This document shows positions 1 through 64,000 of a DNA stretch of 64,000 nt, piece by piece; the stretch's first letter is position 1, and each line of letters begins with the position of its first letter. The stretch comes from Ischnura elegans (lineage: Eukaryota > Arthropoda > Insecta > Odonata > Coenagrionidae): positions 110,565,111 to 110,629,110 of the forward strand of contig NC_060247.1 in NCBI RefSeq assembly GCF_921293095.1. The letters run 5' to 3'. The notes beneath the pieces were generated by a model. It worked only from the letters and a program-made list of their open reading frames with translations, did not search any database and had not been told where the DNA came from. Made by a program: the position numbers and the translations under genes.

Positions 1-480
1 CTTTTACATCCTTATATTCCAAGACTTCCATCCTTATATTCATTATTATTTTATTAAAAAATTGAGGTCATGATATAGAAAAAAGAAATAAAAGTAATAA
101 ATATTTAATAAAATATTAATTTTCATGTAAACGATTGAAGGTGTCAAGGAATTTTAAATAAGGGGGAGAGAAGAGTAGAAGCAGTTACGATTGTCAGGAT
201 ATTGAAAAGGAGGGAGGGAGGGTTTACCGGAGATTTCGGGGCCCTTCCGGGGTCTTTGTTAAAAGGGGTTTTTGGGAAAAACCCATGGGCAAAGGCCATT
301 CAGGGGTCCAACCACGGAAAATTTTGAGATTTATAAAATGTAGAAAACGTGTTTTTTTACTCAAAAACAGTAATGTTTTACGAGTATTATTTAAATAAAG
401 TAAAAAAGAAATTATATAAAATAAAGTAATGAAGGCACAATGTAACCCGGAAACCCCACTACCCGCGGCTAAGCCAAAGC
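1..480. other. Unassigned AT-rich start of window
   Basis: I see no gene here. Around 205-320 there is a G-rich patch with short internal complementarity (AAAAGGGGTTTTTGGGAAAAACCC-like text near 261-285). The rest is AT-rich and looks non-coding. Confidence 0.4.
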
Positions 481-900
481 GTGCCGGCGATTTTGTTTTC
501 TAAATAGGGTTAGACAAATAAATTAAGTAAAGAAAACAGACGAGATGAAATAGATATTTTGTAGTATATTTTATATTCCACTGCATCTGCAAAGGCCACA
601 GCTTCAGTCATATCCCTTGGCCACCAAGTTTTTGTATATTTCTTTTATCAATTTCTGTACCTAACTTTGTTTATTCCCTCACTTAACAATCACTTATAAA
701 AAACACTTGTGCCCCTTCGCTTCTCACTCCCTCAATTATGAGAGGGTGGCGAATTAAAAAAAGTGGGAAGCAGTAAAAATATTTGAATCTTTCCCATCGA
801 ATTATGTGGGTAAACATTGCTCGGGATTTCCTACGAATTAGAAACTACATTTTTTCCAACGATTTGATCTCCAACTCGGGGCTCATCCTCAGAGTTTTTG
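480..900 (-). repeat. Dispersed foldback repeat (family R2), copy 1
   Basis: The reverse complement of this stretch matches 54925-55345 over most of its length, including the phrases ACATAATTCGATGGGAAAG and CACCCTCTCATAATTGAGGG. Each copy also folds on itself: one half resembles the reverse complement of the other half (TTTCTGTACCTAAC on one side, GTTAGGTACAGAAAT on the other). Half-copies lie at about 13140-13305 and 14340-14515. It ends near 856-892 in a hairpin motif discussed in the findings. It is probably a non-autonomous DNA element; the superfamily is not identified. Confidence 0.6.
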
Positions 901-1083
901 AATGCCGTTACGAGTAAATTGACCTTCTTAACGTGGAGTTATTTTTTTTGTTGCTATATCAGTGTTACAGTCATTTGTTGCAAAAAGCAATAAAAAATTC
1001 ACTAAAATGCATTGTATGAGTTACTATATCGATTCTATTTGTGATTTTTAAAATGATTTATTTCTTTATGCAACGTGACTGAT

Positions 1084-1461
1084 AAGCCGGTACGCTATGA
1101 GTTGGTTGACCCCAAAAATCCTCCCTCGTTATTCAATTATTTTTTTAGTTTCGTAACGGTAACGCTGGTAGTATTCGCGGTTTCGCTCGTTTCAGCTGTT
1201 AACCAGGTAAGAAAGTTGCCCTTTTTTATTAGTATTTTTCTCTTTGCTTATTTTTTTGATGGGACACAAGAAAACTCAGAAGAAGAACTCTTAACTGGAA
1301 ATAAAAAAATCGTGTTCTAGGCAGCGGCAAGTATTCAAAATGCAGTGGACAAAACCAGCGTCACATTCACGGCACTTCATTCTGCCGATCTGGAAGTTAT
1401 GACAACAGTTAAGATTTTAGTGAATTCGTTCGTTCGATTGTTTAGGTATTTTATAAAATAA
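1084..1461 (+). CDS. Possible 3' exons of a small membrane or secreted protein gene
   Basis: Two open stretches join in frame across a 114-nt intron (1207-1320) with GT at 1207-1208 and AG at 1319-1320. The first ends with a hydrophobic segment (FVTVTLVVFAVSLVSAV) that could be a signal peptide or a membrane helix. The second (1321-1461) encodes AAASIQNAVDKTSVTFTALH and more, and stops at TAA 1459-1461. No ATG start is visible in frame, so at least one upstream exon would be needed; the 5' limit given is a guess. I do not recognise the family and there are no cysteines. It could also be chance open sequence. Confidence 0.3.
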
Positions 1462-2178
1462 GAATGGATTATATATGATGGTGAGTATTGGTAGCACTTC
1501 AGTTAAATGAACATGGAACAAAAATGCTCTTTCTCCTGTTTTTTTTAATAATTCCACGCGGCATAGCATGCAATTTTTAATTTGTTGGTGCTTTTTTTTC
1601 CACTCAATCTTAAATTACTGTGGCTTCTATTTCAGTAACTTGTCTTCCTTGGGTGGTCCTTATTTTTCACTTATCCTACGGGACACACTTCATCACTTTA
1701 TGTCAATTGGTGTAAAAACATATCCTGCAAAATATTATCACTATTGGACAAAGGGAGGACATCGTACTCAAAGTTGAAAACTTTTGGCAATTTTGACTGT
1801 TTTTCGGACAAGAATAGCGATAAGAAGTCGCTGGTATTTTAAAAATGATTTTCTCTGGCATCCAATGACTTTGGACTTAGATATTTGAAGTGCTGTACCT
1901 AATACTGTAATAATAATGTAATTTTCCAATTGTGACCGTTGGTTCCCGAAATAAGTCCCAAGAGTGGAGCGCGTGCCATCGCGCGTGAAGACAATGTCTT
2001 CCATTTTTTTCCACCCCACGTGGTGTGCTCGCGAATACTGCGTATGTATTTTTGTCAAATTTTTCCCGAAGCCTTTTTTTCCCAGTTATTTCCTTCTTTA
2101 ATTTTTACTATTAATTTGGTGGGAGTTCAATGGTCCATGCTTTTTAGAGAATTCCAAGGAAATCGCTGGCTTTCCAAT

Positions 2179-2830
2179 AGGGTGGTTTCCTATTATTTTT
2201 TTATTGCCTATATCGGAAGATTATTACTCCTGGAGTACGTATTTCACGCTTTTAGATTTTTAAATGACGATATCTATTTTTCGCGATTAAATGAAAAGTG
2301 AAAATTTTCAAGCGCGCGAAAACGCGACGGGTAAGGAAATCTCTCCGTGTGACGTATTTCTGGTTCCCCCTCCCGTCTTGTGAGGTGACCTTGATCGAGG
2401 CTCTGAGCGCTGATACGATGCAGGCTGCTACAGGGTAGCTGAGTGCCATTCTGACTGGTAGCGCTTGGCTTAAAAAAGGTTTATTAATACCTTATTAAAC
2501 GGAGAAAACTTTCCGACCTTAGCCAGTTTTAATAGATGATTATTAAGACATGTTTGCCTGAGCTCTGTGCCTCATGCATGCATTGGTAACCTCAGACGAT
2601 GTATAACTTCTATCTTCTCCTATAGAAACTAGGTCCCTGTGACGCCACGTGGAGTGGCATCGCATGGGCGCCAAATTGGCCCTTTTCAAATGAGGATAAA
2701 AATGGACCATTGCCATTCGTCTAAACCGGTATTTCTAAAACGAAATAATTTGTATATTATGAATACAGTAATGGGGGGTAACAAATCGCAATCAATGCCT
2801 TTCGGTTTCTTTGATGAAGGAAACTACCCT
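2179..2830 (+). mobile_element. Non-autonomous TIR DNA transposon (family R1), copy 1
   Basis: About 650 bp bounded by inverted ends AGGGTGGTTTCCT and AGGAAACTACCCT. The same sequence recurs at 49771-50465 in the same orientation and, inverted and split by a nested insertion, at 32389-32677 plus 35979-36345. Shared internal text includes CATGCATGCATTGGTAA and TGACGYCACGTGGAGTG. No transposase is visible in any copy. The flanks show at most a 2-bp duplication (AT), so I do not assign a superfamily. Confidence 0.7.
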
Positions 2831-2859
2831 ATTTCTGGTCGGCTTTAGATATTTAGAAA

Positions 2860-3885
2860 ATAATTTTGATGCACGGACAAAAAAAAAATATCCGACAGCC
2901 ATTTTGAAAGGTCATGTGGAATGAATAGGAGAATTCGTCATTATTTATTTTTTATCCTATACCACTTCCTTCCTTCAATATTACTGGCCGCAGTTTTCAT
3001 AATTTGCTGTGCCTAAACATAGTTACATTCGCTTAAGATCAATATTCCGTCTCGGTATTTTACAAGAGTCATGTGATTGGTTGGTAAAAATTCAGTACTC
3101 GTTTTTTCACTGATTTCTCCATAGCAACGATAGTTTTTTATCACTAAACGCCGTGTTATCTCGCGAAAATGCACGCATGTCTCCATACCTACGTATTTCC
3201 GTAGCTTCAATATTGCTTCGTGGGGATAAATGGAGGTGTCAATATTTTCCGCCGTTCATCTTTTTTCAGTGACACGTTAATGCTGTGATAATCATAGTTA
3301 AAGTTTTACTGTGCTCGCTACTCTAGTTTTAGGACTTTATAGCACTGACATTATAATTTTAGGTTGCGTTAGCTTGTTTTGATTTATGGTGCTCTGGTGC
3401 TCACTAAATTGTAGTGATAATTGTGGTCATGTCATTAATGTTTGCATGCACGGTTGATTTTTTTTTCAGAAAATGCGACATGTTGTAGTGTGGGATAGTT
3501 CATTTTTCGTGGGCCGACGGTGAATCATCCATGGTAATACTGGAATTTTTACGAGGGTAGAGTATTTTCTTTATTATTTATGTTTTAACAATGGCGGCAT
3601 GCTTTTGTTGGTTAATTCATAGCCATGATAGCTCTGATTTTAAGAATTTTGCATCCTCAGTAACCTAGGCTCGATCACAAAGATATTAGAAAAGGGTTAT
3701 AAGAAGTTAAGGGGGGAAATAAATCGATGGGGTAGCAAGTATTTGGCTCTGGGGCAGCGCTTTAAACCGGAAATTCTAGACATTAGGTCGGAGATGAGTC
3801 TTGATTTAAACTTTAGGATGGAAAAACTAGATTTTTCCGCTTACCTAAATATTTCTATTTAAATAATTATAATAATAAATTAAGG
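2860..3885. other. Unassigned non-coding stretch
   Basis: No gene is recognised. A short piece near 3715-3770 (GGGGTAGCAAGTATTTGGCTCTGGG) resembles 6230-6270, so part of it is probably old repeat. Confidence 0.4.
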
Positions 3886-3888
3886 TGT

Positions 3889-5486
3889 CCACCACAGGGA
3901 CAGAATTGCATGGATACTGGTGCCGAAAATGGCTTCTCGGCCCTTAAAAACGAACAAGCAAGCTAAAAAGAATTTCCCGGCCTCCAATCCCCCTCCGCCA
4001 TTCCTTTCAAACGCTAGAAGAGGTTTGATTTTACCGCAATAAACGCACCATGAGAATTTATTTAACTTCCTCCATGTCCTTATCAAATATAAAATCATTG
4101 AAATTACGTCACCTTTGCTAAAACATTGGGATTTCATGATAAGTTAATGATAGCTGTTTGCTGAAATGAAAACAATTATGGATTTCAACTTTTTCCCAGT
4201 TTGCATACAAATAAAAAAATCTGGTGAACAGTAACTAGCCGAACAGGTGAATTTTCGGTGAATTTTCACCATAAAATTTTATATTGACTTCAGGATGTCA
4301 ATGAAAATCGGTCTTGAAAGGTTATTCGTCATCCTCTGAATATTCATTGATGCATTTCATTGTGTTTTCCGTCAAAACAATTCTAGTTAAAATCACGGCC
4401 GGTCTTGCGATTTTATCTTGGTACTGCCTATTGGATATATAATAAATTGTTGCTGCTATATGAGCACAGCACCCTATTCTTCTATTTCCATTACCACAGT
4501 CACAGCAATATTTCAATATGCTGCCTCATACGATGGCATTCGCTGTAAGTGTATTCTATATAAAAATTATAGTTCGTTATATTTTAACGATATTTTTTCT
4601 TAATATTACCATTACCTACCCGTCTTAATTTAGCATTAAATTCTTTAGTCGTTAATTGAGCTCGCTTGCCTTTCAACGTCGGCATCAGCACGATGACCTC
4701 TAAATCATTTTCTAAATATGACACAATATCCCGAAATCCTAGATCCAGAATCAAAATGTCACCCTTTTTCATGATATTTTTAATTGGATATGCCGATTGC
4801 AAGATTGATTTTATAGAATCGGCATCATTTTGATTGGCCAAAAAAGGTCCGGGCATATCAACCACAAACCATCTAGGGTAAAAATTTAGGGAACGGTTTA
4901 CAAAGAGGAACTAGTAAACTTCATGTTACCGGTTTGGAGCTTGAAAAGAAAAACTATCAGCCCTTGAGTGACCGACCTAATATCCGAATTTCTCGTCGAC
5001 GTCAACACACTACGTAACTCTGTTACTTGGTCCCATGACAAACCAGCAAAAGTTCGCGGACAATGAGCTCTCTAGAAAATGAAAGACACTAAGTTTCGCC
5101 GTCAAACTGCGGTTAGATAAATATGCGACATTTTCCACAAATATACGAATTTTAGAAACATGCAAGGAAATACTTATGCAGTAGATACGGAAAGTGGGAA
5201 TTTCATAGATAAAAACCGCTTATCATTTAGATAACCTTTACAGACCACATTTTTGAAAGGAATAATCAACCTACTCTCACCAGCAATCTAGCTTCTACGG
5301 GAACAGGATGGAGTTAATTCGTAGCGGTATATCCACAAATGTAACAACACTTGTGCTTAGATACAACGCGGGAAAAACTCAAATCGAGCTCATTTTCTTA
5401 ATCCATACTATTATATTCCGGCAGTTTTCGGAGGCCCTGAAGCCATTTTCGGCACCAGTATCCATACAATTCTGTCCCTGTGGTGG
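3889..5486 (-). mobile_element. ISL2EU (IS4EU)-type DNA transposon relic
   Basis: Inverted ends of about 48 bp (3889-3936 and 5439-5486) start with CCACCACAGGGACAGAATTG and differ at one position. On the minus strand, 4865-4584 encodes a DDE-superfamily piece with GPFLANQNDAD, a GDILILDLGFRD box (where the second catalytic aspartate of DDE_Tnp_4 proteins sits) and VLMPTLKGKRAQLTTKEFN. Downstream, 4516-4322 encodes the C-terminal zinc-binding segment, RRIGCCAHIAATIYYISNRQ. These two blocks in this order are typical of DDE_Tnp_4 transposases of ISL2EU elements. The first catalytic region is not visible, and the reading frame is lost between the blocks, so the element is internally reduced and inactive. 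Confidence 0.7.
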
Positions 5487-5489
5487 GAC

Positions 5490-6490
5490 AATCGGTAGAA
5501 TACTATAATAAATAAAAAGGGGTGCCATGGAGGGCCAGAGCATAGAGACAAATGGCCAAAATTGCAAATTTTAAATCGTATTTTTTTGCGATGTTCCACC
5601 ACCTAAAAGTTATATTTCCAATACGCCAGCCGAAAGGTATTAAAAAACACCTCCAGAAAATGTTTTTTCTTTTTGGCCCTCTCAAGCATATGTTATGAAA
5701 GCATTCATTAGAAATTTTCAAATCGTCGCCATATCTTCTTGTCACGCTTAAAAGTTCTTGAAAACAATGAGAAATCTGCTCCATTAAATATGGTTTCAAA
5801 TGCCGCAAACCGCATTAAAAAATATGCATTCTTGACCGAGGTATTTAAAAAATGAGTGAAAATCGTATTTTCGATCTAGCCGGCCCTGGTGGGCCTTTAG
5901 CGGGCTAGAAATGTGGGGAGGTTTGTCCTATTTGATCCCAAATCGCATACCCCAAGTACGGGAAAAATCCCGGAAGGGGAACTTTTCACCTTCTTATCCG
6001 GCTATGCCCTTTGTGAATAAATATTCATATGATAGCACAAAGTTCATCTTTTTAATTTTAATAATGAATCGCTTTCACAGAGTTACGCCTCAAACAATCA
6101 ATTTTGAAAAAAATGAGAACAAAAAATACTATTCCCGACGCATTAAAAAATCTTTATTATTTTATACATGTTTTAGCAGCTATGCCATTTCCGAGAAAGA
6201 AAATAATCTTAATATTCTGTAAAAGGTGGGGAATAAGTCCATAGAGTAGCCAGTATTTGCCTCTGGGAGATATTTTCCGCGAACAACATACCCTCTTTGA
6301 GTATTTCTTGAGAGATACATATTCCAATTCAATAGGATGCAATTGAACTATGCCAAGAAATTCATTTATGGGAAGGGGTGGGGTGAACGACAGTACCCTT
6401 GGTTACCCCTATGAGTATGTAAATCTTTATGTAAAAATCTCGCAAGCATTTATTATCTGAACCACAAACACAATAAACAAAATGATAATT
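5490..6490. other. Unassigned stretch between the ISL2EU relic and gene A
   Basis: A 101-codon minus-strand open frame (5808-5503) begins MRHLKPYLMEQISHCFQELL. I recognise no family and see no splice context, and it abuts the transposon, so I do not call it a gene. The rest is AT-rich and shows nothing I can name. Confidence 0.35.
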
Positions 6491-6496
6491 GAGAAA

Positions 6497-6502
6497 TTTA
6501 TT
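6497..6502 (-). promoter_or_regulatory. Polyadenylation signal AATAAA of gene A
   Basis: The minus strand reads AATAAA here, about 105 nt past the gene A stop codon (6610-6608). It is a reasonable 3' end signal for that transcript. Confidence 0.5.
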
Positions 6503-6607
6503 CAAATCACTACTGATTACATGTAATTAAAATAACAGTGTCATATTTTTCTCATCACGGAAAACTGGCGTTGAGAAATACATACCTATCATCAGAGAAA
6601 TTCACCT

Positions 6608-9600
6608 CTAGTCATTAACTATCTCACTATATTTAACACAGGAATCAGAGGTCGATAATGTCGTTTTTAATGCCGTGAAAGTAGAGGCCAATCTATTTGA
6701 ACATGCCGAAGCACTTTTAATGGAGCAATCAAAATAATCGGCCGACTTCCTGTTAAAAAAAAAGATTTTAAGTTATTAAATGCTTTGTGATATTCGCAAC
6801 TCTCATAAATTTATAATAATCAAGAAATAAACTCGTGGATATGAGGAGGTGCACTGAAATTAGTACGGGCGATTTGAGAAAAAAAATAGAATCGCGCCAC
6901 TCATGCTCTTCTAAGCAATTTTTTTCATATTTGTTATTCTGAGGCCAAACTCATGATTATCGGAATTCGAGCACCACAAAGATCATGCCCGATTTCAGTA
7001 GCATCCATCGCTTAAGGCCGTTGGAGCGGCAACGGCTGAAGTCAAGTGAATTATTCGAGCTACTTATTATATACGTGCAAGAGTTACAAGAATATCTCTG
7101 CATTTCTCCAGGGTTTTCTTCCGCGTCAGATTGTTGGTTGACCATTGTTGATTGTTGATCTGACGCGGAAGAAAACCCTGGAGAAATGCAGAGATCAAAC
7201 CATCGCCGCGCAAACCTACGCTCTAACGTTACAAGAATATGTTAAACAAAATGAAACATAGGAATAAAATGATGCGTAGTTTTGCACCTGCACAATGTAA
7301 TTTTGAATTTAATATAGGTAGGTATTTACAGCAATATACTTGACTAGTTTCAACACTGCTTCGAATATTTGCTCACTGAACTGTTGAAGATATACCTTGA
7401 GTAAACATTCGCCATATAAGAGCTAAATATCATATAAATTTAATTATTCTTGAACAAAAGGTATGTAAGATGTATTTAAAAGCCGGAAAATTATTTACAT
7501 TTGCGTAATTTAAGCGATGTCAGTGTTGTGGTTTTCGTTCTGCGAAGTTGATGTCAAAGATCCCGGCGGCCATCTAAGCAGTTCAGGCTGTTTTTCGCCA
7601 AAATCTTTCTTATTTATCAAGATCCTATACTTAACCGTACACGTTTGGAATTAAATAAAAGTTTGCTTCATATGAGTGCCGCCCTCGCAACTTCTTGCTA
7701 CGAACGTCTTCGCCATCTCGAAAATTCCGTGTATCTCCTTAAGAGCCTATTTTAAATTATCCTAATTTTACCGTCAAATATCTCAAAAACGGCTCATGAG
7801 ATTCCCTTTTACTTAGTACCATAGGTACATTGAGCTTTAAAATAATATGCGACCGAAGTTTCATCAAATGCTTATTACTTTCACCGAGGCGCGTTAATTA
7901 CCTTAAGGAAAATTAGGGGAAAATATAAATAATTCCCACGTAGTAAGTAGCTATGGTTAAATGAAGTAAACTTTTGAATAACGCAAAAAACGAAAGGAAC
8001 ACGCTCTTTATTTTAATGATAGTGTTGTTTTTTATCATCGGAAGAGAGATTAAATTTTAATTATTATGTTTGTAGTGTCATTTAGACTATTTCATGTGTT
8101 TGTAAGGCCTGAATCACACGATAATTTTTTCAATTCATTCTAAGAGACAGCTCTAGAGATTATTCCAATGATGGAGAGAATAATTGACCACCATTGGCGA
8201 TCCTTTTCCGCGTTTGCTTGAGGAATACAAATCCCAACCCATTTCCCATCCCTCGGCACGTCTCTTATTCCGTCGCTGAAACCATCGCTGGCACTGTCCT
8301 TCAGAAAATCTGAACGCATGGCTCCAAAGAGCAATTGTAACGCCACTCTTTCCTTATATTTTTATCACAGTTAATACGGAAAATAGTGGAATAAGCGTTG
8401 AAAAAAAGCGACGGCGGGAATGAATGACTAAAAAATGATGGAGCGAGCGATCATTTCTCTGGTCCCTGAAAAGATAGGTATCACTAGAGCTATCATTCTG
8501 AGGGATAGAAAAAATGAACGTATGGATCAGCATTTAACCGGTGCTCATTAATTACGACTGAAATGCCGTAGAAAAAGGTGATTTTTTTTCACTTTTTGGA
8601 CAGTCTCCCTTTCCCCTCTCTCAGGTGGAGATCGTGAGATATGGCTCGACCACTTCCCTCTTATTTCACGTGAGATTGTTCAAATTGCATGTTTTTAGAG
8701 TAAATACGCCAATGCTTCATTGCTTTGGACTCATGAAAAACAATTTCTTTCATGATCTTTATTTAATATTAGTTAAGAATAGTATTTCCAATAAGGCTGC
8801 AATTTTACCGAATTTCTTGCGGGTGTAGAACAGTCTCATAGTGTAAGTGAATATCAATAATAATTTATTTTTTTATCTATAAATTCGATTATACCGAGAA
8901 ATCCTTTTTTAATTCGTGTTTTTTTTTTTAAATATTTAGTTTGCTTTTATGATGGAAAGAAATTGTGTTTCTATAATTCAAAGTGGGGTGTCCGGACCCC
9001 GGGATGATCCCCCTTCGCTACGCCTCTGCTCATCCTCTCTTGAAGCGAATACATTGAGCTTTCGCCCATCTTTGAATTGACATCAAGCATTGCTCTACTT
9101 TAAGGGACATGCAACTTTCAATTTTTAAATAGTTTGTTTAAAATGTTTTAAATAGTCAACTTAGGATTTAAATTTTTAATCCTAAGTTGTAGCATCTCGC
9201 ATTGAGGTGGAATTTGAATTTAAAATAGCATTTGCAAGAAATAAAATTTAATCCCTCTCCCGATTATAAAAAAATACATAAACATTAAAAGCAAGGCCGT
9301 GTTACTTTCATTTTTTTGCGTTTATTTAAAGTTTACTTGATATAACCATAGATAATGGAAAATGTTAAAATTTTATCTTTTACTCTACTATAGCACATTT
9401 ACCATGAAAATAGGGCCATGCTTTTAACTTGTCTTTTAAGTTGATTTTTACTAGAGCTACCAGAGCCGGTCGTTCAGTGTTGTCAATAACCGCTAGCCAT
9501 TCACTTTAATAAGTCAATCGTAAATTGTCGATCGTCGGTTACTACTTACGTCAGGCAAAACCGAAATCGGCCAACACCTATGCCAGTCAAGATCGGCTTT

Positions 9601-12600
9601 TCCTTGAATGATGAACGACTGATTCGGTCGGGAATGGCAAAGATAGTTGTATTCCGGTAATTAATCGATCACACAAAAGATCTCCGCAGCACGAGTCGTT
9701 CAGTCACAACCGTCCCATCAATTTTTCCAGCATATACTTACTTGCACACGTATTCCATTGTATACAGATTAGCAGCATCAGGATCTTCAAAATCGCAGAG
9801 GGCAACACCATCCATGTTTCTGACGAAGTCTAAATTTGTATTACAATATTCCCAACTACTCTTGAGACAACTCATGTCTTCGTCGGTTAGACCTGAAAAA
9901 TTGATGATAGATTAAAAAAACATATCAGCACTCACTGCTGTGAGCGAGATATAGCGCATTTTCTCTTGTAGGTATAGATCAGGTTCATCGAAGTTATTTT
10001 GCAAATTTCTTTAAATTTTATAATTTTATCTTGTGTGACCTCGAGTAACCTTCGGTGACCATGAGTCAAATTCAAGACTCGAGACTTATTATGCAAGCTT
10101 GTACTTAACACCAAAATCAAAACTATTGAAATAATTTCACAAAATTCGAGAAAACCGCAAAAAGAATTCATCGTGTCTAATCAAACAAAGCCTCAGACTA
10201 AGGTCGTGGATAACAGACCTGGGCATCGTCATATATTTTTGGAAATGGCATTCTGTGCCAAACTTAGAACCACCATTAAAACCAAGGTACATTGCATGGT
10301 GCTCTGTAAATTAATGTGGAAGTGAGGAAAGATCGATACAAAACGACTACTATTGCTCCCTTTTCTCCCATGCATGAGAAAATGCTCCTAAAATATAATG
10401 GCGTGTTGTTCAAATTACTCTTAAAGTTTGAAGTTACCTTTTCAGTGATCTCAAAACTTCGACACCAAAAATTACCTAGGAACATCTCCTCCTCGTTATC
10501 ACAGAAAGCATTTTGAATTGTCTCAGCCAACTGCACGCTGAATGGAACCATGGTCTTCGATTTATTGGAGACATCCTTCATAATTTCGACTCCTTCTCTC
10601 ACGCACTCCCATACCTGCTCTTGTTTCCTGGAAGAACGATTCAAGCATGGCATAAGAATTTATTTGCGTTACAATACTGTGATACCATGAGATCAAAATG
10701 CTGAAAGAGACAAGTTGAATAAGTGCATGTAATGTCATGAATGAATGAATGAATATATATTATTCTGTGGGAAAAACCTGTATTAGGAAAGAATAGAGAA
10801 TGCATACAATGCTCTACTCTGAAAAATATGCTTTTGCCAAGTATAGCAAATGAGGGATACAAAAATTAAATCTTCGGTTTCAAAGGAATCATAGCAAGGC
10901 TTAGCAAGTAAAAAATGTTGATGTTGCACCACAACGCAATAAAATATTCAATGTCAATAATAGAAAAATACAAGTTTTCACACAAATCGTGACAAACACA
11001 TTCGTAAATAGAAAGTTTTGATAACAACAAAAAAATGGTAAACGAACCTACAGGTAAGTTGTGGTCTTTAAATAACAGAACTCTCTTTCTTGAAATGACT
11101 GAAGTTATCATCTGGTCATTAATAAAAATTTTACCATCGTATGAAGTAATCATCAACCTCTCAGTGTGTTTTACTTGTTATTTATTGTGTTTCATATACA
11201 TTTTAACGTGGTTTTAATTATATATGCTCACTATCTCTTTTTTTATAGAACTGTGTCAATCATCCCGGCTTACAGAGCAATATTAGCGACAGTAGGCTCA
11301 ACCATGACTTGAACAGCTCAATCTGATGTCAATGGAAGTTATCCATCAAAAGTAAAAAGTGACATATGCTCAATCGTCAATTTGAGAAATTAGTATGTTG
11401 GACATTTAAATAGCTAAATCTGAGCTGAATCACTGAAATGAAAGTAATTAACTATATAAAAGAGCCCAGGCGTAGGGGAAAAGGGGCCGAATTTTGTCCT
11501 CACCTGGGCCTGGTTAAGTAAAGAGCAATTCAAGTCCAAAGTCCTCTGAGGGTAGATGAATCAATCAGGCATTAACTTAAACATTGCATGCAGCAGCACA
11601 ATTAAACTCTCTTCAGCAATGCTCCAATAAGTAATGAGATATTATCGCTCACCTGCATACGTGTTTGCAATTGAGGCATGCAGTAGCGTCGCTGTAAAGT
11701 CTTGCTGTTTCGTTCACTTTGTCCGGTGAGAATTCATCGGAGATGCATCGTATTACAGGCGCTAGAAGATCCTGAAAAATGTTAACGCCTTCTTAAATTT
11801 CATGATTTGATCGATTAATAAATGTAATTTATCTGACTGTTTGTTCGCAATACGTGTTCTCTATTTGATGATGCACATGAAACGAAAATTTCTATTTAAA
11901 TGTCTACTTTTGTAAGTATTCACATATTGGAAATTTCTCTACATGTTGTGGTTTTGTCATATATTTTAGAGCAACGAATTTTAACAACCCAAGTTATAGG
12001 TATTTTATGACTCTCTAAAAATTGAGACCGATGGCATTGTTCATGGACATATTGCAGAGGAATTGAATTTAAATACCCTATGAAGAAGTCATTGTAAAAG
12101 GGAACGAAAACAGATGCAAATACCAAAATAACCGACCAGTAAATTTCCTTAAGAAAACAGCATGCACATGTATCAGGGCGTATTTAAATTAAAAGTCTAA
12201 ATAAGTTAAAGAAAGAGCAGCTACCAATGTGTATACCTACATATTTGTAGAAGATGTAGGTGGTCTAAATTTTAGAATTGTAAATTGCAGAACTATTTTG
12301 GAGTAGAAATTTCTAAAACATGCATTTGCAATATATTGCGTTTATATAATAAAGGTTATGAAATATTCGAGTTTGCCAAAAAAATTTTTTTGAATAGAAT
12401 AGAAAACTTTGATGATGAAGAAAATATCAATGAAAAGACCGGGAGCAACTGAATTCAACTTAAGATGGCTTCTCAAAATTTCATGGATCAAGAGCGTTTT
12501 AAAAACTTGCGTTGTGTGACGCCTGAAATGCCAACAAACTGAATAGTGAACGGCATCAAGAAGAGAAAGAAGTCAAAAATAAGTCTACAGTGGCAGTTAA

Positions 12601-15127
12601 AAAGTAATGATCAAGTCGACACTCTACTGTAATGAAAATGACGCATAAGTTGTGTCTTATACATAACTCACGTCACATCTTCTCCGGCATTCCAGAAAGC
12701 TCTCAGTTAGCAGGTGGGCGTGCGGAGATGCAGCGGCTGTGAACGCTGTAAGTGTTAGGAAAAGTCCTGGAAGTTGATAATAAAATTTAAATTAGTATTA
12801 TATCTATCTATGGAGAAATTCAGGTTGGAAGCTTTCGAAATGTGGGTGCATAGAAGAATAGTGAAGATCAAATAATGAGAGCCAGTGGCGTTACTATGGG
12901 GGGATTCCCCCTAAAGCCTCAGAAAAATAAATTTTAAAAAATATTTTAAACTACTTTTTTAGTTTTTACACATGAGGGGATGAGGATCAAATCGGTACAG
13001 GTAATTTTTTTCTTAATATTTAGGCACAGATATTGATGGAAGAAATATGCAAAATTTGGTGCTTGACAGGTACGAGTGAGTCTCTCTTCTGTGTTGATAT
13101 TTTGGAAAGTGGTGTAGAAAATGTAATTCGCAACTAAATATCTTGTTAATCTTCTTTGTTTTTTACCTAGTTTCTATACCTAACTCTCTTTAAGGAAAAA
13201 TATCACTTGTACCCGTTGGCTTCAAACCCCCTCATATAATAAATGCATCTGCCAGTTCAACTGCAGCTAAATTCCAAAATAATGTAAAATGTGCGAGGGG
13301 GGACCCATAACTGATAAGAATTTTTTTTATTCAAAATTCAATTTTTTGTGTTACAAACGTTGTTGCCATTCGAAGTACTCTCCATTTGCACTGATACATT
13401 GGTTAAAATGTTTTTTCCACTCCGCGAAACACCTTTGGTTCTCGTCGTTTCCGATGCCTTGCAGCGCCGCCTTCGATTCTCTCTTCACCTCCGTGATGTG
13501 GCCAATACATTTCCCTTTCGTCACCATTTTCTTCCGGTGGAACAAAAGGAAATTACAAGGTGCGATATCTGGTGAGTATGGCGGGTGAGAAAGCAGTGTC
13601 CTACAGTTTTTTAACAAAATCTCAAGTCGCGGCAAGCAGCTACACGTACCGCTTTGTATCAGGAGTCAAGAAGCGGGGGATGAAAGTCGCCACGATTCGT
13701 ATCATTTGCAATTCTTCAGCTAAAATTCGCAGCAATGAACTCCGTAATATGCATGACTATATTGCTGTGCTCTCCGAACATTATTAGCAGATCCAGCTAA
13801 CTTTCGAATGCCTTTTTCTCAGAAATGGTAAATGTTACAGATAAAAGAATAATGAAAAATTTGTAGACAATTACCTGATCTATAATTTTCTACAGAGAAA
13901 TGTTTAGTGTTAAACTAAAAGATTGGCCAATATATTCAAAATACCTATTTCTGTTACCTTTGACCTTGAATTAAATTTTTTGCACACATGGGATCGACGT
14001 GGACTTTTCAGAATTTCAGAAAAATGGCATTCCTAACGTTCCTGTAAATTTTGAGCTTGTTGGGAATTTATGCAAGGGTCGATGTCTATTTTTGCCGGGC
14101 TATATTGTATTCATATATTAGTATAAAACCATCTTCCAGATACTCTGAGAACAAAGCTCAATGCTAATTTATTAAAGAATTGGTTTTTAATCGCCATTCT
14201 TCAATGTGGTGCGTCTTTAAGATAACTAATCATTCCCGTTCTATCGGTTCACTTTTGGCTCCCTTTCCTGACGCACTGCATTTTTTAAGTTTTCACTAAT
14301 TTTTCTACTAACTTTTTAGTTTACTAAAATAAAATTCGATGCAAAATATCTAGTTAATCCCGTTCGTTGTCTCTACCTAATTTCTTCGCCTAACCCTATT
14401 TTGAGAAAATATCACTTGTACCCATTGCCGTCACACGCCCTCATATATTAATGGCTTTTACCAGTGCAACTAAAGCTAATTGCCAAAATGATGTAAAATA
14501 TACGAGGGGTATTTACATTACATGTACATTTAATGTTTACTAAACTATTTCTAAACTTTCTAAGCACATACCTCCACTGCGCTCAAAAATCTCCCACCGA
14601 ATCAAATCCGCTCGCCTAGTAGCCCAACAATACGAATGCGCTCAGCTGGCAGTAGCCGGAGCACAAATTTTATGCCATAAACGCTCACCACCAATCCTCC
14701 AAGCATCGGCGGTGAGCGCTTGAGTTCCGCCTGTTGCAAGCTGAGCGCATTTGTATTGCTGGGCTTGTAGGTGAGCAGATTTGATTCGGAGTGCGACTGT
14801 TGGGCGATTGTGCAGTGGAGGACTAGGTATGTATTATAGAGTAGACATTTTTTAACTATCTATTTCATCTCAGATATTAAAAAAATTAAACCTCAGTCGC
14901 TGAAAATCACTATTTCCTTCACAAAAAAAGTAGTTTTTGCACTAAAACCAGCCTACTTCCATTCTAAGTTAAGACTATGTCGTAGAAGTCACATAACACT
15001 GATTTGAGAGACTCTATAATAAAAAATCTGAAAAAGATTTTAAGTTTTAAGCATCCCAACTTCGCATGCAACTTTTCTAAAACGTCGATTACTCACCAAA
15101 TATAACCAGTTGATTCGTTGGCGCCAT
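6608..15127 (-). CDS. Gene A: 27 kDa hemolymph glycoprotein-like (DUF1397) secreted protein
   Basis: There are six coding exons, in order 15127-15097, 12766-12672, 11771-11653, 10627-10476, 9892-9742 and 6749-6608. All junctions are GT-AG, with phases 1,0,2,1,2. The CDS is 690 nt, 229 residues. The 31-nt first exon plus exon 2 give a signal peptide (MAPTNQLVIFG then LFLTLTAFTAAAS). Cysteines include C37, C41, C51, the CLNCKHVC cluster (C74, C77, C81), C90, C124, C141 and C149. N62-E-T and N103-K-S are N-glycosylation sites. Cysteine spacing and the C-terminal pattern (C..DC....C..LST..SC) fit DUF1397. The protein should be secreted; its function is unknown. C41 has no counterpart in B or C. 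Intron 1 holds a mariner relic, two R2 half-repeats and a foldback MITE. The family call is from memory of the pattern; the gene structure is the firmer part. Confidence 0.8.
7083..7240. repeat. 38-bp perfect inverted repeat flanked by 13-bp direct repeats
   Basis: Arms 7094-7131 and 7158-7195 are perfectly complementary around a 26-bp spacer. The 13-mer GTTACAAGAATAT occurs at 7083-7095 and again at 7228-7240, framing the hairpin. It lies just downstream of the gene A last intron start, inside intron 5. It may be a small foldback insertion or the scar of one. Confidence 0.85.
7240..9740. other. Intron 5 of gene A, no coding content seen
   Basis: No exon-like or transposase-like sequence is recognised. 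A 12-bp-arm hairpin (CAACTTAGGATT, 9157-9168 with 9178-9189) and the tail of a CGTAGCCAGG-type element (about 8885-9025, similar to 19320-19451) are the only structures noted. Confidence 0.45.
8885..9025 (+). repeat. Partial copy of the CGTAGCCAGG-type TIR element
   Basis: It matches the right part of the element at 19198-19451: TTTTATGATGGAAAGAAATTGTGTTT, then GTCCGGACCCCG and CGCTACGCCTCTG. The left end is not visible. Confidence 0.5.
13140..13305 (+). repeat. R2 half-repeat, first of a direct pair
   Basis: It matches 14340-14515 in the same orientation (TATCACTTGTACCC, CCCTCATATA, CCAAAATRATGTAAAAT) and the second half of the R2 copies at 0.5-0.9 kb and 55.1-55.3 kb. The pair lies on either side of a mariner relic in gene A intron 1. 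Confidence 0.6.
13295..13640 (-). mobile_element. mariner transposon relic (3' part of transposase)
   Basis: The minus strand 13635-13351 encodes the C-terminal part of a mariner transposase: HPPYSPDIAPCNFLLFHR (the third-D region, Asp followed by I/L-A-P-C), then FAEWKKHFNQCISANGEYFE. The end of the element near 13295-13310 reads CGAGGGGGGACCC, a plausible terminal repeat. The N-terminal part is absent, so this is a 5'-truncated relic in intron 1 of gene A. Confidence 0.8.
14340..14515 (+). repeat. R2 half-repeat, second of a direct pair
   Basis: It is a direct repeat of 13140-13305 with scattered differences, ending TACGAGGGGTATT. Confidence 0.6.
14571..14821. mobile_element. Foldback MITE with about 80-bp inverted arms
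   Basis: The left arm starts CCTCCACTGC and runs to AATGCGCTCAGCT. The right arm is its imperfect complement from AGCTGAGCGCATT to GCAGTGGAGG. No coding content and no clear target duplication. It lies in intron 1 of gene A, 276 bp from its first coding exon. Confidence 0.7.
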
Positions 15128-16648
15128 ACTTAGGCTGAACTTGAAGTTATATATGTTACTAGTATTATAACTTAAGAATGTTGGAAAAGTAAACCGAATC
15201 TAAGAAAAGGAGAAATGTCTGAGGAAAATTGAGCGATCTCTGTTCGGCAAGCAACTCAGCTAAACTCAGAATGATTCCCATAATATTGACCAGCTGATAT
15301 CTTCAATATGGTCATAAACTTAGCATATATAGGTTGAGAAATGACGCAAGGATAGTTTCAATGTTGTTGCGTAAATGAATAAACGGAGAACAGGAACATT
15401 GCTGTTCTGATAAGGAAACGTTTAAGAACCAGCTCCAATCCAGCTAGAATCGTCGAAAGAAAAAGACTGGCTTCATTGGAGGCGGGATAAAGTCCTTGCC
15501 TTCCAAACTAAAGGTCGGGGGTTTGAGTCACGCTCAGTATATGGCCCCTTTCCATGGAATGTGTGTTCTCAAACGTCCTCCGTTGTGAAAATTCCTCCAT
15601 TTTCTCATGTATGGGAAAATATTGTTTCCGGTTTGTCTGTGTATTTATCCACACTTTCACGTCAATATATAGAACACCATGCAATATCACATGATTTTGA
15701 TGATGGCTCCAGTTTTAGCAAGAAATGTCATTTCCTATAACATATAATGATGCACAGGTATCGAATCCACGAACTTAGTCTGAGGCTTTGTTCGATTAGA
15801 CGCGTTGAATTTGTTTTTGCATTTTTCTCGAATTTTGCGAAATAACTACATTAACTTCTTTCGATTAAGTTTAAATAGAATATTTGTGCTGCAAACCTTC
15901 CATTAATTTTACAGCATAGTGGAAAATTGATTCCTCTGAAATAATTGCCTTTGAAAAATAGAAATTCTAGTTTTCTTTACTACCAGCAGTTGAATGCAGT
16001 GATTGCTATTAAAAACGCATTTAGAGTTTCCTTCGCAAATTAACTTATTTGGTTAATTTAAGCACCATATCTGTTCCATAAACAAGGTGTGCTATAGCTG
16101 TCGGAACCGCCACTAGAGGGCGTAGATCTTTACTTTTATTGAACCGTTATAATGGTGTACATGGGTAGTAACAGTTACCCTTCGGTGCATTTCCTGAACG
16201 AGTAACTGAAGCATAGGCATATCGAATAACTTTTAGATTAATTAACTGTTAGTTCACATTCGAGTGAGTAACGAGTAGTTACTATTTAGCCATCTTAAGA
16301 CGCTAAGTACCTCTATTGAAAATAGATTTACTGTGCCGCCAAAGAGAAGAAAGAACGTTCTATTGAAGAGACTGCTCAGAGATATTTTTCATGATAAGTC
16401 CTGAGGCGTCCTAGCTGCTGTTGACGCAATTACGACGACGAAGGGGATGAATATAGCACGCGTTATGTCTCAAACCAAAGGTCCAAGTTCGCGACCCTGT
16501 ATATGATGATAATTATCCATTCCATTTACTTGGTGTGTGGAGCTTGCTGCAAGGAGAACATCAGATTCATCCTCAGAGACACTACTTGAAAGCAGCAAAG
16601 AAGTCTTTTTCAACAACGAGGATAATCTAAATAGCTGCACACATTATA
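15128..16648. promoter_or_regulatory. Divergent promoter region of genes A and B
   Basis: This 1.5-kb interval separates the two head-to-head start codons. On the minus strand a TATATATG box at 15331-15325, about 200 nt upstream of the gene A ATG, could serve gene A. For gene B a weaker TATATGATG lies near 16500. The middle holds a tRNA-derived SINE (about 15478-15720). Promoter elements are inferred from motif and position only. Confidence 0.35.
15478..15720 (+). repeat. tRNA-derived SINE
   Basis: The head resembles a tRNA: TAAAGTCCTTGCCTTCC, then a B-box-like GGGTTTGAGTCACGC near 15518-15532. It is followed by an unrelated body. It is not a functional tRNA because the cloverleaf arms do not pair. 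Confidence 0.45.
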
Positions 16649-19600
16649 ATGGCTTCCATCAACCATCTGTTAATATTTGGTAAGCATTTATTTCCAAGTA
16701 GTTATCAATTGAATTTTGCATATGTCTTCAAATTTTCCATCGCTTGGCAGGACAAAGAAATAATTCATTATTTCATCCCCGTGCACAGCAAATTTCTGAC
16801 TTAGAATTATTGACACACAAGGCATCACCTTAAAGCTATTATTTGAATGTTGCAGAGTATCTATTTCGAAATTAAAATTCGGTTCCTGAACCAATCTTTC
16901 TTTATTTTTACCCTTTCAAATACTCGGATGCAATAAACGTACTAATTATCACCTTGTAGTAAGAAACTATGTGAAAGTCAAGTTCATTATTTTATTTTGA
17001 ATTCTATCCCGATGCGAATGAAAATATAGATCAAATTTAATTTAAAAGGTAAATTTTAACTAATAGGATGAGTTTCAAATTATATTTTAAGTTAAATGGA
17101 CTCAAATTCTTGCACGATTTGCGACCAAAATTACAAGCAAAAACCATAATTTACTTTCTTCATTTAGATATATTTATTTCATACAGCTTAGCATAGAATT
17201 CGATTGAGTGCCATATTGGTGTCTAATGTTTTCAAAAGCTAACACTGTAGTTCGTGGATATCGTATGTTGATCTCGATTAATCTTGTTAAATTGAAATTA
17301 AGTTTTTACTTATAGATTCAAAATTGCCAGAAATTACCTTCAATCAACCTTACCTGTGTTAATCGTTCTACTCATACGTTTCAAGGGTCCTAAATTTACA
17401 TCAACAAACCATTTCGCAACCCACCTCAACCAGCTTGAGGAGGAAGGTGTTACGGGAACAGCCGTTTACAAAAGAGCAGTTCTGCGATGCACTGTTTCGG
17501 CCACGAATATTACAAAAGAGGGTCCTCAATTCGGCCTATTCATGTGCTGTCAACCACCGCGCATGGAAATGGGTTTACGAATGTTACCACTCGCGTCGCT
17601 AACGGACAAATTGATCCGAGTTTCACGGCAAAATGAGGTGTAATTAGGGGTATTAATTGAAACTTATACACATGATAATGAGATCTATCAAATTAATTAG
17701 TTTTCAATGCTATCCCTCGCTTTTACAAACATAACACTGCAAAATATTGGAAAAAAAAGTTGATCACATTGCACACATCACCGCGCCGCGGGCATTGTTG
17801 AAAGCCGATTAAAATGTGACCGATGTGGCAACTTTAATCAACCTCCTATGGGATGAAATTGAGCCTCCTCTATGCAGTCCCCTTGGTTTCGGCTGATGCG
17901 TCTACCTAGCATTTATTTCTGTCCTTCATGGATGGGGTTAGAGACGAATTCCCATATCTATGTGCTCGTCAAAATGTACCTCTAATTTCACCGTTTATGT
18001 CGGACCGAGAAGCATATTGAGAATCTATGGTGACGTTCTACCTGTACCTCTGAAAAATATATCTGATGTTAATATCTCAATAAAATCTAAACCTAAAGGG
18101 TTTATGGTACATAAGTAATTGACCATCCAGGAGTTAAGTGAGCAGAATTCTTCCACACTCGTCAACGAAATACCGTCGTATTACTTTCCATGCATATATT
18201 TTTTTGTTATTATATTTTATACCCAGGTACCCGAGTTGACAATGTGTTCGCTGGTAATCGAATGGAAAAGTCCCGGCTACATCCTGTATAAATCATCTTT
18301 TTGTTTAATTAATTGTGTATGTACGTACGTAAGTAATATAAGATAAATACTGCTTATATATATCAAGTATTCGAATGAATTGAGAAGTGGATTATGATGA
18401 AAATAATTTTTTTAAAGATTTTGTAAATTTCCAAAAAATTAGGGCCATTCAATATTTATTCCTGATTCGTTTGCTTATCCTATTTTTCTGGTCAAACTAC
18501 ATTTAACTAGTCTTTTTCAAAAATTACTTAAATGTAGCAAAAATTCAAGTTATTTAAGTGGTGGATTACGATTTAATTTGTTTTCTGAAAAATAGTTTGA
18601 AAATTTCTAACTATCCGGATTATTCAATTACTAATCCATATTTATTCTCATAAACTGTTTTTCTAGCCTTCACAGCATTTAGTTAATATGAAATATGATT
18701 TCATGCTTTCCCGGCGAATGATGTGGGTGAATAAACTCTTCTCGGCATTCCCACCGGGTTAATATTTCCATAATGGCCAACGTTTCAAGCTCCGACTAAG
18801 GGGCTCAGCATTTCAGCCCTGAGGATAAAGCTCGACTCCGGGCTTTATCCTCAGGGCTGAAATGCTGAGCCCCTTAGTCGGAGCTTGAAACGTTGGCCAT
18901 TATGGAAAAATTAACCCGGTGGGATTCTCGAGAAGATTTAACCCACATTTATCTATTAACTATGATATCTTATTTTTTGTTAATTTTTGTCTTACAGGAG
19001 CTCTGTTGACCTTTTCATACCTCGTGGTTGCTCCGCTTCCTCCAGGATACGAGATAAGTGAGAGTTTCGGTGAATGCCAGAAGGTATCCGATGTGAGTAC
19101 CGGTTACATTCCACACAAAGGGTGTACTTTAAAATTTGAAAGTCACTCACGGCTATAAAAAGAGACAAGGGAGGAGGAAATTCAACTTTGACTACAATGG
19201 CGTAGCCAGGAATTTCGTTCGCGAGGATCCAAAGCCAGGGGGTAAAACTTTTGAAAAACAGGATACTAAGTAATGGGTTTTAATTTAAACTAATTTTAAC
19301 ACTTTTTATAATCGAAAAAACTTCATTCGTTAAAAATTATTTTTTTTTTAATTCATGAGTTTTCAATATTTTGTTTTCTTTTATGAAGGAAAATAATTGT
19401 GTTTTTATATTTCGGGGGGTTTCCGGACCCCGACCCCCTGGCTACGCCCCTGTTTGGCCATGGACGGGAGAGACGGGACGTAAAGTGCAGAAAGAGAAAC
19501 TTCATAAAAATATAAGGATAAGATGAGAAATTCGTTAAATTTATAAGCATGCAGTCTCAGTTTTCAATTAAGAGAAATATTTATAGTTTTTTACTCCATA

Positions 19601-22600
19601 AATTCGGAACCTTAAACCACCTCAATAGGGGGGAGCCAAAAATAACTTGACGGAAATTGCCCCGCGCAAAACTCTTATATTTTGGGCTTCTCCCACTAGA
19701 TACATGTTATTTCATCATTTCTGAGCAAGGAGGTTGTAAATACCTGGAGGGGGCACCGCTGATTTCGAGCGTGGAGCGAAGTTTGGCCGGAATGCTTTGG
19801 TAGGACAAGCCACGCCCACTTTTACCAAAACATTGACAATCCCATAAGGGTAAATGCTAACTATGTGGTCAAATTTTTGGTCAGAACTCGTTAATACATT
19901 AAAATAAACTATGGAACGCACAATGTAAACATTTTTTTCTTACTTCATCGGTAGGTTTCGCGAAGTTAAGACTCAAACATCTTTTCATAGGGAAAAAATA
20001 TTATCAATCACCAAGGTTACGTACTATAGCCAGCTCAGCTGAAAATAAAAATTTTCGAGAGAAAACTAATCATTTACCTGAACTTACGCAGGTATTTAAC
20101 TTATTATAGCCAACGGAAATCTAAAAATTACAGTACAAAAGTATATTTTCAAGGATATCCCCACCAGTAGAGTGGCTAACAGACAGATTTTACACATTAA
20201 CAGAAGTATCGCGAATGATGGGAAAAATTCATTTTTCACTTAATGTAGTTCATTTTCAGAACAAAACTTAGCCACCTTAAAATATCAGTCGGAGACTAAG
20301 TCGAAAAACTTTCAAACCAAGATGGCGGACCTTAAACCACCCTATAAACTCGGTAACGGCGTCTCCAGATATTTATAGCCTCCTTTTTTTGAGTCGGTAT
20401 GCGAAACGGCGTTGCTTCAGACTGTTGTAGCGAGACCCAGTGGCAGTTTACATTCGAAGAGTCTTTTTGATCCCTTCGATTTTTGAGATGTCTGATATAC
20501 GAGAACAGCTTGCAGCGTTGAAAATTTGTTTCCTGCTCGGTAAAATTTAGTCGGACACTGTTAATATTTTGTCTACAGCTAATAAAGAACACGCCTTAAA
20601 AATAACTGAAGTGCACGAGTGGTATTCGGAATTCAAACGCGGCAGCATGTCGATCTAAGTAAGACATTCAACGTCTGGACCGGCCTACTGGGTCCATAGC
20701 TGACGAAAATCTGGAAAAAATCGTATCCAAAGAGGCGTACTATTTACGAACTTGCTGAACAATCTGGTCTTTATTTTTAATTCATTGCAGAGAATTTAAG
20801 CTCTAGATCATCAAATGAGACGAATCACGGCGAAATTCATCCCCCGCTCCAGATCAAAAAGCGGTACGTCTAGTTACTTGCAGAGACTTGATATTTTGCT
20901 AAAATAACTGTGAGGCATTGCTTCCTCACCCACCCTACTCACTAGATATCGCATCTTGTAATTTACTTTTGTTCCTCCGGTTGAAAATGGTGATGAAAGG
21001 GAGACGTTTTCATCACCTTACGGAGGTGTGAATGGAATCGAAGGCGGTCCTGCAAGTCATCGGAAACAACGAGTACCAAAGGTGTTACGCGCATTGGAAA
21101 AAAAAACGTTTTAACGTATGCATCAGTGCAAATGGAGATTACTTCGAAGGTGACTAGTGTTTGTGAGACAAAAAATTAAATTTTGAATATTTTTAAATTA
21201 TGTCCGGTTATTTTTGGATTACCCTCGTAAATAGGTTTCCCCACTGGTCATATTGATGGGTAGTAAATTTTCATGTCTTTCACGAAGCATTGTTTTAATT
21301 TTTTTTGCCTTTTTTTTATATATAATAACTACAGTTTCTAGAGTTAGACAGGGGGATTTGAACTGCTATGCTCTGACTTAATATAGCTCTTAAAATATGA
21401 GCAACTGCAGTGCTTCATTGTTATATTGGGTGTTTCAGGAGGGACCTGCAACACTTCAGGAGGTGTTAAGGGAGACCATTTTAGCATTTTTGTCCATAAA
21501 CAAGGGGTCATAACTCCTTATTTACTAATCTATGGCAGCGATGGCAGTTACCAAGTAAAGCTGCTGGCTATAAATCACTTAAAAACTTAACTCGGTAAAA
21601 ATGAACCTGAAAAGACAGATCCATCTACCTCGATCTGATGTAAATTTAACCCATCAAAAGAAAATGTTATCTCCGAAGTAATTTCTTACTGCAAATTGAT
21701 TTCGCCAGAGGTAGATGAATCCTAAATGAAAAATATGACACGCATACGCATGCCATGAAAGTCAATTCAAAATGGTACGTCAAAATTTTCAAACTCTTTT
21801 TCTTGCGCATCCAGCCTTTTCAGCATTTTATATTATATTATGGATTTTTAAAGACATTACATAATTAAGTTTGGACCAAAAGGTACGATTATAATTGTCT
21901 GAAACAATTAATATCAAAATGCTGAATATTTTGGCTGAAAATTTAAGCTGAAGATTAGCAAATTACTGAAATGCTTAAAATTGTCTTTCTTACCACCACC
22001 TGAAGTTGTTCAGGTTCCTCCTAACACAGCCTGTGTTTTAATTTGTAATATTCTTATAGTGCAATCTAGTAACGCTAGCAAATAAACCTTGAATAGCAAA
22101 TATTATTTTCTTTTCCATGATTAAACTTCAGTTTCACATACTTCCCCTGAGATCACTATAAATACTGTGATCTCTCTTATGCTTGCTACAACGTTTGGAT
22201 TTATGACCGAGGATTTACTGATTCTGCCATTTAATTAATGAATGGAATACTTTTTCAGGATCTTTCGGAGCCTATGGTAGAATGTTTAAAACAACAGTTC
22301 ACACCAGAACAAGTTAATGAGACGAGGGAGCTTTACAGTGGCTCCGCTTGTCTCCCGTGCAGACACATATGCAGGTGAGTAAAAAATATAACGTGCTTGC
22401 AACAGCTAACGTGTTTACATTATCGAATTACCATCGTCAGCAATCCTAAGATTGGTTTGACGCAGATCTCTATTCCTATCTCCTATCCGTTAGTCTTTAT
22501 ATGGTGAAGTATTCCTTCTCCGTTATATCCTATAAAACCTTTTCTACGTAACTCATTCGGAGCCGTCCCTTGCTCTTCTTCCCTACCATCTGTCTTTCTA

Positions 22601-25577
22601 CGATTGTTATCATCTGGCCATCATGCATTAAGCATGCATTAAGTGGCCAACTAATTTGTCCCGTTTTCTCTTTCAGGTTTTTAATTTATTTGCATGAACT
22701 GTCATGAGTAAATGTTCCCCTGGACTGGAAATAGAACCGCGGACTTGCGGGCCCGAATAGCCAAAGGTCCGAAGTTCGATTATCGAGCATGGGTAATTTT
22801 TTTCTCATGCCAATAAATGTGAATCGCCGCCCTTCACGTGGAGGGTGGAAATATAATACCTGAGATTTATTGCTAACTTGAGAAATTTATCATTTTTTGA
22901 CGGTAGATAGTGGTAGCCTAGCAAGTAGAGAGCTTTTCGGATACTGATCGAAGTGTTCCACGTTGTAATCCCGGGCAAATCCTACGATTACCCTCGAAAA
23001 AAATTTAATTCTTTAAGTGCAAAGTGGCCCAGTACAGGGAAATGAAAGACCTTGCCTCTCTGATTTACTCTGGTTACTAGAACTACCGTATTTCGATTTA
23101 ATGTAGTGAATGACGCACAGGGCATGGCCTATGGATGAAGCGTTATTCCTTCGTATATAATATGATTCGTTTTAATTTTAATAATAATATCATAGAGTTA
23201 GTATTACCCCCCTTGGGACTTGATAGCAAACACTCACACAAACTCACAGCCAAACAAAACATCGCACTAAGGACAGTCACGGGCGCCCCCAGGTTCGTCC
23301 GCAACACTTAAATTCACGAAAATATAAAAATTAAAACACACTTGACATCGCAAAATCCTTTGAACTATCGTTAAATAGAACACAAAACACACCACTAAAG
23401 CCACTCTGTAACAACAACAAAAAACATATTTCAAGTACAATATATCGAAAAAGGCAGTTATTCATCCTTCACATTAATACTCATAAAATAGCCACATAAC
23501 ACAATAAAGCCATAATTAAAGATTACGCCAAAATTCCGATTACAAACAGTAGCTGAATATCGAGACAATTACTGCTAATAATTGTCATCAAAACAGCGTA
23601 ACGTAGGTAAATATTATGGGGAGGGCCGAGAGACCCCCTCCTCAAAATAATGACCTATATACTGTTACATGAATTAATTTTTACAAATTCTCACAGGAAA
23701 CAGGAGGAGATCAAAGGATGCCTTAGGCTAGGAGTTGATATACTGAAAGATGTCTCCAATAAATCGAAGACCATGGTACCGTTCAGCGCTCAGCTAGTGG
23801 AGACAACCCTAAAGGCCATGTGTGAAAATGAAGAGGAAATATTTCCTGGTAATGAAATGTTTAAACTTAGTAGGTTAAATGACAGTTTTGGTAGTCAACA
23901 TTTGTAGTCAATTTAGTCAGGCAATTTGTAGTCAATTTAATTGGTAGTCAATATTTGTTTGTTTAATATAATGAAAGCTCTTGCCTATTTCCACACTTCT
24001 CAATTTCTAACCACCCAGGTTACGGCACATAATGCCATTTTCAAGGTAGGTAAAGCTACATAGGTATGCTTCACTGTAGGTAAAGCTACATAAATGGCAT
24101 TAAAACTGTCTTAAAATTTTTTTAAAAAAGTCTTTAAAATGGCATTAAAATCCGAAACCTGAGCCGGTAGAAATACAGAAGCGTAGGAATAGACAAGCGC
24201 TTTCATTATGTTAAATACCAAATGTTTTCACGGATTTTCGACGGAAACTGTACCTTTTATAAAAAGACACTTTTTGGACTATGTCGCCGCGTCAACTTTT
24301 GGGTAGCCCCAACGTTTCCAGACCGATTCTGGTTGCTTTATCAAGAGAATCTAATAAGGCCGGAAATTCTATTCATATTTATGTATATTTATCTGTGTCA
24401 GGGAGTGTGGGGACAGGAGCTAGAAGTGGGAGGAGTCGGCTGCTAAAGTGTGTGTCTTCCATGATTACGGGTTGCCAAGTACGGCTTATTTGGGTCGTCG
24501 TCCCTGTTTATTATCATGAAAACCACCCCCCGCAACAATGGACTGCTCCTAACTCTCGAACTATCCCGGTCAGGATCGATCGTGAAACGCTGTGGCTACC
24601 CAAAAATTGACGCGGCGATATACCCCAAAAACTTTTCAACTGCCATAGCGAGCACCCGCGAAAGTTTTAAAGAAAAGTCATTGACGTCATTACTTTTAAT
24701 TTGCAGAATAAATATGGGTAACGACCATTTATGTTGTCATTCCATCATCAAATTTTCAGTGATCACGGAGGAGGAGTCTAACTGTTTTAGAAACGGCCGA
24801 AATGCCTGCGCTTCCAAAGCAATGTTCATCCGGTACATGGACGCTGTTGTCTACTGCGATTCAGGAAACCCAGAAACAGATCCCTTGACAAAGGAGTATG
24901 TGTGCAAGTAAGTATACAGCGTTTCCAAATAAATCCTGTCTATGACAAACAAGAACAAGAGGAATACACACCACGGATATTAGTTTGTAATCTTCCTTGG
25001 CGTCCTGGATTCATGTATGTCTCTATCTTCCGGGTTTTCGCCGCGTTAGTTGTCAGAGATTGGCGACACAGATTTTTATTACATTTTTATTCAATGCACG
25101 TGTATCGGTAAACAATACCTTTTGATAGTTTACCTACACATATCCTGAATATTACATAAGGTAAGATCTCCCTTAATAGTCCTTCATTTGTATTTTTTTT
25201 TTTTTTTTGACGATGAGACAAAAAGAGCTGAAAATTTTGACGTGACAAATGAAAACTGAGGTAATTTTCTTACTCAAAGGCCAAAATTTAGTGGCAAACC
25301 AGTCACAGAGCTGAAAAAAAAACTAAATTTCTGTTTCCCAGTATAATCTGCAAGTATAAAACATTGTTAAATTTACGTTATTTTAAGAATGAACGTGGAT
25401 AGAGGATTGGATACGAACACACACCTAATTGATCCATTTTTTTTCAACAGGGAAATGGATGGTTACCTGGATTGCTTGAAGGAAAACATTATCCCATGCG
25501 CCGGAAGTCTTGAGAACACTTTCACCGTCTTAAAAACTAAACTAGCCACCTCAGAACCTTGTTCACCATATTATTAA
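16649..25577 (+). CDS. Gene B: 27 kDa hemolymph glycoprotein-like (DUF1397) secreted protein
   Basis: There are six coding exons: 16649-16679, 18998-19092, 22259-22374, 23697-23848, 24760-24907 and 25451-25577, with GT-AG junctions and phases 1,0,2,1,2. The CDS is 669 nt, 222 residues. Signal peptide: MASINHLLIFG then ALLTFSYLVVA. Fourteen cysteines lie at 37, 51, 73, 76, 80, 89, 123, 140, 148, 164, 180, 189, 197 and 218, including the CLPCRHIC cluster. N62-E-T and N102-K-S are glycosylation sites. The stretch VSNKSKTMVPFS is identical to gene A. The C-terminal half lines up with DUF1397 (C-x16-C-x7-C, then YVC, DC, PC, EPC). Expected to be a secreted hemolymph glycoprotein of unknown function. 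AATAAA at 25584-25589 lies just after the stop codon. Introns carry a 230-bp hairpin, a mariner relic, SINE-like pieces and a foldback element. Confidence 0.82.
18722..18951. repeat. Near-perfect 230-bp hairpin in gene B intron 1
   Basis: Arms of about 110 nt meet at a 10-nt loop (18832-18841). The inner 89 bp or so are almost perfectly complementary, and the outer part is weaker. Each arm carries GCTCAGCATTTCAGCCCTGA and the motif GAAACGTTGGCC. It ends 46 bp before the acceptor of exon 2. Confidence 0.85.
19198..19451 (+). mobile_element. Short TIR element with CGTAGCCAGG ends
   Basis: It starts TGGCGTAGCCAGGAATTTCG and ends CCCCCTGGCTACGCCCCTG, giving 12-bp inverted ends. The interior is AT-rich and non-coding. 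A partial second copy is at 8885-9025. The superfamily is not identified. Confidence 0.6.
20485..21235 (+). mobile_element. mariner transposon relic
   Basis: The plus strand shows pieces of a mariner transposase in order: the N-terminal helix-turn-helix region (REQLAALKICFLLGK, then ITEVHEWYSEFKRG) and the C-terminal region near 20930-21155 in changing frames (PTLLTRY, a run equivalent to CFAxWKKxFNxCIxANGDYFE). It ends near TTACCCTCGTA, a plausible terminal repeat. It is shorter than a full mariner and carries several stops and frame changes. It lies in intron 2 of gene B. Confidence 0.75.
22915..23070 (+). repeat. tRNA-derived SINE-like fragment
   Basis: The text AGTGGTAGCCTAGCAAGTAG resembles an A-box region and is followed 45 nt on by TTCCACGTTGTAATCCCGGG, a degraded B box. 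It lies in intron 3 of gene B. A weaker similar piece (CCGAAGTTCGATTATC) sits at about 22770-22790. Confidence 0.35.
24284..24618. mobile_element. Foldback element with 35-bp inverted ends in gene B intron 4
   Basis: The left end 24284-24318 (TCGCCGCGTCAACTTTTGGG onward) is complementary to the right end 24584-24618 with a few mismatches. The left end runs into a minus-strand hairpin plus GAAACGTTGG motif. No coding content is seen. It ends 141 bp before exon 5. Confidence 0.65.
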
Positions 25578-25599
25578 ATAGGCAATAAACAGAAGTCGT

Positions 25600-28500
25600 T
25601 GCCACGAACTTCTCAATCTCAGTCTCATTTTATCATTGGAAGTATGGTCAATTTCTACAGCAATGTCCCTCCTGTGATACACACATTTTCATTGGTAGTA
25701 ATATTTGAGTTTAACTAATTCATAAAGAGGATGTATTTACGTCATGATGGATGTTCTATCGCTTACTACCACAAATATGAAATCACTCCATAATATTTTC
25801 AGCAATAAATTTAAAAAGCATCAAGATTAACTTCATTTGAAACCCATCATGAATTATTTTTTGTAGCTATTTAGAGCTTCGGGTATATTTAGAACTTTAT
25901 TTTTTTTCTTTTTCCTAAAGTATAAAACTTTTACTGTTTTAACCTTAAGTCCATCCATTGGAAAATAATATTGTATGTAACAGCAAACCATAGAGATCAT
26001 AAATTACTTACGGTTGACGTTGCAGTGGCTAAGGGGATGTTTTCTATTGACGGTGTTTTATCTAGAGGACATCGGGTTTGGATACGGGAATTGCATGAAG
26101 ACTGTGTTCGTCGGGAGGAAACAATTAAAATATTTTTTTATTGAATCCTATCTCTTAAATCGGGTATCAATGACGGTGTATTCATGAAATATTTTTACTT
26201 GCCAGATAACGTACCAGCGTTAACCGGCGTCGATCCTGTGGGGGACGTAGAGAACTCGTCCCTCCAATATTTTATATGAAGGACATGCCCCGTTTAGAAT
26301 TTAATAAGATTATTATGAATTCGGGTAAATTTCTCCTGATGGACACATAAAATTGGTTACAAAATGGAGTAAAAAATTCTTTAAAATCACAGTTTCAATG
26401 ATATATTTTTTTTCTCGTTCACCCCTTCCACTGGGAGGCATTCCTTCAGACATCCAGGAAGCCAGTCACCCACAAAGTTTTGCTGTAATCGACGCCCATG
26501 CCTACGATCGCCGACGTTCGTGTGAACTGTGTTTTTTATTACTATTTTCTGGCCTTCCATTCTATATATCGAAACAACTAGAAAAGTTTAAATACAGACC
26601 TGAAACTGAAGTAACGATCTTAACATATTTCTAGTTATTTATTTATGTATCAGGCATTTTACGCTGGATTTATAACGGAAGAGGGAAGGGTTGTTTAATT
26701 ATGGCGTTAAAAGAATTAAGTGGACTGAATGCATTAGGTTAATATCCTACCCTTAATAGAGGGTAATACCACAACGCAGTGATGGAGAAACTCGGAATAC
26801 TTTTCCGTAGATTCTCGTTGGAGCAGGTAGAAGCCGGACACAGCCGATCGGCAGGGGCGGTGGTACACTCTGCTTTCACGTGGCTGCAAGATAAGCGGTG
26901 TGGTTACAAGTCAACGTCAGTTGTCTTCTTGGACATGAGTGTATCGATGAGACATCTGAGACCAAGTAAGTCCACGGTCGGGTGTCGAGCACAAGGCAAT
27001 ACGACCGAAGCGCCTCCACCCGGCGCCTTATGGCAGTCTCGTCGCTAGCGGACGAAAACAAGTGAATAACAATAATTAGACTCCACTATTTTAATAATTG
27101 AATACTGGACAATAATCTTTATTACATTATTTATTAATTATAGGCGGAGAAATAAGGTAACTGCCGTAAGTAATATTTTTAGGCCTCAAATCCTGGAGGT
27201 TATCCTATTCACGAATGCAAACGAAATTTCTAGCACTTGGCGACCAAATATTGAATCTTAGGATCGGTGATCGCGTGAATTAAGCTGTTTAACGCGTGTA
27301 CTTTACGTGATATTATAAAGAATGCTGTGTTTATTGATGTTACTGTTCATAATTGATTATGAGGTGACTTCCAAGAGATGTGCTCTAATAAATTAATTTT
27401 TGACTGAAATAAATGGTAGGGTTCGGGTTAGTGTGGTGAGTCATGGCCTCCCAGCCAGCGGGCCCGGGCTCAACTCCCGGGAGAGAATTTACAGAAACAA
27501 CCCGATCCCAGATTGGGTGATTTGCGGCGGGAACTTCAATTACAGTGGCAGAAAAAATTAACGCAAAGCTCATTGGAGTCTTAAAGCGGCCAATTCAGTA
27601 AATACTTCAAGTCGTCCGTCTTCCACATTTTTGGCCCCGTTATGCTCTTACGCAATCAGGAATTTTAAAAACTATGTGCCCCTTTTAACTATACCTTTAA
27701 AAACTATATGCAAAAGGGAATTTCAAAAACTATATGCAAAAGGGAATTTCAAAAACTATATACCCCTTATGCCGAGAAAATAATCATATCCGTCGCATTA
27801 TGACAAGGCGCAAAAGATCCAACTACGAATTCTTCCCCATATTCTCCGAAGTATGCTTCGCACACGTCTCACCTAGAATTTGTTTTACTCTCTTCGGGAC
27901 ACATGTCCAACGAATCAGCCAGGGGGCGATAAAGATTCGGAGGCTACACGCTAGGCTTAGATTGACTGAGAAATTTATTTAAATGTGCATCTACATAATA
28001 CCCTATGAGCCACCTCCAGGGTGGTTGACAGGGGGTGACCAATCACCAGCATGCAGCATGTAATTGTATTCCCACATGCCAAAAAACGTTTCGGAATCCA
28101 ACAAATCCAAACGTTATGCACGGTTCAAAAAACGTTACGCAATATAACAAAATAGATTACCACATGTTGTTAAAAATAATAATAAAATTCAGAAATATGA
28201 ATTAAGGTATACATGATGTAGTAGTCTACACTACAAATCATGCAATCTATTTGTGAGTAAAATTGAGAATAGATATATTTCAGAGAGACACAGAGAGCAT
28301 CATGTGGGAACCCCGCTTAATTTCCAGGAACGATAAATCAAGAGAGATATGTTTCTGAACGGATAGGCATGGAAGTTCGTTTCAACCCCCGAACAATGAA
28401 GGACTTTAATAATGCAAGGCGGAACTTCGTTACAGCATTTCCTTTTTATTTGCAAACGACTGATGATCTAACACCGCCACCATACGCCGTTTGACGTGGC

Positions 28501-30287
28501 TTACAGCTTACAGTCCAGCCTGCGGAAGTTCTCCGATGACAGTTCAAAAGGTGAACCCTGCGCCAGCAATGTTCGCAGCCAATCGCTGTCCACCAAACGC
28601 ACCTCACACCCTCGCCTAGGATTCAATCGATGGATTTTTTTTCCTCATAGGAAAATCCACTAGGATCGGTAGAATATTAATTGCGTTCGCTTGGTTTCGC
28701 TGTTAGTAGGGCCCGCCCGCCCTTGTGACGGTGCGGGATTCCTGCCTCCCATTCTTATCCTTCCTCTGTCCTCCCCCTCTCGAGGTGGCACGGGCGTATA
28801 AGTCTCGGGCTTGGTTCCCGGCCCCTCGAGAGCGTATCCTTTGCGGAGCCCGCCCTGGGACCTCCGAATTCACCCTCGCCTAGTCGTGCAAATTTGCCAC
28901 ATGCATATGGAACACCTAAATAAGCCTGAACCACCAAAAAAGCCTTTCTTCGAATCACCAAAACAAGGGATTCTTCCATTTGGTCCTCCACGCTCGTCGT
29001 CCCTTCTGACTCCTTCATTAAGGGAAGCCTTTTGTTTACATGTGAGGTGGGCGTGTCCCTTTCTTACCTGGCAACCTTGTCCCCTTCCCCTTTTGCATGT
29101 CATCGGGTGACTCTCGGCGGCCGGACTGTAGTAAGTAGTTGTAGATGTAGCCATTAACTATTGCAAGTTAATATATCGTGTTCCAAGGCCTTTACCCGAC
29201 CCAGCGAGCACTTTGTCACTAAACATTCCATCAAACCTTCGCTCTTCTTCCTTCGTTCCCCAAGTGATACCCTCACCTTTCCTGAAATGGAGACTACACA
29301 AGGTAGCATTTAAGAATTTGCACCACCTGGGGCTAATGGACTCGGCGAAACCATTGTACTTTGTGATGATTTTTGTGAAGTTTTTCTTGGTGGAATCTCA
29401 TATCTATGTTTTTTTCTTGTATGATATGTGGTACGATGTGGTGGAAGTTCTTAATTCGTTGGAATCCAAAGGTTTTTTTAAATTTTCTACCGACTCTTTG
29501 CCCCCATCCCCTTCACAACATATAAGAGCAATTGGAGAAAGACACGGGATCAAGGGAGAGAAGAGAATCCTCTAGATGAGGATTCTATCCGGACGACCAC
29601 AACGCTGAAGAAGACAGTATAGGCGTGCGCGATGTCCTCCCCCACCCTGGAACCTTTCTTTCCCCCCCCCCCCCACACCGTATTCCTCTTCCGGGACCCA
29701 AAAAACAGCCCTTTTTCCTACAACCTTCCCCACTTTTCGACACTCGAACCCCATCCTCCGCCTTACCCCCTCCCCTTATGCACTAACAGTAAGACCTATA
29801 TAAGGAAGAACTTAAAGGCATATGATGCACTTCATAATGCTGTTTGTAACAACAATACGCTTCGAGTCAAAATGAAATCCAGTGAAGATATTGCAATGTC
29901 TGACTTAACTAAAATTAGGTTTTTCTCTTTTACACTATTTTATTAATTCATTCTGGTGTCTTAGATTTTCATATCATATCTCATTGACCTTGTGACCGCT
30001 CGTGTTTTGGAGTATACAGGAAACTTGAATTTTTCAATGACGACGTTTAGCCTGATCTGATGATCCCATTTAGATATCTTTCGTTTACAGACCTGGGATC
30101 ACGACCCAGTTGAAGATAAATGACACGAGAAATGGCAATATTTGGATGCTCCATTAGTTGGACAGAGTCCTCTGATACGGAAAGAACGTCTTGCTCGCCT
30201 ACTCTCAAAATCTGAAAATTTTTGGTCGTCCTTCAGTACGACATGTGTTTGGCGGCATCCGACTATGAGCGATCAAAATCTGGTGAC
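25600..30287. other. Intergenic stretch between genes B and C
   Basis: No gene is recognised. It holds SINE-like pieces (about 26020-26100 and 27420-27600), GC-richer patches of unknown origin (26780-27050 and 28680-29160), a run of C near 29659-29670, and a piece near 27985-28060 (CTACATAATACCCTATGAGCC) of a type common in arthropod repeats. Open frames in the GC-rich patches overlap on both strands and show no recognisable domain. Confidence 0.4.
27420..27600 (+). repeat. tRNA-derived SINE
   Basis: The head GTGGTGAGTCATGGCCTCCC followed by GGGCCCGGGCTCAACTCCCG looks like A and B boxes of a tRNA promoter. The body follows to about 27600. The arms do not form a full tRNA. Confidence 0.5.
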
Positions 30288-33200
30288 ATGTCATTCATGC
30301 GTCCGAATTTTCTTTTCGGTAAGTAGCTACTGATAAGCTTTCACATTTCAGAATCCGTCCGTAATTTCGTCCTCGATGAAAACTCTTCAAGGACTTTTAC
30401 TCACACCAAAACATTAATTCGACCCTACTTAATCGAGATGACCGTCTGCTTTTTAGTAATTTTGAGTTGAAGTGATCTTGATTGGTTGAAATTTAGTTTA
30501 ACTAATTGATTTAGCGTTCGATTTTTTTACGATGTTTAGTCGTTGCAAATCATACTTTTTGGTTAAAAAATTTTACCTGAGGATGTAAAGGCGAGGACTT
30601 AACGTTTTGAAATGGAACAGGAAATGGAGGTTGTGACTGAAAAAAATTTTTACGTGTGAAAATATTAAGGGGTAGGAAAATTGATGAGTAGAGGTAGGTG
30701 AAAATCGCACTTTCATTTTTATTTTATCGCATTTTCAATAACAGTTTATCGCATTTTGTAGCGTCTATTTTTTATTTTCACAATGAGGTAGATGACGATA
30801 AAATGTAGTGAAACATAGTTATATGACAAAATACAGAATATTTTAAATGATTATGTTGTAGAACAATAATAAATTAAGGAATATGACATGTAGTGGCAAA
30901 GGTGTAGCTTGCCCGCGCCCACTTGTAGTTCGCGGCCACGTAGAGTCCCAGCCAACTAGCAGCTGGCCAGCCGCTCACATGCTTTAAGCGGTGAGTGTCG
31001 GCGGAGCATTCAAACTGCGCTCGGCACTAAATTTACGAATTTTGCCGTCGAAAAGGCAAATTTTCGTAACAATATCATAAAAGTCAAGTCATCGCATCTA
31101 TGTCGCATTTATTTGTGCACATCGCATCTAAATCGCATTTATCGCATTTGCGATTTTCACGAATCTATTGATGAGAGAAGTTCGTCGGGCCAATCTTGGG
31201 ACTGGCGACTTGTATTGTGTCGGTTATCCTGACCAAGAAGAAATTTGAGTACGTTAAAATATTTAGTGTACAATGGTCTAGAATTTGGACTTGGTGACGG
31301 ATTGACTGAGCCAGTATCCATAATAAAATCAATTTTTTTACGTAACCCATAATATGTGTCATCAGTTTTCTTTCTCATTCTACATAATTTTGATAGTCTA
31401 CGTTTCTTTCCTATAAATGCGTATCTGACAATTACTTTTTTCTGTATTTACCATACCACAGAAAATTTTGGACTTTTTCATTGGGGGTTTTTCTACAAGT
31501 GAGCAATTAAACGTACAACAACAACCATGCCCTGGATAGGATCAACCTGCGCAGGCGGGACTCGAATAAGCGACCTCTCGTTTGTCAGGCGAGAACTTAA
31601 ACCTGCCTCCACCGAGGCCGGAACAAAATGCTGTTAGAGAGCCTGGATCCGGACTACCCCGCTCACAGGAATCACCCACAGTAACAATTGGGATGAACGT
31701 AAATCATATTAACCCTTAACCGATGACGTGCGGTTTCAGAGACCGCTGCGTTTCTAAAATTTTTAATATTTGCAAAATTAAGATTTCAAAATATCCATAA
31801 TTCTCGTTAGCTTCATATTTTTGTCACTAGGACATCCCACTCTTAAAATTTAACGTTCCTTTTATTAATGCCTGTAAATTTGCAATTGAACTCGATTAGC
31901 GGTCTGTGAGACCGCACGTCACTTGCTATGAATGCATCAAGAAAAGGAATAAGCGGGATAAATTTCATGGCTACTTACTACTTAGCCTTCCAACTTTAAC
32001 ATTTAAGGTCTTTTTTGAATCTGGCAAAATATTGATACATAAATTTAATAATTATAACTCAAGTGTTTTTGGGATCAGTTTTTTTATCCTGCTTCAAATC
32101 ACAATTTTTTATGACAAATTGGTTCGTATTGGGAGCGTAAAAATTTTAATGTAAGTTTTAAAATAGTTAAGCCTTCAAAGAAAAATTAAACAAAACAATA
32201 AAAATGGCGTAGTAATATTTTATGAATTTTTCATTTATTGCGGTCTCCCAGACCGCACGTCACTGGTAGTGTACCTAGACTTGCACGTCTCTGGTTAAGG
32301 ATTAATAATATTATTACCTGGTAAAATACGTGTGCGGCTCGTCAAAAATGCAACGGGGGTACAGACAGCGTTAAGATGTTAAACGAATAAAGTAGTTTCC
32401 TTCATCAAAGAAAGCGAAAGGCATTGTTTGCGATTCGTTGCCCTCCATTAGTGTATTCATAATATACAAATTATTTGGTTTTAGAAATCCTAGTTTAAAC
32501 GAATTTTAATGGTCATCTTAACGTCCTTTGGCAAGAGCCAGATTGGCGGACATGCGATGTCAATCCACGTGACGTCACAAGGACCTAGATGCTATACGAG
32601 TAGTCAAGAGTTTTACATCGTCTGAAATTACCAATGCAAGCATGAGGCACAGAGCTCAGGGAAACATATCTTAATAACTCGCTTTGCTCGCTGGGGGGGC
32701 TCTGCCCTCCCTAGGCCCCCCCGAAAAAGGCCTGCGGCCTGTTATGCTCACTGTGGGAGGTCTTACACTTTTTGTTTGCTACTTGTTACTTAAGGATCGT
32801 TTACTTTTAAGCTGGCTGGCTTAGGTATAAGCAATATTTCCACTTTCACGTAAAACGAGCGCATGGTACGTAGGCTACAATATGAATGTAAATATTTATA
32901 AAGAGAAACGTTTTTCTGAGGGGCTAAAAAAGTAAAATAAATTTCTAAGAGTTTCTTTAACTTATTCAATTCAAATACAAAAAACGTTGGGACCACGTTC
33001 CACAGTAACATCCAATGCACACGTAATATCATAACATAACGACTTTACGAATTACAATGAAAAACACGTTTATTAATTATTTTCCACAAAACTCAACCAA
33101 ATTCTTGATATACGAATGTAAGATGTAACAGCTGTTCCCCTTCGTAAACGAATTACGTAGGGACTGAATATCAATACCTAGAAACAAATGCGCCTTAGCA

Positions 33201-36200
33201 TGAATGGGGGCTAGTATGACGAATTTTATCGAAATATTATTTATCGTGATCGCGAATGATTTCACTTCAGAAATACCTCTATTTAAAATTTTAATGAATC
33301 GGGATACACAAATATCTCAGCTTTAATATCCCACGCAATGCGCAATAAATCTGGTGAGTAACGAATCACAGCCTTTGGTGTACAAGACATTGTGAATATC
33401 AAGATTTCGATACTTTTCACAGTTGAATAACTTAGTCACTCAAGGAATCGTGATTTTCGCAAGACAAATAATTGAATAAGAAATACCTTTATTTGCACTT
33501 ATCTTCCATATTGTATTATTCACTGCCTATTCACTCCTGCAGCTCACGGATAACATTGTACATTAAAAAGGACATTAACGGAAAGAAGAACGTAAACAAA
33601 AATAAAAAATTATCACCATCACAAAAAATGAAAAAAAAATAATAATTTTTACCTACCTATATTATGTAAGACTTGTTTAAAAGTCTTTCTTCTACAATCG
33701 TGTATCGCCAACAAGATACGAACTATAGTCAACTGCACGAATCATATTTCTAAATTGGCATTTAGTGCACTTGTTAACTTTGAAATTCATAACCACCACA
33801 CTTTCGATGTAATATACCAAAAACAACAACTAATTTCCTACCTTATACTTCTCCGCTTTTCATTTGAATGCGCTTTGATTTAAACAGACGTTTGTTCCTG
33901 CGAAAAGAAGACGCAAAGAAATAGACACGTCAAATAATACTTTCTTGATTTCCCTCCTTATATTTATCAGAGTTTCGTTTTAATTCCTTTATCTTCTTTC
34001 CCAATTTAGCTCCTCTTGTTTGCATAAACAAATATGTTGCTATGATTGTTCGTTTGTATGACTGCCGCGCCGCCATTGGAATTTGGTGGCCATTTTTTAA
34101 ACTAATCCCCATACTCAATTGTATATGAATAGAAAGATAAATAATTGTAAATTTAGTGTTTTCATAATTTTTCCTGCGGTTTCAGACAATTTTAGAGGGG
34201 TTCTTCATTAGACTTTTTGCCGTATCTCGTCTCGTTCACCCCAAACATTTGTATGAGTGAGTGAATGAATGAATGAATGAGTGGTCGTTAGGGGATTTTA
34301 TGATATATAGACTCGCTTTGCTAGCTGGGGGGGCTCTGCCCCCCCTAGGCTCCCCCGTAAAAGGCCTTCGGCCTTGTTTTGGTAGCTATGGAAGGTCTTA
34401 TACTATTTGTATGCCGCTTGCTACTTACGGATCTTTTACTTTTCAACTGGCTAGATAAGATATAAGTAATATTTCTACTTTCAAGTAAAACGAGCGTATA
34501 GTACGTGGGTTACAATATGAAAGTAAAATATTAATGAAGAGGAACGTTTTTCTGAGGGACTAAGAAAATAAAATGGATTTTTATGAGTTTGACTGAGTTT
34601 ATAACTTATTCAATTCAAATACAAAATAACGTCGAGAGCATGTTCCCCTGTAACACTCAATTTATACCTACTTAATATCATAACATAACGAATTTACGAA
34701 ATACAATGAACTACAGTAAACTACAATTTAATTGATAAGTGGAGATCCTTAGCATGAATTAGCCCTAATAAGACGTATTTAGAAATGACGATTTTATTAA
34801 AAGATTATTTGTCATGATCGCGAATGATACCACTCCAGGAAAACCTCTATAATTTTTTTATTGAGTCGGTATACACAAACATCTTACAGCTTTAATATCC
34901 AATATAATGCGAAATTAAATCATCTGGTGAGTATCAGATGACAACTTTTAATGAACAAGGCATTATAAATGTCATGATTTAGAATATATTTAAGCTAAAT
35001 AACTTAGTCACTCAATGAAACGTGCTTTTCGCAAGACAAATAATTGAATAAGAAATACCTATTATTGAACTTATCTTCCACATTCTATTATTCACTTCCT
35101 ATGATGCACCAGATCACGGATAAAATTGCACATAAAAAATTGTACACAAAAAAGAACGTAAAGAAGAATAAAACGCTAAAAATAATGTTTATCTACCTAT
35201 CTTTTAAGGAAAGGTTGTTTAGATATCTTTCTACTGCAATAGTGTATGGGCAACAAGAGGGGAACTACATTATGTGCACTTGTAAACTATGGAATTAATA
35301 ACAACCACATTTTCGATTCTATAATCGCACGTATTCTTCATATTCTATTATTCACTACCATTGATGCACCAGCTCACGGATAACATTGCACATTAAAAAG
35401 GTTAGTAACAGAAAAAGGACGTAAGGAAAAATAAAACGTTATCGCCATCACAAAGAATGAAAATAAAATCATTTTTACCTACCTATCTTTTAAGGAAGGT
35501 TTCTTTACCTTGCAGTTCTTCTCTTTTCCTTTGAATACGCTTTGATGTGATCAAATTTTTGTTCATACGGAAAGAAGCCATTAAAAGATTGACTTTTCAA
35601 AAAGCACTAAGTAAATATCCTACCTTTTCTTAATCATTCTTTCGTTTTAATTTCTTTATCTTCTATTCCAATTTAGCTCATCTTGTGAGCATAAACAAAT
35701 ATGTTGCTATGATTGTTTGCTTGTATGACTGCCGCGCCGCCATTGGAATTTGGTGGCCATTTTTTGAACTAATACCCATACTCACTTGTAATTGAATAGA
35801 CGGATAAATAATTGTAAATTTAGTGTTTTCATAATTTTTCCTGGGGTTTCAGACAATTTTAGAGGGGGTCTTCATTAGACTTTTTGCCGTATCTCGTCTC
35901 GTTCACCCCAAACATTTGTATAGGTGAGTGAATGAATGAATGAATGAGTGGTCGTTAAGGGGCTTCATGATATATAGATGACACAATCAAATAGCCCATG
36001 GTTGAAAAGTTTTCTGCGTTTGATGAGGTATAAACAATCCTTATTTAAGCCAAGTGCTACCTGCTACCAGGGTTCTCTGCTACCTGCCAGCAGCCTGCAC
36101 CATAGCGGCGCTTAAAGCCTCGCACCAAGGTGGCCTCACACTGCCACCGGAACCAGAATGACGTCCCACGGGCTTTTCCCAGCATTCATACTTAGCCGTC

Positions 36201-39200
36201 GCGTTTTCCTACGCTTGAAATTTTTCACTTTTCACTTAATCGCGAAAAATAGATATCGTCATTTAAAAATGTAAAAGCGTGAAATACGTACTCCAAGAGT
36301 AATAATCTTTCGATTTGGGCAATTAAAAAAATAGGAAATCAGCCTATTATGCTGAGAGCTAGCTGCTGGAGACTCTGAGGCGGCGCGCTAGGCTTAGATT
36401 GCCTGAACAATTGAAAATGGATATCTTTATGAGCTACCAGGAGAATATTAGAACCCCATTATATTTCTAGGTCCAACAGAAGCGATTAATTAAGAGAGAT
36501 ATTTTGCCGAACAGATAGATACGAGAATTTCTTTTTCCCTTGAGCCATAAATCACTTAAATGAATGCCAGTCGTTATTTCGTTGGAGCATTTCCTTTAAA
36601 TATGCAAATGGCTGGTGTCCTAACACCCACGGCCACACGCCTTTTAAGTGGATTGCGGGGTAGTATGTATATGTAGATGTATATTATTTCTTGCCCAAAG
36701 ATTAGTTGCCTCTCTTTTTTGAAATGCGTAATTTTTAATAAACCCTAATCCATTCAATACGTGAATCGAAACTTTATCGTAAGTATGCCAAACAAATATT
36801 AAATTTAATGCGTAACAAGTAACGAATAAATTTAGTAATAAGATTTTATTCATCCCCGCAATATGATACTGATGAAATCTTACAAGGTTTTCCACCAGGT
36901 TAGTTGCTTGTAGGCCGACATTTCGATGATAGAGAAAACTATCAATGCGTGGGCCAACAAGCAATTCACCCGTTGGAATACCCGAAAATATATCACTGGT
37001 ATAAATTTAGTAAATTATACTTTAGCATATAAATAAGACACGTTTGAAAAACTTTATGGAATTAGTATAGGTTACTAATATATATTTTAGAACATGTTTT
37101 AATAATTATTTAAACATTTTATTTTAAATAAATCATTTTGAATACTTGTAATATTTTTTTCTAAATTTTAGGATTTTTCATAGCGTTCGCAACTCTTGTT
37201 GCAGCAATTCCACCACTGAGTTTTGAGATTGCAGAAGGTTCCGCACGATGTGAGAACCGTACTAATGTAAGTATCAGTTATTTGTTAAGCATTCAATCTA
37301 ATGCCACGGAGCCTCGTTTATCAACTTTTTACCCCTTAACGAACAAGAACACTCACCAAAAGAAGTCAATGCGCATTTGCATCTCATATATGTTAGATAA
37401 CTATCGGTGGTGGAACTTTAAATTTGACTGTAATCAGAGTCCATATCAAATGCAAAATTAAAGATGTTTTCTCTACCCTTTCTTCAATTAAACCTCTGAA
37501 TTTCCTAATGAGCTTTTAAATAACTTTTAGTACTCCTTGTTTCTGCGTCTTAAAAACAATATCTTTCTTTCATTAACGAATTTTTAATCCTATATTTTCA
37601 ACTTTTCTTACTGCTTTTTCCTACTACTCACAAATCGTCCATAACTTCCCATTTCATGCATTCATTTTTTTAGGGATGGCACAATTACCATATTATATTA
37701 TCTTCTACTTGCTTTATCTCTCAATTCCAAAAAACATTAATGTTTTTTTTTCCTTTTTTGTAAAAAATGGCAGATATGGCGTAATATGAGCATTTGACGA
37801 TCCCAATGCAAATGCAATAACGCTAGAATTATCATCAATGTGATCAATTTGCATAAATATTTTTCTAAGAATTTAAATCATTCTGTAGGTGCTGATAAAT
37901 TCCATAAGTAAATGCGTGAGTAGACAGTTCTTGGATGCAGAATTGAATGAAACGGAGAGCCATTACGGCAACACCAAATGTCTTAGGTGCATGCACATTT
38001 GCAGGTGAGTAAAGGTATTAATTTAACGAGATAATGCAATCAAGAAATGCAGCTTAAATGCCATTTTTTCCAAAATTTCTTATATATTGTTTTTTTCCTC
38101 AAATATAAATTACGTAAATCGGAGCGTAATAATTAATGGAAAATGCGTGGATAAATACACCTCCCATACTTATGGGATACATACTCCTCTATATAGGTAC
38201 TTACTCCATTACTCATGTCCAAATATCCAATCCAATCCTATTAAGAATCGCTTCTTAAGCTACGATAAAAATTCTGAAATTCCATAGCTTCATGATATAA
38301 ATAGCTGCAACAAATACCTGAATAATTCCATTAATTTTTTATTCAAATATTTCCTAATATTTAACCCGATATATGTTCTCCTTCTGACTATGTTGACTCG
38401 CAGTCGTGGATGACCTCAGGAAGACACGTCGCGTTCTGGTCCACTTCACTCCTTGAAGATTCTCTAATGAGCTCATAAAATTACCCGACGATAGTAATTC
38501 AAAGTAGGTACATGATAAACGAAATTCCGTTTATCGTCCCCCTTTTCCTCGTTTCCCAAAAGCATCAAAACCCTATTTATTTTTCTTATTCCTTCTCTTC
38601 AATATGTTCTGACCCCTATTGAAATGATTTTTTGTACACGTATAAAATTGTTTCAGACTTTATTTTGTGGAAGTTCACTATATCTATAATGAGTAACACA
38701 AATGGTAATTTTACACACTTTTACAGTCCACAGTTTTTAATGGGTATTGTATTTGGAGGAGGCGACCGACATTTCAGGTTATTTGCGCCATGAGGGAAGG
38801 GTAGGTAAGGAAGGGTGGAAAGAAACTCGGCGTCGGGATTAGCCTGCTCTTAACGAAAGGCGCCAAGGGGACCACGGCTTTACGTCCCATCCGACGGACG
38901 GAGTGTTGCGCTTGAAATTTTCTCCACACAACATTCAAGCAGGGATCGAAAGCAGTTTCTGAAAATTCTCTGCCACCGCCGGGATTTGAACCCGAGCCCA
39001 CGGGGTGTGAAGCCAACACTCTTGCCACCACACCAACCCGATCTCCCACTTTTTAATTCAAAACTCAACAACCGACCATGGTTTCAACACATTGTGTCAT
39101 TTTCAAGGTGATACAAGCATCCGACACGTCGTGGTCGCGCCGAAGGCGCGATTCCTTGCTGTACCGGTGAGCCTAGACTCACCCTAACCAGCCAGTAGAC

Positions 39201-42200
39201 AATGATTTATTAACAATAGCGCACGTGTTCTGTGGTGGGAGTATTGTGTTGTTTGCGTGAAATGGAAACTTAAGACTAATTTTTTTGCAGCAGAGACATT
39301 TTGGCCTTAACATGACCATCACATTGATAACAGTTGCATTATTGGTCATAATATATTCTTTTTTTATTGGGTTATTTGATATTGTTATATTTTTTTACTT
39401 TATATTTTTTAAACCAATGTATATTTTTTATTGGTTATTCTTTTAACCCGTTTTTCTATTTATTTATTTTGTCGCGTCACGGGGCCGTTGTGCTCCGCCC
39501 GAAATGCAATGCATGCAGGGCCGGAACTAGCCTTACATTTACGACGAAAAATAATAAGAAAAGAGAAATGAGGGACTGGAAACCAAAATTTAAATAAAGT
39601 GAAAGGAAGAAATGACGGGGGTGGAAGAAAATAAGGAAGGGAATCCCGCCTTACCTTGGCTTCCGCCCGAACTCTGCACCCCATGCGTCCTTTCACCACT
39701 TGATTCTCGTCAGAGCTTCGACGAGATAAACGCGTCTTCGCCTTGACCTCAGGCGAACGAATGCTGTCGTCTTCGCCCGGACCCAAGCGAATGAATGAAT
39801 ACCGGTGCCGCAGGCCAGCACCGTTCTTCCGGTGCTGCTCAAGCCCTCTTTAGGCAAAAAAGTACGGCACAAAACAAAAAAACCAAGGCAGGTGGGAAAA
39901 AGAAGAAAAGAGGGAAATTCAAATGGAAGAAAAGAAGACATAAGGCTGTTCCGGCCCGAACATACCGCCCACCTGAATTTAGCAAAAATTCACCTCTTTA
40001 TAACGAAAACTGAAATAAGCTGCGTTCTTAGTCCTATCCTAAGAGTTGGGTTTGGGATACTATAGTTTCACTTCCAGAGGCCCATCTGGAAGACTTACTA
40101 CAGGACTCAGGTTAGGCCGTGGATAGGGAATTAGAAGGAATAAGAATGTTAAAAACGAAACTAACGCGCAACTAGCGAAAAAAAAAGAAAATCTTACATC
40201 CGATCTCACAAGTGCTCTACCAGATATAATCCAAAATTTTCTGACTATTAATGCCTCTACCATTCGAGGTCCCCCGTGCAGAGATGCAAAGTGATAATGT
40301 CGCACAATCAATCTAGAGAGATGACTCTCTTTAGGCAACAAAACAGGTTGTTTTTGTGATTGAGGCAATGCGGAATTAATGAGCCTGCCGCCCACCCTGA
40401 GGATCCCTTGATCATCAATAATAGGAGATAAACGAGCAAAAGTAGAATGAAGACACTTGTTTCTAGAGATAGAATGGAGGACATTCTTGAAATGACATTT
40501 CTGAACCAGTTTTATGATGAGGTTAAGAGATTCGGTCCATTCAGATTCCAAAATAAGAAGATTGGTTGGTCGCTGCACTCCCTTACAACCAGAGATAAAT
40601 CTACGCACAAATACAACTGTTCGTATTAATTTCAAGTAGCAGGAGTACGCCTTCATCCAATGACATGAACATCCCTTTTCATCTTGGATGGCCCCTGCCC
40701 ATTGCGCTTGAATCTTAACCTCCGGTAGATCATTTGCATATTTACTTTCCGAAGGTATAGATGGCCACTTTGATTCATCCTCCCTTAGAAATTCCGGACC
40801 TGACCAATATAAGTCACATAGCAGCAACTGATTTGGCATCATTCCCCTCGAAACACAATCCGCTGGATTGTTGGATGATTCAATATGTCTCCACGAAGAA
40901 CTGGGAATTGAAGCCGTAATGTTAGTGATTCTGTTAGCAACAAAGGTCTTTAATAAATGAGATGACATTCGCAACCACGCCAACACAATCTGAGAATCGG
41001 TCCAGGCATATATTTTGAGGATCTGAAGTCTTTTGTCCAAAAAAGATGACAAACGGGATAGAAGCTTAGGTAATAAATACGCTCCCATTAACTCAAGCCT
41101 TGGAATAGATAAAGTTTTCAAGTGAGCAACTTTACTTTTAGCCGCAACTAGATGAACATTAATTTCTGATTCTGCGATCGTTCTTATATACACCACCGCA
41201 CCGTAGCCGCGCTCCGATGCATCACAGAATCCGATCAGTTGCGCCTCTGAAGACCGTGGAAATATATATCGAGGAAACTTTATCTGCTGCAACAACTGAC
41301 TCTGCGAGACAAAATTATCCCATTGATTCTTAATGACTTCTGGAAGGGAATCATCCCAAGATAATTTTTCATTCCACAGGGATTGCATCAAAACTTTAGC
41401 CCATAAAGTTACGGGAGACAAAGCCCCAATCGGGTCAAAAATTCTGGCAATGTTCGAAAGCAGTTTTCTTTTTGAATTGACCACCGTATCAAAATTGACA
41501 TGGTAAGAAAAAGTATCGGATTTTGGTGACCAGTACATTCCCAAAACTTTTAAAAGGCAAACATCGCTCGAATCAAAATTTAAAATTGATACCCGTTTCT
41601 CCTCGGGAATATGACTTAACAATTCCGGAGCATTGCTTGCCCATTTTCCAAGAGAAAAGCCTCCTGATAAAAGCAAGGAAATTAATTGCTTTTGCAAATT
41701 TAGTGCCTCTGCAATCGAGCTCGCTCCCGTGACGATATCATCAACATATGTGTCATGAAGAAGCACCTTTGAGGCTAACGGGAAATTTTGTCCTTCATCA
41801 CTGGCGAGCTGATGTAGAGTTCTGATCGCTAGAAAAGGTGAAGAAACAACTCCGTAGGTCACCGTATTCAATTCATAATCCAATAATGAGGACGATGGAT
41901 CCTCTCGGAAGACAACGTGTTGATAGGTGCGATGGTCGGGATGTAACGATATTTGTCGATACATTTTCACAATGTCGGTAATAAACGCGACCTTATGCGT
42001 CCTAAATCCAATTAAAAGGTCAAAAATGTCCTTTTGAAGTTTGGGACCAGTTTCTAAGACGTCATTTAGTGAATTACCGAGTGATGTCTTCGCCGAGGCA
42101 TCGAAAACAACACGTATTTGACCGCACTGAGAAGCATCCTTAAACACGGCATGATGGGGCAGATAATACGATCCGGGACTCGTAGACCTGGACATATGTC

Positions 42201-45200
42201 CCAGCGACTCGTACTCGCTCATGAATTTATGGTATTCGCCTTTTAAACGCGAGTTCCTTGACAATCTGCGCTCCGTGTTCATCCAGCGCGTGATAGCATA
42301 TCCATGAGAATCTCCCAGAGTGGGAGGACATGCCTTAAATGGCAACATAACTTGATATCTACCGTCAGACATACGACGATGCGTATTTTGAAACCCTACT
42401 TCGCATTGCACGTCTTCAGGTCTCGGTAGAATTTCGACCTCCACTTCTTCCACTTCCCAAAACCTTTTCAGTTGATTAAGAAGAAGTGTCTCCCTCTTAC
42501 CAATAGCCAGCGAAATTACCTGAGAAGGATTCTGGGGGGAAATGGTTGGATAACTTCCCATTATAACCCAACCGAACACAGAATTCATAGCTATCACATT
42601 TGCGTAAGACAATGATTTCCGCCCACCAAGAAGAACCCTAGGAAATAAATCCATGCCCAATAACATTTCTACGGGGGCCGGTCTATCGAACTCGGGATCT
42701 GCGAGACGCAAATGTGCAAATTTTTTGAAAAGATAGAGTGGGATAGTAGTAGTTGGAAGTTCATTTAAGACCTCCGATACTACAACCGACCTCGTGGTCA
42801 ATACGGGGGATGACGTATGTCTTGGATATAAAGAGCATAAAACCTGACCGTTGGGTTGCTGCAGGGGAACATGCGCTAAGCCAAATAGCTCGCCCTCGTA
42901 AGCGGAGATGGGCAAAGATAATCGCCTTACCGCCGAGGACGAAATAATGGATAACTGCGAGCCCGGATCTATTAGAACTCTGATACGCCCATTTCTAGCC
43001 TGAATCAAGGCAACCGCTGTGCCTAGAATAGTCGAATGCTGCCGATCACTCCGAGTGCATGACGATATGATAGCAGGGGGTATGGATGAAGTGGTAGATG
43101 TTTTTGACAAGGAAATACCCTCTTGACTATCGTCACGCAATCCGGTGGAAACCTTTCCTGCGTCCTTCGCGCCGACTGAGTTCCCGTCTTCGGCAGAATT
43201 ATGTAAAGACGTGTGGTGATAGCGTTTACATCTTTGACAGCGCATACCTCTTGCTTGACACTTGGGAGCCCAATGACCCGGCTTTAGGCAATTGAGACAC
43301 AGCCCTTTTGACCGCACAAAGGTTGAACGTTGATTAAAACTCATTTCAATGTAACGTGGACATTTAAATAAAGGATGCAAAGAAGAACACAATGGGCAAT
43401 TATCCCGTTTCTCTGAATAATTAGACATCCTTGAAGAGGCTTCGTTGGCTGAAACTGGCAGAGAAAATTTAAATCTACCTCGAGAATTCGTGGAGGTAAA
43501 TTTAGAAACCGATCCACTTGATGTTTGCAGAATTTTAATTCTTTTCTTTACAAAATCAATTAGATTTGTTACAGAAGGGAACATGTTTCCACTCAGCGAT
43601 CCTTCAAACTGGGATAATATCTCAGAATTCAAAACTCGAGCGGCTAAGCGGAATAAAATAAATTCTCCCAAATCTGGAATATTCAGGGTCCCTAAAGCCG
43701 CATACATTTCTGCAAACGTTGTCACGAATTGTTGTAACTCTGCTTGATTATTAGAAATTTCTTGAAACGACAACATTTTGTCCAAAAATGAAAATCCAAG
43801 AATGCGAGGATTATCATAAAAATCGTTTAATTCTCTCCAGGCGGATGGATAATGAGCTTCGCCAAAAGGCACAGAGGCAATTATTGCCAATGCCTTACCT
43901 TGGAGAGAAGATTTAAGATAAGAAAATTTTTCAATGGCGGATATATCATTCGGGTAATGCACCACCGATTTAAATATATCGCGAAAAGCGGGCCATTCAG
44001 AAAACAACCCCGAAAACTTCGGAACATCAATGGCTGGGAGTTTACATTTTTGAGATTGCACAGGGGCTTCCCTGTCCACATCGCTCGTGGACGCCCTCAA
44101 TCCATCAGAAACAGACAAAATAAAATAATACTTCTCCTCGAACTCCTTTGCCAAAACAGAATCTATCTTATACACGTCCGCGCGATTGCAATTATTGCAG
44201 TGCTCAAAAATTGCCAAATTTTCATCTAAAAAACCACGATAAACCTCCTTTAGACTAGAACACCTGGCAGAAAATACGCCAAAATTAGGATGCTCCCTGA
44301 CTCGCCCCTGGTATTCACTCAACTGACGTGCCAAATCATACTCGACCGAAAGAGTGGCTTTGAACTGGTCCCGTTTGAATCGCAGAAGGGATAGACGCGA
44401 TTCGAAATTCTGTCTCGTGGTTATTTCACTTTCTGGCATGATTGCACTAAACGCACTAAATAAATTAAAATAAAATAAAGCCTAATGATTTCCAAATCTG
44501 TCCCGGGTTTCGGCACCAAAAAATGTCGCGTCACGGGGCCGTTGTGCTCCGCCCGAAATGCAATGCATGCAGGGCCGGAACTAGCCTTACATTTACGACG
44601 AAAAATAATAAGAAAAGAGAAATGAGGGACTGGAAACCAAAATTTAAATAAAGTGAAAGGAAGAAATGACGGGGGTGGAAGAAAATAAGGAAGGGAATCC
44701 CGCCTTACCTTGGCTTCCGCCCGAACTCTGCACCCCATGCGTCCTTTCACCACTTGATTCTCGTCAGAGCTTCGACGAGATAAACGCGTCTTCGCCTTGA
44801 CCTCAGGCGAACGAATGCTGTCGTCTTCGCCCGGACCCAAGCGAATGAATGAATACCGGTGCCGCAGGCCAGCACCGTTCTTCCGGTGCTGCTCAAGCCC
44901 TCTTTAGGCAAAAAAGTACGGCACAAAACAAAAAAACCAAGGCAGGCGGGAAAAAGAAGAAAAGATGGAAATTCAAATGGAAGAAAAGAAGACATAAGGC
45001 TGTTCCGGCCCGAACATATTTTTTTTCTTTAAAGAATTTATTATTATTATTATTTTATTTTTTTGATGACTTTGCTACAGCATAAGCAAAGGTATTATAT
45101 TTTTTTATTAAAAATATAACTAAACAAACAAATAACTTTGAATTTTGAACAGAAACCTATTATTAGAAGAAGGTTAAGACAAAGAAAAGAGGCATAGAAG

Positions 45201-48200
45201 AGTAATTTGTTGAGGCAGTGTATGTGTTGTTGGAATATGAGGATCATAATTCCAGATGTCTGTAATTAATGTGTTATTAGTGCCCTTCAGCCTGGACTTA
45301 AAATTTTTGACCAAAAGAGTGATGAAATCATTGATGGTTGGGAGTTTATGCAAAGCTAAAATATCTGACATTCCTAGTTGGAAGTTCCCAAAAGTTTACT
45401 AGTTTGAAGCAGTTGATGGATGGATTTATTTTGAAAGATTTCTAATTTATTGCGAATTGTCCAATTTTTGGCGAAAATTTCACATGCGTATAGTACTACC
45501 GGTCGGATGATGCTTTTGTATGAAAGAATTCTTGAGCTGTGGGAAAGTGGAGAATTAGGGGAGGAGAGGCCAGAGATGGCTTGTTGGACGACTATTGCTT
45601 TGCCGGTACAATATTTCAAGTGGGGAATGACCGTTAGCTTACTGTCGAGAATCACCCCAAGGAATTTGTGCGTGGTTGCTCTTGGCTTGGGTATAAATAC
45701 TGAGAGAGTGCTGCTAGTATTACCTTGAAAATGACACAATGTGTTGAAACCATGGTCGATTGTTGCGTGTTGAATTAAAAAGTGTGGAAAGTACCATTTG
45801 TGTTCCTCATTATGTTTTTTGTACAGGTGGATATTTGGGATCTTGCAATAACAATAAGATCTGAAATGACAACACAACAAAATAATTCCGTAGATGGATG
45901 GTAAAGATTGGCTAAGACGAATAATCTATCTTCCCAACTCATCCATTCGCTCGTAAGCAAGAAGACGATTATATTGCCGCCAAATTTCCTTGAGTCATCA
46001 AAACAAGGGAATTCCAGTAAAGATGGCCCAAGAACATGGTGGTTAAGCGTTATACCTGTTGCCGTTTCGCGCGCATTATATTCGGCACCATTAGGCAGCG
46101 GAAGGTATCTCGTTCAGTGAGGCTTTCCCATTTAACCCTTAGTGGGAGTGCTCTTTTTTAGTTGGCAATCGCATCACATACGTTAAATGTGTTTTTTATA
46201 TGATTTATTGGCTCAAATACATACTACTTCCTCGTGTTTCATCGCGAAAAGTGGATATCGATTACTAGTGGATAGCGTCGCGAGTGGCGATTTTGAAATC
46301 TGAATTTAATGCGTGCTCAGCACGGACTTAGAATAATCGTAGTGCCAACGTAGTACCATAGGTGCGTAGTGCGGTCTTGAAAGCTTCCACAGCACGAGTA
46401 ATAAAAAATGTGCAAAAAACGTTTTTTTTTCAAAAGCACTATCAAAAAGCAGTAAAAAGTAAAAATTAAACTTTCCATCAATGGGAAAATAAACGTGGGT
46501 GCTTATTAATTTTAGATATTAATATTGTGTGATAATCCTTTCACGCCTATCGGGATTTTCTACTTCTATTTCTTATAAACCTTATCAGCACTCACGATTA
46601 AATCTCCGAGTGACGAAAAGCTCATTTTTTACATTTTAGTACATTTTTTACTGTTTTCGGAAAATGTGTATTTTTATCTTTTTTTCAACTTGTTGTTATT
46701 ACTTGCGCAGCGAGAACCTTTGAATGAGGAGAAAATTTATTCACAAGAGTGTATTAGAACAAAGAAACACATGCAGACCATGCACGAGGCAGAGGAGTAA
46801 CGGAGAACCGACGAAAATCTCGGAACGAGTTAATGACCTCACAACTTCTTAGGGGTAGGGTTGGTCAGCGATTTCTAGGAGTATGCGACGGATCGAAAAT
46901 AAGACAATTTCGTGTATCTACATATTCCAAACTGTATCACAAGCGGCATTAATATAAAAATTTTGTCGATCTCATTCAGTAGTGGATCCAGGATAGGGAC
47001 AAGGAGGGGGCTAAGTGGGGGTTAAAATTACAGCAGTAGTGGTGGTCGGAAAAAATTACCATTCTATATAATGTAATTTGGATATCCAAGGGGGGCTATA
47101 GACCCCATAGTCCCCCTCATAGATCCGCCACTGATCTTATTGTATTACTATGGTGTCAGTATGTGTATACAAGAAGGTAGATTATAAATATTGTTCTTCG
47201 CAATTTGTATTAAAATTATCATTTCTTGGAGTATGAATGAAAACATGAGAACAAAATGAAATACAATGATAGAAAATATTTTTACATATATAAATGTTAG
47301 GAAAGTTTTTTACAATAATATAATTTTAAAAATATATATATTTATAAGAAGAGAATAGACAACAAATTTTGAAAAACCTTAGCTTTGCACATATTTATTG
47401 ATATTACGTTACTAAGCTAGCGCACTAAGCGATAATGTATGTATATGGCCGATCGAAGAGAACGGACAAAAATGGATAGTTAAAAAACACAGAAACACAT
47501 AAAAAAGGGACACTCACAAAAACTAGCAGACGTTTCAGCGGGTTGACCCGCTATCTTCGGTGCCGACGGTGAACTGCTGCAGGCAGGGGAAATTCCTCCA
47601 GTAGTCCTCCTTGGTGAAGTAGTGGGGGTGGAAGAAGGGGAAGAGGGGGGAAGGGATTGGGGGGATAGGGTTTGCTCTGTCGGTTAATGGGCAATATTTA
47701 GCCCGGGCGTTTCAAACACCTTTTCGACCCAGATGTGGGCCATCTCCCTAGTTCTCACCTCGATGGTAGTTGCCCTCTCTGGCAGAACTTCGATGAAGGT
47801 CAGAGAAAAACATTTGTCGAAACAACTGTTGTGTGAGGCAGTGTGAATGAGGATGAGTTCGAGAAAGGGGGGAGTTTTGCAAGACTGTCTGTGTTTATTT
47901 ATTCTGATGGATATGCATGTGGTACATTCTCCTATGTAATAGGAGGGGCAAAAAGTACAAAACAATCTGTAAACAACGTTGAAGGAAGTACAAGACGGTG
48001 TGGAGGAGGATCTATTGATGACTGGAGAGGAGTGTGTGTCGGAGAAGGGGGCGGGTGGGTCTTAAAATGTTACCTAAGTTAGGTGCTCTTCTGTAGGCAA
48101 TGGAAGGGCAGGATGGAAGAAGAGCGGCTGTGGTTTTGTTGTTACTGATTATCTTTTAATATTTTTTAATTTTTTGAGTGCCCGGGAAGAATGTAGTGGT

Positions 48201-51200
48201 GAGATTAAGTTTGCCAGTTTTATCTTTGTTGAAGCGTGGGATTTTCTGTTCGGAGGGAGAAAGTATTCTCTTTTTAATCAGGGGTTCTGGATACTCACGT
48301 TTGATAAGAGGATGGTGGAGGTTGTGTGGCTCGGTGAAGGGATGGTGAATTGTTACAGATGCGATGGGCTCGGACTGAGAGGGAGTAGGGAATTGCGTGT
48401 TTGGTGTGAGGTGGATGGCAACTGGTGTAGTGTAGGTATTGTTCATGGTTGGTGGGTTTTTTTGTGGATGAAGGTGATGAAGGTATTGTTTTCAAGGCTG
48501 ATGTCTATAAAAGGAAGGTAAGGGAGGAAACAGAAAGTGATGAAGTGAAAGAAACGGATGAGGTGGAGATGAAGGATGCAATGATTTGTCTAGCTAATCA
48601 CGCCCATGGGCCCATAGTTAAAAAATATCGTCGATGAAGCGGACTCACAGGAGAGGTTTAAGAGTTTGGGAATTCAAAAAAGTTTTCCAGGTGACCCATG
48701 TAGAGGTTTGCGGCCATTCTGGTGCCCATCGGGACTCCTCGCTTCTGTAAGTAGATGGTGTCGTTGAAGTTGAAGGCGTTTTTGTTGAGAATTAGTTCCG
48801 CTAATTAGATGATAAAGCTGGTGCAGGGAGAGTGAGGCTTCGCTTCCTAACGTCTTTTCCTAACCCCCTCTCGCCATACCTCTCTTCCCTCTCCCCTTTT
48901 TTCCCTTTTCCAACACTCTCCTTTCCTCCCCATTCTTAGCGAGGTTGAGAAAGAAGTTAGTTCTTCGAAAGCTTCCGAGTTTATTTTCCAGTGTGAATGT
49001 TTCTTTTTTTGTGCCTCTGTGTTTATTGATATTGACTTGTACTATATATATATATAATATTGTATAACATCGAACTTTATATTGTTCTCATGTTTTCATT
49101 CATTGCCCTGATGATAGTTGTAAGTAAACTGAAACGTTGGCTAACAACTTTTTTGCATCATATACATTTGATGTATACTCCAAGAAATAATTTTATCGTT
49201 TATCAAATGAGGTGAAGATAAGAAGAAAAAAATTGAAATTATCTTTTCACAGCGTTAAAAACAAATTTCAATTACAGGAAGAAGTCTGAGATATTTGAAT
49301 GCGTTCGTAAAGGGACTGAGCCCTTAGCAAAAATCACTAGAAAGGCAAGGACAATGGTGCCTTTCTTTTCACAGTTTCTGGAAACATACATATCTGGACT
49401 GTGCGAAGATGGGACAGGACTATTTCCAGGTATATATTTTTAATTTTATCGCAGACCTATTCCATCCATCCAAACTGCTACCTGAAGAATATTTATTTTC
49501 CACGGCCTGGCATGAAAAATGCCAGAATACCAAAAAATCTGTCAGTTTCACCAAAAAATGCATCTAACAATACTTGAAGGCGATACAACCTACTATAAAA
49601 CGATGCAATAATTAGGTTTGTTTGACAAATTTATACTATATTAGGGATGATAAAATCCATTTTTCTTCGCTAAAAATTGTACATTTCCCAGAATTTATCC
49701 TCAATGAATACATTTATTGGACCAATTGATAACTTTTAAGGGGTATCACGGAATACATCGTAAAAAGAATAGGGTGGTTTCCTAATATTGCCTAAATCGA
49801 AAGATTATTACTCCTGGAGTACATATTTCACGCTTTTAGATTTTTATATGACAATATCTTTTTTTCGCGATTTAAATAAACGTGAACATTTTCATGAGCG
49901 GGAAAACGCGACGGCTAAGTATGAATGTTGGGAAAAGCCCGTGTGACGTCTGGCTGCTGCTGTGTGAGGCCAAATTGGGTGCGAGGCTATGAATGCCGCT
50001 AGGATACAGGCTCTTTCTGCCGAGCATGCTGGTAGCGTATAGTACCCTGCTAGCACATGGCGCTTGGCTTAAATAAGGGCTATTAATGCCCCATCAAACG
50101 AAGGAAACTTTCCGATCATAGGCAATTTTAATACGTGATTATTAAGAGATGTTTCATTGTGTTCTGAGCCTCATGCATGCATTGGTAATGTCAGGCGATG
50201 TAAAACTCCCGACTTCTCGTATAGAATCTAGGTCCATGTGACGTCACGTGGAGTGTTATGGCATGAGCACCAATCTGGCCTTTTTCAAATGAGGTTAAAA
50301 TTGACCATTAGCATTCGGAATTTGGGAACTGGGTCTAAACTGGGTCCAACTAGATCTAAACTTGGATTTCTAAAACCAAATGATTTGTTTATTATGAATA
50401 CACTAATGGTGGGAAACGAATCGCAATCAAATCATTTCGTTTTCTTCGATGAAGGAAACTACCCTTTTATTTAACGTAGTTTTTCCCAGGCATGGAGAAG
50501 ATTCGAGTATCTCTCGTGGAAGCTTATTATGTTTTTCCACTTCGGCCGCTTCTTAACACTAGAACCACGGACTGGACCTTTTTGTCCCATCGCCCTTTCC
50601 AAATGTTTTCCATCCATGTACTAGTGGTTTGAACCCTTTAAAATTTACTGACGTTTACTCATTTTTTATGCTCTTTTGAATGGTTGTATCGAAAATATTG
50701 TACAATGTTTGGTTCACGAGAAAAACGGCGATTTACCTTGACTTTTTTGTCCCATATGGGGAAAAGATACAATTTCAGTTTTTTTTTACACTTATTTTGT
50801 ATTTAGCATAATAACAGTTTATTACGAAGGGGATCGATGCACAGATACCGTTATTCTGCCAGTTAGAAGCGCAGAAGGGAATAATCTGTGCGCTGCGCCG
50901 CCTACTCACTCAGCGCCGGCCGCGTCACCTCTGCCCGGCGCTGCGACCCTCTTGACAAGCAACACTTACGCTGTCAAAATAAGTTTACTGTATTCCTACT
51001 TATACTTAATAAAACATTTTAAACATTACCTAAAAACGTGTTCTGTTCACACGAACCACAAAAAACCGTCAATTATCCTTAAACATCACAGGATCAACGT
51101 ATTTTGTCAATGGGACAAAAAAGTCCCATGCCGCGGTTTTGGTGGAGTTGGAAAGTTCAGCGGTTCTAGTGTTAATCGGATTTTGAAATGTCCTCAGAGT

Positions 51201-52083
51201 GATCCGCTTATTCTTAATATTTACCGCTCAAGTCTTGCCGCGGATCTAATCTATAGGTTTTATAACATTTTACATTTAGTATTTTTGTGATTTTTCACTT
51301 TTCAGCTAGCAATGGAGATGATAAGCAGTGTTTTCGAAGGAGTATGACTGCTTGCCACGATCATCTGAATTACCTTAATTACTTACACTTGGCTCTGGTC
51401 TGTGAAGCTAAGGATCCCAATAATGATCCATACACAAAGAAGTACATCTGCGAGTGAGTATCAACATTTTACCTCCAGGGTTGAAGGGATGAGGAGAGGG
51501 AATCTCGCAAATAATATTTCACTTCTGGATCGATGGTTATGACTAATTTTGAAAGTTACAGTGGACTCTAGCAATTAGTTTTCTCAATTTTGTCGCTGGC
51601 TTTTTGTCAGAAATGTTAAATCAGCATGTGAGTCAGTAATCACTACTTGCCTTCACACCATGGATGAGAAGAGTTGAGCTAATTACATTTCACTTTAAAA
51701 AAAGGTGCTTGTGACTATTTTTTCAATTATTATGGATTTAAACGAGCAGTTTGTTTTATTTTATGGCAACTTTCCAGAAACTATGTACATTTATTAAATC
51801 AATTTGCATAATTACCGACATTAATGCTACCTCAGGATTTTTTTACATAGAAATTGTTTCGTGAACGTCAACATTTTCTCAATTAAAAGCTCCAATCTAT
51901 CATTATTACATTATTATCTTAACTGACTAGACATTTCCATTGTTTAATCCAAACAGGAACGTGTACGATCACCTGGAATGCACTTGGAGGAGTATCAAAA
52001 AATGCTCTCCGGAACTAATGCGGGCCATGGAAGCTCTGAGAAGCGCAGTAATGAATTTTGAACCATGTATAAAATATTATTAA
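30288..52083 (+). CDS. Gene C: 27 kDa hemolymph glycoprotein-like (DUF1397) secreted protein
   Basis: There are six coding exons: 30288-30318, 37172-37266, 37889-38004, 49278-49429, 51306-51453 and 51957-52083. Phases are 1,0,2,1,2, and every exon length equals that of gene B. The CDS is 669 nt, 222 residues. Exon 1 (MSFMRPNFLFG) was found by its 31-nt length, phase and GTAAGT donor; with exon 2 (FFIAFATLVAAIPP) it makes a signal peptide, but it lies 6.9 kb upstream and is the least certain part. The CLRCMHIC cluster and the N-E-T site are kept; N39-R-T is an extra site, and the N-K-S site of A and B is absent. Sequence drift from A and B is clear, with cysteine spacing kept. The introns are swollen by transposons (6.9 kb intron 1, 11.3 kb intron 3). 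It should be secreted; its function is unknown. Confidence 0.75.
31530..31645 (-). repeat. tRNA-derived SINE head
   Basis: The minus strand reads GGCCTCGGTGGAGGCAGGTT, later ATTCGAGTCCCGCC, matching the spacing and B box of a tRNA-like SINE head. It lies in intron 1 of gene C. Confidence 0.5.
31713..32301. mobile_element. piggyBac-like MITE 1 (TTAA target)
   Basis: A 589-bp element is framed by TTAA at 31709-31712 and 32302-32305. Its ends are CCCTTAACC and GGTTAAGGA. Near the ends, and once internally, the phrase GACCGCACGTCAC or its relative recurs. There is no transposase. TTAA duplication is the mark of piggyBac elements. Confidence 0.6.
32678..34311 (-). mobile_element. Non-autonomous Helitron, unit 1 of a tandem pair
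   Basis: On the minus strand it starts TCTATATATCATAAAATCCC and ends GCAAAGCGAG, with a GC hairpin (GGGGGGGCTCTGCCCTCCC on the plus strand) about 15 bp from the 3' end. The start with TC, the 3' subterminal hairpin, the absence of inverted ends and insertion between A and T are Helitron features. The last bases are not the usual CTRR. A 62-codon open frame lies at 34118-33930 (minus). A (GAAT)n-like run (GTGAATGAATGAATGAATGA) is near the 5' end. Length 1634 bp. Confidence 0.65.
34312..35978 (-). mobile_element. Non-autonomous Helitron, unit 2 of a tandem pair
   Basis: It is a head-to-tail second copy, abutting unit 1 with no spacer: the 3' end GCAAAGCGAG of this unit is followed directly by the TCTATATATC start of unit 1. 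The 7-bp stem hairpin (34327-34333 with 34339-34345) is perfect. The two units are highly similar in their 5' parts and more divergent elsewhere. This unit has an internal duplication (35085-35165 resembles 35340-35420). Length 1667 bp. Confidence 0.65.
38774..39049 (-). repeat. tRNA-derived SINE, well preserved
   Basis: The minus strand starts GATCGGGTTGGTGTGGTGGC and has a clear B box, GGTTCAAATCCCGG. The 3' body includes CCGTCGGATGGGACGTAAAG and CCCCTTGGCGCCTTTCGTTA, shared with the SINE at 62320-62545. It is in intron 3 of gene C. Confidence 0.75.
39050..45781. repeat. Pair of about 70-bp inverted repeats framing the BEL/Pao insertion
   Basis: 39050-39121 and the reverse complement of 45710-45781 match at most positions, sharing GACCATGGTTTCAACACATT and GTGTCATTTTCAAGGT. 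Without the 5.5-kb LTR element, the framed unit would be about 1.2 kb and would include the LINE tail at 45174-45880 in part. The nature of the older unit is unclear. Confidence 0.5.
39470..45016 (-). mobile_element. BEL/Pao LTR retrotransposon, young fossil
   Basis: Two 493-bp LTRs (39470-39962 and 44524-45016) start TG and end CA and differ at about two positions (about 99.6% identical). The 5-bp duplication TATTT flanks both sides, as expected for BEL/Pao. On the minus strand, just inside the right LTR, TGGTGCCGAAACCCGGGA is a likely primer-binding site. A long minus-strand frame (44439-40060) contains, in order, a gag-like region, zinc knuckles, an aspartic-protease-like region, reverse transcriptase with a YVDD box, an RNase H-like region (CDASERGYGAVVY) and an integrase-type zinc-binding region (LHGGPRM). 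The insertion is recent. The copy looks mostly whole but broken, with about one break. It lies inside intron 3 of gene C. Confidence 0.9.
45174..45880 (-). mobile_element. Non-LTR retrotransposon (Jockey/CR1-like) 3' fragment
   Basis: The minus-strand frame 45880-45374 contains the end of a LINE reverse transcriptase: HKFLGVILDSKLTVIPHLKY, then LSHSSRILSYKSIIRPVVLY and RNKLEIFQNKSIHQLLQ. This KxLGVxLDSKLTW...LYKSxIRPxLxYA...LQxxQNK pattern is typical of Jockey-like LINEs. It continues in a broken state to about 45174. The catalytic palm is not present, so it is a 5'-truncated relic. Confidence 0.75.
46977..47133 (+). mobile_element. Short TIR MITE
   Basis: The left end CAGTAGTGGATCCAGGATAG and right end CATAGATCCGCCACTG are imperfect inverted repeats (CAGTGGCGGATCTATG type). 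About 157 bp, non-coding. A related-looking pair of ends lies at about 55445-55712. Confidence 0.5.
47520..48880 (-). mobile_element. Penelope-like element relic (reverse transcriptase and GIY-YIG)
   Basis: The minus strand near 48830-48640 encodes a Penelope RT block (AFNFNDTIYLQKRGVPMGTR, then MAANLYMGHLENFFEFP), and a shifted frame next to it carries RYIDDIF-like text. 48250-48165 has LTTTFFPGTQKIKKY, like the LVTTFHPAL block of the family. 47965-47684 encodes a GIY-YIG endonuclease: CPSYYIGECTTCISIRINKH, then TREMAHIWVEK. The 3' side ends near a hairpin plus GAAACGTC motif at 47530-47564. Stops and frame changes mark it as inactive. Confidence 0.75.
49107..49140 (+). ncRNA. Hammerhead-ribozyme-like motif (candidate)
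   Basis: CCCTGATGATAGTTGTAAGTAAACTGAAACGTTGG contains the core pieces CTGATGA and GAAAC around an AGTT/AACT stem. A UH cleavage site with stem III is not convincing. Hammerhead motifs are known in Penelope-like elements, and a Penelope relic lies just to the left, but on the other strand. Confidence 0.25.
49771..50465 (+). mobile_element. TIR transposon R1, copy 3
   Basis: A 695-bp copy has ends AGGGTGGTTTCCTAAT and GAAGGAAACTACCCT, uninterrupted, in the same orientation as copy 1. It lies in intron 4 of gene C. Confidence 0.7.
50557..51171. mobile_element. piggyBac-like MITE 2 (TTAA target)
   Basis: A 615-bp element is framed by TTAA at 50553-50556 and 51172-51175, with ends CACTAGAACC and GGTTCTAGTG. 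The phrase TTTTTTGTCCCAT occurs near the left end and again internally, and its complement ATGGGACTTTTTTGTCCCA-like text is near the right end. It is GC-rich near 50890-50950. No transposase. It is in intron 4 of gene C. Confidence 0.75.
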
Positions 52084-54920
52084 ATACTTCACGAATTAAA
52101 TGTAATTTTTTTTAATTTTTGTATTTTTTTCGGTTCAGTTCCGTCTTGCATCACAAGTTTACTTCAGTTGCTGCCTTCCTCCCGAAACTATCGATGAAGG
52201 GAATTTTCACGATATTAACAAATTTTTCAACCTTTCAGAGGTCCTACAAAAATTTATATTTCCAAATAATTTTATGCTGAGGGCAGGTGTGCATTACCTC
52301 GACTATCTACATCTACATACTATACCACAAGACTACCTCTTCCAAACGCCTACAAAAGCCGTGTGACAGGGGTTGTTAGGACACCAGCCGTTTAATATAA
52401 AATGTTAATGCTCAAACAAGATTATGACTAACTTCCCACGACACATCCCCCCCCTTCCACACCTCCGTCCAAAGTTAACCTTTCCCCCCCTCTTTTTTAC
52501 CTCCATCCGTTAACTCCCCCTTTCCCTCCCCCCACCCCCTCAACGCCTTACGTTCAACCCCAATTTCCCTTCTCCTCTTCCACCCCCAAACCCCACCCCC
52601 TTCAAGCTATATATTTCAGCGGTGTACATTGTTTCTGCATCACTCAACGTTTGTTGAAGGGAAGCTCAAATCCTCAGTTTCGTTGAGAAGGAAGTCTTGG
52701 ATTCCGAAACCGGTACACTTCTCCCGTCCAGATGGCATTTCCATCGTTCAATTTCGAGCGATTCTCCCGGAGTATAGCCCACGGAGTAAGTGTTGTGAGT
52801 GTGTGTGATATATTGTGTGTGCGTGATATCTTAACGGAAGCAGCCTCAGCGAGGCACCCCAAAACACTTGCAAAGGTTCCTTCATGCCTCGTTAACATTG
52901 CGATTGTCCGAGCGATCGTCCTGACAATAGTTGGCGTAGTTCCGAACGTTGCCACTTTACGATGGTCAGGCGCTTGGAGACCGGAAAAGAAAGCGACAAG
53001 AGAAAGACGAAAAGCTCGTGAAGCTCTATTTTTTTATGGATTTGTCCTAGGAAGGAATAATATGGGCGGAAGAAAAATGATTCGATATGTACACGTTGAA
53101 CACAGTAATATCTTGTCCCTGCATACCTCAACAGCTTTGCTAACCGTCAATTTCTCGTCCACTTTAGATGTCAGCACTAGAGGACAGCACAGGTTTTAAC
53201 AATCGTCGTGTGAATGCACGATAGTTCCGACAATCGCTAGAAAAATCGTAATGTGAATTATGTGGCATTAGAGTTGAACGAGTGATTGCGAAGGGTGATG
53301 GCTTCATTATGCCGATATAAAGGCAAATTTGTGTCTAAAAGTAAAGGGTAGAGCTTGGATAATTCGAGGAAACGAAATGTGGCCGAAAGTAAATCCATCA
53401 ATTCCATCATTCTAAGTGATTCTAACGAGTGAATCTGTTGAAGGTTGCCGCATCGTCGAGGTGCATTTTTTGGAAAAGGAGATGATTTGTAGGCATTGTT
53501 CTTCAATTCAGATTCATTTAATTTTGTTGTTATCTTCTATCATTGTTATGATTTAATTTTCTTAATCCCATGTTAATCCAGGTTCATTAATATATTAGTT
53601 TTTAGCACATGATAATATTGAAGCCAAAAATGAAAATTCAAATCCTTTTGTCAAACTTACTTTAATCACGTCTCATCATCATTGGTTTTTGAAGATGAAA
53701 ACAAGGCAATAACGATAAAAGTTCAAATCTTAAAATATACTATAACCTACTGATTTTTAATTTCTTGAGAATTTTTTGCAATACTTCCTAACATAAAGTG
53801 TCCATAATTTTTTAAGTAATAAATTTTTATGCCTTGATTTAAGAAGATTAAATTCCATGTCGAATGACACACACAAAACTCTTTAATGCTCATTTCTTTG
53901 TAGATTTTCCATTTAATAGCCTCATCCATACTAATAACAAGGAGTTGATTAGTGAAAATTAGACACTAATGTTTCATTTATAATCCAAATGCAATTCGAA
54001 TCATTAGTATCAGGATAATTAAATAATCCTTGTTCCTAGTACCTAAGTTTCAGTGAATTTGGAAGGATGGCATTGCAACTTCTACAGACTCACTCGTAGC
54101 TATCACCAATTGTTCAAGAATGCATCCTAATTTTTATCCTCCTGCAATGACTTCATGAATAGATGTATTTTCTGTTGCGTTTTCAAATTTAGCTAATTGG
54201 ACCTTTGGAAAATGTATCGAAGTAAATTTTTTGGACCCTGAAAATAGAGGTACTCTTTTGTATTCTATTTTATACTTTCGAAGAATATTCATGGGTTAAT
54301 TAGTACGTTCCCGAAGCTGTATTTCCAAACACTACATTGTCGGTACGCAACAGCATTATGCTTGCCTGGTGGTACATTCGATTACCTGTAGACCTTATTC
54401 TACACTTTTAATATCAATTAAATTGATGAAATACGTAATGCGCTAGATAATGAACTTCTATTTAAATAAGTATTTTCTACTAATTGAAAACAATGTATAT
54501 TTTTCGAAATAAACGTAAAACAATTTGAAGTAGTATTCTGAAGAACATATGTAACTGTCGCAAGTCGCAATAAATTCTGTCAATTTCGCTTTTGAAGCGA
54601 TACGCCAACAATTTCTCGCCAGAAATGCTCAACGAAAATACGATTAACATTTCTTAAGTCCTTTATGGTTCGGAGGAAATTGTGGGCAATACGACATCTT
54701 CATCGATCATTTGTTATGTTGTTCCACGACATATCCCCAAAGAAAGTTGACAAACTGATGCGATATAGTAACACATACCATGACTTTTATTGAATTCTAT
54801 ATAGTTTTATGCATCAAATTACTGTAACAATGCAACCAAAAAAACTTAAAGCAAAAAACTAAAAAATAAAGCGAAAAAGCAAATAACTCCACGAGATGGT
54901 TTATTTACTCGAAACGACAT
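52084..54920. other. Unassigned stretch downstream of gene C
   Basis: A pyrimidine-rich run (about 52445-52610) is followed by a 155-codon plus-strand frame at 52732-53199 (MAFPSFNFERFSRSIAHGV). I recognise no domain in it, and an opposite-strand frame of similar length overlaps it. Repeated short phrases (CGATAGTTCCGACAATCG near 53218, similar text near 52900) suggest a decayed DNA transposon. No glycoprotein exon was found here. Confidence 0.35.
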
Positions 54921-54924
54921 TCAG

Positions 54925-55345
54925 CAACCCTGAGGATGAGCCCCGAGTTGGAGCTCGAAACTTTGGAAAAATTTAGTTTCCAGCCTGTTGGGAATAGTGA
55001 GAGAAAATTAGCCACATAATTCGATGGGAAAGCATAAAATATTTTTGCCGTTTCCCATTTTTGTAATTCAGCACCCTCTCATAATTGAGGGATTTAGAAG
55101 CCAAGCCATTTTTAATAACATTGTTAGGTGCAGAAATTGATAAAAGGAATATAAAAAATCTTGGTAGGCAAGGGATGCGGGTGAATTTCTGTCCAGTGCT
55201 AACACTGACTGGAAAATCAAATGCACCACTAAATGTCTGATTGATCTCGTCTGTTTTGTTTACTTAATTTCTGTACCTAACCCTGTTTAGAAAATAAAAT
55301 TCTTTGTATCCCTCGGCTTCTCACCCCCTTATATCAGATCACCGT
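54925..55345 (+). repeat. Dispersed foldback repeat (family R2), copy 2
   Basis: It matches the reverse complement of 480-900. It begins with the hairpin motif TGAGGATGAGCCCCGAGTTG followed by GAGCTCGAAAC (54929-54966). Internal halves at about 55085-55150 and 55255-55335 are inverted copies of each other. Confidence 0.6.
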
Positions 55346-55444
55346 TTAAAGGTAAATTAATATTTCGATAAATTATTATAACTGTTATTTATTTTTTTCT
55401 TCTTCTTGGCCTTAATTTTTTAATTTTGATTAACGTCCTTGAGC

Positions 55445-55712
55445 AGAGGCCGATTTATGGGAGAGGGCATGGGGGCACGTTCCCCCCCAATCGACGCTTA
55501 AAATATAGATAATTTTTTTAATTCTATTATCATTACGTTCGTTTTATTTTGTGTATTAGGGTTCCTCAATCATTACGTTCATATTAATAAATTTCAAGTT
55601 CAAAAAAATTTCGTAGAATAATTATAGAATCTTGTTTTTAATCTCAAGTATGAGAAGATCGTTTGCTTGTCAGACCCTTGCGTCCCCTCCTTCCCCAGAA
55701 AAAAACCTGGAT
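55445..55712 (+). mobile_element. Possible TIR MITE
   Basis: The left end AGAGGCCGATTTATGGGAGA and right end CCTGGATCCGCCCGTC are a weak inverted match around an AT-rich interior. This resembles the element at 46977-47133 in end sequence only. Confidence 0.3.
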
Positions 55713-56167
55713 CCGCCCGTCTTGAATTATAGTTACATAATTGATATTAATAATGTATCGAAACGTTGGGAAACAAATTTGCATATCATTTGCATATCTT
55801 TGACCTATTCTCCGATACGTAAATTAACATTACCATTACTATGACTATTATGTAAATTGACATTTCATTCATAGGTGTGGATTATGTCTGTTGAGCAGAA
55901 TATGAGATTTTTATAGCTTTTTGCCCCAAAGGGTACATCGGTGATAAAAAAGGTTTTATTCAATCATTCACTATCCGCCGTTTCTCCGGAGATGAGGATG
56001 GCAAATAAATACAAATACTCCTTTTTAAGGTCTTTCATTAAGGAAAATAATTATTTTGTTGCTCTAGGAAGTTTTAAAAAATTACAACAAATTCAAATTT
56101 TCAAATTGTATCGACACGAACTGACCATTTTTACCTGCTGTGAACTAATATTTGAAAGTTCTCGCAG

Positions 56168-56646
56168 GAGACATGAGCAGATCTCAGCCTGCGTGAGGCA
56201 AGTGGTTGAACTCGGGAAGGATAACTCAGACAAATCAAAAATCATGATACCGTTTACTGGCCAGTAAATTGATACTATGCTGCATACTCCTTTGTGATAA
56301 TGAGGGTGAAATTTTCCTGGTAACTATGTATTTTGTTTTAAGATGTGAATTTGCTTGATTTTTTAAGATAAAACTTCGAATTATTAGTTATTAAATGTCA
56401 TTATTCTAGCATATTATATTGTTATCATTCTTATAAATTGTTAATATCATATAAATTTATCTATTACCTCAAACATTCTGCTGTTTTCAAATTTTCTGTG
56501 GTCACGAAAGAGGAGGGACTCTGTTTTCGGAACGTCACTGATATGTGTGATCACCACTTATATTTCATCCACAATATGGAAGTTGTTACATTCTGTGATT
56601 CTGCGAATCCTGATACTGATCTCCTCAAACAAGAGTAAAATGTGTC
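56168..56646 (+). pseudogene. Gene D: decayed copy of the glycoprotein gene (exons 4 and 5)
   Basis: 56168-56319 aligns with exon 4 and keeps its 152-nt length, acceptor and donor (RRHEQISACVRQVVELGKDN, SDKSKIMIPFTGQ), but has a TAA after GQ and a shifted frame beyond it (LCDNEGEIF). 56499-56646 aligns with exon 5 (VVTKEEGLCFRNV, then NMEVVTFCDSANPDTD). Its acceptor AG is changed to TG, and a TAA replaces the YVC tyrosine codon. No matching exons 1-3 or 6 were found on either side. It is a remnant of a fourth tandem copy, most similar to gene B. Confidence 0.75.
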
Positions 56647-56659
56647 GGTTGTCTGGAAG

Positions 56660-59600
56660 AACGTGTGGTATTTGATATGGTTAAATATAAATGCCATGAA
56701 TCGGCTGTTAGAATTCCAGTCATTTTGCTGATTTTAATTGAATGCTGTATAATTTTCAACTCTTAGATTCCCTGATTGTCACTGGTTAAATAATAATGGC
56801 ACGATAATTTATGGAATTCACGGCAAAATCATAACAATTATTTTTTATAATATTATTATTATCATCATTAATTTCAATTATAATTATTTTTATCTCATTG
56901 ATATTATTTTCAATATGTGGTTAAGGCTCGTTTTGTGGGGCCATGTCACAGGTAGTCACGAGTTGGGAATAGTCCACGCCTCTTTCCGCTAGTCGCTCAC
57001 CCTCGCCGGTCTCTCTACTCGACCCACGGAGCGGGGAACTCACTCCCGAATACTGACCGCCCTGACTACAATTTTAACATTCGAAACTACATAGTGCAAA
57101 AAATGATTTTTTTTCGTCGTATTTACACCAACCGTACGATCAAGTAAGTCTTTGTTCCTTGATTCTGCGATTAAAATAAACGATTTCGTGAACTTTGCTA
57201 AAAATGTGGCTGCGGACATCCGGAGGAAGGCAAGAATGTGTTGGAATGGGTAAGTTAGCGGGCTATTTTAGAAGGTTTCGAGTATGATTTCGAGTATGAT
57301 ATCGGGGAAGCTGAGTGACAAGCGCCAGAGACCGACCAAAAAATTGCGGTAAGATTGCGGGCTGTTCATTTCCACGCCGAGGCATCGGTCTCTTTACCGG
57401 GTAAGCTGAGTGACAAGCGCGGATTTGAAATCAATGCTCTTACCTTCGTTGAGTGATGAATTAGAGCCGATAAAACAGGCGTCGTAAAAGTGAGGTGCTA
57501 GGCTTCACGATGCTATGGCCTCTAGGAGTGGATTGAGGTACTTCAAATGTACCACTAAGCCTGAGTATCCTATCCTCATGTCTGCTCACAATTTTCCGTT
57601 TTTCTGATAAATATATATATTTTTGTTATAAGCTAATGTGCTTGCACATGTTTGCAGGCGTTGTTTGCTCCCGCCAAGCATGCATCGTTCCATGCAGCAC
57701 AAACCGCAATAGTAATAGACGTTCAAAATATTTTAAAAGTCCTACGGGGGTTAAGTATTAAAGAAAAATTTAAGCGTTGTGTGGCATCAAGCTAAGATGA
57801 CAAAGATAAATAGCAGAAAAGGACGAGTAAACCAATGCATGAGAATGAAAGAAAAGCAACAATTAGGAATTAATCTCACAAAGTTATAGCGAAAAGATGG
57901 GCTGCAATAAGAATCAGTTAGTGGCCATCACGATTGGTTTTACAAGTGATGGTTCTGACTGTGATATTCTGAGTGCACAAGAATTCACTTTTCAAGCAAT
58001 TTAACACCACAATCGCATGAAGCCAACACCACCGATGTTATGGGCGATATTTTCTGGTAACCATAAGTGAATAAAGATAAGCCGAAGGTGTCACAAACAT
58101 GACCATGTGAATCAGCAGAACTATTTGGGCAGCACATTATATGAAAACGGATAAAACAGTAAAGACATTTGTTACCAAAGGGGCCAATCATGAATAGGAA
58201 GATGGTGGTAACATTGTATTTTAAAATTTTCGAAAAAGACTCGAGAAGACTGATAGACAGCGTGATAGATAGATAGAATGTGATAGTGTAACGCTTTTCA
58301 GTGCAAAAATATGGGGACTAAGGAAGAAGAACGAGATGAGATAGGAAGCATTCGAAATGCGCGTGAAGGAACTCACGGTTTGGATTGATCGAGTTAGGAG
58401 CTGAGAGGGTACCATAATGAAGTGCAGTAATTGAAATAAGTCCGCTTAGCGGCATGAATTCTGGTTTCTGTTTAAATAATTGTTTGTTTTAATATTTGAA
58501 GTCAAATTGTGAATTGCGATATCAAGTCAGCGTTCATTTAATCATCACTAACCATATCATTTTCTATTCATCAGGGTTAAATTGCATGTAAGTTGATCTT
58601 GAATTTTGAATATATGTTGATTGATTGTTGTATGAAAGGTCCTTGCGGTTCTTTGGTGTCCCCACGAAGCCTGCTTCCCCACCTTCACCTGACACGGAGT
58701 CGTTACTCGCCATATCTAAACTTAGGATCTTTTCACCATGAGGTAAACGGCGAACGTGAATCCCCACATTTTATTTTAATCAAATAAATCCTTAGGTAAA
58801 TCGTTCATGGTGGCAACTCCACAAGATATTGATTTATTTTTTATGGGTGGTTTTCGCGGTCTTTATCCAGGCAACCGACGGTGATCCATTACAATTCATA
58901 ACTTTATATATTGATCAATTATCGATTTTTCTGAATAATTGCCATTTCGCCTTCAAATTTAAGAAAAAGAAGTGCTAATTAAGATGGTATAACAGTTCTG
59001 CCAATAAAACTATTCATGAAACTACAGCGCAAGGATAAAGTTAGCTATTTGAAGAATAAATTGAGGGTGGTCGTTTTTCGCTAAATTTATTCAGCTTTGA
59101 CCTAAAATATATTGTTAATGTAAAGACGCAGGAACTAAAAAATCTGGCAAGTTATGCACAATTCATTTGAAAATATAAACGCAAATTTTCAAATTCCTAG
59201 CTCAAAAAAATCGTTTTTAAGGTTTTGGCCAGCTTTTTTCGATTCTTGCCCACTGTGCGCCTTCATCATTCATCTCTTCGTCGGAGCTGAACCACCTTCC
59301 GGCCAAATGTTCTTCCAAGTTAAGGAACACGTGAAAGTCGCTTTATTCGTCTGTTTATGGCTAATCTTCTATGACAGCTAACAAACTCGCCGGAGGAGGG
59401 CGGACCGGTAAATCAATTGCTCCTGACGGGTACCAAGGTGCTACGCCGCTGCTATGGAGTGGGGGTGTGTGTGGGAAGAGCAATCCCGCATTGTGCAATT
59501 GCTTATTGCAGCAAATAAACCAGCAAGTGTGTTAAGGACGCTATCTGTCCGCTACTATAGAGGTAAAATTAATGCAGTTTTAAAAAGAGAATTTTTAAAC

Positions 59601-62310
59601 GCAAATGCCAATACAAACGTCGTTATTGGGTCTGTTATCAAATAATTTCGATGTAAAACGCTAAGTTTTTGTCAATATTTCATTTTTTCTTATGTCACTC
59701 GATTTTAACGACTTCAGTATTTTTTGCTGTATTTTTTTTTGTAATATTTCCATTAATTTTTAGTACAAAAAATGCATTTTATACTATTCAACACTTTTAT
59801 TCATGGTGCTTGCGTTATACTTTGCTCAACTACCTAGTATGAAGAATGATAGGGCTATTTTCTACCACTCGAATACATACCCAACAATGTAAGGAATGGT
59901 GGAAGGGAAAAGGACGTTTGATAAATACAATGATGAAGCTCATGGTGACGAACTTTGTATCGCGTATAAAACTTTGAAATAATAAAAAGGAGATTGAACC
60001 TTGATCACATCGACCACATTGAACTCGTTATCAACTTTTCCAACTAAGTCCAATCCCTGGTTGTTAGTCGCAAGGAGACAATCAAGACGAAAGTTAACAA
60101 GCAACCATTGAACCTGCTCCTCCCATGCTTTCGCACGGGAGAAAAAAGGGAATATTGTTGTTGTTAGATAGAATGACTATTCGGTAGTGACTGTCAAGTC
60201 ACCTTGCCAATGTGTACATCCACTCACAAAGGTCACGAGATTCCCATTTGTTACCTCAAAAATGGCACAAGTTAGGCAGCCAGCAGTGGTCTCTAGCTAC
60301 AATATTTAGAGGGGCGGAACTGATCTCACGGATCAAAATATCAACAGGTACGGGAATGTTATCAGAGGAAAAAATGTGATGATCCACATGAAGCTATCTC
60401 CTTGATGCTGTCATTGTAGATGCCTGGATCTGTACGGAAAGTTATGGTTCAAATATACCGCAGTAAGCCTTTAGGCGAAAGATTACACAAGTAATTGCAA
60501 GAGCATTTTTGTAACGAAGATTAACCTTTCCCAGACCTGGCGGTCGTATTTAACATTCCCGATCAAGTGCAACCAATCATAGAAAGTCTGATGACATAAG
60601 GTATGATGGCAGTGATAACCGATTTGTCCCGTTTCATAAACGCCGATGTTCTTATGAAGAATATTCTTCCTGCGCGCGCTCAGAATATGCTAAGTGCACA
60701 GGCCTTCGCTTACAATGATATTCTATCATACTTGGCAATTTAAAATCCAATTAATAGCATTCAAAGACTCTACCAACAATATAGGACTAATTTTGTTAAC
60801 AAACTCATTGATAACGTGTTTTCATTATTCAATAACTGTTTTTAAATCTGAGTTTTATACTGTTAAGTTCTTTGGACAGCCAAAAAAAAATGTTTAAACC
60901 GAAAAAATAAAGTATAATGATTTGAAATTACTTCAAATTTCCAAATAAAAGAGGTATTATTGGTAAATGCAACAATGTATGGCGTATTACGCAATAAAAA
61001 TGAGAACTATGATGGTTTGATCGATTTAACGGCAGAATGCAGACCGGTGGCCGGAACGGCTAGCGTGCCCATATGGGCACACCCCCTCTAGCAAGAACGA
61101 CTCAACAGAATTTTAAAACAAAGTGTTTATGTGAATGCTTGGGCAGTAATTAAGCAGTTTTTAACCGAAAAACAAAATAAAACTCCGAAAAAAAACTCCG
61201 CTGTTAAAGGGTTAATATTATGCCATTTTACATAAATCTGATCCTTTGCTGAGATGCAGTAGCTCAAACATGACCAATTATTCAAAAACGCGCGCGATCT
61301 CGTTTTTCTTTAAAGATCGTTGAACTTAAGCAGGTGGTGTTGCTTTGGTATGATTTTTATGGAATAAAAAACACAAAATTCCTTTAATCTGATTTTTGGG
61401 TGTATTGCTTATGATTTTTGAAGATTTCGTTGCAAATCTGCATGGTTTACAACGCAAAATGGTGTACCCATTTTTCGTAAAAATTCAAAGATAATGCTGT
61501 ATTGCTGTAATTATCTATTTTGTTATTTTTGTGCCTGCTAATTGTCCTACATTATTTTTGTTCTTATGATTTTCTTTTCCTATACAATAAATATTTTCTT
61601 TCTATCTGTATTACTTACTATGACCATTTTCAAATAACTTTGCGACTGGACCGGTAGTGCAATGTCGGAATGTTTCGACCGGTGTCGCGGCAGGAGGCGG
61701 AACTTGCGATGTGGAATGGGGAGAGAGAGCGAGAGACGTGGGCGTTGCCATGTTTTATCAAAAGTTTTTGCCACTGCATTTCAACGAAAGACTGTCTAAA
61801 AAAAACCATCCCACTGGGCAACACAGCTCACTCACTCACGAAGATCACGGAGGTCTGAAAGCTTCAGAATTACCTGGAGGTTAGACTCCACCTATCGCAT
61901 TTCGCTCTCAGGAATTTACGTGCCCTCACCACAAGAAAAACTTGGCCGACCTCTCAGTCGCATAGATGTTTTCAATGAACTCTACTATAGATGACTGGAA
62001 ATTCAATTGATGGTAGTGGTCAGTCAACCGGAGTAGATGCGACAATATCGCTTGTTCCGTCTCGTTATTTTGCCAATGGGAATAACTTGTCTTGAGAAAG
62101 AGTTTTTACTAGTTTCTGCAAAAGACAAATTGAATCCAAAACGCTTCAACTGGGAATTCTGGGCTTTGAGCCGAAGATTATTCATAATTTAAAATTAGTA
62201 TAAGTCTGGACAAGCTGGATTTTTCCGCTCACTTAAATTTTTTTACTAAATTAATAAATAATTATAATTCAATCCACAGTTTATTCACAATACATCTCCA
62301 CTTTATGAAA
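56660..62310. other. Long stretch without recognisable genes
   Basis: No exon of the glycoprotein family, transposase or RNA gene is recognised. Noted only: a GC-richer patch at 56930-57065; a direct repeat AAGCTGAGTGACAAGCGC (57308-57325 and 57403-57420); and a CGTGCCCATATGGGCAC palindrome near 61062-61078 followed by a run to GTTAAAGGGTTAA, which may be a degraded MITE end. Confidence 0.35.
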
Positions 62311-62319
62311 ATCTAGGCT

Positions 62320-62545
62320 GTAGGCTTGATGACTAGAGCACTTACTTTCCACCCAATGGGCCTTGGTTCATACCCCAGCGGAGGCCAAGATTTTTCAGAG
62401 ATCACCCTATACCTGCTTGGGTGCAGAATGTACACATGGAATGTATACATGGAATCACATGTAGTACAGCGATCTGTCCGTCGGATGGGACGTTAAGATG
62501 TGGTCCTCTTGGCACCTTTCTTTAAGTGCAGGCTATTAAATGGCG
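62320..62545 (+). repeat. tRNA-derived SINE sharing a 3' body with the 38.8-kb copy
   Basis: The head has GCTTGATGACTAGAGCACTT and a B box GGTTCATACCC. The body CCGTCGGATGGGACGTTAAG and CCTCTTGGCACCTTTCTTTA is shared with 38774-39049. A short internal duplication (ACATGGAATGTATACATGGA) is present. Confidence 0.65.
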
Positions 62546-62549
62546 TTTT

Positions 62550-63590
62550 ATGATTTTCTATAAAATGCAGATCTGACTACATACTACTATTGGCCTAAAA
62601 AAATTAGATCGCTGAACTTAAAACATTTACATGATATTCTAATGAAGCATAATATGGGTCGAGTAATATATCGTGGTACTCCTTGGCTTTTCGACTACAA
62701 TAATAAATCATTAAACAGCGCTGAAACGTGATCATCACATTCGACGGGAAGAGTGATGTTCTTTAGCTGATTTCCATTCTGCACCCAAGCATGCATAAGG
62801 ATGGTTGGGTACTTTTCACGATTTCATTAGAGTGGTATCATTAACGTTCATTCCAAATTTCATCTTGTTGGGAAGTTGTGTAAGGGTACCTCAATTTTTT
62901 TTGGCCTAATTTGTTCGGGCTGTATATGATTTGATATCTTTGAAAGTTTCCTTCATTTTCTTCCGCATGAGGGCAAAAAATGCAATTAAAAGACAGTAGT
63001 AGAAGAACGTAATAAGAATTTAAATTCAAGAATACCAAAAAAGTAAAATAATACCCTGAAACTTTCACGGAAAACGAGTACAGTGTATTATCCCTCACAA
63101 TATTTCTAGTGCACCGATTTTTTAGCATTAATCTTATATGTAAAATTCTCGTCTCGCAGTTTTTTTTAGTCAAACTCATCCGAAACAGCAGCACCGAAGG
63201 ACTAAAAATAGGTTGTAAACTATTTTACATAATTCCGCATGGCCCAGGAGGCCCTGGATTGGTCCCTGAATCCACCTCATAAGAAATACATGTAAAGTTC
63301 GTTATTAATGCCTGCAGACTATTTTTTTGCATGCTTAAATCAGCGATAATGGTCACATTTAGTTGAGAGATATACCATTGCAAAAAAATAAACATTCTTA
63401 TCCTTGCAATCGTTTTTTCATTTTCTACCTGATTTGCAGTGAAATTTGTAAAACAATACAAAAGAAAATAATGAAAATTTAGCGTTTTTGGCTTACTGTC
63501 CCCTTGCCAGTATTGCTCAAGTAGTTTGACATTTCTTATAACGATACAATTGGCAATACCAGCGAACCTTTAAATTATACACACGAGTTT
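62550..63590. other. Unassigned non-coding stretch
   Basis: It is AT-rich, and the open frames present show no recognisable domain. I see nothing else in it. Confidence 0.4.
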
Positions 63591-63599
63591 ATTTAATTT

Positions 63600-64000
63600 A
63601 TCAGATTTGCTAGGCATACCATCGCGCCGTTTACAGCAAGGTTGGATCTTCAGTTAAATATGATTTGTAATTTGAACCCACCACGGCTGTGCATTGGCAC
63701 GTGATAAGTCATTTTAAAATTGTTGAAAAACGTTGTCGAAGTCAGCGGGAATTTGAATGAAAATTTTAAGGAGAATATGTATATCAACCACGAATCCCTA
63801 TTATTCCGACAGATGTACCAATTGAATTGAAACAGGTTCAATTTCCAATTACATCGGCTTTCGCAATGACAGTCGATAAGTCACAAGGCCAAACGATGTC
63901 TGTTAGTGGATTAGATTTAGCTACACCGATTTTTCACACGGACAATTATGCGTAGTAAACCATCCAGTTCGTTTTAGTGGCTACAGATGGACTCATTCAA
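63600..64000 (+). mobile_element. Helitron helicase C-terminal relic
   Basis: Conceptual pieces on the plus strand follow the Helitron PIF1-like helicase C-terminus in order: LPGIPSRRLQQG, a segment equivalent to NPPRLCNGTRLVVxxL, NPYYSDRCTN and FPITSAFAMTVDKSQGQT with SGLDLATPIF. Frame changes and stops separate them. The signature MTVDKSQGQT is nearly invariant in this family (usually MTINKSQGQT). The element continues beyond the window edge. Confidence 0.75.

Follow-up and report, generated by a model that had tools for sequence, protein, structure and literature searches.

Canonical Helitrons encode a RepHel protein of about 1400–1500 aa. Members of the Helitron1 group (Helibat/Helraiser) start with TC, end with CTRR behind a hairpin and insert between A and T without target duplication, and Helraiser favours AT-rich DNA on the 3' side of its target (PMC4778049). 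Other described elements depart from this plan. Proto-Helentron-Pi of Phytophthora infestans encodes a RepHel of 1,783 aa and inserts at A|T without duplication, but has a 5' TT, a 3' CTAG and further proteins, e.g. one with a SET domain (PMC4067079). The non-canonical Helitrons of Fusarium lack CTRR termini and include copies with two 5' ends; they carry asymmetric terminal inverted repeats and target the position after TNAT (PMC5148889). Tandem Helitron arrays are cited in PMC5876387, and Du et al. (2008, PMC2267711) cite reports of them in bats. The same authors described one maize pair, in which two dissimilar Helitrons meet at a perfect G/T junction that they attributed to consecutive insertions, with the order left open. 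Whether such tandems arise by read-through or by repeated insertion has been debated on the bat and maize examples (PMC2267711).

The window studied here, a stretch of 64,000 nucleotides from Ischnura elegans, contains two abutting non-autonomous units, both oriented along the minus strand (TCTATATATC...GCAAAGCGAG). The upstream unit, u2 (35978 to 34312; 1667 bp), starts with TCTATATATCATGAAGCCCC and ends with GCAAAGCGAG; the downstream unit, u1 (34311 to 32678; 1634 bp), starts with TCTATATATCATAAAATCCC and has the same end, GCAAAGCGAG. No bases lie between them. The head-to-tail junction, GCGAG|TCTATA (34311..34312, minus strand), was also recovered as a junction-pattern match at C2:110599406-110599439. 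Reading of the end coordinates bore out the extents and the exact join proposed in the initial annotation, which had been silent on the minus-strand orientation and on the divergence between the units. The ORF list contained no ORF longer than 84 aa in the window element.

The tandem splits the second copy of a host repeat, R1. The left part (32386..32677, plus strand) ends with CTTAATAA and is 83.7% identical to 2833-2540(-) and 75.1% to 50471-50139(-). The right part (35979..36348, plus strand) starts with TGACACAATC. When the flanks were joined without the insert, they aligned to both other R1 copies, at 79% to 2833-2248(-) and 75% to 50471-49832(-), as expected from the proposed split at A32677|T35979. 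R1 copies 1 (2176..2833) and 3 (49768..50471), both on the minus strand, run uninterrupted through this site, which agrees with their earlier designation as the empty site. The break follows CTTAATAA, and T is the next base in copies 1 and 3 as well. No part of CTTAATAA was repeated on the right side of the window site; the first 10–21 right-hand bases align poorly to the other R1 copies, so that the lack of a duplication is judged from the left side and from the T.

The ends were then compared across the genome (1.72 Gb, 110 contigs). The 3' terminal pattern, which contains GCGAG, gave 565 matches at one mismatch or fewer, and the reversed control gave none. The base following the exact 3' ends was T in 439 of 442, C in two and G in one. 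The base preceding the exact 5' ends, searched with one pattern that included the TC, was A in 230 of 255, G in 19, T in six and never C. In addition, 39 stretches were fetched as the best matches to u1, so that the choice of loci follows likeness to u1. Within this set all 39 outer 3' ends were GCGAG, and one inner junction end read GCCAG instead. The outer 5' starts that matched from the first base were preceded by A in 27 of 29; four of these 29 starts (L047–L050) have one common flank. In L012 and L017, ATCT precedes TCTATA, which is also compatible with A|TC plus three extra bases. These counts of copies, ends and A|T flanks are those that the initial annotation had called for. The outcome that it had named as refuting, most copies with other endpoints or with target duplications, did not arise in this pattern search, which sees only pattern-fitting ends.

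Among 37 non-redundant 3' flanks, T occupied +1 in 36, and A or T occupied +9 in 35 and +10 in all 37, within an AT-rich block from about +9 to +13. This set was obtained after removal of four of 41 flanks as duplicates (L030, L048, L049 and L050), and L023 was absent from it.

Folding of the 3' ends predicted two hairpins in each unit, all on the minus strand. Those of u1 lie at 32728..32740 (AGGCC-GCA-GGCCT) and 32693..32722 (a G-run and a C-run), and those of u2 at 34361..34375 and 34327..34345 (GGGGGGGC-AGA-GCCCCCCC). The second hairpin leaves a 15-nt tail to the terminus in both units. For the u2 3' end, none of 200 shuffles was equally stable (z -3.18); the 81-nt u1 3' end folded no more stably than its shuffles (z -0.40).

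The window family resembles Helitron1 (PMC4778049) in its 5' TC, its insertion at A|T without duplication (judged at the window site alone), a predicted hairpin that stops 15 nt short of the 3' terminus, within the 10–15 nt expected, its AT-rich 3' target side, and the HUH and PIF1 parts of its putative RepHel partner. It differs in having GCGAG in place of CTRR, so that one defining trait of canonical Helitrons is missing, and in having two or three predicted 3' hairpins. The features of Helentrons were not found. The 5' hairpin that they share with Helitron2 was not predicted for u1, of which the first 122 nt folded like shuffles (z 0.06; fold only). A TT target did not fit the flanks, with T before 6/255 5' ends and A before 230/255. 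Nor was a C-terminal endonuclease domain detected: two RepHel ORFs, of 1870 and 1800 aa, were scanned, and neither matched an endonuclease family at E <= 0.001. The window family is Helitron-like and well bounded, with a variant 3' end.

Possible sources of the transposase were sought among the RepHel genes. Helitron_like_N gave 119 genome matches, with ORFs of about 1,123 aa, 1,480–1,500 aa and 1,790–1,925 aa as well as other lengths. At all six loci read with long genes (C16, C71, C15, C13, C17 and C5), GCGAG|T was found 3' of the gene, preceded by a GC-rich hairpin and AGCGAGC. The tail at C5, AGCGAGCAAACGCGAG, is nearly the same as the window tail, AGCGAGCAAAGCGAG. The C71 and C16 sequences share 99.5% identity as far as the GCGAG|T point and diverge one base beyond it, and no start-like motif was found between gene and end at C16 or C17. 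We took the GCGAG ends at the six loci as the probable 3' ends of the RepHel elements themselves, judging from these sequences; at C5, where 949 bases of the stretch from gene to end were seen, a smaller element may lie between the two. The same GCGAG|T behind six RepHel genes makes the ending look like a trait of the lineage. The initial annotation had noticed the lack of CTRR and suspected a variant lineage, and the uniform outer ends together with the six RepHel loci strengthen that suggestion. No description of a terminus with GCGAG was found in the literature listings and passages searched, which were largely open-access.

The C16 protein contains Helitron_like_N, PIF1 and Pif1_2B with the motifs LPHAH and KYLFKYLMKG, and the domain scan found no endonuclease domain in it; the C17 protein contains Helitron_like_N, PIF1 and Pif1_2B. 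The ORFs at the six loci, 1,792–1,880 aa, set this lineage apart from Helitron1. Proto-Helentron-Pi (PMC4067079) is alike in such features as RepHel size, the lack of an endonuclease domain and insertion at A|T without duplication, and unlike in its termini and its further proteins. The Fusarium elements (PMC5148889) are alike in lacking CTRR and in their copies with two 5' ends, and unlike in their inverted repeats and target. A second sequence resembling a 5' end directly follows GCGAG at four of the six RepHel loci (C16, C15, C13 and C5). The RepHel groups of 1123 aa and about 1490 aa were rejected as partners, as the one and two loci read had no ends in common with the window family; a perfect GC-rich stem with a CTRR-like end was not found on these three stretches either. 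Among the viral contigs, none matched the 3' end exactly and none encoded a relative of the helicase part.

The two window units are 83.3% identical over aligned blocks, and 65–84% per 250-bp window past the first one. Full-length copies of u1 with identical ends occur on many contigs at 90–96% identity (40 of 3097 candidates scored). The best of these reached 96%, and a fetched copy on another contig reached 97.2%. For u2, the nearest other copy, at C9:72535581, is 94% identical over the full length and the rest are 88–93% (40 of 3009 candidates scored); the best fetched copy is 92.4% identical. On these values the subfamily of u2 looks older than that of u1. By sequence comparison, u1 and u2 are different subfamilies with separate closest relatives, and so they most likely arrived separately.

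We interpreted the window tandem as two non-autonomous Helitron-like elements of different subfamilies that probably inserted successively at one point. The initial annotation had said that tandem units fit rolling-circle transposition. Read-through past the 3' end, which would insert a head-to-tail dimer in one event, would account for perfect junctions with no A between the units. A dimer made in one event would be identical at birth, however, and the window partners differ by 17% and have separate relatives. We therefore consider this origin very unlikely.

The maize pair (PMC2267711) resembles the window tandem in its perfect junction, its dissimilar partners and the consecutive insertions proposed for it. 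Unlike that single case with its order left open, the present genome offers a series. The junction pattern gave 52 matches, of which 36 were taken as junctions; ten of these 36 were read in the window itself or in the DNA fetched. Sixteen matches were excluded by eye, fifteen of them at three mismatches and C4:108741444 at two, as they resemble ordinary AT-rich targets. If A|T sites were used at random, about 0.001 junctions would be expected against the approximately 36 counted. This expectation is an order of magnitude, as the copy number behind it is a minimum and recombination may have produced some of the junctions. Arrays of three and of four units were present. The junction count and these arrays are also what read-through might produce, as are the regular arrays of a related unit of ~2243 bp on several contigs.

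The kinship of the partners bears on this. Mixed pairs are 83.3% (window), 83.2% (L010) and 83.1% (L011) identical. The partners are closer at L033 (97.1%), L036 (96.8%), L072 (98.4% and 97.5%) and L071 (98.6%, 97.9% and 99.9%). At seven of the ten junctions (window, L010, L011, L033, L036 and both of L072), at least one partner is nearer to a copy elsewhere, with about 40 best u1 matches serving as comparators. The L033 units, for example, are 99.4% and 99.1% identical to outside copies against 97.1% to each other (FastTree local support 0.997 and 0.990). At L071, no closer relative was found elsewhere for any of the three junctions, and the partners are kin. The sole near-identical pair, t2 and t3 of L071 (99.94%), belongs to an array that also includes a recombinant unit, which argues against its birth as a dimer. 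As far as kinship can tell, most of the junctions read bring together units of separate derivation, and a one-step rolling-circle origin finds no support.

L071 is a four-unit array whose members group in a separate clade (support 0.974). Its unit t1 carries the letters of t2 and t3 at nine left sites (columns 624–915) and, after one switch, those of t0 at 31 right sites (1053 to 1632). Fourteen of the 31 are common to t0 and t1 and missing from both comparators, and three later sites are private. The 5' part of t0, which has ~390 extra bases, extends beyond the fetched stretch. This pattern suggested that t1 is recombinant and fits unequal crossing-over; gene conversion may be an alternative. 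Two of the L071 junctions may be products of recombination and not insertions.

Recombination appears to extend beyond L071, because units of three further arrays look mosaic. Identity between L033_t2 and L072_t2 is 97.6–98.8% across three windows on the left and 100% across three on the right, and L036_t2 is nearer to its own partner in two of seven windows. It would act within stacks, and perhaps between them. The mosaic units outside L071, and the kin at all three L071 junctions, are observations against repeated insertion.

The mosaic units and the recombinant t1 of L071 would also suit a circular copy with joined ends that recombines by homology into a resident copy and leaves a perfect tandem. 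Helraiser circles with precise head-to-tail junctions have been reported (PMC4778049), and recombination of this kind would account for the large excess at resident copies with no need for special targeting. It predicts reciprocal chimeras. In the three mixed-subfamily pairs, however, no reciprocal swap was seen in the windows covered (of these, L010 and L011 are truncated at the locus ends), and every unit remained true to its own subfamily past the first 250 bp, which are alike in all subfamilies. In addition, L033_t1 is 99.2–100% identical to the solo copy L037 in all six windows. Circle recombination is thus an unlikely source of the tandems.

Successive insertion, the reading we prefer, could take the following form. 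A related element would supply the Y2 HUH-helicase (RepHel), which would move a single strand, from the TC start through the hairpins to the GCGAG end, and join it between a host A and T. With a copy in place, its first T and the host A before it would make a renewed A|T, into which the next element could enter. Since the new A|T would arise at the resident 5' end, stacks would grow in the 5' direction.

Another way to build the same junction is entry of the second element behind the first, at G|T, a possibility that Du et al. (2008) left open for the maize pair (PMC2267711). The downstream position of u1, the younger-looking subfamily, in the window is what such entry would give. G-preceded 5' ends were nevertheless almost confined to junctions, with 18 of the 19 being listed junctions and the remaining one lying at C1:74030102, so that G precedes only one of 237 5' ends outside them. 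This makes insertion at G|T quite improbable, and, in line with these flank counts, which favour the 5' side, the later unit should sit upstream. A u1-like unit was upstream, as predicted, in four mixed junctions (C4:12775, C11:61382, C10:4201 and C2:104891). The window runs counter to 5'-side growth, with u2, of the older-looking subfamily, upstream. The order in mixed-subfamily junctions thus gives mixed support to growth on the 5' side.

The excess of junctions over the random expectation suggests special targeting of resident 5' ends. Mimicry of an ordinary target was considered and rejected: on the target profile, window-family 5' ends scored like ordinary A|T sites. The u1 end scored -4.88, with 57% of window A|T sites equal or higher; the u2 end scored -2.47, the end that is common among junctions scored -1.9 (30%), and a TTCTAT variant 0.06. 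Two of the 5'-like ends after RepHel elements scored high, in the top 3.6% and 0.5%. The ordinary scores count against repeated insertion, in that they leave the excess without a shown cause.

The transposase might instead recognise and nick a resident 5' end, as in its normal donor cut, and the nick itself would serve as target. In this tentative scheme, to which we give somewhat less than even weight, a donor-type nick at A|TC would capture the strand of another element, and stacks begun on the 5' side would lengthen through recombination between units, which fits one locus. This could be a general route from Helitrons to arrays.

With exact ends in the hundreds and junctions in the dozens, a single genome makes the origin of Helitron tandems testable, and most of the junctions read favour repeated insertion. 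If GCGAG also ends the RepHel elements, searches that require CTRR would overlook this lineage. The dozens of similar stacks in the genome show how rows of mobile DNA can form.

Four copies of the window family on C9 (L047-L050, C9:103866076-104482538) had identical flanks in common, and so did two copies on C14 (L027 and L030). Because the flanks were identical within each set, these copies are parts of duplicated segments and not independent insertions.

The third unit at L072 (C2:130105300-130110900), another locus of the family, contained a second 5' end but a single 3' end. The extra 5' end was slightly shortened and lay about 366 bp inside the unit. The same arrangement, two 5' ends with one 3' end, has been reported for Fusarium Helitrons (PMC5148889).

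In the window, to the left of the two head-to-tail units, a near-identical pair of short stretches with inner palindromes was seen (GCGGTCTGTGAGACCGCACGTCACT at 31899-31923 and GCGGTCTCCCAGACCGCACGTCACT at 32240-32264). These are possibly the ends of some other repeat.

The long RepHel proteins gave a match to Herpes_teg_N (Pfam) in the N-terminal part, above the curated cut-off for L080 (1592-6991) and below it for L079 (1549-7158). This stretch before Rep is perhaps a cysteine-protease-like domain.

On several contigs, a family related to that of the window was arranged head to tail in regular arrays, repeating about every 2243 bp (C10:12869905-12877073, C6:61948028-61955197, C15:1174070-1178997 and C3:136129195-136131879). 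Its 5' end, TCCTATCTATATACAGCC, and 3' end, GTGCGAG, were read at two junctions. The C15 array lay directly after the 3' end found downstream of a RepHel gene. In these arrays, the related family looks satellite-like.
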